DNA of 64,000 nucleotides from Acididesulfobacillus acetoxydans (GTDB lineage Bacteria; Bacillota; Desulfitobacteriia; Desulfitobacteriales; Desulfitobacteriaceae). Made by a program: the position numbers and the translations under genes. The notes under the pieces were generated by a model. The model worked only from the letters and a program-made list of their open reading frames with translations, was not told the origin of the DNA and did no database searches. The stretch spans positions 1,798,001-1,862,000 of the forward strand of contig NZ_LR746496.1 of NCBI RefSeq assembly GCF_902729405.1. The letters are read 5' to 3'. Positions 1 to 64,000 of the stretch are shown here, piece by piece (the stretch's first letter is position 1; every line of letters starts with the position of its first letter).

Positions 1-213
1 CACGGCCATCTCCATCGCCAGCGTCCCCGAACCGGCGATGACAAAGACCTCGCCGTCGGTGTTAAAGAGTTGTTTGGTTAATTTAAGACTGTTTGCAAAA
101 ACGGAAACGAAACGCGGGTCGGTATGGGCCCAGGTTTCCGCTGCCAACGCTTCGTAGATCTCATCGACTACGGGAGTCGGCCCCGGGATCAAAAGCATTT
201 CTTTATTCGGCAT
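1..213 (-). CDS. class V aminotransferase, N-terminal part (cut by window edge)
   Basis: The first 71 residues are visible and the rest lies beyond the left edge. They start MPNKEMLLIPGPTPV and contain ETWAHTDPRF and a glycine-rich GSGTLAMEMAV segment. This is the N-terminal pattern of the alanine-glyoxylate / serine-pyruvate class V aminotransferases, which use pyridoxal phosphate. The PLP lysine is not in view. The ATG at 213 is preceded by a good GGAGG ribosome binding site. Substrate specificity (serine, alanine, phosphonate or purine-derived) cannot be decided from this fragment. It may be co-transcribed with the small CC/Se-motif gene upstream. Confidence 0.8.
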   Translation of the reverse strand, partial: MPNKEMLLIPGPTPVVDEIYEALAAETWAHTDPRFVSVFANSLKLTKQLFNTDGEVFVIAGSGTLAMEMAV

Positions 214-295
214 ATGTTTTTTCCTCCACCTTTTCCGCTAAAGTCTGCCTGCCGGATTTGGCGTCCTGACAGTGCTTTGTAAAGCAAGTGCGGTT

Positions 296-592
296 TTAAA
301 CCGAAATGTGCCAGTCTTTGATGACCAGAGTCTTGGCAAAACCGTAACTCTGTGTATCGATGGTCAGGGTGTCAGGCCTCAATAAGTCCTTATCATAGAA
401 AACCCGAATGCCGTCGGCTTCCAGAACGAGGAAATTTTCCGGTTTCGGCGGGGTTCCTTTGCGAACGCTGGGTGGTGAAATCACAGGAATACAACATTCC
501 ACAATATTAACCGGTTCAACATAAATTTCCCTGACGCCGCGCTTTTCCAGATAGGTGCGGGCTCGGGGGGTAAAAGCAAGGGCGGATTGCAT
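296..592 (-). CDS. CC/Se motif family protein (cysteine form)
   Basis: Small protein of 98 residues. Its central VECCIPVISPPSVRKG segment matches what I know of the CC/Se motif family, in which one of the two adjacent cysteines is replaced by selenocysteine in some relatives. Here both positions are ordinary cysteine codons. I chose the ATG at 592 because a GGGGG purine run sits just upstream and homology-like sequence starts there; an upstream in-frame start at 673 would add 27 basic residues. Its function is not established, and a thiol/selenol redox role is only inferred. It lies 82 bp upstream of the aminotransferase on the same strand. Confidence 0.6.
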   Translation of the reverse strand: MQSALAFTPRARTYLEKRGVREIYVEPVNIVECCIPVISPPSVRKGTPPKPENFLVLEADGIRVFYDKDLLRPDTLTIDTQSYGFAKTLVIKDWHISV

Positions 593-772
593 TTTCAGAC
601 CCCCTTTCGCCGGTTTCCGCTTCCCGGCTCGCAGAAGGATGTGGTACCGGTCATTCTTTAAGGCGTCGCCCAAGCGGCCGCAGGACCCGGCAGAGGCGGG
701 TCTTTCTGCCGTCCCCCTTCATTGTAACATCTCGCTTTCAAGTTGCAAGGGGAAAAGGTCAAGGGGCCTGTT

Positions 773-1486
773 CTAAACCCCCTCCGCGTAAGTCGTGTCC
801 GCCGCATAAAACTCCCAGAAGCGATTGGCCAGCAGACGCAGGCAGAAAGGGTTGCGGCTCCAGACTTCACTTTTTTCAAGGGAGAGCATCAGGGCATAGG
901 CTTGGCGGCAGGTTCCCAAGACCGGGTAGTTTTTTGCGACGTGGGCCAAAAGGGATAGGATGGCTTCCTGCCGCTCGGAGTGGAAAAGTTGAAGCACATA
1001 GCGGCGGCTTAAGGGGGGAAGGTAAAAATTGACTAAATCCCGCCGAAGCGGGAAAAGCTCCTCCCGCGAGAAAGCGACGACTTCCAGTTCAGGTAAGTCC
1101 GCCAGTAGTTCGGCGGATTCGAGAAATTTTGCCAGGTCTTTTTGGATGTGCTCGACGGAAAACGGGAACAGACCCGGGGTAGTGGCCAGGATCCGGATCC
1201 GCTGCAAGGCGGGACGCAGCAAAGCGTTTTCAGAGGGTAAGGGGCTGAGCCGGCTGGTTTCCAGCTGCCGTATAATGTGAGCGATGAGCTCGTTACCTTC
1301 ACAGGCTTCCTGCTCCCAAAGGGGAAGGACTGGAAACAGCCAGGGAGCAAGGTTAACGACGCTTTGTTCCGCCAAGTACTCCCTGACGGTACTCAGTGTG
1401 TCCTCACCGGGATTTGAGAAGAGCGAACGCCAAATTTCCGGATGTTGCCGCAAGCGTTCCCTCCGCTTGCGTTGAAATGGGTTCAT
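773..1486 (-). CDS. hypothetical protein, 237 aa
   Basis: I do not recognise a family. The protein is soluble and starts MNPFQRKRRERLRQHPEIW, with a basic N-terminus followed by leucine-rich helical sequence and no membrane segment, signal peptide or cysteine cluster. The ATG at 1486 has an AAAGGAG ribosome binding site; the reading frame extends upstream to 1603 without such a site. It is transcribed divergently from the cbiJ-like gene. The composition suggests an all-helical protein. Function unknown. Confidence 0.6.
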   Translation of the reverse strand: MNPFQRKRRERLRQHPEIWRSLFSNPGEDTLSTVREYLAEQSVVNLAPWLFPVLPLWEQEACEGNELIAHIIRQLETSRLSPLPSENALLRPALQRIRILATTPGLFPFSVEHIQKDLAKFLESAELLADLPELEVVAFSREELFPLRRDLVNFYLPPLSRRYVLQLFHSERQEAILSLLAHVAKNYPVLGTCRQAYALMLSLEKSEVWSRNPFCLRLLANRFWEFYAADTTYAEGV

Positions 1487-1710
1487 TTTCCGCAGCTCCT
1501 TTATCGCGCCGAAATGGTACGCCTTTAGTTTGTGAGCTGGGTGAAGAACTATCCGCCAAGATTCTTGACAATATGAGGAAGAGATTGATAACATAAAACG
1601 CAAGTCATTCGTGCAGAGATGATACTCTGCGGACGCTGGGCATGAACGATGCGGACGAATTGCGCGGACATGAACGACGATGGCGGCCGACGTTCGGATT
1701 TTGGGGGAAT

Positions 1711-2646
1711 ATGATGATAGTGCTTTTAGGGGAAACGGCGGCGGCCCGTGAAATCAGCCGTCAACTGAGTGCCTCGGGGGTAGCGGTTATGAGGATGGCC
1801 AACAAGGATCCGTTAGCCCGGGACTTTAGTGAAAGTGGGGAACGGCTGGCAGGGGAGAGCGTGTGCGATTGGTCCGCCGACGGAGCTTGCACGGCCGTGG
1901 TGGATGCCAGCCATCCGTCCTGTCAGACGGACTTTCTGCCCTTGCGCCGCTGGTGTGAGCGGGAAGACATCCCTTATGTCCGTCTGGAGAGGCCGGAAAC
2001 GAGGTTCCGGGAAAACCCGCTCATTCACGCGGTTAACGGGTGGGAGGAAGCCATGGGCAAGCTGGCGGAACTGATCCGCCGCCGGGGGGAATCCGGAAAC
2101 CGGCCGGTAACCGTGTTTGTTACCACCGGGAGTCATCTGCTGGAAACACTTTTGCAGGCCCGCTTTGCCCGGCAGGTCCGGTTTGTCGTCAGGGTTCTGC
2201 CGGAGGGCCGACTTGTCCAAAAATGCCAAAACCTCGGTATGGCGGGACGCGACATAGTAGCGATGCAAGGTCCTTTCTCGAAAGAACTTAACCGGGCTCT
2301 TTTTAAGGCTTACGGCACAGATATCCTGATGATGCGTGACAGTGGCTCTGCCGGGGGAGCGGATACAAAAATCTCGGCGGCCTTGGCTTTGAGGCTGGAC
2401 GTTGTCTTGTTGAAACGGGCGGCACCGCCGCCCGGTCTGACCGTCTATTCGGAGCGGGAGCTCATGGCTTGGCTGCGGGCAAGGCTCGCGGATTTTCCGT
2501 CAGTGCAGGCGCAGGAAGTTGATACCGGAGTGGATAAAATAGAGGGCCAGTCCCAACAGAAAAACGCCGCACACTATCAGGACCATCCGGTAAAGGCGCG
2601 GAGTGAAGACTCTCCTGCCCCGCGCCACGGCCGTGGAGACCAGTGA
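1711..2646 (+). CDS. cbiJ: precorrin-6A/cobalt-precorrin-6A reductase family
   Basis: This is a CobK/CbiJ-type reductase, which reduces (cobalt-)precorrin-6A in corrin ring synthesis. Support comes from the N-terminal Rossmann-like MMIVLLGETAAAREISRQL, the VVDASHPS segment (family D-A-[ST]-H-P motif), IPYVRLERPE, and the later DILMMRDSGSAGG and KISAALAL motifs. The ATG at 1711 follows a GGGGGAAT site. The family normally ends near residue 260. Here about 50 extra, low-quality residues run through the 3' end of the convergent LysE gene, so the original stop seems lost. No other corrin synthesis gene is in view, but corrinoid proteins are abundant downstream. Confidence 0.72.
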   Translation: MMIVLLGETAAAREISRQLSASGVAVMRMANKDPLARDFSESGERLAGESVCDWSADGACTAVVDASHPSCQTDFLPLRRWCEREDIPYVRLERPETRFRENPLIHAVNGWEEAMGKLAELIRRRGESGNRPVTVFVTTGSHLLETLLQARFARQVRFVVRVLPEGRLVQKCQNLGMAGRDIVAMQGPFSKELNRALFKAYGTDILMMRDSGSAGGADTKISAALALRLDVVLLKRAAPPPGLTVYSERELMAWLRARLADFPSVQAQEVDTGVDKIEGQSQQKNAAHYQDHPVKARSEDSPAPRHGRGDQ

Positions 2647-3147
2647 ATACCAAAGAAAGTCGGAAACGATGTGTCCGGCGTAGAAGCTGGCGGCCCCGGC
2701 CACTCCGTTGCCGGCGGCGAGCATAAGGGCACCGGCACCCACGGTGGCCCACCAGATCGACCAATAGGGATTGGAGGCGCTGACCGTGAGACCGGTCAGA
2801 ATCAAGTTAAGACGCTTGGTTTCACGGCTGCCGGCCGGGTTGTTGAAGGCGAGGTCCTTATGGGTGGACTTTTTGAGCATGCCATAGCTCATCCAGAGCA
2901 AAAACAGTCCGCCGATAACTCCTATCACACCTTTAACGCTGCTCCAGGTGAGGAAAACACCCAGACCGAAAAAAATAAGTACTACCAGCGAAAATTCCAG
3001 CAGGGCATGGCCCAGAATCAGTTTGGGGCCGGCCAGCGACCCTTCTCTCAGACTGGCGTCGACGGTCACGGTGAGAAGGGGCCCCGGCATGATCGCGCCT
3101 GAAAAGCCCATCATCAGGCTGGCAAAGAAAATAGCCCAATAGGTCAT
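2500..3147 (-). CDS. LysE family amino-acid exporter
   Basis: A membrane protein of 215 residues with about six hydrophobic segments. The N-terminal GFSGAIMPGPLLTVTVD segment is the LysE/RhtB signature around the conserved PGP motif. SASNPYWSIWW near the middle matches the family's N-P-[KY]-x-x-x-[FW] region. LysE-type transporters export basic or other amino acids and small metabolites; the substrate is not predictable here. ATG at 3147 was chosen because AGGAGG lies 9 bp upstream, whereas the in-frame GTG at 3156 abuts that site. Its last 147 bp are antisense to the end of the cbiJ-like gene. Confidence 0.8.
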   Translation of the reverse strand: MTYWAIFFASLMMGFSGAIMPGPLLTVTVDASLREGSLAGPKLILGHALLEFSLVVLIFFGLGVFLTWSSVKGVIGVIGGLFLLWMSYGMLKKSTHKDLAFNNPAGSRETKRLNLILTGLTVSASNPYWSIWWATVGAGALMLAAGNGVAGAASFYAGHIVSDFLWYSLVSTAVARGRRVFTPRLYRMVLIVCGVFLLGLALYFIHSGINFLRLH

Positions 3148-3207
3148 GAGAAACACCCTCCTGCTATGAGACTTGCCTGGTTTGCGCCGAGAGGTTTCCG
3201 ACTGTAC

Positions 3208-4800
3208 TCAGACAGCAGCTCGGTCCCCACAATGTGCCCCGGGAAAGTACAAACTGAAAATGCTCCCCTCTCCGCGTTCACTGCTTACTCCGACGCGTCC
3301 GCCCCGGACCCGGGCGATTTCGCGGACGATAGCCAGCCCCAAGCCGGCGCCCTGTCCTTTGTTGCGCTGGCGCGAGCGGCTGCCGCGGTAAAAACGCTCG
3401 AAGACATGCGGCAGGTCGTCCGGAGCAATCCCTTCGCCATTATCCGAAACGGAGAGTACGATGTCCCCTGCTGAGCGGGTCAGGGTGACTTCTATGCGGC
3501 CATTGGGCGGGGTATGCTGCGTGGCGTTTTGGACCAAGTTGAAAAGAACCTGTTTCAACTCATTGGCCGTGAGAGGAAGGGTCAAGGGCTCCGCCCGGAC
3601 CGTCAAGAGGCGGGGAAGAACCAGGGATTCCAGGAGCGGACTCAGATCATACAGAACCTCAGCGACGGCGGTTGAGACGATATCCTTCTGCTGGGAGGCG
3701 GACATGAGGGCAAGGTGATCTAGGGTCAGGAGGTCTTCCGTGAGCCGGATGAGCCGTTCCGTCTCTGTCAGCATGGAGCGGTGAGCGGACCGGAGAGATT
3801 CCGGATTTGTCTCCCGGTTGCGCAGAAGGATCTCCAAAAAGCCCCGAATGGAAGTCAGGGGAGTGCGCAACTCGTGCGAAGCGTCCGCGATGAAACGAGC
3901 CATTTCTTCGCGGGCGCTTTGTTCGGTGTGCAAGGTGTCTGCCAGGATTCCCAGCATGTGGTTCAAGGCCAGGCGCAAGTGCTCAATTTCGGAGCTTCCC
4001 CCCGAAAACGGGAGGCGCAGACTATATTCTCCGGCGGCGATTTTGGCGGAGACATCGGAGATGCCGCGCAGGGGTTTGAGGGGTTTGCGGACAACGTAAA
4101 ACGCGGCCACGCCGCCCAAAATCATGATGATCAAGGCAGTGATGCCATAAAGCCTCAACTCATGTTGAAGCAGGATATCCATCTGAGTAAGGGGTGCCAG
4201 CACGGCGGCATACCCGGTCAAGGGACGAGCGGAGAAAGTTGAGTCTTTGGCCGCAACGGCCCGAAGCGGCCGGAAGAGGACAAGAAAGCGCTTGCCTCTG
4301 CCCACGGTCCAGACGAAAGGCGCGTGGCTTTTGCTCCCACGCGGAAACAGCCTGGACGTAAGCAGTTTTTGAAGCTCAGGGGCTTTCTGCCATGCGCGCT
4401 GGGTGATAACCCCGCGCACTTGGCCGTCGGGGGAAAACAGCACTAAGATGTTACCCGGGCGCAGGTCTGACAGCGAGGCAGGGTGAGTGGCTTGGGTGAT
4501 CCAGTTGTCCAAAGTGCGTTCGGCAAAGATATTGATTTCCGTTTTGATGTTGATTTGTTCTTGCTGCATAAGGAAACTTTGCAGCCCTTTGTACTGGACT
4601 AGGGCGACGATGATAAAAAAGACAATCAGGCTCAGCCAAAAGCGAGTAAGCAACTGGGCCGAAAGGGAATTTCTCCATTCGGCAAAGCGGCTTTTTCCCG
4701 GGGAGGGCTTGGTCTGATTGGATACGGGCTTTGCCGGAACCCGGCTTTCTTCTTCTCCGGCCACACTCGGCAGCTCCTCGTCTACAAGATTTTTCTGCAA
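3208..4800 (-). CDS. sensor histidine kinase
   Basis: Membrane-bound histidine kinase of 530 residues. Order: cytoplasmic N-terminus, TM1 (about 52-70), extracytoplasmic sensor region (about 71-215), TM2 (about 217-236), HAMP (about 237-290), HisKA with ADASHELRTPL (phosphorylated His309), then HATPase_c with NLVQNATQHT (N box), DNGEGIAP (G1) and GQGAGLGLAIV (G2). The start is TTG at 4800, 3 bp after the response regulator stop, with no clear ribosome binding site, which suggests translational coupling. It forms a two-component system with the OmpR-type regulator upstream. The signal is unknown. Confidence 0.93.
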   Translation of the reverse strand: MQKNLVDEELPSVAGEEESRVPAKPVSNQTKPSPGKSRFAEWRNSLSAQLLTRFWLSLIVFFIIVALVQYKGLQSFLMQQEQINIKTEINIFAERTLDNWITQATHPASLSDLRPGNILVLFSPDGQVRGVITQRAWQKAPELQKLLTSRLFPRGSKSHAPFVWTVGRGKRFLVLFRPLRAVAAKDSTFSARPLTGYAAVLAPLTQMDILLQHELRLYGITALIIMILGGVAAFYVVRKPLKPLRGISDVSAKIAAGEYSLRLPFSGGSSEIEHLRLALNHMLGILADTLHTEQSAREEMARFIADASHELRTPLTSIRGFLEILLRNRETNPESLRSAHRSMLTETERLIRLTEDLLTLDHLALMSASQQKDIVSTAVAEVLYDLSPLLESLVLPRLLTVRAEPLTLPLTANELKQVLFNLVQNATQHTPPNGRIEVTLTRSAGDIVLSVSDNGEGIAPDDLPHVFERFYRGSRSRQRNKGQGAGLGLAIVREIARVRGGRVGVSSERGEGSIFSLYFPGAHCGDRAAV

Positions 4801-4803
4801 ACG

Positions 4804-5484
4804 TTAATCCGGGTTAAAACGATAACCGACTCCGCGCACGGTTTGAATCAGTTTGCGATCCTTATCGCCCAGCTTGTCACGGAGGTAGCGGATGTAGACT
4901 TCGACGATATTCTCCTCTCCGGCAAAATCGTAGCCCCAGACATGGTCGAGGATGGCGGTTTTGCTGAGGACCCGGTCGGGATTCCAGAGGAAATGGGACA
5001 GGAGCTTATATTCCGTTGGCGAAAGTGACAACGCCTCGCTGCGGTACGATATGAGGTGAAAGGCCTCATCCAGGGTGAAAGAACCGATTTGGCGCTTGCC
5101 GGTCAGGTCCGGAAAGCGAGTCCGCAGCTGGACCTCTATGCGGGCCAGAAGCTCTTCGAAATGAAACGGTTTAACTAAATAGTCGTTGGCTCCCTGCTTC
5201 AGTCCCCGTACAATATCGGCCGGAGTATTTTTGGCAGTCAGCATGATCATGGAGGCTTGCGAGATCTGGGGCAAGGCCTGACAGAGGTCATACCCGTCCA
5301 TGACCGGCATCATCAAGTCCAAAATAACGACATGCGGGTCGAAGCGGGGAATCAGCTCCAGAGCAGTTTCTCCGTGCTCCGCCGTTTTGACAGTATACCC
5401 CTCTTGGCGAAGGCCAAAGCTCAGCATCTCACGGATGGAAGGCTCGTCATCGACAACCAGGATTCTGAACGGAAAACCGGGCAT
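4804..5484 (-). CDS. OmpR/PhoB family response regulator
   Basis: Receiver domain (about residues 7-120) with acidic pocket D12/D13, phospho-acceptor D56 (VVILDLMMPV) and the conserved lysine in DYLVKPF. A winged-helix DNA-binding domain follows (about 130-226) with LSPTEYKLL and the RGVGYRF end. The length of 226 aa is typical. The ATG at 5484 has AGGAGG 7 bp upstream; an earlier in-frame start would add 21 residues. It is the first gene of the pair with the histidine kinase. The regulon is unknown. Confidence 0.94.
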   Translation of the reverse strand: MPGFPFRILVVDDEPSIREMLSFGLRQEGYTVKTAEHGETALELIPRFDPHVVILDLMMPVMDGYDLCQALPQISQASMIMLTAKNTPADIVRGLKQGANDYLVKPFHFEELLARIEVQLRTRFPDLTGKRQIGSFTLDEAFHLISYRSEALSLSPTEYKLLSHFLWNPDRVLSKTAILDHVWGYDFAGEENIVEVYIRYLRDKLGDKDRKLIQTVRGVGYRFNPD

Positions 5485-5593
5485 GCGGATCCTCCTAACG
5501 CTGATGAAAGCAGGTGGCAGCGGGCGAAACGCTGCCTCTGTATACAACTATAACGTGAGGAAGGGGGAAAGGCAACGGTAGTTTTGTTTTCGT

Positions 5594-5621
5594 AAAAAAA
5601 GAAGCGTGCCGACGCACGCCT
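5594..5621 (-). terminator. rho-independent terminator of the 46-aa orphan gene
   Basis: Read on the minus strand, AGGCGTGC, a 4-base loop and GCACGCTT form an 8-bp stem with one G-U pair, followed by a run of seven T. It lies 35 bp after the stop of the small gene and ahead of the response regulator, so the small gene appears to be its own transcript. Confidence 0.75.
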
Positions 5622-5655
5622 CCTATGTCCGGGTATTCATGAATCGGTCCGCTCT

Positions 5656-5796
5656 TCACAGCCAAGACAGGCAACGGGTAGGGTCCTCCTGCAAAACGGA
5701 GAGCATCTCTTCCGTGCTGGGCAGTGTCTTGCTTTCTTCGACTTGCAGATCGATCTGTTCAAGGGTACCGGGAGTCTCCAGTTTCCTGGTTTCCAT
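5656..5796 (-). CDS. orphan small peptide, 46 aa
   Basis: Open frame of 46 codons with ATG at 5796, an excellent GAGGAGG site 8-9 bp upstream, a consensus-like promoter (5906-5935) and an intrinsic terminator (5594-5621). It starts METRKLETPGTLEQIDL, is acidic in the middle and ends in DPTRCLSWL with its single cysteine near the C-terminus. I recognise no family. The charged leader-like N-terminus and short C-terminal cysteine/tryptophan segment are reminiscent of RiPP precursors or signalling peptides, but no modifying enzyme or exporter is adjacent. The two-component system lies immediately downstream on the same strand. Confidence 0.65.
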   Translation of the reverse strand: METRKLETPGTLEQIDLQVEESKTLPSTEEMLSVLQEDPTRCLSWL

Positions 5797-5905
5797 CCTA
5801 CCAACCTCCTCTAATTCGAAAATACGGGACTTGTTGTTGGGAATTTCAATTACCTACCGGGTTCTGCCGGTCAGCTGCCGGAAGGGAACCCCTTTTCTGC
5901 TAATC

Positions 5906-5935
5906 ATTATATAACAGATGCTGCGATCAGTGCAA
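5906..5935 (-). promoter_or_regulatory. sigma-A-type promoter for the orphan small gene
   Basis: On the minus strand: -35 TTGCAC (5930-5935), an 18-bp spacer and -10 TATAAT (5906-5911). The start codon of the 46-aa gene lies about 110 bp downstream, leaving a moderately long 5' leader. Confidence 0.7.
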
Positions 5936-6229
5936 TCAACTGGAACAGTTAAGAGGCTGTTATACTGTATACTTGGTTTCGACGTGGAGGCAGGCAGGAA
6001 AAGCAATCCCACTCGTGTCAACTGCTTAAGCAGCGCGGGTCTCGTCGTTTTCTTTTCTCCGGCGGGTTGCGAAGCGGGAAAATTTGTTTTTCACAGACAA
6101 AAAGACAGACGATTGGACTATTTCCGTAGTATAATGGTAAGGCGGCCAGACCATAAAAGCACGGAGACGTGGCGGGGGCTGAAACGGCCGCGGCCTGTGA
6201 AGAGATTAACGCGTAAGGAGTGGGTTCAC
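5936..6229. other. intergenic region ahead of the lut genes
   Basis: About 290 bp separate the divergent small-gene promoter from the LutC start. A TATAAT hexamer at 6130-6135 could be a -10 box for the lut genes, but I find no good -35 at the right distance. No operator palindrome stands out. The frame of lutC is open through most of this stretch, but without a ribosome binding site until 6215. Confidence 0.4.
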
Positions 6230-6808
6230 GTGCTAAATCAGGGGGAGCGGCCGAAGAATCTGTACGAAGGATTTAGGGAGAAATTGACCGCCATGGCGGG
6301 GGAGTGCAGCCGGGTTCGCAGGGCAGAAGACATAGCCGCGTTTCTGATTCCCTTTTTCCGAGAAAATAAAATCCGGACGGTGGGCTTAGCGGAAAGCCCT
6401 TTAACCAGGGCAGGGGGCCTTCGGGAGCGGCTGCAGGGGGCGGGTATAAAAGTGACGACAGATAACATCCGGCAGGCCGCTCCGGGCGTGGAGGCCGGAA
6501 TCACCCAGTTGAAGTGGGGGATTGCGGAACTGGGAACATTGGTTCAAATCGGAACGAATGTCGACCAGCGCTTGCTTTCTATGCTCCCGCCCCTGCATGT
6601 TGCCTTAGCCCAGACGTCTGAACTCGTTCCGACGGTAGCGGAAGCTCTGAGGTTAATCCACAGCTTGCCCGAGATCCCCGGGTTTGTGGGGTTCATCACC
6701 GGGCCGAGCCGTACGGCGGATATCGAACGGGTTCTGACGATTGGAGTTCATGGACCGGGCCGGTTCTTGGCCTTGCTTGTGGATGAAGATGTTCGGGAGG
6801 GCGAATAA
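6230..6808 (+). CDS. lutC: LutC/YkgG family lactate utilization protein
   Basis: LUD-domain protein of about 192 residues, equivalent to LutC, a subunit of the iron-sulfur L-lactate oxidation complex. Family features include the early R/K-rich helix, TVGLAESPLTRAGGL, the GIAELGTLVQ segment (family I-A-x-T-G-T/S type motif) and the C-terminal GPSRTADIERVLTIGVHGP motif, which is highly characteristic. GTG at 6230 has an AAGGAG site 8-9 bp upstream. The next gene starts 2 bp after its stop, so the two are an operon for lactate oxidation. Confidence 0.9.
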   Translation: MLNQGERPKNLYEGFREKLTAMAGECSRVRRAEDIAAFLIPFFRENKIRTVGLAESPLTRAGGLRERLQGAGIKVTTDNIRQAAPGVEAGITQLKWGIAELGTLVQIGTNVDQRLLSMLPPLHVALAQTSELVPTVAEALRLIHSLPEIPGFVGFITGPSRTADIERVLTIGVHGPGRFLALLVDEDVREGE

Positions 6809-6810
6809 AG

Positions 6811-8979
6811 ATGGCCGATCAAGAGTTTAAAGGGAAAATCGAACAGGCTTTGGACAATTCTACCCTGAGGGGCGCTCTGGGGCGTTTTGGCGAGTTTTAC
6901 GAAAAAGCCAGGGAACAAGTTTATGAAGGATATGATTTTCAGGCTTTGCGGGATCAAGTGGCAGAAGTAAAATCCTATGCGGCCTCTCACCTGGATGAGA
7001 TGCTGGATCAATTTGAACGAGCCGCGACGGCCCGCGGGGCCAAGGTATTCCGGGCCGAGACAGGGGAAGACGCGAATCGCTATATCTCCGAGCTGGCCTT
7101 GAAGCACAAGGTTAAAAGCATTGTCAAGTCCAAATCCATGGCCAGCGAGGAGATCCACCTCAATGATGCCCTGGCGGCGAAAGGGATGGACGTCCAGGAG
7201 ACCGATTTGGGCGAGTGGATTCTCCAACTCTGCCACCAGACCCCTTCTCACATGGTTATGCCTGCTTTGCACATGACCAAAGAACAGGTGGCCGACGTTT
7301 TTACGGATCATTTGGGGCGGATCAATGATCCGGACATCGCCTCTCTGGTTAAAACCGCGCGCTCCGAATTGCGCTCGAAATTCTTGGAAGCGGATATGGG
7401 CATCTCTGGGGCCAACATGGCCATTGCCGAAACCGGAACGCTCATGGTCGTCACGAATGAGGGAAACGCCCGTCTGACCGCCACCCTGCCTCGGATTCAC
7501 GTCTTCCTGGTCGGGGTGGAAAAAATGGTGCCGAAGTTTGAGGATGCCGGCTGCATCCTGCAAACTTTGCCGCGCAATGCGACCGCCCAGGCGATTACCA
7601 GTTATGTCACGATGGTGACCGGACCTACGCCGGTGTACATGCCGGATGGGAGCGTTCGGGACAAAGAACTCCATATCGTTCTGATGGACAACGGCCGTCG
7701 CAAAATGTATGCCGACGACAAATTTAAGAAGACTTTCCAGTGCATTCGCTGCGCTTCCTGTCTCAACGTCTGTCCCGCTTACCAATTAGTCGGGGGGCAT
7801 GTTTACGGACACATCTATACCGGGGGCATTGGCACCATTTTGACTGCTTTTCTCAATGAGGAGAAATTTGCAGAAAATCCGCAGAATCTCTGTCTGCAAT
7901 GCGGCAAATGCGCGGAGATCTGCCCCGGACGGCTGGATATTCCCGAGATGATCCTTGAACTGCGCACCCGTTTTGCGCAGAAGAAGGGTCTGCCCTTTAC
8001 CCAGAAATTTGCGTTGGATATCGTGGCCAACCGCCGCCTCTTTCACTCTCTTTTGCGAGTGGCCTCTCTGGCCCAGAAGCCGCTGACCAAGGGCCAACCG
8101 GTCATCCGGCATTTGCCGATGTTTCTTTCGGGTTTAACGGAAAAACGCAGTCTTCCCGCCATTGCGCCGGTTCCTTTTCGGGACATTTTCAAAAGCATTC
8201 CTCAAAATATCAAAGACGTGAAAGGCACGGCGGCCTTTTACGCCGGCTGCCTGGTCGATTTCGTTTACCCCAAAATCGGCGAAGGTGTCATCGCCGCTTT
8301 AAATGATAAGGGTTACAAAGTGGTCTTTCCCGAGGGGCAGTCCTGCTGCGGCGCGCCGGCGGTTTATATGGGGGATAAGCCCAATGCCAAGAAATCCGCC
8401 ATGCTCAATATCGAAGCCCTTAAAGCCGAGGGCGTGGATTACGTGGTGTCGGCCTGTCCGACTTGCACGCATGCCCTGAAAGACAGTTATCCGGCCTTGC
8501 TCTCCGGGGACCCGGCTTGGGAGGAACGAGCGGCTGTCCTCAGCCGTAAAGCCCTGGATTTTTCCAAACTCCTGGCCGATTTGGGAGGGCTGCCGGAGGG
8601 CGGCGACGGCCTGCCCCTTAAAGTGACGTATCATGATTCCTGCCATCTGAAACGAAAGATGGGGGTTTACCGGGAACCCCGCGCTCATCTGAGCCGTACG
8701 GCGGGTATTGAGCTTGTGGAGATGTACGAATCGGACCATTGCTGCGGCTTTGCCGGTTCCTACTCCATTAAGTTTCCCGAGATTTCAGCCCCGATCCTAG
8801 AGAAGAAAATCAAAAACATTGAGGCGACGGGGGCGGACGTGGTGGCGGTCGACTGCCCGGGCTGTCTGATGCAAATTTCGGGCGGTCTCGATCAAGCCCG
8901 CTCACCGATCAAGGTTAAGCATACGGCTGAGATCCTGCTCGAAAAACGCCATCGACAAAAGAACCAAAAACTTTCTTAG
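6811..8979 (+). CDS. fused LutB-LutA type L-lactate oxidation iron-sulfur protein
   Basis: A 722-residue fusion. The N-terminal ~290 residues are a LUD domain as in LutB (IAETGTLMVV). Two CxxCxxCxxxCP clusters follow, at about 311-321 (CIRCASCLNVCP) and 361-371 (CLQCGKCAEICP), each fit for a 4Fe-4S centre. The C-terminal part carries two CCG cysteine-rich domains as in LutA (SCCGAPAV near 512, HCCGFAGSY near 644). Bacillus encodes LutA and LutB separately; a comparable fusion is known in sulfate reducers. With LutC it should oxidise L-lactate to pyruvate, delivering electrons to the quinone or ferredoxin pool. A separate lutP permease is not seen. Confidence 0.9.
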   Translation: MADQEFKGKIEQALDNSTLRGALGRFGEFYEKAREQVYEGYDFQALRDQVAEVKSYAASHLDEMLDQFERAATARGAKVFRAETGEDANRYISELALKHKVKSIVKSKSMASEEIHLNDALAAKGMDVQETDLGEWILQLCHQTPSHMVMPALHMTKEQVADVFTDHLGRINDPDIASLVKTARSELRSKFLEADMGISGANMAIAETGTLMVVTNEGNARLTATLPRIHVFLVGVEKMVPKFEDAGCILQTLPRNATAQAITSYVTMVTGPTPVYMPDGSVRDKELHIVLMDNGRRKMYADDKFKKTFQCIRCASCLNVCPAYQLVGGHVYGHIYTGGIGTILTAFLNEEKFAENPQNLCLQCGKCAEICPGRLDIPEMILELRTRFAQKKGLPFTQKFALDIVANRRLFHSLLRVASLAQKPLTKGQPVIRHLPMFLSGLTEKRSLPAIAPVPFRDIFKSIPQNIKDVKGTAAFYAGCLVDFVYPKIGEGVIAALNDKGYKVVFPEGQSCCGAPAVYMGDKPNAKKSAMLNIEALKAEGVDYVVSACPTCTHALKDSYPALLSGDPAWEERAAVLSRKALDFSKLLADLGGLPEGGDGLPLKVTYHDSCHLKRKMGVYREPRAHLSRTAGIELVEMYESDHCCGFAGSYSIKFPEISAPILEKKIKNIEATGADVVAVDCPGCLMQISGGLDQARSPIKVKHTAEILLEKRHRQKNQKLS

Positions 8980-9063
8980 TTTCGAGCCAGGAATTTAGGG
9001 CTTGCAGGAAGAATTATCCGGGTAGACGGCGGACAAACTTTTATCTCACGACATGAATTTGGC

Positions 9064-9433
9064 AATGCGTTGCCACGAAAGCGAGCGAGATCGCGTGGAG
9101 AGGAGAAAGGATGTTTCGCCGGCCCTGGTGGGAGGTGAGCCCCGTCTGGTTCGGAATTCCCCGGAAGGAGCAACAGGCCCGGAGTTGAGCAGAGTACTTT
9201 TACCAGGAACTGTACAATTAACGTCAGGAACGGTTTGCACCCCGCTCCTCAACTCAAGGGGTTGTAATTCCGGTAATGCCCGTTTACCGGATCGAGGCTG
9301 CCTTGGGATTATGAGTCCGGTGGTATGGCTGCAGCGTACCGTCGCGGCGAAGACCCGGAGTCCGCGGCACGGATGAATGACTGAACACGCGTAACGGCTT
9401 CTGGTCAAAGGCCCGCCAGGGGTCTTTTTTTTT
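9064..9433 (+). ncRNA. putative structured RNA or leader (T-box-like in part, class unassigned)
   Basis: No gene fits this stretch, but several mutually compatible hairpins do: CCAC/GTGG with inner GCGA/TCGC (9073-9099), GAGTTGAG (9182-9189) with CTCAACTC (9248-9255), CCGGTAA/TTACCGG around 9270-9290, and CGCGG/CCGCG near 9345-9368. It ends with the intrinsic terminator at 9407-9433. Segments such as GGTGGGAGGTGAGCC and GGAATTCCCC recall T-box stem I, and GGTGGTA recalls the antiterminator. The canonical TGGNACCGCG block is broken, however, and the next gene is a HAD hydrolase, not an aminoacyl-tRNA or amino-acid gene. I therefore leave the class open. Confidence 0.4.
9407..9433 (+). terminator. 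rho-independent terminator
   Basis: AAAGGCCC, loop GCCA, then GGGGTCTTT with a run of nine T forms a short strong stem plus U-tract. It closes the structured stretch and also ends any transcript reading out of the lut genes. Confidence 0.75.
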
Positions 9434-9709
9434 ACCGGGACTTTGGCCTTTGGCGGTTGGGACAAATAATATGCGAAAAAGTGAAGAAAATAGGCTTGAT
9501 AAAGAAGGAAAAAGAAGATAAAGGGAGAAACATAATCGGGGGACACATAACTGTGTGATTAGTATCTCCCCGCGATCAGTGCTTTCGGCGGTGTGGTTTG
9601 CTTTTGGCGGCGGAGGGTCTGTACTTCTCAGGGATAGGCCGTCCGCGGGGGGGGGAAGGGACTGAGGGGTCCGGACCGGACGCGGGCCGGGGAAAGGGGC
9701 GAAAATGGC
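9434..9709. other. intergenic, nothing recognised
   Basis: About 275 bp, first purine-rich with many GAA/AAG triplets, then very G-rich (a nine-G run near 9650). I see no convincing gene, promoter or inverted repeat here. The AAAGGGG that serves the next gene lies at its end. Confidence 0.5.
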
Positions 9710-10408
9710 TTGATTCGCGCGATTTTATTTGATTTGGACGGTACGCTTTCTTTTATGGACAACGAAGAATTCATGCGCAATTATGTGGGTTTGCTTGTCC
9801 CCCGTTTTTCGCACCTCTATTCACCGGATAAATTTGCGAAACAGCTGATGCGTTCGACGGACCTCATGGTTAAAGAGCCAAAGCCGGGCCGAACGAATCT
9901 CCAGACTTTTTTTGACGACTTTTCTAAAGCGGTTGGTATTTCATTTAGTGTTCTTTGGCCGATTTTTGAGGAATACTATGAACATGACTTTCCTAATCTG
10001 GAGTATTTGGTAGAGGCAAATCCCGAAGGGGAAAAAGTGGTGGAAACGGCGCTGCAGCAAGGGTACCTCGCGGCGGTCGCCGCAAATCCGGTTATGCCCC
10101 TGAAGGCGATCAAAGAACGGATCCGCTGGGCGGGATTGACTCCTGAGCAGTTCAAGGTGATTCCGTCGATCGAGGAGTTCCATTTTTGCAAACCACATCC
10201 GGGTTTCTTCAGTGAACTGGCCGAGACCTTGGCTGTCGAGCCCACCCAGTGTTTGATGGTCGGCAACCACCCGGTTGAAGACCTGGCGGCCCGGCAGGTG
10301 GGCATGAAGACGTTTCTGCTGGAGACGGGCGTTGCGGCAGCGGCGGAGACGGACTACCGCGGGGATCTGTCGGAACTGACGGAACTCCTTCTTCTGGGCA
10401 ATCTATAG
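9710..10408 (+). CDS. HAD superfamily hydrolase
   Basis: A 232-residue HAD phosphatase with motif I FDLDGT (nucleophile and acid/base aspartates at about residues 8 and 10), a helical cap, a conserved lysine in KPHPGFF (motif III) and motif IV MVGNHPVEDL. TTG at 9710 is the start, preceded by AAAGGGG. HAD members of this kind dephosphorylate small metabolites; the substrate is not predictable. Its last 31 bp reappear, decayed, 67 bp downstream. Confidence 0.85.
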   Translation: MIRAILFDLDGTLSFMDNEEFMRNYVGLLVPRFSHLYSPDKFAKQLMRSTDLMVKEPKPGRTNLQTFFDDFSKAVGISFSVLWPIFEEYYEHDFPNLEYLVEANPEGEKVVETALQQGYLAAVAANPVMPLKAIKERIRWAGLTPEQFKVIPSIEEFHFCKPHPGFFSELAETLAVEPTQCLMVGNHPVEDLAARQVGMKTFLLETGVAAAAETDYRGDLSELTELLLLGNL

Positions 10409-10485
10409 CCGGAGGCGGTGTCGAAATTCGCGCGGATTGACGACCTGTACCAGTCTTCTTCTGGGTAATCTGTGGCCGAAGGCGG
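10388..10485 (+). repeat. imperfect direct repeat of the HAD gene 3' end
   Basis: 10388-10418 and 10455-10485 match at 27 of 31 positions, all differences being transitions. The first copy spans the HAD gene stop codon, and the second lies in the intergenic region. This looks like an old 67-bp tandem duplication. Confidence 0.7.
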
Positions 10486-10539
10486 AAAATCCCGGTGGCG
10501 GGTCATCCGCTTGCCGGCATTAAAGGGAGAGTGCGGTAA

Positions 10540-10977
10540 GTGCTTTGGCTGACCACCGGCCAGGCGACTCTGGCATGGCCGTCTGGTCTTTCACCGTCCA
10601 CCCTGCGTTTGTTTGAGGAATATTTAAAGCGTTCGGAGGAACTGCGGGCCGCTCGCCGGCGTGAAGGAATCTGTATATTCCTGCTGGTTCTGACCGGGGC
10701 CGCGGCTTTCACTCTGCCCTGGCTGGGCGCGAATCCCGTATTTAGTCTGCTCTGCGCGGCTGGCGCTTTTCTTGTCTTCCGGTGTTACCTTAAAGCCAGT
10801 CGTCGAGTGAATCACGTGTTCATCAATCTCAATGTATTGCACCATCATCTCTTGGGAAAACTGGAAGTTGGGTCCTGCCGGCACGGCGAATCCTGTGACT
10901 GTGTCAATGAGTTTCGCCGTTTGGTCTGGCAGAGGTACCATATTTCATTGTACGAGGAATCGTTGACGCCGGGATGA
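10540..10977 (+). CDS. small membrane protein of unknown function
   Basis: 145 residues with two adjacent hydrophobic segments (about 46-64 and 70-84), forming a membrane hairpin. A basic, arginine-rich N-terminal stretch precedes them, and a C-terminal soluble part holds three cysteines (SCRHGESCDC). GTG at 10540 follows an AAAGGGAG site. No family recognised. It may be co-transcribed with the HAD gene 130 bp upstream. Confidence 0.6.
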   Translation: MLWLTTGQATLAWPSGLSPSTLRLFEEYLKRSEELRAARRREGICIFLLVLTGAAAFTLPWLGANPVFSLLCAAGAFLVFRCYLKASRRVNHVFINLNVLHHHLLGKLEVGSCRHGESCDCVNEFRRLVWQRYHISLYEESLTPG

Positions 10978-11141
10978 GTGAGCAGAGTACGGGGAACTGC
11001 CCCCACTTGCAGAAGGGGAGTCTCACGATTGAATGAAGCCGGCTTCGCAGGCCGGTGCGCGAAAGGGGTGTCCTGGGTGGGGATGGAAAGATGGGTGTCG
11101 AGACATAAGAGCGGGTCGGAAGGATTAGAAAGGTGAGGAAG

Positions 11142-11534
11142 GTGTCTACTGTGGAAAGGAAAAGTATCCAAACAACGAAAGCTCCGGCGGCCATTGGTCC
11201 GTATTCTCAGGCCATTGCGGCGGGGTCTTTCGTCTTTGTGTCCGGTCAGATGGGGCTGAAGCCCGATGGGGAAATGGCCGGCAGTGGGGTTGAAGAACAA
11301 GCGTCCCAGGCCTTAAAGAATCTCAAAGCCATTCTGGAAGAGGCAGGTTCTTCTTTGGCCAACGTGGTGAAAACCACGGTCTTTCTGGCGGATATGCAGG
11401 ATTTTGCGGTTGTCAACGCTATTTACGCCCAGAGTTTCCCCGGCGGCCCGCCGGCCCGTTCGGCGGTGCAGGTGGCCCGTCTGCCCAAAGATGCCAAGGT
11501 GGAGATCGAAGCGATCGCGATGTTGGAAGTCTAG
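11142..11534 (+). CDS. ridA: RidA family enamine/imine deaminase
   Basis: RidA (YjgF/YER057c/UK114) protein of 130 residues. RidA hydrolyses reactive enamines and imines released by PLP enzymes such as threonine dehydratase. Diagnostic segments are APAAIGPYSQAI at the start, FVSGQMGLKPDG, and the C-terminal PPARSAVQVARLPKDAKVEIEA, which contains the conserved active-site arginine and the glutamate near the end. GTG at 11142 has an AGGTGAGG site; another in-frame GTG lies 9 bp earlier. It precedes a rubredoxin gene. Confidence 0.93.
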   Translation: MSTVERKSIQTTKAPAAIGPYSQAIAAGSFVFVSGQMGLKPDGEMAGSGVEEQASQALKNLKAILEEAGSSLANVVKTTVFLADMQDFAVVNAIYAQSFPGGPPARSAVQVARLPKDAKVEIEAIAMLEV

Positions 11535-11540
11535 AGCGCG

Positions 11541-11637
11541 GGTGAAGAGTATTTGGAACGGATGAACGCATTCGCAGCGGATGAACAGTATTTGGGTCCG
11601 ATGAACAGCATTTGAGAAACGGAGGAGAACAGTATGC
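11541..11637 (+). repeat. degenerate ~20-bp tandem repeat between ridA and rubredoxin
   Basis: Four to five imperfect copies of GGATGAACAGTATTTGG-like sequence follow one another (near 11541, 11560, 11580, 11600 and 11623). The last merges into the ribosome binding site and start codon of the rubredoxin gene. This suggests slipped duplication of a translation-initiation segment. Confidence 0.6.
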
Positions 11638-11795
11638 TCAAGTATGTATGCAGTGCTTGCGGCTACATCTATGATCCCGAGGTGGGGGATCCCGACGGCG
11701 GGATTGCTCCCGGAACAGCCTTTGAGGATCTGCCCGACGATTGGGTCTGCCCGGTTTGCGGCGTCGCCAAAGACATGTTTGAGCCCGCTCATTGA
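11634..11795 (+). CDS. rubredoxin
   Basis: A 53-residue rubredoxin with the two iron-ligand motifs [11 protein letters not shown] (C6, C9) and [11 protein letters not shown] (C39, C42) and the intervening [20 protein letters not shown]. It is a small one-electron carrier with a Fe(Cys)4 centre, often serving oxygen or peroxide reduction in anaerobes. ATG at 11634 has GGAGGAG 8 bp upstream. Its last 7 bp overlap the end of the convergent helicase gene. Confidence 0.97.
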
Positions 11796-14041
11796 ATTTC
11801 GATGACCGAGGCCTCGTCCCGGTCCAGTTTTCCCATACAGTTTTTGAGCCTGGCCCGCAGGGCGGAGTCATTGACGGCATCGCGAATTTGACGCAGCAAA
11901 TCAAGGGTGCGCCGGAAAACGCTGATGATGTCCCCTTCGTCTAAGTTACACAGCCGTTGAACCTGGGCGAAAGGCTGGCCTTGGCTCCAAGCATAAGTGA
12001 TGGCGGCCACACGGGCGTCGTAGAGGATGCTCTCTTTGCCGCAGATCCCTTGGATATAATGCGCGATCTCATAAACCGGGTCCAGATCGAGGATGCTTGT
12101 TTTCTGAAAAAGATCGTTCTTGCGGGCTTCAAAATCCACGCCACTTAAGAGGGCGTTCAACTGATCATCATCAAGGGTGTCAAGGAGACCGGAAAAGATG
12201 AACTCTGTGACCAGAAGCTCCTGTACGTAGATTTTAGCCGCACAGGTTCCGCGCGGCAGGAGGGTATTCTCTCTCAAATAGCCCATCTGACGCAGTTGGG
12301 CTTTTTTGAGTTCAAATTCCCGTATGAACATATTTTCATCAGCCAGGCTGGCGATGGCCCTCTCCAATTCCTTAATCCGATGTCGCGCGCGTAAGACGGT
12401 CTTTTCCGCATCGCGGCAGAGAGACTGGCGGGGGGGGGGGCAGGAGTTGGGCTGGTGGGCCAGGAGCCGTTCCAGGCTGCGGATCTTGCGGGCCATCTCC
12501 CGGCCGTAGATCCGGTTTTGTTTGCGCGGCGCCAAGCTCTGGTAGGTCCGGCGCAAGCGTTCGAGTTCTTTCAGTTTGGGTTCGTATTTGAGCGGACAAC
12601 GGTAGGATCCCAGGTGTTCACAGACCTGTCTCCCTTCGGTCGCCTCCCTTTCGGTGACGGCCAATTCCGCTTTGAGGTTCAGAGAACTCTGATGGGCGTT
12701 AAAAGCCGAAAAGCTTTTCTTGAAATAGGTTTCAATTTGATCCAAATTGAGGGTGGCGGTGAGATTAAGCACCGTATTATAAGTGAGCCGGAATTGGCTG
12801 GACAGGGGTTCAAGTTTATTGAGCTGAAATTTCTGCGGCGGGTTCTTTTCCATGTAGTTAAAATCCACCAAAGCAAAAGAATAGCCGGTTTCATCAATAC
12901 CCCTGCGCCCCGCCCGGCCGGACATTTGAAAAAACTCGTGGTTAGCCAGGGGACGAAACCCGTGACCGTCGAATTTGTGCAGAGAATCAAAGCAGACGGA
13001 TTTTACGGGGTAGTTGATTCCGACGCTGAAGGTTTCGGTGCAGTAAAGTACGAAAATCAGGCGCCGCTGGAACAGTTCTTCCACCAGAACTTTTTGGGCG
13101 GGGAGAAGGCCCGCGTGGTGGAAAGCGATTCCCTTGAGGCAGACCCGCCTTAATTGTTTAGTGGAGGCGGACCAGTAATCTTGCGGCCCGAACTGATCCA
13201 GGAAAGCTTGTTCGACCAGGCGCCGCTGGGCGGGTTTCAGATAGTTAGTACCGGCGGCCAGTTCCCGGGCTTTCTCCAGGCAAAGTTTGCGGCTGAAGAC
13301 AAAATAGAGAACCGGAAGATAATGACGCTGAATGGCGCGGATTAAATCCAAATGGGTGGTCGTGGCAAAGGGTGATTCGTCGAAAGCCTGGACTGCGCGG
13401 CTCTTGTCACGGTAATAACGCCAGAGTTTTTCATAACTGACCAAGCCGGTATCTTTGGTATAGTAGTAGTATTCAAGGGGAACAGCGCGTTTGTGTTCTT
13501 CGATCAAAGCGATTTCTTCCTGCCGGATGGAAGAGATCCAGGCGGTGAGTTCCCGGGCATTGGCAATGGTGGCGCTGAGCCCCAAAATTTTCACATGGGC
13601 AGGAGCCAAAATGATCGATTCTTCCCAGACCGTCCCTCGCTCCTCGTCGTTGAGCCAATGGATTTCGTCAAAGATAATATGACTGACATTGTTCAGACTC
13701 GGCTCTTCCGTAATAACTTGGTTGCGGAAAATTTCCGTGGTCATAATTAGGAGGGGGGCGCCGGAATTTAAGACGATATCTCCGGTTAAGATCCCGACAC
13801 TCTCTTCGCCGAACCGGATCTTGAAGTCTTTGTATTTTTGGTTGCTGAGCGCTTTGATGGGAGCGGTGTAAATGATCCGTTCTCCGGTTTCAAGAGCTTT
13901 TTCCACTAAATAGTCGGCGACCAGGGTTTTCCCTGTTCCTGTGGGAGCGGCCACGATGACGGATTGGCCCGCATCCACGGCTGCCAGGGCTTCACGTTGA
14001 AAGGGGTCAAGAGTGTATCCGCGGTATATTCGTTTGGACAT
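11789..14041 (-). CDS. Ski2/Mtr4-like DEAD/DEAH-box RNA helicase
   Basis: A 750-residue superfamily 2 helicase. Motifs: Walker [10 protein letters not shown] (about 29-37), Ia [11 protein letters not shown], Walker B DEIHW, SAT motif LGLSATI, and motif [13 protein letters not shown]. The C-terminal half is helical and cysteine-containing, as in bacterial Ski2/HelY-type enzymes, which unwind RNA in decay or processing. I chose ATG at 14041 ([15 protein letters not shown]); its ribosome binding site is weak, and the frame is open to 14137. An 11-G tract at 12430-12440 (prolines in the protein) is a possible slippage site. Confidence 0.9.
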
Positions 14042-14182
14042 TATCTGTTCAACTCGCTTCCTAAAATCCCCCCCAATTTTAGCAAACGGCTTTCCCAGGG
14101 TCAAATTTTGGGTGAGTGGTCTTAAGTTTCCCCCCAATCCATATGATCATTATGAAAAGACAAGGCCAAAGGGGGAAGTACT

Positions 14183-15052
14183 GTGCCGTCTTTGCGTTTG
14201 GATATAGAACGTGCGATGGGATTGAAATTCCCGGAACGCGATGGGGAGGCTCTGGTACGCTTCGAGGAATCGCTGGAAATACCGCGGCCCGCCGAAACCC
14301 TCATGCGTGGCTTTTACCGTCATCCCGAGCGGGTGCGCAGGAGTTTTCAAACCCTGCACCAGGAGACCGCCTCAATACTGGATATCCTTCTGCCGCGCCG
14401 TTCGCGGCTCAAAGAATGGGCTGAGGAACCGCCGGAACGTCCACAGGAAGCCGAAACTTTTTTGCGGGAAACAGGGGATAGGTTGAGCAAAAACCAGCAG
14501 CGCCTGACCCAGGCCGAAAGCGAACTGATGGCAGAACTTCAGGAAAACAATTTGGCGGACCTTTTTCCGGTCCCTCTGGCCGCGTTCGGTACCTTGAGCT
14601 TGCATGAACCCGCGGTCAAGATTTATCTGCGGCCTCTGGGACGTTTGGCGGAGATTAGCCACGCGAATCCGGAACAGCTGCGGCAAGCGGTCCGCATTCA
14701 CTTTCTCTTTCTCCTGCTGCTCGCGGCCGGCCAGGATTTGGATGGTCAGGGTTTTACCCGCGGTTCGGAGGAGCCGATGCTGCACACGATCGTTGCCGCC
14801 TACACTTGGCGTTATTTGAAACACCAATCCGCGGAACTGGTTCAGTGTTATCTCGAGTGGCTGAATGCTTGGGGAGCAAAAAAACCCTCTGCCGCGGTGA
14901 TGGGAGAGGGTGCGGCCGAACGGCTGCGCGCGGCTATGATCTTTTGGCGGCGCCAGCCTGGAGTGGGTTGGGAAGAGTGCTGGCATTCGGTCAGCCGCTT
15001 GGAACGGGGCGGCGAGGAGGAAGAAAGCCAAGTGTTCAGCGTGCGCATCTAG
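14183..15052 (+). CDS. hypothetical protein, 289 aa
   Basis: I do not recognise a family. GTG at 14183 has an AAAGGGGG site 6-7 bp upstream. The sequence is soluble and helical. Features are a basic patch near residues 71-80 (LLPRRSRLKEW), a glutamine/glutamate-rich helix about 95-120 that could be a short coiled coil, and a leucine-rich hydrophobic stretch (IHFLFLLLLAAGQ) about 172-185 that is more likely a buried helix than a membrane span. Transcribed divergently from the helicase. Confidence 0.6.
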   Translation: MPSLRLDIERAMGLKFPERDGEALVRFEESLEIPRPAETLMRGFYRHPERVRRSFQTLHQETASILDILLPRRSRLKEWAEEPPERPQEAETFLRETGDRLSKNQQRLTQAESELMAELQENNLADLFPVPLAAFGTLSLHEPAVKIYLRPLGRLAEISHANPEQLRQAVRIHFLFLLLLAAGQDLDGQGFTRGSEEPMLHTIVAAYTWRYLKHQSAELVQCYLEWLNAWGAKKPSAAVMGEGAAERLRAAMIFWRRQPGVGWEECWHSVSRLERGGEEEESQVFSVRI

Positions 15053-15068
15053 CGGATGCCGCGGTTGA

Positions 15069-15743
15069 CTAGGGCCAGTCCGCCAGTTCTTGGGGTTTGA
15101 GGATTTCAAGCTTTTCAGCGGTCGGGCGGATGATTCCGGACTTTTTCCAGGCGCTGAGGGAACGGTTAACCACTTCCCGCGAGGTGCCGATCATTCCGGC
15201 CAAATCCCGGTGGGTCAGACCGGGCTGAATATAGATGGGCGCGTCCGGGGCTGAGGCCGGACGGGCCAGGCGCAAGAGAAGAGAAGCCAAGGTGCCCGCC
15301 GTCGACTTGCTGGTCAGGATCCGGATAAACTCCTGGGCCAGGCGCAGACGTTTGCTGAGGATGCGGACCAAAGCTACGGCCAGACGGGGATGCTCCTCCA
15401 GCAGGGCCGGCATGATCTCGTTGTTTAAAACGAGAAGGGTTCCGTCCCGCACGACCTCGGCGGTCGCGGGGTATGAGCCGCTTTCCAGGAGCAGGGTTTC
15501 GGCAAAACTGTCATAGGGCCCGCACCAATCGAGGATTTGTTCTTCCCCGTCCGGGGTCATTTTGCTCAATTTAACCTGGCCGTGGAGGACAAAATAAACC
15601 ACAGAGCCGATCTCGCCCTCAACGAAGAGAATGTGGCCTTTCCGGCAGCGCCTTTCTTGCAAATGTGGCAGGAAAAGAGAAACTTCTTCCCGGCTGAGGA
15701 AAGAAAAGAGGTCGAAACGCAGAAGTTCACGGGTTGTGATCAT
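15069..15743 (-). CDS. Crp/Fnr family transcriptional regulator
   Basis: A 224-residue regulator. The N-terminal cyclic-nucleotide-binding-like beta barrel (about 10-120) includes GHILFVEGEIGSVVYFVLHGQVKL and PDGEEQILDW. The C-terminal winged HTH (about 150-215) has LTHRDLAGMIGTSREVVNRSLSAW as recognition region. There is no N-terminal four-cysteine cluster, so it is not a classic oxygen-sensing FNR. ATG at 15743 has AAGGAA upstream; a GTG sits 9 bp earlier. Only 28 bp separate it from the divergent gene at 15772. Confidence 0.92.
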   Translation of the reverse strand: MITTRELLRFDLFSFLSREEVSLFLPHLQERRCRKGHILFVEGEIGSVVYFVLHGQVKLSKMTPDGEEQILDWCGPYDSFAETLLLESGSYPATAEVVRDGTLLVLNNEIMPALLEEHPRLAVALVRILSKRLRLAQEFIRILTSKSTAGTLASLLLRLARPASAPDAPIYIQPGLTHRDLAGMIGTSREVVNRSLSAWKKSGIIRPTAEKLEILKPQELADWP

Positions 15744-15771
15744 TGCTGACACTTCCTTGGGAGAGATATGT

Positions 15772-16125
15772 ATGGGAGAAAGTTACCTGGCCGGAACGGA
15801 ATACCGTGATTCCGGCCGCAAGGAGATTATTTTGGCGGCCGCTCTCGCCGGTTTGCGCGGACAACGTTGGCAGGCGGTCCTCAGAACCGATGAGACCACG
15901 GTGCTGCTTGAGTTGAGCTGCATGGTCAGGGAGATCATTCGCAGGGAAGACCGCATTGAGACGGGTCACCTCACTCTGGATGCTGTCTCTTTCGAATTGG
16001 TCAACAACACGGGGGCCAAGGTCTTTTTTCCTTTGTCCCAGTTCATAGAGGCGCGGACCTTTCCCGCCGCCCTTGTGCTCCGCTTTGACCGCTATGAGTG
16101 GGGTTTTTACGCTCAGCCGCTTTGA
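15772..16125 (+). CDS. hypothetical protein, 117 aa
   Basis: Small soluble protein starting MGESYLAGTEYRDSGRKE, with alternating beta-like and helical segments and no recognised family. ATG at 15772 has GGGAGAG 7 bp upstream. Its divergent, nearly abutting position to the Crp/Fnr gene suggests it may be a target or partner of that regulator, but no Crp-type palindrome fits in the 28-bp gap. A nested inverted repeat follows its stop. Confidence 0.6.
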   Translation: MGESYLAGTEYRDSGRKEIILAAALAGLRGQRWQAVLRTDETTVLLELSCMVREIIRREDRIETGHLTLDAVSFELVNNTGAKVFFPLSQFIEARTFPAALVLRFDRYEWGFYAQPL

Positions 16126-16131
16126 GAAAGT

Positions 16132-16234
16132 CCCGCTGTCTTCCGGCAAAGTGGGCCATTTATCGTCTGTACCGTTGAAACAGTTCAGTGGACTGTTTGA
16201 CTCACTTGAGAGATAAAGATCCGAAGACAGCGGG
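16132..16234. repeat. nested inverted repeat between convergent genes
   Basis: Three concentric inverted repeats share one axis: CCCGCTGTCTTC (16132-16143) with GAAGACAGCGGG (16223-16234), TTTATC (16159-16164) with GATAAA (16212-16217), and AAACAGT (16178-16184) with ACTGTTT (16192-16198). As RNA or DNA this folds into one long interrupted hairpin. It lacks a T-tract, so it is not an ordinary terminator. It could be a bidirectional transcript end, a structured RNA or a small mobile-element remnant. Confidence 0.65.
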
Positions 16235-16244
16235 CCGGTTTTCC

Positions 16245-16535
16245 TCAACCGGGATTTTCTGCCGGCAGAGGGTGAGAAGGTGCGGCCGCAACCTGTTCTG
16301 CGGCCCGAACAAGTTCAGACATGATGCGGGCATGGCTTGGCAAAGCCCTGGACTCCCACGTACTGAGGATTTCCCCCCGCAGGGTGACGGCATAACGCGG
16401 TGGCAGGCGGTTGAGAGCCAGGGCTAAAATATCGGCCTGACAGCGGTCGCAGGTACAGGGTGGCTTGGCTTGGCGAAGGTAGTCTTGGAGTGCTTCGCGA
16501 ACCACCATTTCCGTGATGTTGTTGAGTTCGAACAT
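16245..16535 (-). CDS. ComFB-like late competence protein
   Basis: A 96-residue protein with the ComFB pattern: N-terminal NNITEMVVREAL helix, the metal-binding-like CTCDRCQADILALALN segment and LPPRYAVTLRGEI. ComFB-domain proteins occur in Firmicutes competence operons and elsewhere. Their role is unclear, though recent work links some to cyclic-di-nucleotide binding. No other competence gene is adjacent. ATG at 16535 lies just downstream of GGGAGATG. Confidence 0.8.
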   Translation of the reverse strand: MFELNNITEMVVREALQDYLRQAKPPCTCDRCQADILALALNRLPPRYAVTLRGEILSTWESRALPSHARIMSELVRAAEQVAAAPSHPLPAENPG

Positions 16536-16766
16536 TTGCCTACATCTCCCTCAATAGATAGTGGGGGACAGTATCCATACCTAGTGGTTTACATCGTCCT
16601 AAGCCCAATCATAACGATTTTGGCCGCAAAGAACAAGGCATTCGGGCAAAATTGACAGGGGACGAAAGAATTTGGGCGCAAGCGGTTCGCCCGCCACCCC
16701 TCGCACCTGGTAAAAGCCGGCACGGAAAGAGACACAACCCAAGCCCGCGGCTGAGTGGAGAGAAAA

Positions 16767-16830
16767 GTTAAGGGCTATATAAAGTTAAAGGGCTATATAA
16801 AGTTAAAGGGCTATATAAAGTTAAAGGGCT
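16767..16830 (+). repeat. 18-bp tandem repeats (GTTAAAGGGCTATATAAA)
   Basis: Two exact copies at 16784-16801 and 16802-16819 are flanked by a slightly shortened copy at 16767-16783 and a partial copy at 16820-16830. Decayed GGCTAT remnants continue to about 16857. No spacer diversity, so not CRISPR. It lies upstream of the promoter of the selenocysteine oxidoreductase. Confidence 0.85.
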
Positions 16831-16886
16831 AAAGGCTATCGAAAGTCAAAGGCTATAGGATACATAGAAATTAACTAACCTCGTTC

Positions 16887-16917
16887 TACCCCTGAGGGGT
16901 ATACATCCGGGGTATCC
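16887..16917. promoter_or_regulatory. CsoR/CstR-like operator
   Basis: TACCCC-TGA-GGGGTA (16887-16901) is a perfect inverted repeat with a 3-bp centre, followed by another half site GGGGTATCC (16909-16917). C-tract/G-tract palindromes flanked by TA are typical of operators bound by CsoR/CstR-family repressors, which sense copper or persulfides. The site overlaps the -35 region of the following promoter. Confidence 0.5.
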
Positions 16918-16928
16918 TCGTTTATAAT
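16900..16928 (+). promoter_or_regulatory. promoter of the selenocysteine oxidoreductase gene
   Basis: -35 TATACA (16900-16905), 17-bp spacer, -10 TATAAT (16923-16928). The -35 box is embedded in the palindromic operator, so a bound repressor would block it. About 110 bp of leader precede the start codon. Confidence 0.6.
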
Positions 16929-17044
16929 AAAAACATAAATTTTGCCGGCCCAGGAGAGACTAAGGCAGAGTTTAATGGGCTTTGAACACGCCTTGCGTTG
17001 GGGCTTAAGGAGTGTCAACCTGCTCGGAGAAGGAGGTAGGAATT

Positions 17045-17710
17045 TTGGCGAAATTATTGTCGGAAAAGGATGCCACTGCGATTAGGGGCTTTTTTGACCA
17101 GAATTTGGTGGAACCCGTCACCATGCGTCTCTTTGTTCAAGACGGCGGACAGCCGGACGACTGTATGTACTGCACGGAGACGCAGCAGATTGCTGAGGAG
17201 GTTTCGGAGCTCAGCGACAAGATCAAGCTGGCGGTGCACAAAGTTCCCGGCAAAGAGGATGCGGAACTTAAACGTTATGATGTACAAAGAGTACCCGCTT
17301 TGATCTTGGAAAAAGCGGACGCAGATTCAGGGGTGCGTTTTTACGGTATACCCTCCGGTTATGAGTTCGGCACCCTGATAGAGGATTTAGCCGACTTGTC
17401 GGCGGGACAAACTAAACTTGCCCCTGATATTGTCCGACAGGTTGAGGCGGTGCAGAAAGATGTGACGATTAAAGTTTTCGTCACCCCCACTTGACCCCAT
17501 TGCCCCCGTGCCGTGCGCACGGCTCATCAATTGGCCCTGGCCAATCCGCACATTAAGGCGGAATGTATCGAGGCGACGGAGTTTGGCGAGCTTTCACAAC
17601 AGTACAACGTTTTCGGTGTTCCCAAATCCGTGATCAATGAAACGGTTCAGTTTGAAGGCGCGGTTCCGGAGGCGGTGTTCGTCCGGAATCTGATGCAAGC
17701 GGTGCAATAG
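17045..17710 (+). CDS. selenocysteine-containing protein disulfide oxidoreductase-like protein (two thioredoxin folds)
   Basis: Reading through the TGA at 17492-17494 gives 221 residues. The first half has C40-MY-C43 (DDCMYCTETQQ) and a cis-proline segment YDVQRVPALIL. The second half has FVTPT-U150-PH-C153-PRAVRTAH and YNVFGVPKSVI. This matches the two-domain glutaredoxin/thioredoxin-like PDO family, where the second motif is normally CPxC. TGA replaces exactly the first cysteine. Upstream and downstream frames are in phase and conserved-looking. A GCCGTGCGCACGGC hairpin about 16 nt after the TGA can serve as SECIS. TTG at 17045 has GGAGG 8 bp upstream. The likely role is thiol/persulfide or peroxide redox chemistry. 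Confidence 0.82.
17492..17525 (+). promoter_or_regulatory. recoded UGA and candidate bacterial SECIS hairpin
   Basis: The TGA (17492-17494) is followed by GCCGTGCGCACGGC at 17510-17523, which folds into a short stem with a GCGC apical loop about 20 nt downstream. That is the spacing expected for a SelB-bound bacterial SECIS. CCCC/GGGG-type extensions are partial, so only folding or experiment can confirm it. Confidence 0.6.
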
Positions 17711-17785
17711 GCCAAAAGGCTTTATGGAAAGAGACGGGACACGAGGTAATTACAACAAGGTAATTGCGACAAAGGTATTAAAAAG

Positions 17786-17824
17786 CGGGGGACCGCCTTC
17801 CCAAGGATGGCGGTCCTCGTTTTG
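17786..17824 (+). terminator. rho-independent terminator
   Basis: GGACCGCC (17789 region) pairs with GGCGGTCC, with an inner TTCC/GGAT extension, followed by TCGTTTTG. It ends the oxidoreductase transcript, and its A-rich left flank could also serve the convergent GH18 gene. Confidence 0.75.
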
Positions 17825-17888
17825 GGTGTGCCGATTTTGTCTGTAAGCCAGTTTTGCCGGCAGGCCAGTTTGTCCGTGCGCCGGTTTT

Positions 17889-18863
17889 TCAGTGCCGCAG
17901 TTTGGTGCTCACCGCCGCCCAGAAACGTTTCGTTTCATAGCCCAGTCTCCAGACGGCGATCCCGCGCAGGTGGTATGACTTGACGAAGCCCAGGCGGATT
18001 TTGGCGGAAAGCTCGTTCTCGAACCAGACGGTATGTCTGTCGCGTCCGCGCCAATAGTAAAAATAGGGTTCGACGGCGGGGTCAGACCAAAGAACGCGGG
18101 CCTTGGTCTCGGCGACCAACGCGGGAATGTCGCGCATGGGCAGCATGCGGGTGGGTGCTCCTGACCAATCATAGCCGTAAACCGGAATTCCGACCAGAAT
18201 TTTGTCTTCGGGTATGAGATTTATGGCATAGTCCAAGGCTTGAATCATCCAGGGCAGACCGGCAATCGGGCCCGGCTCCCCGCCCGCGTAGTGCTCGTCA
18301 TAGGTCATCAGGGTGACGGCATCACATAGTTTGCCGATGCCGGCGAAATCATAGCCGGGGGCCTCTCCCTCAGAACGCTTGGCCGGCAGCGTGGCTGTCA
18401 AGAGGAGGCCTCTTTCGTGCAAGACGGCCTGCAAAGATTCCAGAAGGTGAACATAAGGCAGGCGGTCGCCCGCTTGGACTTCTTCGAAGTCGAGCTGGAT
18501 CCCGGCTGAGCCGGCCGGCAGGGAATCAAGGACGTTGCGGATGAAAGTCCGCTGCAGGGGCGGTGAAGAGAGAATGGCCTGGAGGGGACGCGGATCAAAA
18601 CGCTGACCGTCAAAATTATGGAAGAGAACCAAATAGCCGACGTCCCGGGCCGCGGCCGCGCCGAGAATTTGCGTATTGACGGAACCGGCCAAATAGCCGT
18701 CATCCCGGACGAAGAAGGCAAAATCCGCGCAGGCGTCAAGGCGGGATCCCCTTGAGCGAATGCTGTCTGCCGCACGGCTGTCGCCGGGATAATCCTCGGC
18801 GGCATAGCCGAGGACCCAAAGAGATTTTTCGCGCAGACGCAGGGCGGTATGACTGGAATTCAA
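17889..18863 (-). CDS. glycoside hydrolase family 18 protein
   Basis: A 324-residue GH18 domain protein without LysM repeats or a clear signal peptide. Family motifs are GIQLDFEEVQAG (D-x-D/E-type catalytic motif with the acid glutamate), VTLMTYDEHYAGGEPGP and GIPVYGYDW. Such domains in sporulating Firmicutes (YaaH/SleL/YdhD-like) cleave peptidoglycan or spore cortex fragments. The C-terminal YHLRGIAVWRLGYE is typical. TTG at 18863 follows GAGGAGG, 8 bp upstream. Chitinase activity is less likely. It stands alone. Confidence 0.85.
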   Translation of the reverse strand: MNSSHTALRLREKSLWVLGYAAEDYPGDSRAADSIRSRGSRLDACADFAFFVRDDGYLAGSVNTQILGAAAARDVGYLVLFHNFDGQRFDPRPLQAILSSPPLQRTFIRNVLDSLPAGSAGIQLDFEEVQAGDRLPYVHLLESLQAVLHERGLLLTATLPAKRSEGEAPGYDFAGIGKLCDAVTLMTYDEHYAGGEPGPIAGLPWMIQALDYAINLIPEDKILVGIPVYGYDWSGAPTRMLPMRDIPALVAETKARVLWSDPAVEPYFYYWRGRDRHTVWFENELSAKIRLGFVKSYHLRGIAVWRLGYETKRFWAAVSTKLRH

Positions 18864-19045
18864 ACTGACCTCCTCCTCGAATTCATTTGTTTGCCTTAAG
18901 ATATGACTGCGGTTGAAAAAAATTGCGGGCTAAAAAGAACGGGGGGCATTGCAAAGAAAATAGGGGTGCAATAGCCGTTGCCGGCCAAGACGGATTGCCC
19001 CACCAAGAGGACAGTCGCGGTGTCGGCCGAGTTTTCTTTGCCCTC

Positions 19046-19074
19046 TTTACAGAAAGCCCGCAGGGGCTTATGAT
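19046..19074 (+). promoter_or_regulatory. promoter of the thi operon
   Basis: -35 TTTACA (19046-19051), 17-bp spacer, -10 TATGAT (19069-19074), about 22 bp ahead of the riboswitch aptamer. The spacing agrees with transcription starting just before the aptamer. Confidence 0.7.
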
Positions 19075-19095
19075 AAGTATACGTACAATTAAAAC

Positions 19096-19190
19096 TTTGC
19101 TGGGGGTGCCCCGTAAGGGGCTGAGAAAGAGAAGTCTCTTATCCCTTTGAACCTGATCTGGTTAGTACCAGCGTAGGGAAGCGATATTCC
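19096..19190 (+). ncRNA. TPP riboswitch (THI element)
   Basis: The aptamer carries the conserved blocks GGGGTGCCCC...GGGGCTGAGA, then CCCTTTGAACCTGATCTGG, a short TTAGTA turn, and CCAGCGTAGGGAAG. These bind thiamine pyrophosphate. It lies in the leader of thiS-thiG-thiH-thiFE-thiC, so TPP excess should shut the operon. The expression platform is probably formed with the following TTCCGGGAATTTTTT segment; I cannot decide between termination and other modes. Confidence 0.95.
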
Positions 19191-19394
19191 GGGAATTTTT
19201 TCAATGGGTTTGCCGATGGGATTGGCCACACGCCAATACGGGGTCGGTTTGATTCAAATGAAAAGTTCCGCTAATGAAAGCAGCTTGCCGGGTGGTGGCT
19301 GTTTTTTTGTTTCTGTTTTTTCCCGCCGCGCGTCCCATTGACACTTTCGGGCTCATGGCGGCGGGAACAACATCATCGAAAGGGAGGACAGCGC

Positions 19395-19595
19395 ATGTTC
19401 ATTTTGGTCAACGGCGAGAAAACCGAGGCGGGTGCCGGGACGCCCATGGGAGTTTGGCTGAAGGAGCAAGGGATTGATTTTAAGGCCGTGGTGATCGAGT
19501 ACAACGGGAGAATTCTCCCGGAAGAGGAATGGGGAGAGGTATTTTTACAGGAGGGGGACAGGCTGGAACTTCTGCAGTTTGTCGGCGGAGGTTGA
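19395..19595 (+). CDS. thiS: sulfur carrier protein ThiS
   Basis: A 66-residue ubiquitin-fold protein ending in LQFVGGG. Its C-terminal glycine is adenylated by ThiF and thiocarboxylated to donate sulfur for the thiazole ring. The N-terminal MFILVNGEK and LLQFVGGG are typical. ATG at 19395 follows AAAGGGAGGA. It is the first gene after the riboswitch, about 205 bp from the aptamer. Like Bacillus ThiS it ends in three rather than two glycines. Confidence 0.93.
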   Translation: MFILVNGEKTEAGAGTPMGVWLKEQGIDFKAVVIEYNGRILPEEEWGEVFLQEGDRLELLQFVGGG

Positions 19596-19694
19596 GGTTT
19601 TGCGGATCAATTGGGGACGGGGCGCCGGATGGGTTTTGGCAGGACGGCGCAAATTTCAGCCGAGAGAAACTCGCGGCACAGAGGAGGATGGAAG

Positions 19695-20468
19695 TTGACA
19701 GACGTACTTCATCTGGCGGACAAGGTTTTGAGGAGCCGGCTTTTTGTCGGTACGGGGAAATTTAGCTATGAACTGGTGCCGGATGTCTTGGCCGCTGCGG
19801 GGACTCAGGTTGTGACCATGGCCCTGCGCCGGGTGGACAGGAATAATCCGCAGGAGAACATCCTGAATTATGTGCCTCGGGATGCGATACTTCTGCCGAA
19901 TACCTCCGGGGCCCGCACAGGAGAGGAGGCGGTGCGCATAGCCCGTCTGGCCCGGGCCGCCGGCTGCGGCAACTGGGTAAAGATTGAGGTGATCCAAGAT
20001 CAGCGCTATCTCCTGCCCGACAACTACGAAACCCTGTTGGCGACGGAAACACTGGTTAAGGAGGGTTTCGTGGTCCTGCCTTACGTCAGTCCGGATCTGG
20101 GGACCGCGCGGCGTTTGGCAGACTGCGGGGCGGCGGCGGTCATGCCTCTAGGGGCGCCCATCGGCAGCAACCGGGGGCTGAGAACGAAAGAGCTGATCGG
20201 GATACTCATTGAGGAAATCCCGCTGCCCATCGTAGTCGACGCCGGCCTTGGGCGTCCGTCGGAAGCGGCGCAAGCGATGGAAATGGGTGCGGCCGCGGTC
20301 TTAGTCAACACGGCGATTGCCGTGGCCGATGATCCGGTGCAGATGGCCAAGGGTTTCCGGCTCGCGGTTGAGGCGGGACGCCTGGGCTACCTGTCAGGGC
20401 CGGGGGCCCGCAGGGAAGAGGCCCATGCTTCCTCTCCCCTGACCGGTTTTCTGGGGGAGGAGCGGTGA
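19695..20468 (+). CDS. thiG: thiazole synthase ThiG
   Basis: A 257-residue TIM-barrel enzyme that condenses 1-deoxy-D-xylulose 5-phosphate, dehydroglycine and ThiS-thiocarboxylate into the thiazole phosphate. Motifs: RLFVGTGKF, the Schiff-base lysine in [24 protein letters not shown], and [28 protein letters not shown] (in parts). TTG at 19695 has GGAGG 7-8 bp upstream. Its stop overlaps the thiH start (TGATG), indicating coupling. Confidence 0.97.
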
Positions 20469-21616
20469 TGTTTTACGAGGATTCAGGTGTCTGGCGGAAG
20501 ATGTTTGAGTCTCATCCCGCCGAGAAAATTTCGGCGCTCCAGGTACAACGGTCGCTGACCAAGGGGTCTCCAGAACCGGAAGATCTATGGGTCCTCCTTT
20601 CTCCGGCCGCCGGCGGTTTTTTGGAAGAAATGGCCGGCAGAGCCCGGCGTTTGACCTTGCAGCATTTTGGACGTTCGGTTTCGTTATTTGCGCCACTCTA
20701 TCTGGCCAATTATTGCACAAATCAATGCGTCTATTGCAGCTTCAATACCAAGAATCGCATCCCGAGGAAAAGACTCTCTTTAGCAGAGGTGGCGGCTGAG
20801 GGAGAAGCCATTGCCGAGACCGGAATTCGGCATCTGCTGCTCCTGACTGGGGAGTCACGCGCCATGAGCGGGCCGGAGTACTTGCAAGCCTGTGTCCGGG
20901 AGCTCCGTCCGCGTTTTGCCTCTTTGGGGCTTGAGGTTTATCCGTTGGCCGAAGAGGAGTATAAAGAGCTCATTCTTGCCGGGATCGACAGTTTGACGAT
21001 GTTTCAAGAGGTCTACGATGAACGGCGTTATACCGAGGTGCATCCGGGCGGTCCCAAAGCGAACTATCATTACCGCCTCAACGCCCCCGAAAGGGCCTGC
21101 CGGGCCGGCATGGCGGAAGTGACCCTTGGCGCTCTCTTGGGAATCGGGGATTGGCGCCGGGAGGCATTCATGACCGCCCTGCATGGACGATATTTGCAAC
21201 GGCATTATCCGGAGGTCCAAGTGTCTTTTTCTCTGCCGAGGATGAGACCTCATGTGGGAGAATTCCAACCCCTAAGTCCTGTTTCCGACCGAAATCTGGT
21301 TCAGATTCTCCTGGCTTACCGCCTTTTCCTGCCCTGGGCCGGGATTACGATCTCCACCCGTGAGGAAGCTTCCCTGCGTGACGCGTTAGTCCCGTTGGGC
21401 ATCACCCGGATGTCTGCGGGTTCTCTCACCTCGGTTGGGGGCTATGCCGGATCTCGGAACCCGGAAAGCACTCAGTTCGAGATTGCCGACGAGCGTTCTG
21501 TGGCCGAGATTATCGCGATGTTGCACAGGCATGGGTATCAACCGATCCTCTGCGATTGGTTGAATATGCGCGAGACGCCGGACAAGTGTCAAAGAGGAGG
21601 GGAATCACCGTGTTAG
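20468..21616 (+). CDS. thiH: 2-iminoacetate synthase ThiH (radical SAM)
   Basis: Radical SAM enzyme of 382 residues which cleaves tyrosine to dehydroglycine and p-cresol for thiazole synthesis, the anaerobic route. The CxxxCxxC cluster motif is CTNQCVYC, followed by a ThiH/biotin-synthase-type C-terminal domain. The ATG at 20468 overlaps the thiG stop, and GGAGG lies 9-10 bp upstream; a GTG 3 bp earlier is possible. Its 3' end overlaps the start of the ThiF-ThiE fusion. Confidence 0.95.
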   Translation: MFYEDSGVWRKMFESHPAEKISALQVQRSLTKGSPEPEDLWVLLSPAAGGFLEEMAGRARRLTLQHFGRSVSLFAPLYLANYCTNQCVYCSFNTKNRIPRKRLSLAEVAAEGEAIAETGIRHLLLLTGESRAMSGPEYLQACVRELRPRFASLGLEVYPLAEEEYKELILAGIDSLTMFQEVYDERRYTEVHPGGPKANYHYRLNAPERACRAGMAEVTLGALLGIGDWRREAFMTALHGRYLQRHYPEVQVSFSLPRMRPHVGEFQPLSPVSDRNLVQILLAYRLFLPWAGITISTREEASLRDALVPLGITRMSAGSLTSVGGYAGSRNPESTQFEIADERSVAEIIAMLHRHGYQPILCDWLNMRETPDKCQRGGESPC

Positions 21617-23124
21617 CTTATCTGGAGCAGGCATTGGGCCGCACCCGGATGGCCCGCTTGCGGGAAGCCAGGGTCGGCATCGGGGGGCTGGGCGGACTGG
21701 GGTCTAACGCAGCCGTTCACTTGGTCCGCTCCGGGGTCCGGCACTTGGTCCTGGCGGATTTTGACCGGGTGGACAAGAGCAACTTGAACCGTCAGTATTA
21801 TTTCCTGGCCCAGGTGGGGCAGATGAAAGTTTCAGCCCTAGCGGACAACCTCAGGCTGATTCATCCCGACCTCGATTTGACGTTAATTTGTGAACGCATT
21901 ACTGCAGCTAATGTTCTGGCTGTGTTCGATTCTTGCGGGTATTGGGTCGAAGCTTTCGATCAGGCGGAGAGCAAGAAAATGTTCGTCACGGCCGGCCTGA
22001 GGCGGCACAAGCGGGTGGTGGCGGCTTCGGGCTTAGCCGGTTGGGGCCGTACGGATGACATGGTGACGAGGGAATGGAGTTCGGGTCTGGTGATCGTCGG
22101 CGATCGCAAAAGCGGAGTTGATGCGGCTGCGCCTCCCCTTGCACCGCGGGTGGGGGTTGGGGCCGCCAAAGAAGCGGATGTCGTCCTATCCTGGATCCTG
22201 GAGGAGGATGAAGCGGTGGCGGAACCCGGCGAGGTGACGGAAGCTCGCGGGGCGAAAGAGGCGGGTGGAGTGAAAAAGGCCCGCGGAGTGGCGGAACCCT
22301 GTGGAAGGGCGGAGACCCATGAGATGGACAAAACTCAAGAGGTGGGGAAGACCCGTGGGAGGGAGGAGACTTATGCAGTGGGGAAAACTTATGAAGCGGA
22401 TAAGAATCGTGGAGTGGAGATATCCCCGGGAGCCGCGGGATCAGCAAAATTTCGCTTACCCGCGGGTATTTATGCCATAACCTCTCAAACGCATTCCTTG
22501 GGGAGGAGCAACCTGGACGTGGCTGCCGAAATTCTGCGCTCGGGCGTTAAAATCCTGCAATATCGCGAAAAGAGCAAGGTGTTTAGGGAAATGTACGAGG
22601 AATGTCTGGTTCTGCGCCGGATGACACGGGAGTCCGGGGCGCTCTTGATCGTCAACGATTATCCCGAGTTGGCCCTGGCGGTTGAGGCCGACGGAGTGCA
22701 CATCGGCCAGGATGACCTTCCTCTTCAGGTGGTGCGGCAATTAGTCGGTTCCCGCCTCATCGTAGGGGTGTCTACGCACTCGCCCGAGCAGGCTTGCGCG
22801 GCGGTAGAGGCCGGGGCCGATTATATCGGAGTCGGACCTATTTACCCGACTCGGACCAAAGAGAACGTCTGCGCTTCCGTGGGGTTGCAATACCTTGACT
22901 ACATTGTTGCCCATGCGGAGATTCCCTTTGTCGCAATTGGCGGGATTAAGGAACACAACTTGGGGGAAGTTCTCTCTCATGGCGCCTCAACCGTGGCCTT
23001 GGTCACGGAAATCGTGGGCAGTCCCGACATTGAAGGAAAAATCGCCAAGCTAAACCAGATTATAGAGGTAAAGGATGAAAAGGCTTCCGACATCGTGGGA
23101 GTATTGACTGGAGGAGAGGAGTAG
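21610..23124 (+). CDS. thiF-thiE: ThiF-ThiE fusion protein
   Basis: A 504-residue two-enzyme fusion. Residues 1-195 are ThiF, the E1-like adenylyltransferase acting on ThiS: ATP-binding GIGGLGGLGSNAA, DFDRVDKSNLNRQYY. Residues about 280-504 are ThiE, thiamine phosphate synthase: IYAITSQTHS, VKILQYREK, VNDYPELALAVEADGVHIGQDD, GVGPIYPTRTKE. The linker (about 200-280) is charged and low-complexity, with degenerate short units around KT-EVGKT and AEPCGRAETH. GTG at 21610 overlaps the thiH stop and has GAGGAGGGG upstream. Both activities belong to this pathway, so fusion ensures equimolar supply. Confidence 0.92.
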   Translation: MLAYLEQALGRTRMARLREARVGIGGLGGLGSNAAVHLVRSGVRHLVLADFDRVDKSNLNRQYYFLAQVGQMKVSALADNLRLIHPDLDLTLICERITAANVLAVFDSCGYWVEAFDQAESKKMFVTAGLRRHKRVVAASGLAGWGRTDDMVTREWSSGLVIVGDRKSGVDAAAPPLAPRVGVGAAKEADVVLSWILEEDEAVAEPGEVTEARGAKEAGGVKKARGVAEPCGRAETHEMDKTQEVGKTRGREETYAVGKTYEADKNRGVEISPGAAGSAKFRLPAGIYAITSQTHSLGRSNLDVAAEILRSGVKILQYREKSKVFREMYEECLVLRRMTRESGALLIVNDYPELALAVEADGVHIGQDDLPLQVVRQLVGSRLIVGVSTHSPEQACAAVEAGADYIGVGPIYPTRTKENVCASVGLQYLDYIVAHAEIPFVAIGGIKEHNLGEVLSHGASTVALVTEIVGSPDIEGKIAKLNQIIEVKDEKASDIVGVLTGGEE

Positions 23125-23127
23125 ACC

Positions 23128-24432
23128 ATGGCAAATACACAGATGGCCCGGGCTAAACGGGGCGAAATCAGTGAAGAGATGCGGGTTGTGGCGGAAAAAG
23201 AGCGCTTGAATTCGGAGAAGATCCGTCTTAAGCTGGCTAAAGGTCAAATCGTGATTCCCGCCAACCACGGTCACAAGAGCCTGAGCCCGGAGGGAATCGG
23301 CACGGGTTTGAGGACCAAGATCAACGTCAACCTCGGCATTTCCGGGGACTGTGCCAACACGGAGGCCGAACTGGATAAAGTGCGCAAAGCCTTGGCGATG
23401 AAGGCTGAGGCTGTCATGGACTTGAGCAACTACGGCAAGACGGCGATCTTCCGCCAAAAGTTGATCGAACTGTCCCCGGCTCTGATCGGCACAGTACCGA
23501 TGTATGATGCCATCGGTTATCTGGACAAAAAACTGGAGGACATTAGGCCTGAGGAATTCTTAGCGGTTGTGGAAAAGCATGCCCGGGACGGGGTGGACTT
23601 TGTGACCATCCACGCAGGGCTGAATCGCCAGACAGTGGAGCATTTCAAACGCGCGTCCCGGGTCACTCAGATCGTTTCCAGAGGGGGTTCCCTCCTCTAC
23701 GCCTGGATGGAGATGAACCGGGCCGAGAATCCTTTCTACGAATACTTTGACAGGCTTCTGGACATCTGCGCCGAATATGATGTTACCTTGAGTCTCGGGG
23801 ACGCCTGCCGGCCGGGCAGTCTGGCCGACGCCACGGATGCTTCCCAACTTGAGGAATTGATTGTTTTGGGAGAACTGACGGAGCGGGCATGGCAGAGAGA
23901 TGTTCAAGTCATGATTGAGGGTCCGGGCCATGTCCCGATCAATGAGATTACTGCCAATGTCCAGCTGGAAAAGAAACTTTGCCACGGTGCCCCTTTCTAT
24001 GTCTTGGGGCCGCTGGTCACCGATGTCGCCCCGGGTTATGACCATATCACGAGCGCGATTGGCGGAGCCCTCGCCGGAGCGGCCGGGGCCGACTTTCTTT
24101 GCTATGTAACCCCGGCGGAACATTTGCGCCTTCCCAGCCTGGAAGATATGAAAGAAGGGATCATCGCCGCTAAAATTGCGGCTCATGCAGCCGATGTGGC
24201 TAAAGGCATACCCGGGGCGGCCGAGTGGGACCGGAAAATGAGTCAGGCGCGGCAGGCTTTGGCTTGGGAGCAGATGTTTGAGCTGGCGATCGATCGCGAA
24301 AAAGCCGAGCGCTATCGGAAAGAGTCCATGCCCACCCATTCCGACAGCTGTACCATGTGCGGGGAAATGTGCTCCATGCGCTTAATGAACCGCATGGAAG
24401 ACAAGGCACAGACAAGGGCCAGCACAAAATAG
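23128..24432 (+). CDS. thiC: phosphomethylpyrimidine synthase ThiC
   Basis: A 434-residue radical SAM enzyme converting aminoimidazole ribotide into HMP phosphate. It is the short bacterial form without the long N-terminal extension. Motifs: [26 protein letters not shown] and the C-terminal cluster motif CTMCGEMC (CxxCxxxxC, about residues 408-415). ATG at 23128 follows GGAGGAG, 3 bp after the fusion gene. Last gene of the riboswitch-controlled operon; no thiD or thiM is present here. Confidence 0.97.
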
Positions 24433-24459
24433 AGGTCTAAATTTGTCAGAAAGATTTAT

Positions 24460-24488
24460 TTGCCAACGCTTGCATGTTCTGCTATACT
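24460..24488 (+). promoter_or_regulatory. promoter of the zinc-ribbon gene
   Basis: -35 TTGCCA (24460-24465), 17-bp spacer, -10 TATACT (24483-24488). Transcription should begin near 24495, giving a 5' leader of about 120 nt that includes the hairpin described next. Confidence 0.65.
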
Positions 24489-24539
24489 CTAAATGTGCTT
24501 GTTGAAGACTTGGGTCTATTGAAAATTGGAATCCGACAG

Positions 24540-24602
24540 CCTTATTAGGGTTCTTGGGAGGAAAATTGAAGTAGCCAAGGGACAAGGAACACCCTAATAA
24601 GG
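24540..24602 (+). promoter_or_regulatory. leader hairpin overlapping the ribosome binding site
   Basis: CCTTATTAGGGT (24540-24551) is a perfect 12-bp complement of ACCCTAATAAGG (24591-24602). Inner TTC/GAA and TTGG/CCAA pairs can extend it. The right arm ends inside the AAGGAGG ribosome binding site of the zinc-ribbon gene, so the folded RNA would hide part of it. The ATG is 13 bp downstream. Confidence 0.65.
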
Positions 24603-24614
24603 AGGAAGATTACC

Positions 24615-24917
24615 ATGTTTGAAGACAAAGTGCTGGTATGCCGTGACTGTGGTCAGGAATTCGTATTCTCGGCGCGGGAGCAAGAGTTTTACGCCGAAAA
24701 AGGATTCCAGAATGAACCGGGACGCTGCCCATCCTGCCGCCAGGCTCGTAAACAAGCTTCGGCGGGACGGAATTCCGGTGGTTATTCCAGGCCGCAGCGT
24801 CAGATGTACCCGGCCGTATGCGCCAATTGCGGGGCCGAGACTGAAGTGCCGTTCCAGCCTTCCGGCGAGAAGCCGGTTTATTGCCGCGATTGCTATCAAG
24901 CGATGCGTCGCTACTAA
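24615..24917 (+). CDS. small double zinc-ribbon protein
   Basis: A 100-residue protein with two treble-cysteine regions: LVCRDCGQEF with RCPSCRQAR (first ribbon, about 9-41), and VCANCGAE with YCRDCY (second, about 69-96). A basic SAGRNSGGYSRPQRQ hinge joins them. This matches the zinc-ribbon/CxxC-x17-CxxC small proteins common in Clostridia, whose role is unknown; nucleic-acid binding is an inference. It has its own promoter, a hairpin leader and a terminator, so it is a separate regulated unit. Confidence 0.85.
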   Translation: MFEDKVLVCRDCGQEFVFSAREQEFYAEKGFQNEPGRCPSCRQARKQASAGRNSGGYSRPQRQMYPAVCANCGAETEVPFQPSGEKPVYCRDCYQAMRRY

Positions 24918-25038
24918 TCGCCGGTTGCCAAGCGCTCTCGATGAGTGGGTGTAAAGCAGTATTTAATGAAATCGGCGGTTAATCAAATAGCGCGATATTG
25001 GTTTTGTGACACAAAGTAATAGGGGTCGTGCGACACGG

Positions 25039-25064
25039 AGCCAGGGATTTAATCCCTGGCTTTT
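25039..25064 (+). terminator. rho-independent terminator
   Basis: AGCCAGGGATT and AATCCCTGGCTT form an almost perfect 11-bp stem followed by TTTTC. It lies about 120 bp after the zinc-ribbon gene. Confidence 0.85.
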
Positions 25065-25390
25065 CTGTGGTTCGCCCGGCCGGACGCCGTCTTTGAGGTA
25101 AAGGTTCCGGACGGCGAAAGCGGCGGCAGCCGCGGTTCAAGCTTGGGTGACAGCCGCACATGTGGCTCCGGCAGGCGGCAAGTCCAGCGCGGGGTTCATA
25201 GCCGGTGAGGGTGTCTGCCGCACAGGTGGTATCAGAAGGAAGTATAATTTTCACAGCGAATAAGAAAACTGGTGGCGGGAGGGCAAACCCCATCAGGTAA
25301 TTTTTCAGCACCCGTGTACCGGGGATGGCGCAATGGTGACATTGTTTGCCAACGATGGAACAGCGGGGTGGTCGGCGGGGAGGGTGACGT
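25065..25390. other. intergenic ahead of menG, nothing recognised
   Basis: About 325 bp, moderately GC-rich. I see short CGGCxGCCG-type repeats (near 25110-25180) but no convincing promoter, operator or small gene. The menG ribosome binding site GGGAGGGTGA sits at its end. Confidence 0.45.
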
Positions 25391-26143
25391 ATGGATTTTG
25401 CCGGCAAGGATAAAGCGAGCTATGTGAAAGAAACTTTCAACACAATTGCCGGGCGTTATGATTTCATGAACAGCGTAATGACCTTGGGCCTGGACAAGCG
25501 CTGGCGGCGGAAAGTGGTTAGGTGCGTGGGCGCCGCCGAGAACAAACATATTCTTGATGTTTGCTGCGGGACAGGTCAATTATCTCTGGCCTTGGCCGAG
25601 AGGGTCGGACCGCGGGGAAGAGTAACCGGTCTGGATTTTTCGGAGAACATGCTGGCGAAGGCGCGGGAGGCGTTGCAACATAGGCCTTGGCCGGAGAGAG
25701 TGCATTTTCAGCGCGGGGACGCCTTGGCGCTGCCTTTTCCGGATAACAGTTTCGACGGCGCAACGGTAGGCTGGGGCTTGCGGAATTTGCCTGATCTTGA
25801 ACAAGGCATCCGGGAAATGACCCGGGTGGTCAAACCCGGCGCCAAGATCGTGTCTCTGGACATGGCTAAACCCACTCTGCCGGTATTTAAGCAAGTCTAC
25901 TGGTTTTACTTCGAGAGGGTGGTTCCTTTGTTGGGAAGTCTCTTTACAGGCAAAAGGAGCGCCTATCGCTACCTGCACGATTCGGCCGTACAGTTTCCGG
26001 CCCAGCGCGAACTCGCCCAAATCTTTGCTCGGTGCGGACTGATAGATACGCGCTGCCATAATTTGGCCGGGGGAGCCGTGGCCATTGTTGAGGGAACCAA
26101 GGCGGCCGGGGCTGTCATCAGGCACAGCGGATTTACGCGATGA
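25391..26143 (+). CDS. menG: demethylmenaquinone methyltransferase
   Basis: A 250-residue SAM-dependent methyltransferase of the UbiE/MenG family, the last step of menaquinone synthesis. Motifs: VKETFNTIAGRYDFMNS near the start, SAM-binding ILDVCCGTGQLSL (about 54-66), GLDFSENML, and the family signature GLRNLPDLEQGIREM-RVVKPG. ATG at 25391 follows GGGAGGGTGA. UbiE can also methylate in ubiquinone synthesis, but in a Firmicute menaquinone is the natural product. It implies a quinone-based electron chain, into which lactate oxidation may feed. Confidence 0.93.
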   Translation: MDFAGKDKASYVKETFNTIAGRYDFMNSVMTLGLDKRWRRKVVRCVGAAENKHILDVCCGTGQLSLALAERVGPRGRVTGLDFSENMLAKAREALQHRPWPERVHFQRGDALALPFPDNSFDGATVGWGLRNLPDLEQGIREMTRVVKPGAKIVSLDMAKPTLPVFKQVYWFYFERVVPLLGSLFTGKRSAYRYLHDSAVQFPAQRELAQIFARCGLIDTRCHNLAGGAVAIVEGTKAAGAVIRHSGFTR

Positions 26144-26206
26144 CCGGCGGCGGCCTTTTGCGCAGATGACAAGATTTGTAAAGATGTATACAGACGCGGA
26201 CAAGGT

Positions 26207-26241
26207 GCCCTCCTGAAACCATTTCTCGGGGGCTCTTTTTC
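26207..26241 (+). terminator. possible terminator after menG
   Basis: GCCCTC (26207-26212) can pair with GGGGGC (26228-26233) through one G-U pair, followed by TCTTTTTC. The stem is short, so this is only a probable terminator. Confidence 0.4.
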
Positions 26242-26312
26242 TTCGGGGGCTGACACTGCCGGGCCGCAGTGCGTAGCTTGAGGGAAGTTGCTCTGTCCCA
26301 GTCGCCGGGCAA

Positions 26313-26322
26313 AAAACGTTTT
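26313..26322. promoter_or_regulatory. LacI-type operator half of a pair (upstream)
   Basis: The palindrome AAAACGTTTT with central CG is the type of site bound by LacI/GalR repressors. An identical decamer lies at 26407-26416, 94 bp centre to centre, close to nine helical turns. See also the LacI-family gene at 32519. Confidence 0.55.
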
Positions 26323-26380
26323 GCGGTTTGGATAAAAAAGCCCTCGCCTTTCAAAAAAAGTTCCTGGAAAAGAAGGAGTT

Positions 26381-26409
26381 TTGCCAACAGTCGCGAATTA
26401 CTATTTAAA
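26381..26409 (+). promoter_or_regulatory. promoter of the first methyltransferase/ABC operon
   Basis: -35 TTGCCA (26381-26386), 17-bp spacer, -10 TTTAAA (26404-26409). The -10 overlaps the proximal LacI-type operator, as expected for a repressible promoter. Confidence 0.5.
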
Positions 26410-26418
26410 ACGTTTTAA
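26405..26418. promoter_or_regulatory. LacI-type operator (proximal)
   Basis: TTAAAACGTTTTAA is a perfect 14-bp palindrome centred on CG, 18 bp ahead of the start codon at 26436 and overlapping the predicted -10. It is the best candidate site for the LacI-family protein encoded at the end of this gene group. Confidence 0.65.
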
Positions 26419-26435
26419 TCAGTGGGGAGTGGGAT

Positions 26436-27476
26436 GTGGTTATGAACGCACTTGAACGAGCCCTAACAACCATTAACTTACAATTACCCGATCGAGTTCC
26501 GGTTGATTTACACTCCTTCGCCTTAGCGGCGAGACATTCCGGACGGCCCTTCGGCGAATTCTTTCACAGTGCCGACCTCATGGCAGAGGCGCAGATCGGC
26601 CTGTGGCGCCGCTTCGGGCATGATGTAATTCTCTTGGAAAACGGTACGACGGCGACGGCCGAAGCGCTCGGATGTAAAGTGGTTTATCCGGACGATGCTC
26701 CGGCCAAGGTGACGGAGCCCGCCTTAAATCGTTTAAGTGACGTGGGGAAGTTGCGCATGTGTAACCCGGAAAAAGATGCAACCTTGCCGGTCTTGCTGCG
26801 TACCACTCGCTTGGTCAAGAATCAAATCGGTCGAGAAGTATTTGTCATGGGTCGAGCGGATCAGGGGCCATTTTCCCTGGCGGCTATGCTTCGGGGTATC
26901 AACAATTTTCTGATGGATCTGGCCTATGGCAGAGAAAAGGAAAATATTCATCAACTGTTGGATTTCGCCACGGAAGCAGTCATTCGCCTGGCCTTGGCTC
27001 AATTGGAGGCGGGGGCGCACGCCACTTCGATCGGGGACAGTTTGGCCGGTCCCAGCTTGATTTCGCGGGAGATGTATCTCGAGTACGCTTATCCGTACGA
27101 AAAGAGAGTGGTCGAGACTGTGAAAAAGGCCGGGGGGCTTATCGCCCTGCACATATGCGGGGATACAACTTTGATCGTCGATAAAATGGTGGAAACGGGG
27201 GCTCAGATCGTAGAGATTGACGAAAGGACGGATCTTGCGACGGCCAAACGCCACGCTCAGGGGAGGTGTTGTTTGCTCGGTCAGGTTTCGCCCACGGCCC
27301 TGAGTCATGAATCAGCGGAGATGATTACCCATTTGGCCCAGAAAACGATCGAAACAGCCGCCGGCGGCGGGGGGTTGATCCTAGGTCCGGGTTGCGCAAT
27401 GGCCAGCGATACACCAGACGAAAATGTTCACGCTCTGGTCCAAGCGGCCAAAACCTATGGCGTTTACCATAGCTAA
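26436..27476 (+). CDS. UroD-family methyltransferase (MtaA/MtbA-like)
   Basis: A 346-residue protein of the uroporphyrinogen decarboxylase superfamily, of the branch that moves methyl groups between corrinoid proteins and thiols. The zinc triad is visible as H239-x-C241 (ALHICGD) and C320 (GPGCAM), which true UroD lacks. Methanogen relatives methylate coenzyme M; the acceptor in a bacterium is unknown. GTG at 26436 follows GGGGAG by 6 bp (ATG at 26442 is the alternative). It opens an operon with a ribose-type ABC transporter, a second UroD-family gene and LacI. Confidence 0.85.
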   Translation: MVMNALERALTTINLQLPDRVPVDLHSFALAARHSGRPFGEFFHSADLMAEAQIGLWRRFGHDVILLENGTTATAEALGCKVVYPDDAPAKVTEPALNRLSDVGKLRMCNPEKDATLPVLLRTTRLVKNQIGREVFVMGRADQGPFSLAAMLRGINNFLMDLAYGREKENIHQLLDFATEAVIRLALAQLEAGAHATSIGDSLAGPSLISREMYLEYAYPYEKRVVETVKKAGGLIALHICGDTTLIVDKMVETGAQIVEIDERTDLATAKRHAQGRCCLLGQVSPTALSHESAEMITHLAQKTIETAAGGGGLILGPGCAMASDTPDENVHALVQAAKTYGVYHS

Positions 27477-27633
27477 AGCAGGGGGGACGGTTCCGGGTCC
27501 GGAGGAGCGTTTGAGGTTCGGGGAAGATGTGGCCGGGCCGGAAGATCAAGTCACGGTCCTGCGGAAAAAAAAGGCCCGGTTCCGGACGGTTCTTGTAATT
27601 GGGAGCGAATTCGCCGATACGGAGGAGAAAAAG

Positions 27634-28590
27634 ATGCCAGAGAAAAAATCACAAAGATGGGCTTGGCTGAGGGCCCAGGAAACAGGTTTGGCTATTCCTC
27701 TCGTGCTTCTTATCTGCATAATCGGTTTGGTTAATCCTTTGTTTTTTGATCCGCAAAATATCATTGATGTTCTGCGCAATACATCTTTCATGTTTATCGT
27801 GGCAGCCGCTATGACCTTTGTTTTGATTGCCGCCGGACTGGACCTTTCTGTCGGGTCTGTGATCGCCTTCGGGGGCATCGTGGGATCAATGGTTCTCGCG
27901 GCTGGGGCGCCGATTTTCTTGGGGATCCTTGCCGGTGTGCTGACGGGGGCGGGGATCGGTTTTATTAACGGTTTTGTGGTCGTAAAATTCGGGATTCCAC
28001 CGCTAATCGTCACTTTGGGTATGATGTATGCCGGTCAGGGTGCGGTTCTGGTCGTAACCAGGGGAACTCCCGTCTATCCGCTGCCAGCCGCCTTTAATGC
28101 AATCGGTCAGGGAAATCTCGCCGGTATACCGTACGTGGTTCTGATAGCCGCCGTGGTCGGCATCGTGGCACATATTGTTTTAACTCGGACGACTTATGGC
28201 CGGATGGTCTTTGCCACGGGAGGAAATGCCGAGACATCGCGCCTTTCAGGAATTAATGTAAACTTTGTCAATCTTACGGTGTATATTCTCACGGGGATGG
28301 CAGCGGCCTTCGTCGGGATGCTCATGGCTTCCCGCCTAGCCTCGGCCCAGCCCGGTGCCGGTGCCGGTTGGGAACTGCAGGTCATCGCCGCAGTCATCAT
28401 CGGGGGAACCAGTATGTTTGGGGGTTCCGGCAGCATTTTGGGGTCTCTCCTCGGGGTTCTCTTTATGAACGTAGTTTCCACCGGAATGATTATGATGCGC
28501 ATCTCAGCCTATTGGCAGAATCTTGTCGTGGGAGTCATTATTGTCGTTGCGGTTGGTATCGACCAATATCGCCGGCGCAAAGTGGCTTGA
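27634..28590 (+). CDS. ribose-type ABC transporter permease (RbsC family)
   Basis: A 318-residue membrane protein with 8-10 hydrophobic segments. Family motifs are TFVLIAAGLDLSVGSV, GFINGFVVVKFGIPPLIVTLG (in parts) and the cytoplasmic GRMVFATGGNAETSRLSGI, which contacts the ATPase. ATG at 27634 has GGAGGAG 7 bp upstream; the frame is open much further 5' without a ribosome binding site. It imports a sugar-like or other small solute with the next two genes. Confidence 0.93.
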   Translation: MPEKKSQRWAWLRAQETGLAIPLVLLICIIGLVNPLFFDPQNIIDVLRNTSFMFIVAAAMTFVLIAAGLDLSVGSVIAFGGIVGSMVLAAGAPIFLGILAGVLTGAGIGFINGFVVVKFGIPPLIVTLGMMYAGQGAVLVVTRGTPVYPLPAAFNAIGQGNLAGIPYVVLIAAVVGIVAHIVLTRTTYGRMVFATGGNAETSRLSGINVNFVNLTVYILTGMAAAFVGMLMASRLASAQPGAGAGWELQVIAAVIIGGTSMFGGSGSILGSLLGVLFMNVVSTGMIMMRISAYWQNLVVGVIIVVAVGIDQYRRRKVA

Positions 28591-28622
28591 CGGGGATCAT
28601 CGGAGTGGGGAGGAGAAGCTTT

Positions 28623-30152
28623 ATGGTAACCGCTGACAAGATATTGCTTATGCAGAATATCAGGAAAGAATTCTTCAGCGTACCGGTCCTCAAGAACGTG
28701 ACCTTGGAACTGGCCAAAGGTGAAATTTTGGGTCTGGTCGGGGAAAATGGGGCCGGAAAATCCACCCTGATGAAAATACTGAGCGGTGCTTACAGCTGTG
28801 ATAGTTACCACGGTGAAATCATTGTGGACGATGTGCCGAGGCGCTTTCATAGTACGAGCGATTCGGAAGCGTCGGGTATCGAGATGATCTACCAGGAGAT
28901 CAGCTTGCATCTTGATCTGACTGTGGCGGAGAATATTTTCCTGGGTCGCCTGCCGCGAAAAAGACGAGGCTGGGTTGACCGGAAAGAACTCCATACTCAA
29001 GCCGCTCAAGCGCTGGAACTCGTTCGGCTTGATCTTGACACTCATAGGCGGGTGCGAAGTTTAAGCACCAGTCAACAGCAATTGTTGTCCATCGCCAAGG
29101 CTATGGTCCGCCGGCCGAAAATACTGGTGTTGGACGAGCCCACGTCAGCCCTGACGGAATCCGAAGCGGAGACCTTGCTTTCGTTACTGCGTGGACTCCG
29201 GGACAAGGGCATCGCCTGCATCTATATTTCGCACAAACTTGACGAGGTTTTTAAGATCGTGGATCGCATAACGGTAATGCGGGATGGGACTATCGTTGCC
29301 AATTACAGACACGGAGAGATCATGGCGGAAAAAGTAGTTGAGGATATGGTAGGGCGTAAAATTGAAAACATGTACCCAAAATGCCAAGTCGAAAAAGGAA
29401 AAGAAGTCCTGCGGGTTAGAAATTTGACTGTCCCACATCCTCTGTCGGCGCAGAAAAACATCATTGAAGGCGTTAGCTTTAATCTGCACCGGGGTGAAGT
29501 GCTCGGTTTAGCCGGTCTGGTCGGTTCCGGACGCAGCGAGTTGGTCAACGCCATTTTTGGGGCGATACCCACGCGGGGGAAACCGGAAATCTATATTGAA
29601 GGACAGTTGGTGCGGATATCCCGAGCGCTCGACGCGATCGAAGCGGGGATTGGATTGGTAACCGAAGATCGACGTAAATCCGGTTTTGTCGGAACACTGC
29701 GAGTCGACAAAAATATATCCCTGGCTAGCTTAAAACGTTTTTCAAAAGAAGGGTTTATCAAACGAAAACAGGAACTCAGCGAGGTACAGGGTTATGTGGA
29801 GAAACTTCGCATTAAAGTGCAAAGGGTGGATGATAGTGTTCTGACTTTGAGCGGGGGCAATCAGCAGAAAGTGGTGTTGGCGAAATGGTTAATGCGTGAG
29901 GTCAAAGTCCTCATACTAGATGAACCCACCCGGGGTATTGATGTCGGGGCTAAAGTAGAAATATACAATCTAATCAACGAACTTGCCCAAAAAGGTGTGG
30001 GGGTCATTATGATTTCTTCGGAATTGCCTGAGCTTATCTCTATTTGCGATCGTTTTCTTGTGCTGGCCAAGGGACGGATTCAGGATGAGTTTGACCAGGC
30101 CCAAGCCAGCCAGGAGAGGATAATGAAAGCCGCCACGGGACTGACGCGTTGA
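28623..30152 (+). CDS. ribose-type ABC transporter ATPase (RbsA family)
   Basis: A 509-residue ATPase with two tandem nucleotide-binding domains. Domain 1 (about 1-245): Walker A GENGAGKS, signature SLSTSQQQ, Walker B ILVLDEPTSAL. Domain 2 (about 255-500): degenerate Walker A GLVGSGRSE, signature LSGGNQQKV, Walker B LILDEPTRGID. This is the standard RbsA layout. ATG at 28623 follows GGGAGGAG. A LacI-like AAAACGTTTT decamer lies within the gene at 29732-29741. Confidence 0.95.
   Translation: MVTADKILLMQNIRKEFFSVPVLKNVTLELAKGEILGLVGENGAGKSTLMKILSGAYSCDSYHGEIIVDDVPRRFHSTSDSEASGIEMIYQEISLHLDLTVAENIFLGRLPRKRRGWVDRKELHTQAAQALELVRLDLDTHRRVRSLSTSQQQLLSIAKAMVRRPKILVLDEPTSALTESEAETLLSLLRGLRDKGIACIYISHKLDEVFKIVDRITVMRDGTIVANYRHGEIMAEKVVEDMVGRKIENMYPKCQVEKGKEVLRVRNLTVPHPLSAQKNIIEGVSFNLHRGEVLGLAGLVGSGRSELVNAIFGAIPTRGKPEIYIEGQLVRISRALDAIEAGIGLVTEDRRKSGFVGTLRVDKNISLASLKRFSKEGFIKRKQELSEVQGYVEKLRIKVQRVDDSVLTLSGGNQQKVVLAKWLMREVKVLILDEPTRGIDVGAKVEIYNLINELAQKGVGVIMISSELPELISICDRFLVLAKGRIQDEFDQAQASQERIMKAATGLTR
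29732..29741. promoter_or_regulatory. intragenic AAAACGTTTT decamer
   Basis: A third copy of the LacI-like decamer, inside the ABC ATPase gene. It may be an auxiliary operator or a coding coincidence (it encodes Lys-Arg-Phe). A fourth copy is at 59253-59262. Confidence 0.25.
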
Positions 30153-30244
30153 GAAAGGGGGAGGGCCAAAGACGAATCACACAGGGGGATTTGGAGAAGA
30201 TGTTTTTCGCTGACCCGTAAGAAAAAGCTAAAGGAGAGAGAACG

Positions 30245-31237
30245 ATGAAAAAATGGACAAAACCAGTTGCTTTACTCGTAACGATTGCCATGGTCGTCCT
30301 GGTCGGCTTGGTGGGCTGTGGAACCCCGAGCTCATCCGGGAATAAAGCGAGTGTGAAACCTTTGCACTTTGTTTTCGTTACACCTTTGATTGGGCACCCG
30401 ATTTGGCTTAAGGCGAAGAAAGGTTTTGACGACGCGGCTAAGAAGTACGACTTTACGGGGGACTGGGTCGGACCCCAGGGAATCGATGCTAACGCCATGA
30501 TCCAACAGATTGAAAATGCTATAGCCATGAAAGCGGATGGGATTATTACGATGGCTTTGAACCCGCAAGCGTTTCAACCCGTTCTGGAAAAGGCCTCCAA
30601 AGCCGGCATTCCGGTGGTGCTGGTAAACTCCGACGCACCGAATGCGCCGCGATTGGCCTATGTGGGGACAAATAATGCTAACCTCGGTACGGCGGGGGCC
30701 AAAGAAATTTTGAAGAAGCTCAATGGCACGCCGGCAAACGTGATCATCATGCAGAGTACTATGGACGCCACGGTCGCCAATCAAATGGCCGAAGCCTACA
30801 TTAAGGAATTGAAAACTGTGCCGAGCACAAAGATTTTAGCGCGCGTTCCGGATAATAGTGATATGATGACGGCGGTACAGAAGTTTGAAAACCTGCTGAG
30901 AACTTACCCGCAAACCAATGTAATCATCGGTGTGGCGGCGGAAGTGGCTCCGGCGGCGGCAAAGGTTGTCAACGAGATGGGATTAAAAGGAAAGGTCCTA
31001 ATCATGGGTATTGATGACATGCAGCAGACCACGGACGCCATTAAGAGCGGAACGGTTTATGGAAGTGAAGTGCAGAACTTTTATCGTATGGGTTACCAGG
31101 CATCACAGGTCCTAGTTAACTACATTAGGGATGGGAAAAAACCTACCTCTCCGATCATTGATTCGGGGACAGTTTTTGTCGATAAGAACAACCTTGACAC
31201 CTATGCTAACCAGATGAAGGATTGGCTCAAGCAGTGA
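30245..31237 (+). CDS. substrate-binding lipoprotein (RbsB-like)
   Basis: A 330-residue periplasmic-binding-protein type 1 family lipoprotein. It has an N-terminal signal MKKWTKPVALLV, a hydrophobic stretch and lipobox LVGC (C25). The mature part starts HFVFVTPLIGHPIWLKAKKGF and contains IQQIENAIAMKADGIITMALN. ATG follows AAAGGAGAG. With the permease and ATPase it forms a complete importer. The flanking methyltransferases suggest that the solute carries a methyl group, but this class usually binds sugars, polyols, nucleosides or autoinducer-2. Confidence 0.93.
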   Translation: MKKWTKPVALLVTIAMVVLVGLVGCGTPSSSGNKASVKPLHFVFVTPLIGHPIWLKAKKGFDDAAKKYDFTGDWVGPQGIDANAMIQQIENAIAMKADGIITMALNPQAFQPVLEKASKAGIPVVLVNSDAPNAPRLAYVGTNNANLGTAGAKEILKKLNGTPANVIIMQSTMDATVANQMAEAYIKELKTVPSTKILARVPDNSDMMTAVQKFENLLRTYPQTNVIIGVAAEVAPAAAKVVNEMGLKGKVLIMGIDDMQQTTDAIKSGTVYGSEVQNFYRMGYQASQVLVNYIRDGKKPTSPIIDSGTVFVDKNNLDTYANQMKDWLKQ

Positions 31238-31252
31238 GAACGAAGTATCCCG

Positions 31253-31284
31253 AGCAGCTGCGGCTATTGCCGGTCGCAGCTGCT
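31253..31284 (+). other. strong hairpin after the binding-protein gene
   Basis: AGCAGCTGCG and CGCAGCTGCT form a perfect 10-bp stem around a 12-nt loop, 16 bp after the stop. There is no T-tract. Such hairpins commonly protect the binding-protein mRNA and lower expression of the genes that follow. Confidence 0.6.
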
Positions 31285-31382
31285 GACTGGTGGCGACGGT
31301 GAAGAGAAGTAGAATTGAGCAGATGAATATTAAAAGTTAAGCAGAAGAAGGTAAGGTAGGCGACAATGCGGAGGTGACGTTA

Positions 31383-32510
31383 GTGAACTCAAGGGAACGG
31401 GTTAAACTTGCTTTAGCCCATAAAGAGGCTGACCGGGTGCCCATCGATAACGGCGGCATTGTCTCCGGAATGCACGAGGCGGCCTACGTTAAATTAACAC
31501 AATTTCTCGGTGTCGACGCGAAAGTCTCGCTGTATGATCCTATCCAGAGGCTGGCAAGCGTCGAGGAGCCAATCCTGAAACGGTTGCATGTAGATACCCG
31601 CTATCTTTATGCGCAGGCCGGAGCGGGTTGGAACTATCAAGAAGATGAAGAGGGCTTCTGGTATGATGAGTGGGGCGTGAAGCATCATCACGTCGGTTAT
31701 TACGCCGATTCGGTCGAACATCCGCTGGCCGGAATGACTCTTAAAGACCTGAAAGCGTACAAATTTCCTGATCCTCAGGATCCGGCACGTTTCGCTGGAC
31801 TAAAAGAAAAAGCCCTGGAATTGTACGAGAAAACAGAGTATGCTTTGGTCGGTGGCACCATTGGCGCTCTGTATGCTCCGGCTTGGGACTTGCGAGGGTA
31901 TGAGCAGTTTATGTTCGACACGGCGGCAGACCCTGCCTTTGCCAACTACTTGCTCGATAAATTGCTCGATTGGTGGCTGGGGTTCTATGAAAGCTATCTT
32001 GATGCGATCGGGGATAAAATCGAGTACCTTTGGACAGGTGATGACTGGGGGCAGCAATCGGGCCCCCTTATCAGCCCGGTTTCCTTCCGTGAGACGGTAA
32101 AGCCGCGTTTTGCCAAGCTGCATCAGTTTATTAAGAGTAAAACAAAGGCCAAAATCGCTTACCACAGTTGCGGCTCAGTGTATTGGGCTTTGCAGGATTT
32201 TGCGGAAATGGGCGTGGATATAATCCAACCTTTGCAGCCCTCGGCCGCCGAGATGGATGACTCGGAGCGAATTAAGCGTAATTTCGGCGACATTCTGGTC
32301 TTACACGGGGGTACGAATAACCAGGGAACGTTCCACCTTAACACTGAGGCGGTGATTGCGGACGCCAAACGCAGAGTTGCCGCTCTTGCCCCGGGTGGCG
32401 GTTACATTTTTTCCTCTGGCCACAATATTCAACCCAACTGTCCGCCGGAAAATATTTTGGCCTTGTTTGACACCGGGTATGAATCTGGACGCTATCCCAT
32501 AGGGGGCTAA
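31383..32510 (+). CDS. UroD-family methyltransferase, second copy
   Basis: A 375-residue UroD-superfamily protein, distinct from the one at 26436. Start SRERVKLALAHKEADRVP is typical of this family. The putative zinc ligands are H261-x-C263 (YHSCGS) and C353 (PNCPPEN). Such proteins act as corrinoid-dependent methyltransferases in methanol, methylamine, methoxyaromatic and related systems. GTG at 31383 has a perfect GGAGGTGA 5 bp upstream. It is followed after 8 bp by the LacI gene, so it belongs to the transporter operon. Confidence 0.82.
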   Translation: MNSRERVKLALAHKEADRVPIDNGGIVSGMHEAAYVKLTQFLGVDAKVSLYDPIQRLASVEEPILKRLHVDTRYLYAQAGAGWNYQEDEEGFWYDEWGVKHHHVGYYADSVEHPLAGMTLKDLKAYKFPDPQDPARFAGLKEKALELYEKTEYALVGGTIGALYAPAWDLRGYEQFMFDTAADPAFANYLLDKLLDWWLGFYESYLDAIGDKIEYLWTGDDWGQQSGPLISPVSFRETVKPRFAKLHQFIKSKTKAKIAYHSCGSVYWALQDFAEMGVDIIQPLQPSAAEMDDSERIKRNFGDILVLHGGTNNQGTFHLNTEAVIADAKRRVAALAPGGGYIFSSGHNIQPNCPPENILALFDTGYESGRYPIGG

Positions 32511-32518
32511 ACCTAGCG

Positions 32519-33559
32519 ATGAAAGTGAACCTCAAAGATGTAGCCAGACTGGCCGGAGTTTCTGTCGCTACAGCCAGCCTGGCACTGAACAACAAGGGAG
32601 CCAGTAAAGAGACGGTCGAGCGGGTGACGGCGGCGGCCCGGAAACTAAACTACGTGCAAAATTCGCTTGGCCGCAGTCTCATCACCGGACGCAGCTGCAC
32701 GATTGCCCTTTATATTCTTAACGACAGGGATAACCCGGATTTAACGGGAGAATGCACCTATTTCTATCCGTTTATGCGTGGAATTTTAGGTGAGGCAGAG
32801 AAGGCGGGCTATGCGCTTAGCTTTGCGGTCAAGCTCTGGGACGAAGTCGAAAAGAATAGCGTGCTTGGGCAAAGCGCGCAAAACAAGTCGTGTGACGGGA
32901 TGATTATTGTTCCTCAATATACCCATCCTTACAGTTTTCTGCCGGATTTGGAGCGGCTGAAATTCCCGTATGTGCTGGTGAATCCTTCGGCCTCTTTTGA
33001 TAAAGGGAAGACCGTTTCTCTCGATAATTACACCGGTGCGGCGAAGGCGACGAAACACCTGCTCGAATCGGGGTGCAAAAAACCGGCTTATATTAACGGC
33101 TCGGAAAACCACTTTGACGCCGTACGGCGCAGACAGGCTTTCTTGGACGTGACGAGCGCGGCCGGCATCAAAGTAGAAGAGAGTGCCCTGGTTAATGGCA
33201 ATTTTACAACCCGGAGCGGAACGGAAGCGATGCAGGAACTGCTGAGACGCGGTACGGCATTTGACGGGATATTCTGCGCCAATGACTACATGGCCGCCGG
33301 GGCCATGAATGTTCTCTTGGAGTCAGGTTACAGAATTCCGGAGGACGTTCAAATCGTTGGCTTTGATGATACGGAGATTGCTCGCTCTATGCGGCCCAGG
33401 CTGACAACGGTGTACAATCCAACCTTTCAAATAGGTGCCCAAGCCATGCGGCGTCTGTTGTCCTATATTGAAGACCCAAACCATCGGGCTTCCGAAAAAG
33501 TCTTCGCTGCGGAACTGGTCGTTCGGGATTCGACGCGGGGGACGGACAAACTTGGCTGA
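32519..33559 (+). CDS. LacI family transcriptional regulator
   Basis: A 346-residue LacI/GalR regulator. The N-terminal HTH is LKDVARLAGVSVATASLALN, then hinge helix LNYVQNSLGRSL. A periplasmic-binding-like ligand domain follows (about 60-340), with the C-terminal FDDTEIARSMRPRLTTV characteristic of the family. It is the last gene of the transporter/UroD operon and most probably binds the AAAACGTTTT palindromes at 26313 and 26405, so the operon would be autoregulated by the imported solute. Confidence 0.93.
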   Translation: MKVNLKDVARLAGVSVATASLALNNKGASKETVERVTAAARKLNYVQNSLGRSLITGRSCTIALYILNDRDNPDLTGECTYFYPFMRGILGEAEKAGYALSFAVKLWDEVEKNSVLGQSAQNKSCDGMIIVPQYTHPYSFLPDLERLKFPYVLVNPSASFDKGKTVSLDNYTGAAKATKHLLESGCKKPAYINGSENHFDAVRRRQAFLDVTSAAGIKVEESALVNGNFTTRSGTEAMQELLRRGTAFDGIFCANDYMAAGAMNVLLESGYRIPEDVQIVGFDDTEIARSMRPRLTTVYNPTFQIGAQAMRRLLSYIEDPNHRASEKVFAAELVVRDSTRGTDKLG

Positions 33560-33818
33560 GGCAAGCGGCTCTTTTTCAGCGCTCTTGCGGATTACGCCGA
33601 GGTAACAAATATGCTTGCGAAAAAGGTTCCACATCAGTTAAACACCATAGCTGGTGGATTCTCACGAGAATGTCAGCAGGGCACTCAAACCGTTAAAACC
33701 CTTGTTGGACGTCGCGGCGCCTATCATGCGCCGCTTACGGAGTGCGGAAAGTCTGTCTGGCAATTGTAGTCGGGAAAAGAAACTTAAAGTGGAAAAGAAA
33801 CGAGGAGGCAGACAAAAG

Positions 33819-34448
33819 ATGCTGCGAGAGGAAATAAGAGAACATGTCATTCTCGGCCATGCAACCGAAACGGAGACGGGGGTACAGGAACTGTTGACCG
33901 CCCAAGTGAGTGTGGACGAAATCATCCAGCAAGTCTTGGTTCCGGCCATGGCGGTGGTGGGTGAGAAGTTTAGGCGAAACGAAATTTTCGTACCAGAAAT
34001 GCTCATCGCTGCCCGGGCGATGCAGGCCGGTTTAGCCGTATTGGAACCTCTGATTTTGCAGACGGGCCGTCAATATATGGGGAGAGTCGTCATCGGTACG
34101 GTCAAAGGCGATTTGCATGACATCGGCAAGAAGTTAGTGGCGACTATGCTTCAAGGAGCCGGTTGGGAAGTCATTGATCTCGGTGTGGATGTTGCTCCGG
34201 AAAAGTTCCTTCAGGCGGTCAAAGAACACAAACCGGAGGTAGTCGGCTTATCGGCTCTTTTGACGACCACTATGCCCAACATGAAAGCGACCATAGAGCT
34301 ATTGAAAGAGGAAGGGGTCCGGGATCAGGTGCATGTTATGGTGGGCGGTGCGCCGGTGACAGAGAAGTTTGCTAAGGAAGTCGGGGCCGACGGCTTTGCG
34401 GCTGACGCCGGCGAAGCGGTGGAAAAGTGTGCGGCATTTGTCGTCTGA
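33819..34448 (+). CDS. corrinoid protein (MtbC/MttC family)
   Basis: A 209-residue methyltransferase cognate corrinoid protein. The N-terminal helical cap (about 1-85) is followed by a Rossmann B12 domain with D-x-H-x-x-G as DLHDIG (lower-axial ligand H100), LSALLTTTM (S-x-L region) and a GG near VMVGGAPV. It carries the methyl group between an MttB-type enzyme and a UroD-type acceptor enzyme. ATG at 33819 has GAGGAGG 9 bp upstream. It stands between the LacI gene and the first MttB gene. Confidence 0.95.
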   Translation: MLREEIREHVILGHATETETGVQELLTAQVSVDEIIQQVLVPAMAVVGEKFRRNEIFVPEMLIAARAMQAGLAVLEPLILQTGRQYMGRVVIGTVKGDLHDIGKKLVATMLQGAGWEVIDLGVDVAPEKFLQAVKEHKPEVVGLSALLTTTMPNMKATIELLKEEGVRDQVHVMVGGAPVTEKFAKEVGADGFAADAGEAVEKCAAFVV

Positions 34449-34502
34449 AATTTCCACGGCAACTTCAGTCGCGGCGGTACTGAAATTCGTCCTTGATATG
34501 TT

Positions 34503-34540
34503 GAAAAAGCTGCCCGCCCTCACAAAGCAGCTGCTTTTTC
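34503..34540 (+). terminator. terminator-like hairpin 1 after the corrinoid gene
   Basis: GAAAAAGC pairs with GCTTTTTC, with inner AGCTGC/GCAGCT pairing. The T-rich right arm makes it a plausible intrinsic terminator. Confidence 0.6.
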
Positions 34541-34562
34541 GTCGTTTGCCCTACCAAGAGAG

Positions 34563-34581
34563 CCGCATATTCTGCGGTTTT
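34563..34581 (+). terminator. terminator-like hairpin 2
   Basis: CCGCA, loop TATTC, TGCGG, then TTTT. Short but well formed; second of three hairpins in series. Confidence 0.55.
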
Positions 34582-34590
34582 CGCTGTACC

Positions 34591-34633
34591 GGGAGCTCGG
34601 GATATTGACAGTATCTCGTGCTCCCTTTGTTTG
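34591..34633 (+). terminator. terminator-like hairpin 3
   Basis: GGGAGC-CG-GATA pairs with TATC-CG-GCTCCC around a 7-nt loop, followed by TTTGTTTG. The three hairpins together should separate the transporter operon from the MttB operon. Confidence 0.65.
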
Positions 34634-34916
34634 TGTGATACCGCGAAATCGGGTGCATAGCAAGAATGGAAGGTGGTCGAAGTATAACTATGACAGAGTT
34701 AAAAGTGAGGAGCGGTGGCGCTTCTTGGAATCGCTGTCTCGCAACAGAGATTTGTCTCACAAATGAGAAGGGGCAGCGATAGGGTGAGAGTCCTTTGATG
34801 TTATTCTTCATACGGCTTAATCCCATCTCAAGATTGAGACGGAGTAGTTTGTCAGATGAGTTTCCCGTTCAATCGGGAGTACCGGTAGCGGGGAATAGCG
34901 TGGTTTGAATTCAGTG
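34634..34916. other. leader region with possible activator sites
   Basis: No gene recognised. It contains the inverted repeat ATCGCTG (34733 region) with CAGCGAT (34775 region), and two related TTTGTC...ATGAG segments near 34755 and 34849. Given the sigma-54-like promoter just downstream, these are candidate enhancer-binding-protein sites, but this is inference only. Confidence 0.35.
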
Positions 34917-34934
34917 TTGGCATGCGACTTGCAT
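34917..34934 (+). promoter_or_regulatory. sigma-54-type promoter of the MttB operon
   Basis: TTGGCATGCGACTTGCAT matches the -24/-12 consensus TGGCAC-N5-TTGC. GG is at 34919-34920 and GC at 34931-34932, 12 bp apart as required. It lies about 130 bp ahead of the first MttB start. A sigma-54 activator would be needed; none is encoded in this window. Confidence 0.65.
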
Positions 34935-35064
34935 AGAATAAATGTGTAACTTAAATGCGGATAGTTCCGGGTCGAAGGGTGCGCCCAAAGTGAAGAATCT
35001 TCCCGGTCAAGTGTTGATTGCCGCGAAGTGAATGTGATCTCGGAAGAAGGAAGGAGATGCAGAG

Positions 35065-36510
35065 ATGTTCATGGGAGGAAATGAGGGCGGTTCCTATCGG
35101 CCTCTGACTCAACAAGAGATTGAAATGCTGCATAAAGCCTCCATGCTGGTTTTTGAAGAGGTGGGAATGGAAGTTCACAGCCGGAGGGCTCTGGAGATCT
35201 TTGCCGCAGCCGGGGCTGAAGTGGACTTTCCCAACCGGCGTGTGCGCGCGGACGAGTCCTGGGTCATGAATCTGGTCAAAAAGGCCCCCTCCCAAGTTAA
35301 ACTCTGTGGCCGGGAAGAAAAACATGACTTGGCCCTCGGCGGCAAAAAAGTCTATTTGGGTACAGGCGGAACGGCGCTCAATGTACTTGATTTGGAAAGC
35401 GGCCGGCGCCGGGCAAGCACACTGGCGGATGTGCGCCGGACCGCCCGGTTAGTGGATGCGCTGGAGAATATTCACTTCTTCGTTTTGCCGGTTTACCCTT
35501 CCGATCTGGCCAAAGAAAACGTGGATGTCAACCGGTTTTTTGCCGGTATGAGTCATACCGGTAAGCATGTGATGGGCGGGGTCTACACCCAGGAGGGGGT
35601 GCGCAAGGTGATCCGTATGGCTGAGGCGATAGCCGGAGGCAAAGAGGCTTTGCGCCGCCGCCCGTTCATCTCCATGATCACCAATATCATGAGCCCGCTC
35701 AAAATGGACGGTACTTATACGGACTTAATGCTGACCGTGATGGAAGAAGGGATTCCCCTGGCTACGCCGCCGGCACCCATTGCCGGGGCGACTTCGCCGG
35801 TTACTTTGGCCGGCACCATGGTCCAGCTCAATGTTGAGGCGCTCAGCGGGCTTTTGTTGGCACAATTAGTCAATCCGGGCATGCCTGTCTTGTACAGCGC
35901 CGTGCCCACGACCGCCGACATGCGGACGATGGGATTTTTATTCGGCGCCGTGGAAAACGGAATAATGAATGCCGCGGCGGCCCAGTTAGCCCAGTATTAT
36001 CATTTGCCTCTCTATGCCACGGCAGGGGTGACGGAGGCCAAAATCCCGGATGTCCAATCCGGGTATGAAAAGATGAGTACCTCGCTTTTGGTGGCTCTGG
36101 CTGGGGGCAATTACATCCATGATGCAGCCGGGTTGCTCGAATCCGGGTTAACGGTTGCTTATGAACAATATGTACTCGACGACGAGATTAACGGCATGGT
36201 TGTTCGAGCGGTAAGGGGGATGGAAGTCGACAAGGAGACACTGTCCTTGGACGTGATCAAGCGGGTGGGTCCCGGCGGCAACTATATTGTGGATGACCAG
36301 ACCTATCAATACATGCGCACGGAGTTTTTCTTACCCAATGTGGCAGACCGTTCGCCAAGGGCCTTGTGGGAGAGCAATGGTGGGTTGGACGGGCGGGAAA
36401 AGGCGCGCCGGATTGCCCGGAAGCTTCTGGCGGAACATGAGGTAAGCCCAATTGATCAGGCCGTGGTGACCGCTCTGCAAACCGAGATGCCGGAATTAAT
36501 TGTAGACTGA
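35065..36510 (+). CDS. MttB-superfamily (non-pyrrolysine) methyltransferase 1
   Basis: A 481-residue TIM-barrel protein of the trimethylamine methyltransferase superfamily, uninterrupted by an amber codon. It therefore resembles the MtgB/MtpB/MtcB group, which demethylates glycine betaine, proline betaine or carnitine, rather than true pyrrolysine MttB. Typical segments are MLVFEEVGMEVHSRRALEIF (at its limits), ATSPVTLAGTMVQLNVE, and the C-terminal RTEFFLPNVADRSPRALWE. ATG at 35065 follows AAGGAGATG. It should pass the methyl to the corrinoid protein at 33819 or 38511. Substrate unknown. Confidence 0.9.
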   Translation: MFMGGNEGGSYRPLTQQEIEMLHKASMLVFEEVGMEVHSRRALEIFAAAGAEVDFPNRRVRADESWVMNLVKKAPSQVKLCGREEKHDLALGGKKVYLGTGGTALNVLDLESGRRRASTLADVRRTARLVDALENIHFFVLPVYPSDLAKENVDVNRFFAGMSHTGKHVMGGVYTQEGVRKVIRMAEAIAGGKEALRRRPFISMITNIMSPLKMDGTYTDLMLTVMEEGIPLATPPAPIAGATSPVTLAGTMVQLNVEALSGLLLAQLVNPGMPVLYSAVPTTADMRTMGFLFGAVENGIMNAAAAQLAQYYHLPLYATAGVTEAKIPDVQSGYEKMSTSLLVALAGGNYIHDAAGLLESGLTVAYEQYVLDDEINGMVVRAVRGMEVDKETLSLDVIKRVGPGGNYIVDDQTYQYMRTEFFLPNVADRSPRALWESNGGLDGREKARRIARKLLAEHEVSPIDQAVVTALQTEMPELIVD

Positions 36511-36526
36511 GAATGGAGCGAAAAGT

Positions 36527-38494
36527 ATGCCATTGGCGCTAGGGATCGATACAGGTGGCACCTATACGGATGGTGTCTTGCTGGAGTTGAAGATGGGGAA
36601 AGTTCAAGCCAAGGCCAAATCTTTTACGACGCATGAAGATCTGACTCTCGGCATCCGCGCTTGCATTGATAAACTCGGCTTGGCAGATTGGAAGGAGGTA
36701 GCTCTGGTGTCTTTGTCCACGACTCTGGCGACCAACGCCATTGTGGAGGGGCGCGGCTGTCGCGTCGGGCTCATCCTCATCGGGCACGAACCCAGCGGCG
36801 AACTGCCGGCACAGGAGGTTGCGATGGTGGGCGGCGGGCATGACATCAAAGGAAACCCTCAGGCCCCATTGGATCTGGGGGCGCTCCTCCGGGCCATCCG
36901 TAATCTGCAAGGTAAAGTCGATACCTTGGCCATTTCCGGTTTTCTCAGCATTCGGAATCCGGAACATGAGCTTCAGGCTTGGCGAGAGGTCCGGAAAGTG
37001 TGGCGAATACCGGTGGTCTGTGCCCACCAATTGACTACCGCTTTGGGTTTTCACGAACGCACCGTCACCGCTTGCCTTAACGCCCGCCTCCTGCCGATTG
37101 TGGCCGAGTTGCTGACTGCGCTCAGAGCGGTCTTGTCCGAAAAAGATATTGAGGCACCGGTCATGGTGGTTAAGGGAGACGGGTCGCTGATGAGCGAAGC
37201 GATGGCGCGGGAGAAGCCGATTGAGACGATTCTCTCCGGGCCCGCCGCCAGCATCGTTGGTGCCATGTTTTTAAGCGGGCGAAAGCGGGCTCTGGTATTG
37301 GATATGGGGGGGACGACCACAGATATTGCGCTGATTAACGGCGGACAGCCCAGCCTTCATTCGGAGGGGGCCACGGTCGGGGGCTGGAAAACACGGGTGG
37401 AAGCGGCGGCTATTAGCACCTTCGGGCTGGGAGGGGATAGTTACCTTTGGGTGTCGCGGGAAGGAAAACTCAGCTTGGGGCCCCAGAGGGTTTTACCCTT
37501 GGCGGCGGCAGCCGCACGCTATCCCCATTTGGCGGACGAATTAGCGGAGCTGTCTGCCGCTCGGGAAGTCTGGGGTTATCAACCGGTCGACTCCTGGATT
37601 CTCATCAAAAAACCGGCTCAAGGCGACTGGACGGAGTCGGAATGGCAAGTGATCCGGGCTTTGCAGGATGGGGCTCACAATATTTTCGTTTTGGCGGAAA
37701 GGCTCGGGCGGCACGTAGATTTACTGCCTCTTGCCCGCTTGGAACAGGCGCGGGTGGTGGGGCGGATATCCCTGACCCCGACGGATTTGCTGCATGCCAC
37801 CGGTAAATTCACTCCTTGGAATATGGCCGCTTCTCTTGCCGCCGCACGCTTGCAAGCTGGGCGCCTGCACCTGTCTTTGGCTGATTTTCTTGCGCTGGCT
37901 CTGGCCGAAGTACGGAAAGGTTTGGTACGCAGTACTTTGCAAAGCTTGCTGAACGCGGAAGGTTCTAGTGTCGATCTTACTTCGGCTCCGGGGGCCCAAG
38001 TGTTCCTCGAACGTTTTTGGGGGGGTAAAGCTGAAAAAGACTTTAGCGTAAAATTAAATTTGGCTTACCCGATTGTGGCTATCGGCGCGCCCGTGGAAGC
38101 TTACCTGCCGCCCGCGGGGGAGACATTAAACGCAGAGGTCGTGATTCCCGAGCATGCCGAAGTGGCCAATGCGGTCGGTGCCGCCGTAGGGCAGGTGGTG
38201 GAAACGGTGCACACTCTCATCAAGCCGGGTGCAGAAGGCGGGTTTGTGGTTTATACGCCTTGGGCACGGGAAGGGTTTCAGCACCTAAGTGAAGCGGAAG
38301 AGTACGCGGTAAAGCGGGCGCGGGAGGCAGCCCGGCGGAGAGCTGTTAGAGCCGGGGCTGTGGAGCCGCAAATTATCGTTGATAAAAAAGAAGCGCTTGC
38401 CCGTACGGCACTCAGCGATGACATTCTCTTAGTGGAAACGAGTATCACGGCCAGGGCAATTGGACGGCCGGCCTGGAGAACTAAAGTGGGATGA
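36527..38494 (+). CDS. hydantoinase/oxoprolinase family ATPase
   Basis: A 655-residue protein with ASKHA-type phosphate loops LGIDTGGTYTDGV at the N-terminus and LVLDMGGTTTDIALI near 262, plus TLATNAIVEGRG, all typical of the hydantoinase A/5-oxoprolinase family. These enzymes use ATP to open hydantoin or oxoproline rings. No HyuB partner is adjacent; instead it sits between an MttB gene and a corrinoid gene, an association seen often in MttB clusters. It could hydrolyse a lactam in the pathway or, more speculatively, serve the corrinoid protein in an ATP-dependent way. ATG follows TGGAG. Confidence 0.82.
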   Translation: MPLALGIDTGGTYTDGVLLELKMGKVQAKAKSFTTHEDLTLGIRACIDKLGLADWKEVALVSLSTTLATNAIVEGRGCRVGLILIGHEPSGELPAQEVAMVGGGHDIKGNPQAPLDLGALLRAIRNLQGKVDTLAISGFLSIRNPEHELQAWREVRKVWRIPVVCAHQLTTALGFHERTVTACLNARLLPIVAELLTALRAVLSEKDIEAPVMVVKGDGSLMSEAMAREKPIETILSGPAASIVGAMFLSGRKRALVLDMGGTTTDIALINGGQPSLHSEGATVGGWKTRVEAAAISTFGLGGDSYLWVSREGKLSLGPQRVLPLAAAAARYPHLADELAELSAAREVWGYQPVDSWILIKKPAQGDWTESEWQVIRALQDGAHNIFVLAERLGRHVDLLPLARLEQARVVGRISLTPTDLLHATGKFTPWNMAASLAAARLQAGRLHLSLADFLALALAEVRKGLVRSTLQSLLNAEGSSVDLTSAPGAQVFLERFWGGKAEKDFSVKLNLAYPIVAIGAPVEAYLPPAGETLNAEVVIPEHAEVANAVGAAVGQVVETVHTLIKPGAEGGFVVYTPWAREGFQHLSEAEEYAVKRAREAARRRAVRAGAVEPQIIVDKKEALARTALSDDILLVETSITARAIGRPAWRTKVG

Positions 38495-38510
38495 AAAGGG
38501 GGAAAAGCCA

Positions 38511-39149
38511 ATGGGAAATTACTTCTCGGAACTTGGAGAAAATGTCATTAGTGCCAAACAAGAGCGTGTGCGAGAACTGACTCAGAGAGCGCTAGCGGAT
38601 GGGGTGGATCCGGTGGAGATCATCAACAGCGGGCTCATTCCCGGTATGAATGTGGTTGGCGCCCGTTTTAAAGCGGGAGACATGTTCGTCCCCGAGGTGC
38701 TGATGTCGGCCAGAGCCATGAATGCCGGCATGGAGTTGGTCAAGCCGCTCCTTGTGGGCAAGGAAGTCCCTTCCCAAGGTAAAGTTGTCCTCGGCACGGT
38801 TAAAGGCGACCTCCACGACATTGGCAAGAACCTGGTATCCATGATGCTGGAAAGTGCCGGTTACACCGTGATTAATCTGGGTGTGGACGTATCGGCCGCG
38901 AAGTTTCTGCAAGCGGTCAAAGAGAACAAGCCGGACATCCTTGGTATGTCGGCTTTGCTCACCACTACCATGCTTGGCATGAAGGACGTGATCGAACTTC
39001 TGAAAGAAGAGGGCTTGCGTGATCAGGTGAAGGTGGTGATCGGAGGGGCCCCGATTTCCCAAGAGTTTGCCCGAGAAATCGGGGCGGACGGTTTTGCCCC
39101 CGATGCGGGTTCAGCCACGGAACTCTGTCACCAACTGGTGGCTCGCTGA
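38511..39149 (+). CDS. corrinoid protein (MtbC/MttC family), second copy
   Basis: A 212-residue corrinoid protein closely similar in layout to the one at 33819: helical cap with GLIPGMNVVGARFK, then B12 domain with DLHDIG (H102), LSALLTTTM-like MSALLTTTM, and VVIGGAP. ATG at 38511 is 6-7 bp after AAGGGGGAA; the frame is open 51 bp upstream. It is placed directly before the second MttB gene, which is the probable partner. Confidence 0.95.
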   Translation: MGNYFSELGENVISAKQERVRELTQRALADGVDPVEIINSGLIPGMNVVGARFKAGDMFVPEVLMSARAMNAGMELVKPLLVGKEVPSQGKVVLGTVKGDLHDIGKNLVSMMLESAGYTVINLGVDVSAAKFLQAVKENKPDILGMSALLTTTMLGMKDVIELLKEEGLRDQVKVVIGGAPISQEFAREIGADGFAPDAGSATELCHQLVAR

Positions 39150-39164
39150 GCCGGGGAGAAAGGG

Positions 39165-40628
39165 GTGTCTCTTAGCATGTACCCAGCTTTAAATGGCGGT
39201 CAGTTTCGCCTGTTCAATGACAGGCAGGTCAATGCGATTCATGAAGGGGTTGTCAGGCTTCTGGAGGACGTGGGTTTGAAAGTAAAGAGCAAACGGGCCT
39301 ACGAGATCTTTGAGAAGAGTGGGGCCCTCACCGATCCGGCGGCCGAAACAGTGAGGATTCCGCGTACCCTGCTGGAAAAAGCCATTCGGACGGCACCCTC
39401 GCGCGTGACGATCCATGGTCGGGAGGAAAAGGATGATGTTGTGCTGGAAAAGAACCGGGTGCACTTTGGCACCGGCGGTACGGTCATGTATGCCTTGGAT
39501 TTTGAAACAGGAGAGAGAAGACTGACCCATACGCAGGATGTGCGTGATTTAGCCCGCTTGGTCGACGGGTTGGAGAATATTGCTTTCTACGTCATTCATA
39601 CCTATCCGGCGGACGTGGCGGAAAAAGATGTGGATGTAAACCGTTTTTACTGGGCGATCACCAATACCACCAAACCCATTATGGGCGGGATGTACACCCT
39701 GGAAGGGCTGAGGGAGGCGATCAAAGTCTCGGAAATGGTGGCCGGGGGAGCGGACAAATTGCGCGAGCGTCCTTTTGTTTCGTTTATTACGCTTATGGTA
39801 AGCCCCTTGGTCATGGATTGGCATTATACGGATTTTCTCATTGAAGTTGCGGCCAAGGGGCTTCCCCTGGCCGTACCCTCAGAACCTTTGGCGGGAGCCA
39901 CATCCCCGGTAACTCTTGCCTCGACCATCACCCTAAATCTCGCGGAGAGTTTAGCCGGTCTTACTTTGGCTCAGCTGGTCCGGCCGGGCACCCCGACACT
40001 GATCGGTACCACGTCCAGTATCATGGACATGAAAACCGGCACTTATGTGGCCGGCGCGATTGAGTCATCCCTCATCAATGCCGGCATTGCCCAGATGGCA
40101 CAGTACTACGGTCTTCCGCTTTATGCGACTGGCGGGCAATCCGATGCCAAACTCAATGATGCCCAGGCCGGCTACGAGAGTGCTGCTCAGGCCATGGTTC
40201 TCGGCCTGTCGGGAGCCAACTGGGTTCATGACGCAGCGGGGCTCCTGGAGTGCTGCACAACCGTATCGTACGAAAAGACGGTTATCGACAACGAGATCTT
40301 AGGCAATGTGCTCAGGGTTTTGCGAGGGGTGGAGGTCACGGACGATACCTTGGCTATCGATGTGATTAAAGCGCAAGGGCCGGGGGGGAACTTCCTGGCG
40401 CATCCTCACACGGCGGAACACTTTCGAAGCGAATTTTTTCTGCCACAAGTGTCAGACCGCTGGAACCGGATTACCTGGAAACAATCGGGGAGCCTTGATG
40501 CTCATGCCCGGGCGCATCAGTTAGCCGAAAAGGTTTTAAAGACACATCGGGCGGTTCCCGTCGAGCCGAAGCTGCGGGAGGAAATTCGCCGTCTCTTTCC
40601 GGGAATCACAGGGGAAGACCTCGGCTAG
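39165..40628 (+). CDS. MttB-superfamily (non-pyrrolysine) methyltransferase 2
   Basis: A 487-residue paralogue of the protein at 35065. The two share the framework GAVRRL-type start, GTGGT-VLD, the METHYL-site region AGATSPVTLAST and the C-terminal HFRSEFFLPQVSDRW, but differ clearly in between, so they may act on different amines or on successive methyl groups. No in-frame TAG. GTG at 39165 follows GGGGAG. Together with 38511 it forms a complete demethylation module. Confidence 0.9.
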   Translation: MSLSMYPALNGGQFRLFNDRQVNAIHEGVVRLLEDVGLKVKSKRAYEIFEKSGALTDPAAETVRIPRTLLEKAIRTAPSRVTIHGREEKDDVVLEKNRVHFGTGGTVMYALDFETGERRLTHTQDVRDLARLVDGLENIAFYVIHTYPADVAEKDVDVNRFYWAITNTTKPIMGGMYTLEGLREAIKVSEMVAGGADKLRERPFVSFITLMVSPLVMDWHYTDFLIEVAAKGLPLAVPSEPLAGATSPVTLASTITLNLAESLAGLTLAQLVRPGTPTLIGTTSSIMDMKTGTYVAGAIESSLINAGIAQMAQYYGLPLYATGGQSDAKLNDAQAGYESAAQAMVLGLSGANWVHDAAGLLECCTTVSYEKTVIDNEILGNVLRVLRGVEVTDDTLAIDVIKAQGPGGNFLAHPHTAEHFRSEFFLPQVSDRWNRITWKQSGSLDAHARAHQLAEKVLKTHRAVPVEPKLREEIRRLFPGITGEDLG

Positions 40629-40745
40629 CCGTGTAGATCCCAGATCGCATAAATGTTGTGGCACCATCAGACGAGGAAAGCGAGTGAGCGTTTATTTCCG
40701 GCACATAAAACAATGCCGGGGAATACCGGCGGGAGGGTTAAGGGG

Positions 40746-42065
40746 ATGGATTTGCGCAATTTTCTTAAGGAGCTGGAGGCACACAGTGAGCTGGAGAGGT
40801 TCGGGAGGCCGGTCTCCCTGCAATACCAATTGGGAGACATTTTGTTCACTTTGGAGCAGAAGGGTCTGGGGGCCGGGCTGTTTCTCGAAGTCGGCAAATC
40901 CATGCCGGTAGTCGGCGGCATTCTCGCTTCACCGCGACGTATCGCCCTGGCGCTGGGATGTCGGCGGGAAGAAATTGTCGACCGCTGCCTGGCGGCCTTG
41001 ACGCAACCCTGCCCACCGAAAAGGGTGGAAAAAGCGGCTTGCCAAGAGGTAGTCTTTAGAGATGAAGAGGTTGACTTGGGTTTCCTGCCTGTTCCAGTCC
41101 ATGCCCGCAGGGATCGGGGACCGTTTATTACCGCCGGTGTCGTCGTTTCCAAGGATCCAGAGACCGGATGCCAGAATTTGTCGTTTCAACGCATGCAGGT
41201 CAAGGGCAAGAACAAACTTGGTATTATGATCAATGAGTGGCGTCACTTGCGGGACTTTTACCGTAAGGCAGAGCTTCAGGGGGAATCCTTGCCTATTAGT
41301 GTTGCCATTGGAGTCAACCCTTGCATTATGATGGCCGCCGGATTTCGTTACGATGGTGACGAAATGGAACTGGCCGGTGCCTTGGCGGGGGAGGAGTTGC
41401 CAGTCAGCAAATCTGTCACAAATGATATTTTAGTACCGGCCGATGCGGAGATCATTATTGAGGGTGTCATTGAACCGCATGCCAGGGAAGAAGAAGGGCC
41501 GTTGGGGGAATTTACCGGGCACTATTCCAAAGCTTGGCCCAGCCCGGTTTTGCGTGTCAAGGCTATGAGCATGCGCAAAAACCCCATCTATCAAACGATC
41601 GCCGGAGCGTCTTTTGAACATGTTAACCTGGGTAATGTCCTGCCGCGTGAACCCATTCTCAAACAGTTTGTTACCTACGCCTCGGGTAATGTCAAGGCAT
41701 TGCACTTACCCCCCTATGGCTCAGGCTTTCTTGCTTTAATCGCCTTGGAGAAAACGAATCCCGGCGAGCCGAAAAACGTGGCTTTAGCCGCTTTGGTTTC
41801 CCATGTTAATATTAAAGCGGTAATCGTGGTAGATCCGGACATCGACATTTTCAACCCCCATGAAGTGCTATGGGCTCTGACCACGCGGGTTCGTCCCGAT
41901 CTCGACGTTTTCACCGTGCCGGGGGCCCAGGGGCACGAATTGGACCCGACTTCAGACGACCGCGGTGTACTGTGTAAAGTCGGAATTGATGCCACCCAGT
42001 TGGAGAAAAACTCTGGCTTCGAGCGGGTGCGCTACCGGAATGTCAACCTGGATGATGTGCGTTAA
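40746..42065 (+). CDS. UbiD family decarboxylase
   Basis: A 439-residue UbiD-fold protein. Family features are the N-terminal LRNFLKELEAHSEL, the prFMN/metal-binding region with REEEGPLGEFTGHYS carrying the catalytic E-R-E type acidic residues, and VVDPDIDIFNPHEVLWALTTR (in parts). UbiD enzymes decarboxylate aromatic, heteroaromatic or unsaturated acids with prenylated FMN made by UbiX, which is not encoded here. ATG at 40746 was preferred to an upstream in-frame TTG because it follows GGGTTAAGGGG and starts the conserved domain. In this island it may remove a carboxylate after demethylation. Confidence 0.9.
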   Translation: MDLRNFLKELEAHSELERFGRPVSLQYQLGDILFTLEQKGLGAGLFLEVGKSMPVVGGILASPRRIALALGCRREEIVDRCLAALTQPCPPKRVEKAACQEVVFRDEEVDLGFLPVPVHARRDRGPFITAGVVVSKDPETGCQNLSFQRMQVKGKNKLGIMINEWRHLRDFYRKAELQGESLPISVAIGVNPCIMMAAGFRYDGDEMELAGALAGEELPVSKSVTNDILVPADAEIIIEGVIEPHAREEEGPLGEFTGHYSKAWPSPVLRVKAMSMRKNPIYQTIAGASFEHVNLGNVLPREPILKQFVTYASGNVKALHLPPYGSGFLALIALEKTNPGEPKNVALAALVSHVNIKAVIVVDPDIDIFNPHEVLWALTTRVRPDLDVFTVPGAQGHELDPTSDDRGVLCKVGIDATQLEKNSGFERVRYRNVNLDDVR

Positions 42066-42164
42066 TACCCGGTCGGAAAATAATCGCTTGCGGTGAAATG
42101 TCCCGTCTGTCACCCAGACAGAAGCGCTCAATGGAATCGCAAGTAGATAAGAGGGGGGAGAAAG

Positions 42165-43505
42165 GTGAGAAGGGTGATTTTGGCGGGATACACGGTGCTT
42201 GATTCGACTACGGTTTTGGCCGGAACCGGACTGTGCTGGCGAGACGACAAGATCGAAGCCGTGCTGGGCAATGAGGAGTTACGGGCTCTGTCCGGAGTGG
42301 ACGAAATCTTCGATTGTCGGGACAGCATCATCATTCCCGGTTTTATCGATGGGCATGTCCATCTGTATGGTATGTTGGCTCACGGACTGCTGCCGCAAAA
42401 GCCGCTGCCCGATTTTCATGAATTCCTGCGCACACATTGGTGGCCGGATGTGGAAAACCGTCTCCACGCACAGGATATCACGGCTGCTGCCCGAGTATCC
42501 TGTGTGGAGCACATCAAGAGCGGTGTTACGACAATCTGTGACGTTGTGGAAGCTCCCAATGCCGGCCCGGGTATATTGGAACAGGAGGCCGCCGTGGTTA
42601 AGGAACTGGGACTGAGGGGGGTATTTTCGACAGAAGCTTCGGAACGGCTGGGAGAGGACAGAGCCGCCAAGTTGCTGGCGGAAAATGTCGCTTTTGCTCG
42701 CTCCCACACGGGTGACGCGTCGATCAGAGGCATGATGAGCATTCATACGACTTTCACCGGCCGTCCGGATTTTTTACGCAGGGCGACTGCTCTTGCCCGG
42801 GAGTTTAACTTGGACTTCCATATGCATTTATCCGAGAGTGATTATGAAGCGGAAATTTGCGAGCAAGAGCACGGTTTGCGTCCGACTGAACTCTATGAGC
42901 GGCTGGGGATCTTAGGACCCTATGTGGTCGCTTCGCAAGGAGTTTCTTTGCTGCCGCGTGAACTGGCGATTCTGCGCCGGTATGGCTGCCGGCTGGTGCA
43001 TATGCCGCTGAGCAACTGTGAAGTCGGGGGCGGATTCGCGCCGGTGCCGGCGATGCTGGCAGCCGGCATCAGAGTAGGTCTGGGGACTGACGGATATGTG
43101 AATGATTTTTTTGAGGTCATGCGCGGGGCCTTTCTGATACACAAAGCCGTGGCCAAGAACTCCGCCGTGATGCCCGCACAGATTGTTTTTTCTATGGCTA
43201 CCGCTCTGGGGGCGGAGGTGTTGGGCTTCAGCGATCTGGGTCAGTTGAGACCGGGGTTTCGGGCGGATTTTGTCGTATTGGACGATTGGTTTCCCACTCC
43301 TCTGACACCGGGGAATTTCTTTGACCAGTTGGTCGCTTTCGGCCGGTCCGAGTATGTACGCGATGTTTATGTGGCGGGGCGGGCGATTATGCGGGAAAGA
43401 CAAATCCTGCACGCAGAGGAAAACATGCTGCGGCGAAGCCTGCGGGAAAGGAGCCTGAATTTTTGGTCAAGCGCTGCCCGGCGGCAAAACGGCACCGGGC
43501 AGTAA
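42165..43505 (+). CDS. SsnA/TrzN-like amidohydrolase
   Basis: A 446-residue metal-dependent amidohydrolase with beta-sandwich and TIM barrel. Metal ligands: IDGHVHLYG (H-x-H), HMHLSESDY, and the aspartate in GLGTDGYV. Such proteins deaminate or hydrolyse heterocyclic compounds (guanine, 8-oxoguanine, triazines, creatinine-type rings). SsnA is linked to selenium-dependent hydroxylase clusters in enterobacteria. GTG at 42165 follows GGGGGGAGAAAG. A second member of the same superfamily lies at the right edge. Confidence 0.88.
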   Translation: MRRVILAGYTVLDSTTVLAGTGLCWRDDKIEAVLGNEELRALSGVDEIFDCRDSIIIPGFIDGHVHLYGMLAHGLLPQKPLPDFHEFLRTHWWPDVENRLHAQDITAAARVSCVEHIKSGVTTICDVVEAPNAGPGILEQEAAVVKELGLRGVFSTEASERLGEDRAAKLLAENVAFARSHTGDASIRGMMSIHTTFTGRPDFLRRATALAREFNLDFHMHLSESDYEAEICEQEHGLRPTELYERLGILGPYVVASQGVSLLPRELAILRRYGCRLVHMPLSNCEVGGGFAPVPAMLAAGIRVGLGTDGYVNDFFEVMRGAFLIHKAVAKNSAVMPAQIVFSMATALGAEVLGFSDLGQLRPGFRADFVVLDDWFPTPLTPGNFFDQLVAFGRSEYVRDVYVAGRAIMRERQILHAEENMLRRSLRERSLNFWSSAARRQNGTGQ

Positions 43506-43653
43506 AGCAAAGTGCCGTTGGAAGAAATAGGTTCGGCGAGACGGGGCCTCTGCGCCTAGAGTGGTGTAACGGCGATACGTCGATAGCACAAAAATGTCGC
43601 GAAAATGTTCTCTGCGCCGGTCTTGGTCGACGTTATGCGGGGAGGTGAGAAAA

Positions 43654-44763
43654 GTGTTCGACTTACAGCAATCAGCGGGGGTGAGCTTGGCGGCCGAATT
43701 TTGCGGGATTAAGTTGCAAAGTCCGTTTGTTCTTTCATCCGGACCGCTCTCCTATGCGGCGGAAGGTTTGATCAGGGCCCACCGGGCAGGGGCTGGGGCG
43801 GTGGTGACAAAGACAATTAGACTTCGGGCCGCAGTTAACCCCGTGCATCATATCAGCGCGGTTGACAGGGATTCTTTGATCAACTGTGAGAAATGGGCGG
43901 ATTCCAAGCCAGACCTATGGTTTGAACGCGAGATTCCCATGGCCAAAGAAGCCGGGGTTGTCGTGATTGCCAGCGTCGGGCACACCCGGGAGGAAGCGGC
44001 AAGGTTGGTCAAGGGCTGTGCCGAGGCTGGAGCAGATGCTATTGAGCTCGTATCATACAGGGAAGACGTGCTCCTACCCATGCTCAAAGCAGTCAAAGAT
44101 CTAGTTTCTCTTCCCGTGATCTGCAAATTAAGCGGTAACTGGCGGGATCCGGTGGGCATAGCGCTAAAATGCTTAGAAGAAGGAGCAGACGCCATCTCTG
44201 CCATTGATTCCCTGGGTCCCGCCCTTAAGATCGACATTGCCCATGCCCGCCCGGCTATGTTCAGCCGTGACGGCTACGGTTGGCTCTCCGGGGCCGCTAT
44301 GCGGCCTTTGGCCTTGAGAATCAATGCGGAGATTGCCCGTAAAGGCTGTGACAATTTGATGGGGATTGGCGGCGTAACCAAGGCTGAAGATGCGGTTGAG
44401 TACATGATGGTGGGAGCAAAGGTTGTCGGTTTCCACTCCATTGCTCTCCTCAAGGGCGTGGACTATATCGCTAAACTTTGCCGGGATACGGCAATCCTTT
44501 TGGCTCAACTGGGTTACGGCAGTCTTCAGGAGGTAATCGGCGCAGCCTTGCCGAATTTTCCCCAAGAGGAACGCCTGGGGCGGTTGGAGTTCCATTTAGG
44601 GCCAGGGTGCACGAACTGTCGCCGTTGTGTAACGGTTTGTCCTTATCAGGCACGTACTTTGGAGTTTCCCGTCATGAAAGTCGACCAAGACTTGTGCCGA
44701 AGCTGCGGCCTGTGTCTCTCTGTCTGTCCCAGCGGGGCGCTCCTGGCCACCCTCGCCGATTGA
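43654..44763 (+). CDS. PreA-like dihydroorotate/dihydropyrimidine dehydrogenase with two 4Fe-4S clusters
   Basis: A 369-residue protein. Residues about 10-300 form a flavin-binding dihydroorotate-dehydrogenase-like barrel (LQSPFVLSSGPLSYAAEG, SLPVICKLSGNW, LMGIGGVTKAEDAVEYMMVGA in parts). The C-terminus has two ferredoxin motifs, CTNCRRCVTVCP and CRSCGLCLSVCP. This resembles PreA, the catalytic half of NAD-dependent dihydropyrimidine dehydrogenase; PreT is missing. It could reduce or oxidise a ring in the pathway with ferredoxin. GTG at 43654 has GGAGGTGA 5 bp upstream. Confidence 0.87.
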   Translation: MFDLQQSAGVSLAAEFCGIKLQSPFVLSSGPLSYAAEGLIRAHRAGAGAVVTKTIRLRAAVNPVHHISAVDRDSLINCEKWADSKPDLWFEREIPMAKEAGVVVIASVGHTREEAARLVKGCAEAGADAIELVSYREDVLLPMLKAVKDLVSLPVICKLSGNWRDPVGIALKCLEEGADAISAIDSLGPALKIDIAHARPAMFSRDGYGWLSGAAMRPLALRINAEIARKGCDNLMGIGGVTKAEDAVEYMMVGAKVVGFHSIALLKGVDYIAKLCRDTAILLAQLGYGSLQEVIGAALPNFPQEERLGRLEFHLGPGCTNCRRCVTVCPYQARTLEFPVMKVDQDLCRSCGLCLSVCPSGALLATLAD

Positions 44764-44837
44764 TAGGCGCCAAGGCCTGCGGGAAAAGCGGCAATCGTCT
44801 TCCGGTGCGTGTCAGGCAGCTTTGAAACACAGGGCTG

Positions 44838-44877
44838 GGCCTTGATTCAGGCCTTAGCGGCCGAGAACACGGCCGCT
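44838..44877 (+). other. tandem hairpins ahead of the M20 hydrolase gene
   Basis: GGCCT/AGGCC (44838-44853) and AGCGGCCG/CGGCCGCT (44856-44877, 8-bp perfect stem, 6-nt loop) follow each other. No T-tract. They lie in the 210-bp gap between the PreA-like and M20 genes and could stabilise or divide the transcript. Confidence 0.5.
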
Positions 44878-44974
44878 GCGGTAAAGGAGAAAATCAGCAA
44901 GATAAGGGGGGAGAGAAGGGCAGTGGTTTCCGAGCGCCGAACGAATTCGGGAATACCCTGACCCGGCAAGGTTT

Positions 44975-46147
44975 ATGAAAAATAGGTGGGAACACGTTCT
45001 AAAGTTGGTCCAGGCATTGGTTAAACGCCCGAGTTTAACCGGTGAAGAGGGGGAAGTGGCTGATTTCCTGCAGCGAACTCTTCCCGAATACGGGTTCGAT
45101 CAGATTGTGCAGGATCCATATGGGAATGTGCTGGGGCGAATCGGGCAATCTGCCGCCGGTGGGCTCTTATTTGACGCTCACCTTGATACGGTCGCGGTGC
45201 ACAATCCGGAGGATTGGCATCACGACCCTTACGGCGGAGAGGTTTGGCAAGACAAAATTTTTGGGCGGGGAATTGCGGACATGAAAGGAGCTTTGGCCGC
45301 GGCTATCGTAGCGGTGGGGGAACTGCGGCTGGAAGGATGGGAACCATCCGGGCCTTTTTGGCTTTCCGGCACGGTAGGTGAAGAGGTGGCCGAGGGGGCA
45401 ATGTTGGAGAAAGTGCTCGACCGTGTTCAGCCGGAGACGACCATCATCGGGGAGAGTACAGGACTGCAACTGGCCGTCGGTCAACGCGGACGGGCAGAGA
45501 TTATCTTGGACGTGAAGGGACGGTCAGCCCACTCCGCTCATGCGGATTTAGGGATCAATGCCATTACCGGGGCTATGCAGGCCTTAGCGGAGGTGGCCAA
45601 GCTGGAAGCGCCTTCTTCCGGCTTGGGTGAAGGAAGTTTAGTGGCCACGGATATTATCTCCAGCCCCTACCCCGGCCGTTCCGTGGTTCCTTCCGGCTGT
45701 CGGATTACCCTCGATAGGCGCGTACTTTTGGGGGAAACGCCAACTTCGGTCTTGGAAGGCATCAACAACTCTTTACCGTCGGAAATAAACGCCAGGGCCA
45801 AGCTGGCTCGGTATGCTTTTCAAACCTACACGGGCCGGGCTGTCACGGGGGACAGTTTTGCCCCGGCCTGGTATTTCGAACCTAGTCAGAGACGTGTGCG
45901 GGAGGCCTTGACCGCCCTTAACCGTGCCGGTATTCAGGCTGGTCCGACGACTTATGGCTTTTGCACGAACGGCAGTGGCAGTGCGGGAAAGAGAGGGATC
46001 TTTACTTTGGGTTTCGGTCCCGGGCATGAAGCGGATGCGCATACGACGGATGAGTCCCTGGCTGTCGATCAATTGCTGGGAGCGGTGCAGGGGTACAAGG
46101 CCTTGTTCCGTTCTTTGCTGAGGAGGGAAGAAAATGTCCGTTCATGA
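44975..46147 (+). CDS. YgeY-like M20 family metallohydrolase
   Basis: A 390-residue M20 (ArgE/DapE-type) hydrolase. Metal-site motifs: LLFDAHLDTVAV, GRGIADMKGALAA, the catalytic glutamates in GTVGEEVAEGA, and GESTGLQLAVGQRGRAEI. The sequence layout resembles YgeY, annotated as a selenium-metabolism-linked hydrolase because of its neighbourhood with SsnA and molybdenum hydroxylases, the same neighbours as here. It should cleave an N-acyl or carbamoyl bond. The ATG at 44975 lacks a strong ribosome binding site (GGCAAGG). Its end overlaps the next gene by 14 bp. Confidence 0.88.
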   Translation: MKNRWEHVLKLVQALVKRPSLTGEEGEVADFLQRTLPEYGFDQIVQDPYGNVLGRIGQSAAGGLLFDAHLDTVAVHNPEDWHHDPYGGEVWQDKIFGRGIADMKGALAAAIVAVGELRLEGWEPSGPFWLSGTVGEEVAEGAMLEKVLDRVQPETTIIGESTGLQLAVGQRGRAEIILDVKGRSAHSAHADLGINAITGAMQALAEVAKLEAPSSGLGEGSLVATDIISSPYPGRSVVPSGCRITLDRRVLLGETPTSVLEGINNSLPSEINARAKLARYAFQTYTGRAVTGDSFAPAWYFEPSQRRVREALTALNRAGIQAGPTTYGFCTNGSGSAGKRGIFTLGFGPGHEADAHTTDESLAVDQLLGAVQGYKALFRSLLRREENVRS

Positions 46148-48392
46148 TTCTTGGCGCGTGGATGCCCGGGAGAAAGTCACCGGGCAAGCCCGTTTTGCCG
46201 CTGACCTGCATATCCCCGGACAGCTGATTGGTAAAGTCTGGCGCAGTGGACAGACCCATGCTCGTATCGTCAGCCTGGATGCCACAGAGGCAAAAAAAAT
46301 ACCGGGAGTGGTTAAGATCATGCTTGCCGGCGACATGCCGGCGCACACCACTTGGTCTACTTACCCGTTTCTGGCCCAAGGGAGGGTCCTTTATCAAGGG
46401 GATGCCGTGGCTTTAGTAGCGGCGGAATCAGAGGAGGCCGCTTTGGCGGCTCTTGCGCAAATGGAGGCGGTTTACGAAGCGCTGCCACCGGTGTTGTCGC
46501 TCGATGAGGCCCTGGAGGAAAGTGCCCCCATTCTCCATAACAGCTATCCGGATAATCGAGTGGCCAATTCTCATTGGCCGGTGCGCAAGGGTAACATCCG
46601 TGAAGGGTTTGAGCAAAGCGATCTTGTTTTGGAGCGTGAGTACCGCACCTCCCATGTCGAACATGCCTATATAGAACCCGAAGCAGTAGTGGTGATGACC
46701 GACTGGGATGGTTCCCTGATTATCTACGGTTCTACTCAGAATCCTTTTAATACGCGCCGGGCGGTGGCCGCGGCCACAGGTTATCCGCTCAACAAGGTAC
46801 GGGTGGTGCAGCAAGCAGTAGGCGGCTCCTTCGGTGGCAAGGAGGAATCCGTGGGACTCTTGGCCGGGAGGGCGTCTGTCCTCTGTCTGGCTACGGGACG
46901 GCCGGTGAAGATGACTTATAGCCGGGAGGAGTCGGTGATCGAAAGTTCTAAGCGCCATCCCTTTCGTTTTCGCTATAAAGTCGGGGCGAAAAGAGACGGC
47001 CGCCTAATGGCCTTACAAGCGGAATTGGTGGATGAAGGAGGAGCTTACAATTTTCAGGCACAGTTTATGAACTGGCGAGCCTGTGTACATGCCGCCGGAG
47101 TCTATCACATTCCTAATGTCGAAATTGATGTGTACGCCGTGCACACCAACCACGTTTTTGGCGGAGCTATGCGAGGTTATTCTTCGCCTCAGATCATCTT
47201 TGCCCAGGAGTCTCTCATGGATGAACTGGCGGCAGCGCTGGGGCTCGAGCCTTTGGCCCTGCGCCGCCTAAACTTTTTACGAGAAGGGGATGAGACGATT
47301 ACCGGTCAAATTTTGCATGAGCCGGTCAATGCTGAGAAAGTTACGCTCCGTGCTTTGGATTTAGCCGATTATGAAAGGAAAAAGGAGGCGTACCGCAGGC
47401 AAGATCCGGACACGAGGCAAGTAGGCGGTATTGGTTTTGCCACCTGCTTTCGCGGCTGCGGGCTGGGGGCGGAGGCTCCCGACGCAACCGGGGCCATTCT
47501 CTCTGTCCAGGAAGACGGCAGCATCGTCGTCCGCTCCAGTTTAACCGACATGGGGCAAGGTTTGCAGACAGCTCACGCCCAATTGGTGGCGCGGGAACTT
47601 GGAGTGTCCCCGGCACGGATCGTGAGTAAACCGGTGGATACCAGCCTTGTGCCTGAGGGTGGGATGACGGTGGCTTCCCGGGGTACCTACAGTGGGGGAA
47701 AACCGATTCTCCAAGCGGTGGCCCGGATTAAGCAAATTCTTTTACACGTGGCTGCCCAAAAACTGGAATGCTCTGCGGGTGAACTGGCCATGGCAAATGA
47801 CTGCGTCTTCCGGCGGGAGGATCCCAGCCAGAAACTGTCCTTTGCCGAGGTTGCTTCCGCAGCCTTTTGGAGCGGACATTCTCTCAGTGTAACGGAGTGG
47901 TTTCAGCCGGGTCCCCTCCGTTGGGAGCGGGAGACCGGCCAGGGTGAGGCCTTCCCTAGCTACACCTACAGCTGTGTGGTGGCGGAGGTGAGCGTCGATC
48001 GCCTGACAGGGAAAGCTACGGTGACAAAGTTAGTCTCCGTGCATGATGCCGGCAGGGTAGTACACGCCGGAGCGGCGAGCGGCCAGGTTTACGGTGGGAT
48101 GGCCATGGGTGTAGGTATGGCTCTTATGGAAGGGCTTAATTTTGAGCGCGGATTGGTGACCAGCACGAATTTTGACCGTTACTTAATTCCCACGGCGGCC
48201 GATATACCGGAAGCTGTGTTTGAGTTTCTGCCTTCGGATGGTAATTCTGGGGCGGCTGGTGCCAAGAGCTTAGGCGAGGCCACGGTGGAAGCGGTGCCGG
48301 CGGCGGTGGCCAACGCCCTTGCGGCTGCGGGATATCGCCTTCGCACCCTTCCGGCCCTAAGCGAAAGCCTTTTGAAGAGGGAACGGGGGTGA
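46134..48392 (+). CDS. molybdenum hydroxylase large subunit (xanthine dehydrogenase family)
   Basis: A 752-residue molybdopterin-binding subunit. Motifs: VRVVQQAVGGSFGGKEE (Mo-cofactor glycine loop), GGAMRGYSSPQ, FRGCGLGAEA, TDMGQGLQTA, and the catalytic glutamate in GAKSLGEATVE. Together with the FAD and 2Fe-2S genes that follow it makes a standard three-subunit hydroxylase, adding oxygen from water to an N-heterocycle or aldehyde. ATG at 46134 follows GAGGAGGGAAG and overlaps the M20 gene. Confidence 0.93.
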   Translation: MSVHDSWRVDAREKVTGQARFAADLHIPGQLIGKVWRSGQTHARIVSLDATEAKKIPGVVKIMLAGDMPAHTTWSTYPFLAQGRVLYQGDAVALVAAESEEAALAALAQMEAVYEALPPVLSLDEALEESAPILHNSYPDNRVANSHWPVRKGNIREGFEQSDLVLEREYRTSHVEHAYIEPEAVVVMTDWDGSLIIYGSTQNPFNTRRAVAAATGYPLNKVRVVQQAVGGSFGGKEESVGLLAGRASVLCLATGRPVKMTYSREESVIESSKRHPFRFRYKVGAKRDGRLMALQAELVDEGGAYNFQAQFMNWRACVHAAGVYHIPNVEIDVYAVHTNHVFGGAMRGYSSPQIIFAQESLMDELAAALGLEPLALRRLNFLREGDETITGQILHEPVNAEKVTLRALDLADYERKKEAYRRQDPDTRQVGGIGFATCFRGCGLGAEAPDATGAILSVQEDGSIVVRSSLTDMGQGLQTAHAQLVARELGVSPARIVSKPVDTSLVPEGGMTVASRGTYSGGKPILQAVARIKQILLHVAAQKLECSAGELAMANDCVFRREDPSQKLSFAEVASAAFWSGHSLSVTEWFQPGPLRWERETGQGEAFPSYTYSCVVAEVSVDRLTGKATVTKLVSVHDAGRVVHAGAASGQVYGGMAMGVGMALMEGLNFERGLVTSTNFDRYLIPTAADIPEAVFEFLPSDGNSGAAGAKSLGEATVEAVPAAVANALAAAGYRLRTLPALSESLLKRERG

Positions 48393-48397
48393 GAAAT

Positions 48398-49258
48398 ATG
48401 CAGTCCTTTGCTTTCTTGCGGCCGACTTCTTTAGCGGAAACCTTGGCTCTCATGAGTGAACATGCCGGACATTGCCGGGTAGTAGCGGGCGGGACGGACC
48501 TTGTGCCCGCCTTGCGCGAAGGACGTCTTCAAGACGTTTCCGTTCTTATTGATGTCCGCCGGCGTCCAGAGCTGCAGGGAATCAAGAGAACGGAGCATGG
48601 CCTGTGGCTCGGCGGCGGGACGACTTTCACCGCTATTGTCCAGTCAGCAGAGGTGAGCTCCGCCTGGAGCTTGCTGGTTGAGGCAAGCCGACAGGTGGGC
48701 GGCAAACAGATCAGAAATTTAGCTACGCTGGCCGGCAATGTGGCCAACGCCTCTCCCGCAGCGGACAGTATTCCTGCTTTACTCTGTCTGGAAGCCCGGG
48801 TATCGCTGCTGTCCACGCGGGGAACAAGGGAAGTCCAGCTGGAGAATTATTTGGAAGAAAAAACGACGGGACAAAATCCCCTCAATGAGCTCTTGCTGGG
48901 CTTTCTTCTGCCTTACCCCCGGGCGAAGACGCAAGCTCGGTTTGTCAAGGTGGCGCGGCGCCAAGCGCTGGCTATTGCCAGGCTGAGTTTAGCCATAGCC
49001 GGCCATGCCGAAGACGGCGTGATCGATTGGGTGCATGTGGCCCCCGGGGCTGTGTTACCGTATCCCCAACGCCTGACAAAGGTGGAGCAATTCTTAACCG
49101 GTTGTCGCTTGAGTGCAGAAATCTGTCGGGCGGCGGCAGAACTCGCCGCGAAAGAGATACTTGCCCAAAGCGGGAAGCGGCCCTCCTTCGACTACAAACT
49201 GCCGGTATTGAAGGAACTGGTTAAAGAGATGCTTGAGGAATTGCGGGAAAGGGTGTAA
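48398..49258 (+). CDS. molybdenum hydroxylase FAD subunit
   Basis: A 286-residue CoxM/XdhB-type flavoprotein. FAD-binding motifs: VVAGGTDLVPALREG and the paired NLATLAGNVANASPAAD. The C-terminal CO-dehydrogenase flavoprotein domain is present. ATG at 48398 follows GGGGGTGAG; an in-frame GTG at 48389 overlaps the previous stop. It is the only FAD subunit for the two Mo subunits of this cluster. Confidence 0.93.
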   Translation: MQSFAFLRPTSLAETLALMSEHAGHCRVVAGGTDLVPALREGRLQDVSVLIDVRRRPELQGIKRTEHGLWLGGGTTFTAIVQSAEVSSAWSLLVEASRQVGGKQIRNLATLAGNVANASPAADSIPALLCLEARVSLLSTRGTREVQLENYLEEKTTGQNPLNELLLGFLLPYPRAKTQARFVKVARRQALAIARLSLAIAGHAEDGVIDWVHVAPGAVLPYPQRLTKVEQFLTGCRLSAEICRAAAELAAKEILAQSGKRPSFDYKLPVLKELVKEMLEELRERV

Positions 49259-49261
49259 GCC

Positions 49262-49738
49262 ATGGCTAAGAAAAGATTGTGCTTAACGGTGAACGGACGG
49301 GCTATAGAACAGGAGATTGAAGAGAATCTGCGTCTTTTGGATGTTTTGCGGGATGAGTTAGGCCTAACCGGTAGCAAGGAGGGCTGTGGTATCGGGGAAT
49401 GCGGTGCTTGCACAGTGATTTTGGATGGGAAAGCTGTCAACTCTTGTTTGGTATTGGCTTTGTCGGCGGACGGTGGTGTGGTAGAGACTGTGGAAGGTTT
49501 GGCTGCGGGCGATCATTTAGACCCGTTGCAAGAGTCGTTTCTGGACAACCATGCCTTGCAATGCGGCTTTTGCACACCGGGGATGCTGATGAGTGCCAAG
49601 GCTTTGTTAAAGGAAAATCCTGCTCCCGGCGTTGAGGAAATCAAAGAGGCCATCTCCGGTAACCTCTGTCGTTGTACAGGTTATGTGCAGATCGTGGAGG
49701 CAGTCAAAGAGGCTGCGCAACGTTTGGGCGGCGGTTGA
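49262..49738 (+). CDS. molybdenum hydroxylase 2Fe-2S subunit
   Basis: A 158-residue iron-sulfur subunit with two 2Fe-2S clusters. The plant-type cluster is GCGIGECGACTV plus the later SC, and the second is QCGFCTPGM with NLCRCTGY. It transfers electrons from the Mo centre to FAD. ATG at 49262 is 3 bp after the FAD gene's stop. Standard length and complete ligand set. Confidence 0.95.
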   Translation: MAKKRLCLTVNGRAIEQEIEENLRLLDVLRDELGLTGSKEGCGIGECGACTVILDGKAVNSCLVLALSADGGVVETVEGLAAGDHLDPLQESFLDNHALQCGFCTPGMLMSAKALLKENPAPGVEEIKEAISGNLCRCTGYVQIVEAVKEAAQRLGGG

Positions 49739-49790
49739 CGTTTGCCCTGGGAAAGGTTTTTTCCGCCGCCGGTTAAAGAAAGAGGATGAT

Positions 49791-52550
49791 GTGGTGGCAG
49801 GTATGGTTATAACCGTTAACGGTAAGAGGTGGGAGGGAGAAGTGGGGGCCAAGGAGACCCTTCTCGATTTCCTGCGCGAACGTCTAAACTTGACGGGGAC
49901 CAAATGCGGCTGCCGGAGCGGAGACTGCGGGGCCTGCAAAGTTCTCCTCGATGGAGAAGCGGTTAATTCCTGTACACTCTTAGTAAAGAATTTAAGCGGG
50001 AAAACGGTCCTCACGATTGAGGGGTTGGCCGTGGGGGATAATTTGCATCCGGTGCAGAAGGCTTTTGTCGAGAAGGGTGCCATTCAGTGCGGGTTTTGTA
50101 CTCCTGGAATGGTGATCCAAAGTGTGGCCCTTTTGCGGAAAAACCCGTTGCCGACGGAAAAAGAAATTGTTGAGGCTCTAGACAATAATTTGTGCCGTTG
50201 TACAGGATACAAGAAAATTATTGAAGCGGTTCAGGCAGCCGCCTCGGAAAACGAGCGAATCAAAGTGAGCCTAGAGAGGAACACGCCGCCGGGTAGGCAG
50301 CCGGAAACGGAAAAATCGCGCTGGCAAGGAGTGGGTGCCCGATTACCTAACCTGAACGCCCGAGCTAAAGTTACCGGTAGGACGAAATACTTAAGTGATC
50401 TTCGTTTCCCGGATTTGGTTTACGGCAAAATTCTCTATAGCCCGCAGGCCCATGCACGCATCCGCTCGATTGATACGCGGGCGGCTGAGGCTCTGCCGGG
50501 AGTCCTGGCGGTTGCTACTTGTCTCAATACCCCGTCGGTCCTCTATAATAGCGCTTTGCGTTATGAGCGGCACGGTCTTCCCGCGGATGAACGAATATTT
50601 CCCCCGGTAGTCCGTTATGTCGGCGACCGCGTAGCGGCGGCGGCCGCCCTGACGCCGGAGGTGGCCGCTCAAGCGCTTTCTCTCATCAAAGTCGATTATG
50701 AAGTCCTACCGGCTGTTTTTGATGCCGAAGAAGCCCTGAGACCAGAAGCGCCACGGCTTCAGGCCGGCGGGAACCTCGTCCGGGAGATAAAGGTAGAGGC
50801 CGGCCGGGTGGCATTAGGTATGGCTGCCAGCGCTTATGTGTTTGAAGACAGGATCCACACCCCCAGGCCACACCATTTGGCTTTGGAACTCCATGCCTGT
50901 GTCGCTCAGTTTGATCCCGACGGTAAACTCACTGTCTGGAGTACGACCCAAAACATTTTTGCTTATCGGGTTTTGTTGGCTCACATTTTTTCTTTACCTT
51001 TGCACAAGGTTCGGGTGATTAAACCTCCGAGCGGGGGCGCTTTTGGCGGCAAGCTGGAAATGACCATCGAACCGGTGGCCGCCGTTCTCTCGCAAATGTG
51101 TTCTCGACCGGTGAAAATTGAGTTGACCCGGAGGGAAACCATGGTTTCCACACGTACCCGCCATGCGGCTGTAGTGGAAATTAAGACCGGAGTACAAAAG
51201 GATGGCCGGATCCTGGCGCAAGAAATCAAGGTGATTGCCAACACCGGTGCCTATACCTCCAGTGCCATTAATGTGCTGAGTGCCATGGGGGACAAAGCAT
51301 TTAAACAGTATCGGATTCCCAATCTAACTTATTTGGGGTATCCGGTCCTAACCAATACACCGGTGGCGGGCGCGATGAGAGGGTATGGTTCACCCCAGCT
51401 TGTCCTGGCCCGTGAAATCCATTTAGACCGGGTGGCCAAGGCTTTGCACCTTGATCCGGTGGAGTTTCGCCGGCGAAATCTAGTACAGCCCGGCGACATT
51501 AACCCGAAAAACGGCGAGAGTTTGGGAGGTTGTTATCCCCTGCCCTGTCTGGAGGAAGGGGCGGAAGTATTTGGTTGGGCTGATTGGCAGAGCCCGGTGC
51601 TGCCTCCCCACATAAAACGCGGTATTGGGATGGCGGTGGGCTTGCACGGAAGCGGCGTCTATCCGGTCCATGCCGACGTCAGCACGGTGACTATTAAACT
51701 GAATGAGGACGGAACCGGAATCCTAGGCACGGGAGCTCAGGATCTGGGCCAAGGCTCAGACACTGTTCTGGCACAAATTGCCTGTCAAATCTTGGGTATG
51801 GATTTGGCAGATTGGACCCTGGTGAGCGCCGATACTGAACTGACGCCCTGGGATGTCGGTACTTATGCCAGCCGGGTGACTTGGGTGGCTGGGCAAGCCG
51901 CCAAACTCTGTGCGGAAAAAATCGCGGATCAGATCAAGGATAAGGCAGCCGAAGTGCTGAAAGCCGCAAAAGACGAACTTCGCTTAGCGGACCATAAAAT
52001 CATCTCTACCCGGGGAGAAGTGCTGCTGCTCAAGGATGTGGTGTGGCGGATTCAGCAAGAAGACGGCCGGGAATTGATGGCCACCCATACCCACAAAGCC
52101 GCTTTTAATGCTGTCTCTTATGGGGCTGACTTTGCAGAAGTCGAAGTCGATACCATGAACGAGCAGGTTAAAGTTCTGCGCCTAGTGGCTGTTCATGACG
52201 TGGGCAAAGCCCTAAATCCTTTGTTAGTCGAAGGGCAGATCGAGGGAGGGGTTCAAATGGGGTTGGGTTATGCCCTCTGGGAAGACCTCAAGCTCAACGC
52301 CTCGGGTCGGGTGACAAATCCTTCGCTCAAACGTTACCGGATGGCGAAAGCCGCGGACATGCCTGAACTGACCGTGCGCCTCGTGGAACGCGGGGAGGAA
52401 TTGGGGGCATTTGGGGCCAAAAGTATCGGAGAATGTGCCACGGTTCCGGTGGCTCCCGCCATTGTCAATGCGGTGGTTAATGCGATCGGCAGGAATATCG
52501 ATGTTTTGCCCCTGAAGGGGGGACTAAAAAATATACGTTCCCGTTATTGA
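49791..52550 (+). CDS. molybdenum hydroxylase with fused 2Fe-2S domains
   Basis: A 919-residue protein. Residues 1-160 are a 2Fe-2S unit (CRSGDCGACKV; QCGFCTPGM; NLCRCTGY). Residues about 185-919 are a complete Mo subunit (GGAFGGKLEM, GAMRGYGSPQL, GTGAQDLGQGSDT, GAKSIGECATV). This organisation resembles the aldehyde oxidoreductase (MOP) type. GTG at 49791 follows AAAGAGG; ATG at 49803 is an alternative. It follows the three-gene hydroxylase and lacks its own FAD subunit. Confidence 0.92.
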   Translation: MVAGMVITVNGKRWEGEVGAKETLLDFLRERLNLTGTKCGCRSGDCGACKVLLDGEAVNSCTLLVKNLSGKTVLTIEGLAVGDNLHPVQKAFVEKGAIQCGFCTPGMVIQSVALLRKNPLPTEKEIVEALDNNLCRCTGYKKIIEAVQAAASENERIKVSLERNTPPGRQPETEKSRWQGVGARLPNLNARAKVTGRTKYLSDLRFPDLVYGKILYSPQAHARIRSIDTRAAEALPGVLAVATCLNTPSVLYNSALRYERHGLPADERIFPPVVRYVGDRVAAAAALTPEVAAQALSLIKVDYEVLPAVFDAEEALRPEAPRLQAGGNLVREIKVEAGRVALGMAASAYVFEDRIHTPRPHHLALELHACVAQFDPDGKLTVWSTTQNIFAYRVLLAHIFSLPLHKVRVIKPPSGGAFGGKLEMTIEPVAAVLSQMCSRPVKIELTRRETMVSTRTRHAAVVEIKTGVQKDGRILAQEIKVIANTGAYTSSAINVLSAMGDKAFKQYRIPNLTYLGYPVLTNTPVAGAMRGYGSPQLVLAREIHLDRVAKALHLDPVEFRRRNLVQPGDINPKNGESLGGCYPLPCLEEGAEVFGWADWQSPVLPPHIKRGIGMAVGLHGSGVYPVHADVSTVTIKLNEDGTGILGTGAQDLGQGSDTVLAQIACQILGMDLADWTLVSADTELTPWDVGTYASRVTWVAGQAAKLCAEKIADQIKDKAAEVLKAAKDELRLADHKIISTRGEVLLLKDVVWRIQQEDGRELMATHTHKAAFNAVSYGADFAEVEVDTMNEQVKVLRLVAVHDVGKALNPLLVEGQIEGGVQMGLGYALWEDLKLNASGRVTNPSLKRYRMAKAADMPELTVRLVERGEELGAFGAKSIGECATVPVAPAIVNAVVNAIGRNIDVLPLKGGLKNIRSRY

Positions 52551-52900
52551 AAAAAGCAGGAAAAGGATAAGCTGTTGTATAATATAAATTATTTAGACAA
52601 TACTGAATAGGTTCTCGTGTCCGCCTAGACATGGAACCATGAGACAGCAGCTACCTAGGCATGGTATCTTGAAATAATAGCCCCGAACGCGGCCCCATGC
52701 GAGAATGCGAGAATAGCCCCCAACGCAGCAGCGCCGAAGAATGAGACAGGCGTAGAAAGGGCGCGAAAAGGGTGGCGTCTGCGCCCAAACTCATCTGCTG
52801 ACCTGCTCAACAAATGCACTCCATCTTTCAATGCACTGCATCTCTATTGGGGGGAAGCGAGTCTGGTGAGATCATAGGGAAAGTGTGGTGACATAGGTGA
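52551..52900. other. intergenic ahead of the betaine transporter
   Basis: 350 bp without a recognised gene. A TATAAT lies at 52577-52582 in an AT-rich patch but without a good -35. CCTAGACATGG (52624-52634) and CCTAGGCATGG (52654-52664) are direct repeats 30 bp apart, possibly an operator pair. GCGAGAAT is also repeated near 52700. No terminator found. Confidence 0.45.
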
Positions 52901-53842
52901 ATGATTGAATTGCGCAGCGTTTGTAAAGAGTTTGTCAAAGGTATCCGTACATTGGATGATATCTGTCTGCATGTGGCCCGCCATGAATTTGTTGTCTTAA
53001 TCGGGACATCGGGTTGCGGCAAAACAACTACCATGAAGATGATCAACAAACTGGTGCAACCTACCAGCGGAGAGATTCTTATCGACGGGACAAATATCTC
53101 CCAAATCAATGCCATAGAATTGCGCCGGAATATCGGTTACGTCATTCAGGAGATCGGGCTTTTACCGCACATGACGGTGGCCCAAAACATTGCCCTGGTT
53201 CCCGAACTCAAGGGTTGGCCGGTCAGAAAGAGAGAAGAGCGGGTTGAGGAGCTTTTGAGCTTAATAGGTCTTGACCCCGCTCTTTACAAGAAGAAAAAGC
53301 CGTCGCAGCTGAGCGGGGGGCAGAAACAGAGGGTGGGAGTGGCTAGGGCCTTGGCCGCCGACCCGGAAATCATTCTTATGGATGAGCCTTTTGGAGCATT
53401 GGATCCGATCACCAGGATTCAACTTCAAGATGAATTGGTCCGGCTGATCAGGAGAGTCAAGAAAACCATTGTTTTTGTCACACACGATATGGAGGAAGCC
53501 GTAAAATTTGCCGACAAGATCGTGATCATGGATGCGGGTCGAATCGTACAGGCAGGTTCAATCCAGGAGATTTTCAAAAATCCCAAAAATGACTTTGTCC
53601 GGAACTTCTTCCGCATGCACGATGTCTACAATAAGTTGCGGGCCATGAAAGTCGAAGACGCAGCCGTTCCCGTCCTATTCGACGGGCCGAGACCACAACA
53701 CGGGATTGATGCCGGGGAACCGTTGAGCCGGGCTTTGGGTGTGATGCTTGAGCGGGGCATCAATTGTCTCTTTGTTCGGGGAACCTCGGAGGAAAACCTT
53801 CAGGTAACTTTTGAAAGTATTTATCGCATTACGGGACAATAG
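52901..53842 (+). CDS. opuCA: betaine/choline ABC transporter ATPase (OpuCA-like)
   Basis: A 313-residue ATPase of the quaternary-amine uptake family. Walker A GTSGCGKTTT, Q-loop YVIQEIGLLPHMTV (family-typical), signature LSGGQKQRV, Walker B IILMDEPFGALDP, and a C-terminal regulatory extension with one CBS-like region (about 245-313), shorter than the tandem CBS of OpuA. With the next three genes it forms a complete importer of glycine betaine-like solutes, fitting the MttB methyltransferases upstream. ATG at 52901 is close to TAGGTGA. Confidence 0.93.
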   Translation: MIELRSVCKEFVKGIRTLDDICLHVARHEFVVLIGTSGCGKTTTMKMINKLVQPTSGEILIDGTNISQINAIELRRNIGYVIQEIGLLPHMTVAQNIALVPELKGWPVRKREERVEELLSLIGLDPALYKKKKPSQLSGGQKQRVGVARALAADPEIILMDEPFGALDPITRIQLQDELVRLIRRVKKTIVFVTHDMEEAVKFADKIVIMDAGRIVQAGSIQEIFKNPKNDFVRNFFRMHDVYNKLRAMKVEDAAVPVLFDGPRPQHGIDAGEPLSRALGVMLERGINCLFVRGTSEENLQVTFESIYRITGQ

Positions 53843-53854
53843 GCGGTGACCAGA

Positions 53855-54487
53855 ATGACGTTCGCCGAATATGTGCGCGAGAACCGGGATACTATCGTTC
53901 ACTTGTTCGTTCAGCATGTGAACATCACGGTCAAAGCAGTATTCTTTTCCATTATTGTCGGTGTTCTAATCGGGGTCCTGATCAGCAAATACGAGAAACT
54001 GGCCTGGCCGGTTATCAATGTGGCCAATGTGATTTACACCATTCCCAGTCTAGCCCTTTTTGCCTTAATGATTCCCATTCTGGGTATCGGTAAGTTTCCG
54101 GCCATTGTAGCTTTGGTTCTGTATAATCAGATCGTGCTTGTGCGCAATACGTATGTGGGCATTAAGGGCGTGGAAAGTGCGGTGCTGGAATCCGCAGTGG
54201 GCATGGGCATGTCGCCCGCCCAGGTGCTCTTCCGGGTGCAATTGCCTTTGGCTTTTCCGGTTATCATGGCGGGTATTCGCACAGCCGCGGTGATTACCGT
54301 GGCGACGGCGACAATTGCGGCGACCATCGGGGCGGGTGGCTTGGGTTTGCTCATATTTGGCGGCATATCAAGCTTAAGTACCTTTCAGATTTTGGCGGGT
54401 GCCATTCCCACCATGATCCTGGCCAATGCGGCGGATTGGCTGCTGTACGGAGTTGAAGTGCTTGTGCAAAGAAAATGGGGCAGTTGA
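53855..54487 (+). CDS. opuCB: betaine ABC transporter permease (OpuCB-like)
   Basis: A 210-residue permease with five to six transmembrane segments and the inner-membrane binding-protein motif ESAVGMGMSPAQVLFRVQLPLA. It starts MTFAEYVRENRDTIVHLFVQH. ATG at 53855 has GGTGA 5 bp upstream; an in-frame GTG is 9 bp earlier. Adjacent to the ATPase and the second permease. Confidence 0.93.
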   Translation: MTFAEYVRENRDTIVHLFVQHVNITVKAVFFSIIVGVLIGVLISKYEKLAWPVINVANVIYTIPSLALFALMIPILGIGKFPAIVALVLYNQIVLVRNTYVGIKGVESAVLESAVGMGMSPAQVLFRVQLPLAFPVIMAGIRTAAVITVATATIAATIGAGGLGLLIFGGISSLSTFQILAGAIPTMILANAADWLLYGVEVLVQRKWGS

Positions 54488-54499
54488 GGGGGAGGTAAA

Positions 54500-55111
54500 A
54501 TGGGCTATGCACAGCTGGAGTTGTGTACTTGGCAGACGGTTGAACAGGTTACGGTTACCTTACTCTTAGCTATTATTGTCGGTGTTTTGTTGGGACTCAT
54601 CTCTTACAAAGTGAAACCCTTGGAAAAACCCATACTCATCCTCACGAATATTATTCAGACGACTCCGGCTTTTGCCGTCCTGGTTTTGAGTGTGCCTTTT
54701 TTGGGTGTGGGCTTTAAACCCGCGATTCTGGCGATGTTGATCGTGTGTATTATGCCGATCTTTCGCAATACCTTTGTCGGATTGAAGAATATCAAGACCG
54801 GGATTATCGAGACCTCGGTCGGCATGGGTATGACGGGATGGCAGTGCATTTACAAAGTGGAGTTTCCCCTGGCCATTCCCGTGATTATGGCGGGTATTAA
54901 AACGAGTGCGGTTATCTGTGTCGGCATTTCCGTCTTGGCTTCCTATATTGGCGCCGGCGGCCTGGGTTATTTTATCCGCTACGGTTTGTCGCTTAATGAT
55001 GTCAAAGTGTTGTTGATGGGGGCTGTGCCCAGTTCCCTGTTGGCAATAATGCTCGATGTGCTCCTCGGCAGAGCGGAGCGCGCATTACGGGTCAGGTTTT
55101 TTGGTACGTGA
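54500..55111 (+). CDS. opuCD: betaine ABC transporter permease (OpuCD-like)
   Basis: A 203-residue paralogue of the preceding permease with the same EAA-type loop ETSVGMGMTGWQCIYKVEFPLA and about five membrane segments. ATG at 54500 follows GGGGGAGG. The pair forms the membrane channel of the OpuC-type importer. Confidence 0.93.
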   Translation: MGYAQLELCTWQTVEQVTVTLLLAIIVGVLLGLISYKVKPLEKPILILTNIIQTTPAFAVLVLSVPFLGVGFKPAILAMLIVCIMPIFRNTFVGLKNIKTGIIETSVGMGMTGWQCIYKVEFPLAIPVIMAGIKTSAVICVGISVLASYIGAGGLGYFIRYGLSLNDVKVLLMGAVPSSLLAIMLDVLLGRAERALRVRFFGT

Positions 55112-55144
55112 GGGAGGTGGTCGCTGCGGATTAGGGTGTTGGTT

Positions 55145-55187
55145 GGCAAAGCGGGGTTTAGAGAATGATGGGCAAAGCAAGGTTCAG
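55145..55187 (+). repeat. short direct repeat ahead of the binding-protein gene
   Basis: GGCAAAGCGGGGTTTAG (from 55145) and GGCAAAGCAAGGTTCAG (from 55171) are related copies 26 bp apart in the 166-bp gap between permease and binding-protein genes. A protein-binding role is possible but unsupported. Confidence 0.4.
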
Positions 55188-55277
55188 GTGGCAGAGATAA
55201 AAAATATGCGAGGGTAGGAAAGTTCGGGGAGGGAGTTTAGGCAGAACGAAGCGGAAAAAAGAAATGGGGGGTTCAAA

Positions 55278-56228
55278 ATGAAGTTTAGGATGCCGGCATT
55301 ATTGAGCGTCCTTGTGCTCAGCTTGAGTTTAGCTGCCGGCGGTTGCGGTTCGGCGCCAAGTAACGCCAACGGCAATGGTCAGGGGCAAAGCGGAGCGTCG
55401 GCAACTCCAGCCAAGAACATGACGATTAAGATCGGTTCAAAGCAATTTACGGAGCAAATGATTTTGGGTCAAATTTTAGCCCAGTTGCTGGAGGCTAATG
55501 GCTACAAGGTGAAAACGTATTTCGGTTTAGGGGGAACCAACATAGCTCATCAGGCCTTGGTCAGCGGCAAGATTGACCTCTATCCGGAGTACACGGGCAC
55601 CGGTTTGGTGGATATTTTAAAAGACCCTCCGCAAAACGATCCGGCGAAGGTTTACGAGACAGTCAAAAAAGCCTACCAAGAGAAATGGAATCTCGATTGG
55701 CTTAAGCCTTATGGTTTTGATAACACTTACGCGATCGCTGTGAGCAAAAAGGAAGCGGAAAAAGGGATAACGACCATTTCCGACTTGGCCAAACAGAAGA
55801 ACGTGCGTATGGCCATGTATCCGGAATTTGAAGGCCGGGAAGACGGCTATAAGGGATTGCAGAAAGTTTACGGCTTAAATATTGCTCCGGCCAACATCAA
55901 ACACCTGGAAACGGCCGTGGCCTATCAGGCGATTAATTCCGGCAGTATTGATGCGACCGTCTGTTTTTCCACAGACGGACTGCTGAAAAAGTACAATCTC
56001 ACTGTGCTCAAAGATAACAAAAACTTCTTTCCGCCCTATTATGCGGCTACCGTGGTTCGAGCCGATCTGCTGAAGAAAGATCCGCACATCAAGAGTGTTC
56101 TTAACGAACTGGCCGGAAAACTGCCAAACGATGTGATGATGGATCTGAATTACCAAGTGGATGTCCAGCAAAAAAGTCCCGAAGTGGTAGCCAAAGGATT
56201 TTTGAAGTCTGCCGGTCTGGTTAAGTAG
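55278..56228 (+). CDS. opuCC: betaine-binding lipoprotein (OpuCC-like)
   Basis: A 316-residue lipoprotein: signal MKFRMPALLSVLVLSLSL, lipobox AAGGC (C23), low-complexity N/G/Q linker, then the quaternary-amine-binding domain with KIGSKQFTEQMILGQIL, GGTNIAHQALVSGKIDLYPEYTGT (in parts) and KTYFGLGG. ATG follows GGGGGG. The aromatic box that would tell glycine betaine from choline or carnitine cannot be assigned by eye. Confidence 0.94.
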   Translation: MKFRMPALLSVLVLSLSLAAGGCGSAPSNANGNGQGQSGASATPAKNMTIKIGSKQFTEQMILGQILAQLLEANGYKVKTYFGLGGTNIAHQALVSGKIDLYPEYTGTGLVDILKDPPQNDPAKVYETVKKAYQEKWNLDWLKPYGFDNTYAIAVSKKEAEKGITTISDLAKQKNVRMAMYPEFEGREDGYKGLQKVYGLNIAPANIKHLETAVAYQAINSGSIDATVCFSTDGLLKKYNLTVLKDNKNFFPPYYAATVVRADLLKKDPHIKSVLNELAGKLPNDVMMDLNYQVDVQQKSPEVVAKGFLKSAGLVK

Positions 56229-56349
56229 AATCGGGCAAGCGGTGGGCGCCAAGAGGAAGGTGATAACCGGTAACGGCAGCGGCGTTAAGTCTTGGGTTGT
56301 TGCCTTGAGCCGAATTTTCGCTGCAATGACTGAGAAGGGCGGGGTGTAA

Positions 56350-56961
56350 ATGCTCCTGATTATTAACAACTATGTGACCAATGCCGATCTGGGCCTGAGG
56401 GAAATGCAGGCCCTGGGCGAGACCTGCCGGGAACTGGCGGGAATTGAGTATAAGGTGCTTCACTTTAGCGAACTCGGCGGGGATGTCACGGCTGCTCTAC
56501 CCTCGCTGCAGGCCGTCATTTCCGGGGGTTACCGCGATTCCTACGAGAGTTTTGACTTGGACATTTTCGGATCGGAGTTTGAATTGACCTGTGCTCTCAG
56601 GGTGCCTTTTCTCGGCATTTGCGGCGGGCACCAGCATTTAGCCTTGGCTTATGGCGGTTCGGTCCGCCGCTGCTATTACGGTAATGAGGAAAAGGGTTTT
56701 ACGTCCGTTGGGGTTATCAAACAAAGTCGGCTGACCGATGGCCTGCCGGAGGAGTTTCCCGTCTTTCAGTACCACAACTGCGAAATCGCCGAATTGCCGC
56801 CGGGTTTTGAGGTTCTGATGCAGAGTCAAAAATGTCGGATCCAGGCGGTTAAACTGAAAGGGAAAGAGGTTTATGGCGTCCAGTTTCACCCAGAACGGTT
56901 TGATGCCGAACATTCCGCCGGCAGGACAATTCTAGCGAACTTCTTTCGCCTTCTCACTTAG
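56350..56961 (+). CDS. class I glutamine amidotransferase-like protein
   Basis: A 203-residue class I glutamine amidotransferase fold. The nucleophile elbow is FLGICGGHQ (cysteine near residue 91) and the catalytic His-Glu is in YGVQFHPERF. No synthetase domain is attached. It could be a gamma-glutamyl hydrolase or an amidotransferase for an unknown partner. It lies between the betaine transporter and the dehydrogenase genes, so it may remove an amide or glutamyl group in this pathway. ATG follows GGGCGGGG. Confidence 0.82.
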   Translation: MLLIINNYVTNADLGLREMQALGETCRELAGIEYKVLHFSELGGDVTAALPSLQAVISGGYRDSYESFDLDIFGSEFELTCALRVPFLGICGGHQHLALAYGGSVRRCYYGNEEKGFTSVGVIKQSRLTDGLPEEFPVFQYHNCEIAELPPGFEVLMQSQKCRIQAVKLKGKEVYGVQFHPERFDAEHSAGRTILANFFRLLT

Positions 56962-57057
56962 GAGACAGCGCCACCGCCGGTTTCTTGTCCAGTCAGACCG
57001 TACAGCTTCACGGTCTTTAGCGCCAACCGAGTTTTCTTTACTGAGGGTGAGAAAAGA

Positions 57058-57396
57058 ATGCTTCAACACGAAGGGAACCGGATAGTTCATCACCCTATCC
57101 TGGGTGAGTGGAAGCCCCGGGCGGGAGTGACGATTTTTTATAACGGACGTCCGATCCTAGCCCAAGAAGGAGACACGATTGCCGCAGCTCTCCTGGCGGC
57201 AGGGATTAGCGTCTTGCGTTACACAAAGAAACGCCGGGAACCACGGGGCATCTTCTGTGCCATAGGGCAATGTTCAGACTGTATCATGACGGTTAATGGA
57301 GAGCCCAATGTGCGTACGTGTATTACTCCGGTGGAGAATGGAATGAAAGTCTGCAGTGAAGAAAGTCAGTGGAAAGCGGGGGACGATCAGTTCTAG
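57058..57396 (+). CDS. HcnA-like 2Fe-2S subunit of an amine dehydrogenase
   Basis: A 112-residue ferredoxin-like subunit with ligands in GIFCAIGQCSDCIMTV and RTCITPV. Its start matches the N-terminal 2Fe-2S subunits of hydrogen cyanide synthase, opine oxidase and D-hydroxyproline dehydrogenase complexes, including the FYNGRPILAQEGDTIAAALL segment. ATG at 57058 follows GAGGGTGAG. It is the first of four subunits. Confidence 0.88.
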   Translation: MLQHEGNRIVHHPILGEWKPRAGVTIFYNGRPILAQEGDTIAAALLAAGISVLRYTKKRREPRGIFCAIGQCSDCIMTVNGEPNVRTCITPVENGMKVCSEESQWKAGDDQF

Positions 57397-57495
57397 GGGT
57401 AGAAGAGAGAGTCCGATGTTTGGGTACGGGCGACCGGCTCCCTCTTGTAGAAGTGGGAGTTTTACTGAGGGGAGCCGCCGAGGAGGGAGGCAGAA

Positions 57496-58998
57496 TTGGG
57501 TGACAGAACGGCCAAGGTTGACGTAGCGATTGTCGGAGCCGGTCCGGCCGGTTTATGGGCGGGTATCAGCGCGAGCGGAGCCGGTGCTGTCGTCTCGGTC
57601 ATAGATGAAAACTTGCGTCCCGGAGGCCAGTTAGTCAAACAAATTCATAAGTTTTTTGGCTCCGCCCAACATCATGCCGGACAAAGGGGAATGGCGATAG
57701 CCTCCGGCCTTTATCACCAGGCCGAAGCAGCAGGTTGCAGGTTTAGCTTGAATCGGCGTGTCTACGGAGTCTATGGCCGGGGTCCGTTTCGCTTGGCCAT
57801 GGCGACGGAGGGGGGAACAGAGTATCTGGACGCTCGCAGTTTGATCCTGGCCACTGGTGCAAGCGAAAATGCCTTGGCTTTCCCCGGCTGGACCTTGCCG
57901 GGAGTGATGACTGCCGGTGCAATTCAGACGCTGGTTAATCTGCAGCGCGTAGTACCCGGGCACAGGGTCTTGATGATCGGCGCCGGGAATGTGGGACTCA
58001 TTGTTTCCTATCAACTTCTGCTGGCTGGGATTTCCGTGGCCGCGGTGGTCGACAGTAAGCCGGATGTGGGGGGATATTGGGTTCACGCTGCCAAACTGGC
58101 TAAAGCGGGCGTTCCCCTTTTGACCGGACACACGATCCTTGGGGTACGGGGAGAGGAAAGAGTGAGGTCGGCTCTGGTGAAGGACCTTCGCTCTCCCCGG
58201 CAACCGGTCGAGATAGCGGTGGATACGGTTTGTCTGGCTGTGGGGATGACACCGTCCGTCCGCTTGGTCTCCTTACTCGGCGGACATCTAGTCTTTGAGG
58301 GCGGGAAAGGCGGTTTTGTTCCTGCCGGAGGAGAGACGGTCAGCGGCATTCCGGGATTGTTTGCTGCCGGGGATGCCTCTGGTGTGGCAGAGGCCTCAAT
58401 TGCCATGGAAGAAGGAAAAATGGCAGGCATTTGCGCCAGCCGTTATTTGGGACTGATTTCAGAGAAAGAAGAGCAAGAGAAATCACGCGGGATCCGAGAG
58501 ACGCTGGCAGAACTGCGTCAGCCCGTAAGGCCCGTCCGGGAAGAGTTCTCGCCGTCTCTGTCCCTTTTCTCATCTCCGGTCAGGCGTGTGATCATGGAGT
58601 GCCCCCAGGAGATCCCCTGCAACCCCTGTGAGAAAAATTGCCCCCGAGGAGCGATCAAAATCGGTCGGCCCATAACGAATAGGCCTCAGGTGGATCATGC
58701 CTTATGCAGTGGCTGCGGTAACTGTGTGGCAGTCTGCCCGGGCATGGCGTGTTATTTGCTGGAGTATGATCGCGGGGGTGAGAAAGCGAAATTGTCGTTT
58801 GCCTATGAGGGATGGCCGCTTGTCCATCGTGGGGATTGGGTTATGGCCGTGGCCGGGGATGGGCGGAAACTGGGACGGGTCCAAGTAGAAAAAGTGAAAA
58901 GCCTAAAAGCCTACAGTGCCACTTCGGTGGTAACAGTGGCAGCCGGGCCGGAGTTGGCCCCATATATCCGGGGTATGGCCAGGGGGGAAAATGGGTGA
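57496..58998 (+). CDS. HcnB/OoxA-like FAD-NAD(P) oxidoreductase with ferredoxin motifs
   Basis: A 500-residue flavoprotein. The N-terminal FAD site is VAIVGAGPAGLWAGI, the second nucleotide site is VLMIGAGNVGLIVSYQ, and the FAD C-loop is IPGLFAAGDASGV. After residue 365 come cysteine motifs CPQEIPCNPCEKNCP and CSGCGNCVAVCPG for one or two 4Fe-4S clusters. In Hcn/Oox enzymes the C-terminus instead carries a BFD-like domain, which here is a separate gene. TTG at 57496 follows GAGGGAGG. It overlaps the next gene by 4 bp. Confidence 0.87.
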   Translation: MGDRTAKVDVAIVGAGPAGLWAGISASGAGAVVSVIDENLRPGGQLVKQIHKFFGSAQHHAGQRGMAIASGLYHQAEAAGCRFSLNRRVYGVYGRGPFRLAMATEGGTEYLDARSLILATGASENALAFPGWTLPGVMTAGAIQTLVNLQRVVPGHRVLMIGAGNVGLIVSYQLLLAGISVAAVVDSKPDVGGYWVHAAKLAKAGVPLLTGHTILGVRGEERVRSALVKDLRSPRQPVEIAVDTVCLAVGMTPSVRLVSLLGGHLVFEGGKGGFVPAGGETVSGIPGLFAAGDASGVAEASIAMEEGKMAGICASRYLGLISEKEEQEKSRGIRETLAELRQPVRPVREEFSPSLSLFSSPVRRVIMECPQEIPCNPCEKNCPRGAIKIGRPITNRPQVDHALCSGCGNCVAVCPGMACYLLEYDRGGEKAKLSFAYEGWPLVHRGDWVMAVAGDGRKLGRVQVEKVKSLKAYSATSVVTVAAGPELAPYIRGMARGENG

Positions 58999-60182
58999 AG
59001 GAAACGTGGGATGTGGTCGTTGTCGGTGCCGGTATGGTCGGCCTGGCCGTGGCCTATGAACTGAGCCGGCGGAATTTGCGTGTCGCTTTGCTGGATAAGG
59101 GCGGCCTGGGGCAGGGTGCCTCTGCCGCTAACTGCGGTTTAGTGCTGGCATCTGACGCTGAGCCGGGACTTAGTCGAGACCTGACGCTGGAGGGTTTCCG
59201 TCTCCTATCGACGCTGTCTGCTCGCTTGGGATATGACTTTGAATTTGAACAAAAAACGTTTTTGCAGGCGCTCATCAGCGAAACCGAACTGGCCGAAGCG
59301 GAAGAGATGCTAAACGGTCCCCTGTCTAAACCCCTGCATTTCAGGCTCTTGACTCCGGAAGAAAGTAGGCGTTACGAGCCTTATCTGGACACGAAGGACG
59401 CCCTGGCCGTATTCCACAGTTTGCAGGCGGTGGTCAACCCCCTTCAGTTATTGTTTGCCTATTATCGGGCCGCACGGCGCCAAGGTGTAACGTGGTTTCC
59501 CAAAACAGAAGTTCGGGGTTTTTCCGATTACGGCAATGCACAGGTCGCCGTGCAAACTGAGAGGGGAGAGTTTAAAGCGCGCAAGGTAATAGTGGCGGCG
59601 GGTGCCTGGAGTGCAAAACTCCTTTCCCCCTTGCCAGTGGAGCTCCCTATGGCTTTCATTCAGGGAGAAGCGATGGTGACAGAAGCGCTGCCTTCTTTAC
59701 TCAGCTGCTGTACGGGACTTTTCACTTCGGATCGGATCGATCTTGAGAAAGCCTTAGGTGCAGACTTGCTTGCCGGTAAGCAAAGTGGGCTAGAAGAAAC
59801 CAGCTGCCTTGAACTGGATGTCAGGCAAATGCAAGGCGGCAATTTGCTCATCGGTCAGAAGACAGACTACAATTCCGCATACCGGGATACGGTTTCATGG
59901 AATGGCATGGGTCTCATGGCCGGGCAGGTGCTGAGGTGGTTTCCGACACTGCGGGCTGTCCGTGTGTTGCGCACCTGGGTGAGTCCGGTAGCGTTTACGC
60001 CGGACCATCAGCCCTTGCTCGGTCCCCTTCCCCATTTTGAGAATATTTTTCTGGCTACCGGTTTTAAGAGTACTATCGTGTTGACGCCTATTGTAGCCGA
60101 ATTAGCGGCGGATTGGGCTTGTGACGCGAACATGCCGTATGACCTGGGGGAATTTCGGCCGGCAAGATTTGGAGAGGAGTGA
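58995..60182 (+). CDS. HcnC-like FAD-dependent amine/D-amino acid dehydrogenase
   Basis: A 395-residue DAO-family flavoprotein: VVVVGAGMVGLAVAYELSRR (FAD site), GQGASAANCGLV, and the C-terminal LATGFKSTIVLTP. It is the catalytic subunit and would oxidise a secondary or primary amine such as sarcosine, N-methyl amino acid, proline or hydroxyproline. GTG at 58995 overlaps the previous stop, with AGGGGGG upstream. It contains one AAAACGTTTT decamer at 59253-59262. Confidence 0.9.
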   Translation: MKETWDVVVVGAGMVGLAVAYELSRRNLRVALLDKGGLGQGASAANCGLVLASDAEPGLSRDLTLEGFRLLSTLSARLGYDFEFEQKTFLQALISETELAEAEEMLNGPLSKPLHFRLLTPEESRRYEPYLDTKDALAVFHSLQAVVNPLQLLFAYYRAARRQGVTWFPKTEVRGFSDYGNAQVAVQTERGEFKARKVIVAAGAWSAKLLSPLPVELPMAFIQGEAMVTEALPSLLSCCTGLFTSDRIDLEKALGADLLAGKQSGLEETSCLELDVRQMQGGNLLIGQKTDYNSAYRDTVSWNGMGLMAGQVLRWFPTLRAVRVLRTWVSPVAFTPDHQPLLGPLPHFENIFLATGFKSTIVLTPIVAELAADWACDANMPYDLGEFRPARFGEE

Positions 60183-60191
60183 TTATGAAAG

Positions 60192-60497
60192 ATGGTTGAA
60201 AAAGATCTTGTCAAAGATGTTGTTATTTGCCGTTGCGAAGAGGTTACCCGGGCCGAGATCGGGCAGGTGATCAGGGAGGGACTGTGGGATATAGACGAAA
60301 TCAGAAAGTTTTCCCGGGCAGGTATGGGGCTATGCCAAGGCAGGACCTGCCAGAAATTACTCTGTCAAGTGGTAAAGGAGGAATTGGGGGGAGATCCTTT
60401 GGAACTGGGGGCCGATCTCTTGGACCGGTTGCCGAAAGAGCGTCCGCCGCTCGGGGCGACAAAACTGGGCGAACTGGTACCTTGTTCGGAGGGTTGA
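60192..60497 (+). CDS. BFD-like 2Fe-2S protein
   Basis: A 101-residue protein with bacterioferritin-associated-ferredoxin-like ligands ICRCEEVTRAEI and GLCQGRTCQ. This domain usually forms the C-terminus of HcnB/OoxA-type subunits; here it is free and completes the dehydrogenase of the three preceding genes. The last 30 residues are less conserved-looking. ATG at 60192 is 9 bp after the previous stop, within GGAGAGGAG...ATG spacing. Confidence 0.88.
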   Translation: MVEKDLVKDVVICRCEEVTRAEIGQVIREGLWDIDEIRKFSRAGMGLCQGRTCQKLLCQVVKEELGGDPLELGADLLDRLPKERPPLGATKLGELVPCSEG

Positions 60498-60535
60498 CCA
60501 ACAAAGAAACAACTTAGGAAGAGGAGGACAAAGAC

Positions 60536-61849
60536 ATGAATGCGACAGAACAATATTTGGCAAAGAGAGACAAGTACCTCATGGCCCAGGCCCGGCACCA
60601 ACTCTACCGGAAGCCCCTGATTGTGGAAAGAGGCTCGATGGAGTACCTTTATGACATTGAGGGTCGGGAATATCTCGACTGTTTCAGCGGGATTTTGGTG
60701 ACCAATTGCGGCCATTGCAACCCTGAAATCAACGCCGCGGCCAGAGAACAGTTGGATAAACTCCAACACACCTCTACCTTCTTTTTGACCAGACCCATGC
60801 TTGACTTGGCGGAGAAATTGGCGGAAATCACTCCGGAAGGGCTTGTGCGCAGTTTCTTTGTCAATTCCGGCAGTGAAGCGGTTGACGGTGCCATCTTGCT
60901 GGCCCGTAAATATACGGGCAGCAAAACGATTATTCCTGTAAAGATGGCTTATCACGGCCGGACACAGCTGGCCAGTTCCTGTACAAACATCAGTATTTAT
61001 AGTGACGAAGAACCGGGCAGTGAAGTGCTTAATATCCGCTTCGGTTACAACGGCTATTGCTATCGCTGCCCTTTCCAGGCTAAATACCCCGAGTGCGGAC
61101 TAAAATGTGCCCATGCTGTGGAAGAATTAATCCGGCAGTCGCCGGAGAAACAGATTGCCGCTATTTTGGTAGAACCGATTCAAGGTGTAGGCGGTGTGAT
61201 CACTCCCCCGCCCGGTTACTTGGAGGTCCTTGAGCACATTGCCCACTATTACGGCGGTTTACTTATCATAGATGAAGTCCAGTCAGGGTTGGGTCGAACC
61301 GGCCGCATGTTTGCTACGAGTGAGAGCGGTGTCTCCGCGGACATTCTTTGCCTGGGAAAAGGCCTGGCCAACGGATTGCCCTTGGCTGCTTACATTGCCA
61401 AAGACGGAATCGGTGAAAGCATTGACTACCCGACTTTCAGCACTTTTGGCGGCAATCCTCTCAGCAGTGCCACGGCCTTAGCCACCATCGACTATCTCAT
61501 CGAACACCGTTTAGCGGAAAAAGCCGAAAGAGCAGGGGAACGATTTCGGCAGGGTCTGGAGGAAATTGCCCGCGAGAGTCGCTGGGTAGGGGAAGTCAGA
61601 GGAAGAGGATTGTTCCTGGCTATGGAGCTTGTGCGGGAGCCGGGGTCCAAAGAACCGGCGACGGAGGAAACTCTGGCGATTATCAACGAATGCAAAGAGA
61701 ATGGCCTGATAGTAGGTAAGTCAGGGCCATTTACCAATGTGCTGAGGGTGGGGCCGGCGCTCACCATTACGGACGAGCAGATTGATCAGGCTTTGGCGAT
61801 TTTGCGCCGCGCGTTTAAAACCGTGGAAGAAAAGATGGGGGTTCGTTAA
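60536..61849 (+). CDS. class III (omega) aminotransferase
   Basis: A 437-residue PLP enzyme of the class III family (AGXT2, GABA, ornithine-type). Motifs: FFVNSGSEAVDGAILLARKY, LLIIDEVQSGLGRTG, the PLP lysine in LCLGKGLANG and FSTFGGNPLSSA. An unusual cysteine-containing insert YCYRCPFQAKYPECGLKC lies near residue 180. It is seen in some relatives acting on beta-alanine or aminoisobutyrate, from memory only. ATG follows GAAGAGGAGG. It probably takes the amine product of the preceding dehydrogenase or a downstream omega-amino acid. Confidence 0.93.
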   Translation: MNATEQYLAKRDKYLMAQARHQLYRKPLIVERGSMEYLYDIEGREYLDCFSGILVTNCGHCNPEINAAAREQLDKLQHTSTFFLTRPMLDLAEKLAEITPEGLVRSFFVNSGSEAVDGAILLARKYTGSKTIIPVKMAYHGRTQLASSCTNISIYSDEEPGSEVLNIRFGYNGYCYRCPFQAKYPECGLKCAHAVEELIRQSPEKQIAAILVEPIQGVGGVITPPPGYLEVLEHIAHYYGGLLIIDEVQSGLGRTGRMFATSESGVSADILCLGKGLANGLPLAAYIAKDGIGESIDYPTFSTFGGNPLSSATALATIDYLIEHRLAEKAERAGERFRQGLEEIARESRWVGEVRGRGLFLAMELVREPGSKEPATEETLAIINECKENGLIVGKSGPFTNVLRVGPALTITDEQIDQALAILRRAFKTVEEKMGVR

Positions 61850-61851
61850 CC

Positions 61852-62466
61852 ATGGCCCGGATATTGGGGATTAGCGGCAGCCCGCGCAAAGCGGCGACGT
61901 ACTACTGCGTGGAAGAAGCCCTGGCGGAGGTGCGCCGGCACGGGATCGAGGTGGAGTTCTTTGCCTTAGCCGGCAAACAATTCAGCCTTTGTATTCATTG
62001 TGACCGGTGTCTGAAGGCCAATAGCCTGGAGTGCGTGCGCTCACAGGACGATTTAAGCGGCTGGGCAACAAAATTCCTTGAGTTTGACGGCTATATCATC
62101 GGCTCACCGGTATACGACATGAACATTAGTGCCCAACTTCAGGGTTTCTTTAACCGGATGCGGGCTAACTGGCTTATACTGGAAAAGAACCCGGACTTTT
62201 ATGCCCGAAAATTCGGCGGTGCGATCGCTGTGGGGGGAACACGGCACGGCGGGCAGGAGTTAGTGTTAAATGCACTGAATAACTATTATCTCTCCTTAGG
62301 TATTAAAGTAGTCAGTGCCGGAGCGCAGGCCTATAACGGTGCCGCCGTCTGGTCCAAAGACCGGAGGGCGGAAGGGGTAAAAGAAGACCATATCGGCGTG
62401 GAATCCGTACGCGCCATCGGCCGGGCAGTGGCTTTGGCTGTAAAAAATGAAGTGCGTGAGCATTGA
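61852..62466 (+). CDS. NADPH-dependent FMN reductase-like (iron-sulfur) flavoprotein
   Basis: A 204-residue flavodoxin-like protein with the FMN phosphate loop GISGSPRKAATYYCVEEAL, a CIHCDRCLKANSLEC cysteine region (possible 4Fe-4S as in ISF proteins) and GSPVYDMNISAQLQGFFNR. It starts 2 bp after the aminotransferase stop. It may act as electron carrier for the dehydrogenase or UbiD-related flavin supply; neither is shown by the sequence. Confidence 0.88.
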   Translation: MARILGISGSPRKAATYYCVEEALAEVRRHGIEVEFFALAGKQFSLCIHCDRCLKANSLECVRSQDDLSGWATKFLEFDGYIIGSPVYDMNISAQLQGFFNRMRANWLILEKNPDFYARKFGGAIAVGGTRHGGQELVLNALNNYYLSLGIKVVSAGAQAYNGAAVWSKDRRAEGVKEDHIGVESVRAIGRAVALAVKNEVREH

Positions 62467-62483
62467 GGGAGTTGTAGGACTAA

Positions 62484-63275
62484 ATGTTGCCTGTACAGAA
62501 TGCACCGCTTTACACAAAGGTAGCGGAAAGATTGGTGGAACTGATAAAAGGGGGGGTTTGGCCGGACAATGTTTTGCCTGCGGAAGAGCAATTGGGAAAA
62601 ACGCTGGGAGTGAGTAAACCGACGCTCCGGGAGGCGTTGGCCGAACTTACCTCGCAAGGAATCATTGCCAAAAAACACGGTTTAGGCAACATTGTTATCC
62701 CTAGTGCCTTAAAAGCGAGATTCCGCTTTGATTTGAAATTGGATTTTATTGACATGCTCAGCACGGAAGGATATGAGGTCTCTCTCTTCCAATCATATCA
62801 CCGTTTTGAAGATTCGGCCCAGGAGGCGGTTTCACCAGGGACCCACCTTGTTTATGACGAGTTCGTGATGGCTGATAAGCACCCCGCTATCAAGCTGACC
62901 ATGCGCATTCCCCGCAATCTTCTCAATAGAGAAGTGCAGCCAAATCTCCGGATCGGTAACATGTTTTCCTTTATTTTTGACTATACCGGCGAGGTTATTA
63001 ATCACTCTGTCGTCAACATCGTTCCAGCCTTGGCCGGGGCGAGTTTGAGCCGAATATTTGGTATCGGTCAAGAAGAGCCGGTTGTTTCCTGGCGGGAGAT
63101 ATTTCATAATATGCAAGACAAAAAACTTTGTTTTACGCGCATTTATTTCAACCCTAAGATCATGAAGCTTACTATGTTGAGGAAAGGTTCTTACCCCCAC
63201 GAAACGGGATGCCCGGTTTTTGTCTGCACCGATTTAGAGGAAGCCGTGCTGGAGGCTGCCCACTCGGAAAATTGA
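62484..63275 (+). CDS. GntR family transcriptional regulator
   Basis: A 263-residue GntR/HutC regulator. The N-terminal winged HTH (about 8-70) has LPAEEQLGKTLGVSKPTLREAL. The C-terminal ligand domain (about 75-260) is UTRA-like. ATG at 62484 follows GGGAG. It lies between the aminotransferase/flavoprotein genes and an amidohydrolase, and most probably regulates this part of the island in response to a pathway metabolite. Confidence 0.92.
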   Translation: MLPVQNAPLYTKVAERLVELIKGGVWPDNVLPAEEQLGKTLGVSKPTLREALAELTSQGIIAKKHGLGNIVIPSALKARFRFDLKLDFIDMLSTEGYEVSLFQSYHRFEDSAQEAVSPGTHLVYDEFVMADKHPAIKLTMRIPRNLLNREVQPNLRIGNMFSFIFDYTGEVINHSVVNIVPALAGASLSRIFGIGQEEPVVSWREIFHNMQDKKLCFTRIYFNPKIMKLTMLRKGSYPHETGCPVFVCTDLEEAVLEAAHSEN

Positions 63276-63285
63276 GGTGAGTGCC

Positions 63286-64000
63286 ATGAAAATCCTGATA
63301 AAGAATACCACGATCGTGACCGTCAATCCGGCGCGGGAGGTGCTAGCGGACGCCGCCCTTGTGGTTGAAGGAAATAAGATAGCCGACTTGGGCCCTTCTG
63401 TCTCCCTCGAGAAAATACATGCAAACGTGGATGTGGAAATTGATGCCAAGGGTAAGATTGTCTTTCCCGGTTTGGTGAATACTCATACGCATTTGTTCCA
63501 GCAGTTACTCAAAGGCTTGAGTGATGACCGCCAGGTGGCACAATGGTTCAGTCAAATGACAGCCCCCTGTGCCGAACGCTTAACGGCCGAGAATGTTTAT
63601 GTGGCGGCCTTGGCCGGATGCATGGAGACAGTGCGCAGCGGGGTAACGACCTTGGTTGATTTTATGTATGCCCACCCTCAGCCCGAGCTTTCTGATGCCG
63701 TGATCCAGGCCTTTAAGGAGTTGGGTATCAGGGGAATTTTGGCCAGGGGCGTAATGACCGCGGGGGGAAAGTACGGAGTGTCAGCGCCTTTGCGCGAAGA
63801 ATTGCCTGCGGTGAAACGTGATGTGGAACGGTTGTTCAAAAAGTTTCACCAATCATCTAATCGGAGAGTACGGATTTGGCTCGCTCCCTCCACGGTTTGG
63901 ACGAATACAGTGGATAGCCTCAGGGCGATGTGGTATTTGGCTCAGAACAATGACTCCGGCATGACCGTGCATATATCCGAATCTCAATTTGACCGCGAGG
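63286..64000 (+). CDS. amidohydrolase (TrzN/SsnA-type), cut by window edge
   Basis: The first 238 residues are present. The metal motif is VNTHTHLFQQ, and later HISESQF supplies a further histidine ligand. The start MKILIKNTTIVTVNPAREVL is the family's small beta-sandwich. It resembles the complete amidohydrolase at 42165 in type. ATG at 63286 follows GAGGTGAG. Its position at the end of the island suggests deamination or ring hydrolysis of a heterocyclic intermediate. Confidence 0.9.
   Translation, partial: MKILIKNTTIVTVNPAREVLADAALVVEGNKIADLGPSVSLEKIHANVDVEIDAKGKIVFPGLVNTHTHLFQQLLKGLSDDRQVAQWFSQMTAPCAERLTAENVYVAALAGCMETVRSGVTTLVDFMYAHPQPELSDAVIQAFKELGIRGILARGVMTAGGKYGVSAPLREELPAVKRDVERLFKKFHQSSNRRVRIWLAPSTVWTNTVDSLRAMWYLAQNNDSGMTVHISESQFDRE

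Follow-up and report, generated by a model that had tools for sequence, protein, structure and literature searches.

A selenocysteine-containing PDO of Acididesulfobacillus acetoxydans and its probable place in a CsoR-type thioredoxin regulon

Introduction

The PDOs of archaea, including those of P. furiosus (1a8l), P. horikoshii (1j08) and S. solfataricus, are built from two thioredoxin folds with one CxxC motif in each, and a 2020 review regards them as exclusive to thermophiles (PMC7465337). In the route described for S. solfataricus, electrons reach peroxiredoxins from NADPH by way of thioredoxin reductase (TrxR) and PDO (PMC7465337). A selenocysteine (Sec) form with a UxxC motif has been catalogued under the family model TIGR02187 as a “homolog of AhpF N-terminal domain (Grx-like domain protein)”, with ABB15282.1 as its entry (PMC13188914, PMC9312934). 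A 2026 inventory credits it to Kryukov and Gladyshev 2004 (PMC13188914), and a 2006 survey in Genome Biology recorded it in Carboxydothermus hydrogenoformans and Symbiobacterium thermophilum (PMC1794560). The presence of Sec in PDO-type proteins is a family trait already known, predicted since 2004.

The Sec-containing PDO (Sec-PDO) of the sulfate reducer A. acetoxydans resembles the C. hydrogenoformans (ABB15282.1) and S. thermophilum proteins in its family model, its UxxC type and its stand-alone architecture (PMC13188914, PMC1794560), with the difference that its motif reads UPHC, whereas the C. hydrogenoformans-type protein has UPYC. Its gene also bears a CsoR-type operator that is missing from more distant Sec-PDO genes. 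The archaeal PDOs share its two thioredoxin folds but are Cys-only and derived from hyperthermophiles, whereas the host studied here is most likely a non-thermophilic acidophile. Homologous tandem thioredoxin folds, with the second CxxC retained, occur in the AhpF N-terminal domain and in NTR-PDO fusions (TIGR03140, TIGR03143). These are fused to flavoproteins, in contrast to the 221-residue Sec-PDO with its own promoter, on which the AhpF models score far below their cut-off.

For the regulation of the gene, the sulfane-sulfur regulons of S. aureus CstR and T. thermophilus TTHA1953 offer a likeness in their CsoR-family repressor, their pseudo-palindromic operator and their content of thioredoxin and sulfur-transfer genes (PMC10318464).

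Results

The Sec-PDO gene and its surroundings

The window, a stretch of 64,000 nucleotides, covers positions 1798001-1862000 of the host genome, which is a single contig of 4,520,225 bases. The Sec-PDO gene lies on its plus strand at 17045..17710, running from a TTG start to a TAG stop and encoding 221 residues with Sec at position 150. A ribosome-binding site, AAGGAGG (17030..17036, plus strand), is situated 8 nt before the TTG, and the same arrangement of TTG start and upstream AAGGAGG is kept in relatives (L010-L012 and L014-L016). The translation (LAKLLSEKD...DDCMYCTE...TPT-U-PHCPRAV...QAVQ) contains a single TGA. On the NCBIfam model TIGR02187 (PDO_seleno_TRX) it reaches 256.7 bits (cut-off 185), with residues 7-219 covering profile positions 2-209 of 209, and it aligns over its full length to P. 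furiosus 1a8l and P. horikoshii 1j08 (E ~1e-46 to 1e-48). Each of the two thioredoxin-fold units holds one redox site: C40-M-Y-C43 in the N-terminal unit (17162..17173, plus strand) and U150-P-H-C153 in the C-terminal unit, where U150 is encoded by the TGA at 17492..17494 and the resolving Cys153 by the codon at 17501..17503, both on the plus strand. The two-domain PDO identity given in an earlier note on this DNA is thereby borne out. The same note had taken Sec to be uncommon in two-domain PDOs, which does not hold: the family model itself carries Sec in its name, and about half of 39 aligned members are Sec forms. The closest named relative is Peptococcaceae bacterium CEB3, with 97% identity for the Sec-PDO protein.

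The gene looks monocistronic, with no partner gene adjoining it at its own locus. Direct reading of the sequence places a likely intrinsic terminator downstream, at 17790..17823 on the plus strand (GGACCGCC...GGCGGTCC followed by TCGTTTT); a consensus terminator scan gave no match at 17790-17823, the loop being too long for that consensus. In relatives the order Crp/Fnr, ComFB-like, PDO and glycoside-hydrolase-18-like gene (names by sequence reading) is kept. This conserved neighbourhood is divergent and not an operon, and the idea of an adjacent partner gene was rejected. In one homologous locus, from a genome that is probably Carboxydothermus, a gene for an NADH-oxidase-like flavoprotein and a rubrerythrin-like gene lie upstream of Sec-PDO (L047 1-1278).

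Elsewhere in the window, a TPP riboswitch (19092-19196) lies upstream of apparent thiamine genes (thiS, thiG, thiH, thiF-like and thiC). A match to the Rfam model PYLIS_3 at 36028-36127 raised the possibility of pyrrolysine next door, which was rejected: the MttB-like frame at 35065-36510 has no internal TAG, and this mttB-like gene is probably a non-pyrrolysine homologue.

Decoding of the in-frame TGA

The TGA at 17492-17494 lies in the reading frame, on the first residue of a CPHC motif (TPT-U-PH-C-PRAV), as the earlier note had proposed. Within the family and order, eight genomes carry a Sec-PDO gene (70-100% identity), and every copy has a single internal TGA. Because the codon recurs in the seven genomes other than the host, among them that of Peptococcaceae bacterium CEB3, which was sequenced separately, an assembly error is ruled out. 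In an alignment of 39 homologues, 20 have Sec (TGA) at this position (column 163) and the other 19 have Cys (TGC or TGT), with no third state, so that the Cys expected at this column in homologues is indeed found. There are no further in-frame stops across the 39 sequences, and since all 20 in-frame TGAs fall on one Cys column, their placement is not due to chance. A phylogenetic tree of the family contains three changes between the Sec and Cys states and is compatible with a single origin of Sec. Two relatives (G004 and G043) have a longer Cys form of 558-567 aa in place of Sec-PDO. Extra TIGR02187 paralogues are present in G114, G153, G239, G067 and G362; several of them contain a TGA and are interrupted in the middle, and G362 has one Cys copy and one TGA-bearing copy.

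A literal stop codon is present, and automatic annotation would end the gene there; in that case only the N-terminal domain would be made and the remainder would be decaying. The sequence past the TGA argues strongly against this reading. It continues for 71 homologous residues, as part of the full-length match to 1a8l and 1j08, in agreement with the family-like continuation described before. In each of the 10 pairs compared, the part after the TGA shows less nonsynonymous difference per site than the part before it, and this downstream part is therefore under selection, with purifying selection stronger than before the codon. Given also that the TGA is kept at a Cys column in eight genomes with a complete Sec machinery, a genuine stop is extremely improbable.

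If the codon were reassigned or suppressed, its decoding as a different amino acid (Trp or Cys) would likewise account for a TGA that is read through. Against it, the family column holds solely Cys or Sec, and the host genome encodes selA, selB, selD and a tRNA-Sec with anticodon TCA, so that the sel genes asked for in the earlier note are present. The host SelD is itself the product of a selenoprotein gene, with a TGA in GSKSGUGCK, and a Sec-containing formate dehydrogenase has been detected in the proteome of A. acetoxydans INE, most likely the strain at hand (PMC8982180). We regard a different amino acid at this codon as having next to no likelihood. The comparative evidence makes it nearly certain that the TGA at 17492-17494 encodes selenocysteine.

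A conserved SECIS-type hairpin

Seven consecutive codons downstream of the TGA (+4 to +10) are identical in all genomes of five genera, among which synonymous sites are near saturation. By comparison, only 7 of 108 other amino-acid-invariant degenerate columns are frozen in this way (Fisher 5.6e-7), and the longest run of frozen codons, seven, was matched in none of 20,000 shuffles. This run overlaps a bSECIS-type hairpin at 17506..17522 on the plus strand, defined by comparative analysis, with a stem of 17506-17511 paired to 17517-17522 and a loop at 17512-17516. Among 15 distinct Sec sequences, 88.9% of cells at the stem columns are paired, and one stem pair is exchanged from G-C to U-A. At the same columns in 17 Cys sequences, pairing is 51% and not above shuffled sequences. 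The homologues L047, L049 and L051 use a shifted stem.

The fold of the host's own hairpin, taken as a single sequence, is unremarkable (z -0.54); support for the element accordingly comes from the cross-family comparison. The hairpin proposed in the earlier note stands in its SECIS position, but its register does not: GCCGTGCGCACGGC (17510-17523) is palindromic, whereas the family keeps 17506-17511/17517-17522. Folding downstream of the TGA had also been suggested as a check, and here the pairing conserved among Sec homologues speaks for the element while the single-sequence score does not. From these comparisons, the downstream hairpin is predicted to act as a bSECIS that is kept in Sec homologues and absent from Cys ones.

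The C-terminal active site

Every Sec homologue in the alignment keeps the UxxC of the second fold. The N-terminal CxxC, by contrast, has been lost in the Sec homologues L057, L058, L060 and L061 and in the Cys homologues L052 and L059. In the S. solfataricus PDO, mutagenesis identified the C-terminal site as fundamental for thiol-transferase activity (PMC7465337). From these patterns we infer that the C-terminal UxxC is the essential site, in which U150 would attack and C153 resolve, with the N-terminal site accessory. Sec had been assigned beforehand to either the attacking or the resolving position of the second site; the first, attacking position is the one supported. In two of the loci where the N-terminal CxxC is missing (L057 and L060), Sec-PDO adjoins a gene of the metallo-beta-lactamase fold resembling persulfide dioxygenase, a hint of sulfane sulfur, and at L057 a rhodanese-like gene also lies beside it.

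What such a site reduces is a separate matter. Sec-PDO could be mainly a peroxide-defence reductase that feeds the host's own Sec-containing AhpC/PrxU-like peroxiredoxin, in the manner of the AhpF N-terminal domain with AhpC. The host does encode a Sec-peroxiredoxin (L069, G000:C1:965496-966080, minus strand), with its peroxidatic Sec in FTFVUPTE and with GVPADW in place of the usual C-terminal VCP, the resolving Cys of which is gone; moreover, TIGR02187 is related to the AhpF N-terminal domain, and archaeal PDOs reduce peroxiredoxins (PMC7465337). The distribution of the two genes points the other way. Of the eight close genomes with Sec-PDO, just three (G000, G001 and G037) also have the Sec-peroxiredoxin, and in a different genus of the family (g6) four genomes encode the peroxiredoxin and no PDO at all. 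The peroxiredoxin gene is not adjacent to Sec-PDO, the operator pattern has no site there, and a co-occurrence test gave no support for a pairing of Sec-PDO with Sec-peroxiredoxin. We consider a main role in peroxide defence rather improbable.

A CsoR-type operator over the promoter

The predicted promoter of Sec-PDO (16900..16928, plus strand) consists of a -35 box TATACA (16900-16905), a 17 nt spacer and a -10 box TATAAT (16923-16928), and was recognised by a scan and by its conserved geometry. A CsoR-type operator, TACCCC-TGA-GGGGTA (TACCCCTGAGGGGTA), lies at 16887..16901 and overlaps the -35 box; 0.01 such sites are expected by chance in the window. Seven of the eight close Sec-PDO genes have the operator (TACCC-N4-GGGGTA or its reverse complement) in their upstream region, and in all seven promoters it lies 36 nt ahead of the -10 box, counted from first base to first base. 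It is missing at one close Sec-PDO gene (L013, G007) and was not found at Sec-PDO genes outside the host's order, which indicates that this regulation is lineage-specific. Upstream of the operator, at 16764-16831, the window also holds a tandem AAAGTTAAAGGGCTATAT array (18 bp, 3.8 copies), which does not occur in the 300 bases upstream of Sec-PDO in the sister genome (L010).

A probable operator regulon

The operator pattern occurs at seven places in the 4.5-Mb genome, against one for a reversed control. Besides the Sec-PDO promoter (16887..16901 of the window), it precedes csoR of a csoR-trxA operon by 19 bp (TACCCCCGCAGGGTA; L073 1501-1812 and downstream, G000:C1:2601942-2602700), the thioredoxin reductase gene trxB by 25 bp (L063) and a gene for a thioredoxin-TrxR fusion by 96 bp (L064). 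The remaining sites lie before a TlpA/ResA-like lipoprotein gene, a small ferredoxin-like gene and a zinc-ribbon-like gene (G000:C1:3300095 and 3928490 for the last two; L077, L078). In G001 and G007, genes similar to the zinc-ribbon-like gene also follow a copy of this operator.

The search was extended to 20 more genomes of the family and order and three more distant ones, with sites retrieved from 19. Counting the host, 16 genomes have the operator ahead of csoR, which lies 13-52 bp downstream of it and is usually followed by trxA; the majority of the family and order genomes searched keep this arrangement. The operator precedes trxB in 10 genomes and the Trx-TrxR fusion in 6. At the observed densities, chance would place about 3e-4 sites per genome in the 200 bp preceding a given gene. 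Sites in relatives also lie before rhodanese genes (G004, G006, G012 and G014), before DsrE-like and DUF302 genes (G039) and before a pyridine-nucleotide disulfide reductase gene that reads as CoA-disulfide reductase-like (G014). As Sec-PDO has its operator in common with csoR-trxA, trxB, the Trx-TrxR fusion and the TlpA-like gene, it most likely belongs to a thioredoxin regulon, of which the csoR-trxA operon may be the hub and which would answer to thiol or sulfane-sulfur stress.

The repressor encoded at L079 matches PF02583 (99.3 bits) and has the operator in its own promoter. The persulfide sensor CstR is marked by two conserved Cys without the copper-binding His. The L079 product keeps the Cys-His-Cys pattern, and with it the copper-triad His, and the closest of its solved relatives is the copper CsoR of Geobacillus; it is not assigned to CstR, and a similar role is no more than possible. 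These same features would suit a repressor that senses copper rather than sulfane sulfur, which would make the thioredoxin regulon a copper-stress response. The rest of the genome gives such a reading less room: a separate CsoR gene (L080) is present with a copper-chaperone-like domain gene downstream, and no copper transporter gene is found among the host's own operator sites. The orthologous regulons, with their rhodanese, DsrE-like, DUF302, Trx and TlpA genes, favour sulfur, and in Thermus a CsoR-family regulator governs sulfur oxidation together with a thioredoxin (PMC10318464). Copper sensing is unlikely, although with some weight left to it. The sulfane-sulfur reading is drawn from the rhodanese, DsrE-like, DUF302 and thioredoxin genes in its company and from the Thermus parallel. 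In contrast to the CstR and TTHA1953 regulons, the one proposed here is centred on csoR-trxA, trxB and a selenoprotein PDO, and the A. acetoxydans operator differs from that of TTHA1953 (TACNNTACNNNNGTANNGTA). We found no earlier description of a CsoR-type thioredoxin regulon in the literature searched, in which coverage of CstR was incomplete.

Discussion

Taken as a whole, the evidence is best explained if Sec-PDO belongs, as its selenium arm, to a thioredoxin regulon that is derepressed under thiol or sulfane-sulfur stress, an account that we consider probable on the grounds of sequence comparison. SelB and tRNA-Sec would decode the UGA at 17492 as selenocysteine, aided by the downstream hairpin. 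A CsoR-family repressor is expected, from the shared sequence, to bind the operator over the -35 box and to be released by a thiol-reactive signal. By analogy with family chemistry, the U150 selenolate would then attack a disulfide, a persulfide or an oxidised partner, and Cys153 would resolve the adduct to a selenenylsulfide. The U150/Cys153 pair may be reset by thioredoxin reductase, either directly or via C40-M-Y-C43. Two TrxR genes (L063 and L064) have the operator in common with Sec-PDO, and we infer that thioredoxin reductase feeds Sec-PDO, which would be induced by thiol or sulfane-sulfur stress. Its substrates may be protein disulfides, persulfides or polysulfides.

A more specific proposal is that Sec-PDO acts as a selenium-dependent protein-persulfide/polysulfide reductase and is the dedicated effector of a sulfane-sulfur-sensing CsoR-family regulon in sulfate- and sulfur-reducing Clostridia, with Sec preferred to Cys for its better resistance to sulfane sulfur or its better turnover of it. 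We put this forward tentatively, as a possibility that falls somewhat short of even likelihood.

The Sec-PDO family is, as far as we found, biochemically uncharacterised, and the operator gives a functional handle on it. Through its link to thioredoxin, thioredoxin reductase and sulfur-relay genes, the electron donor, the inducer and the class of substrate become testable. The locus is also an example of a PDO, a type described as exclusive to thermophiles, in a host that is most likely acidophilic and non-thermophilic. Of the two active sites, the first can be missing from homologues, and the second, which bears the selenium, is always retained. If the proposed account is true, csoR-trxA, trxB, Trx-TrxR and Sec-PDO, together with rhodanese and DsrE-like genes in relatives, would constitute a previously undescribed regulon.
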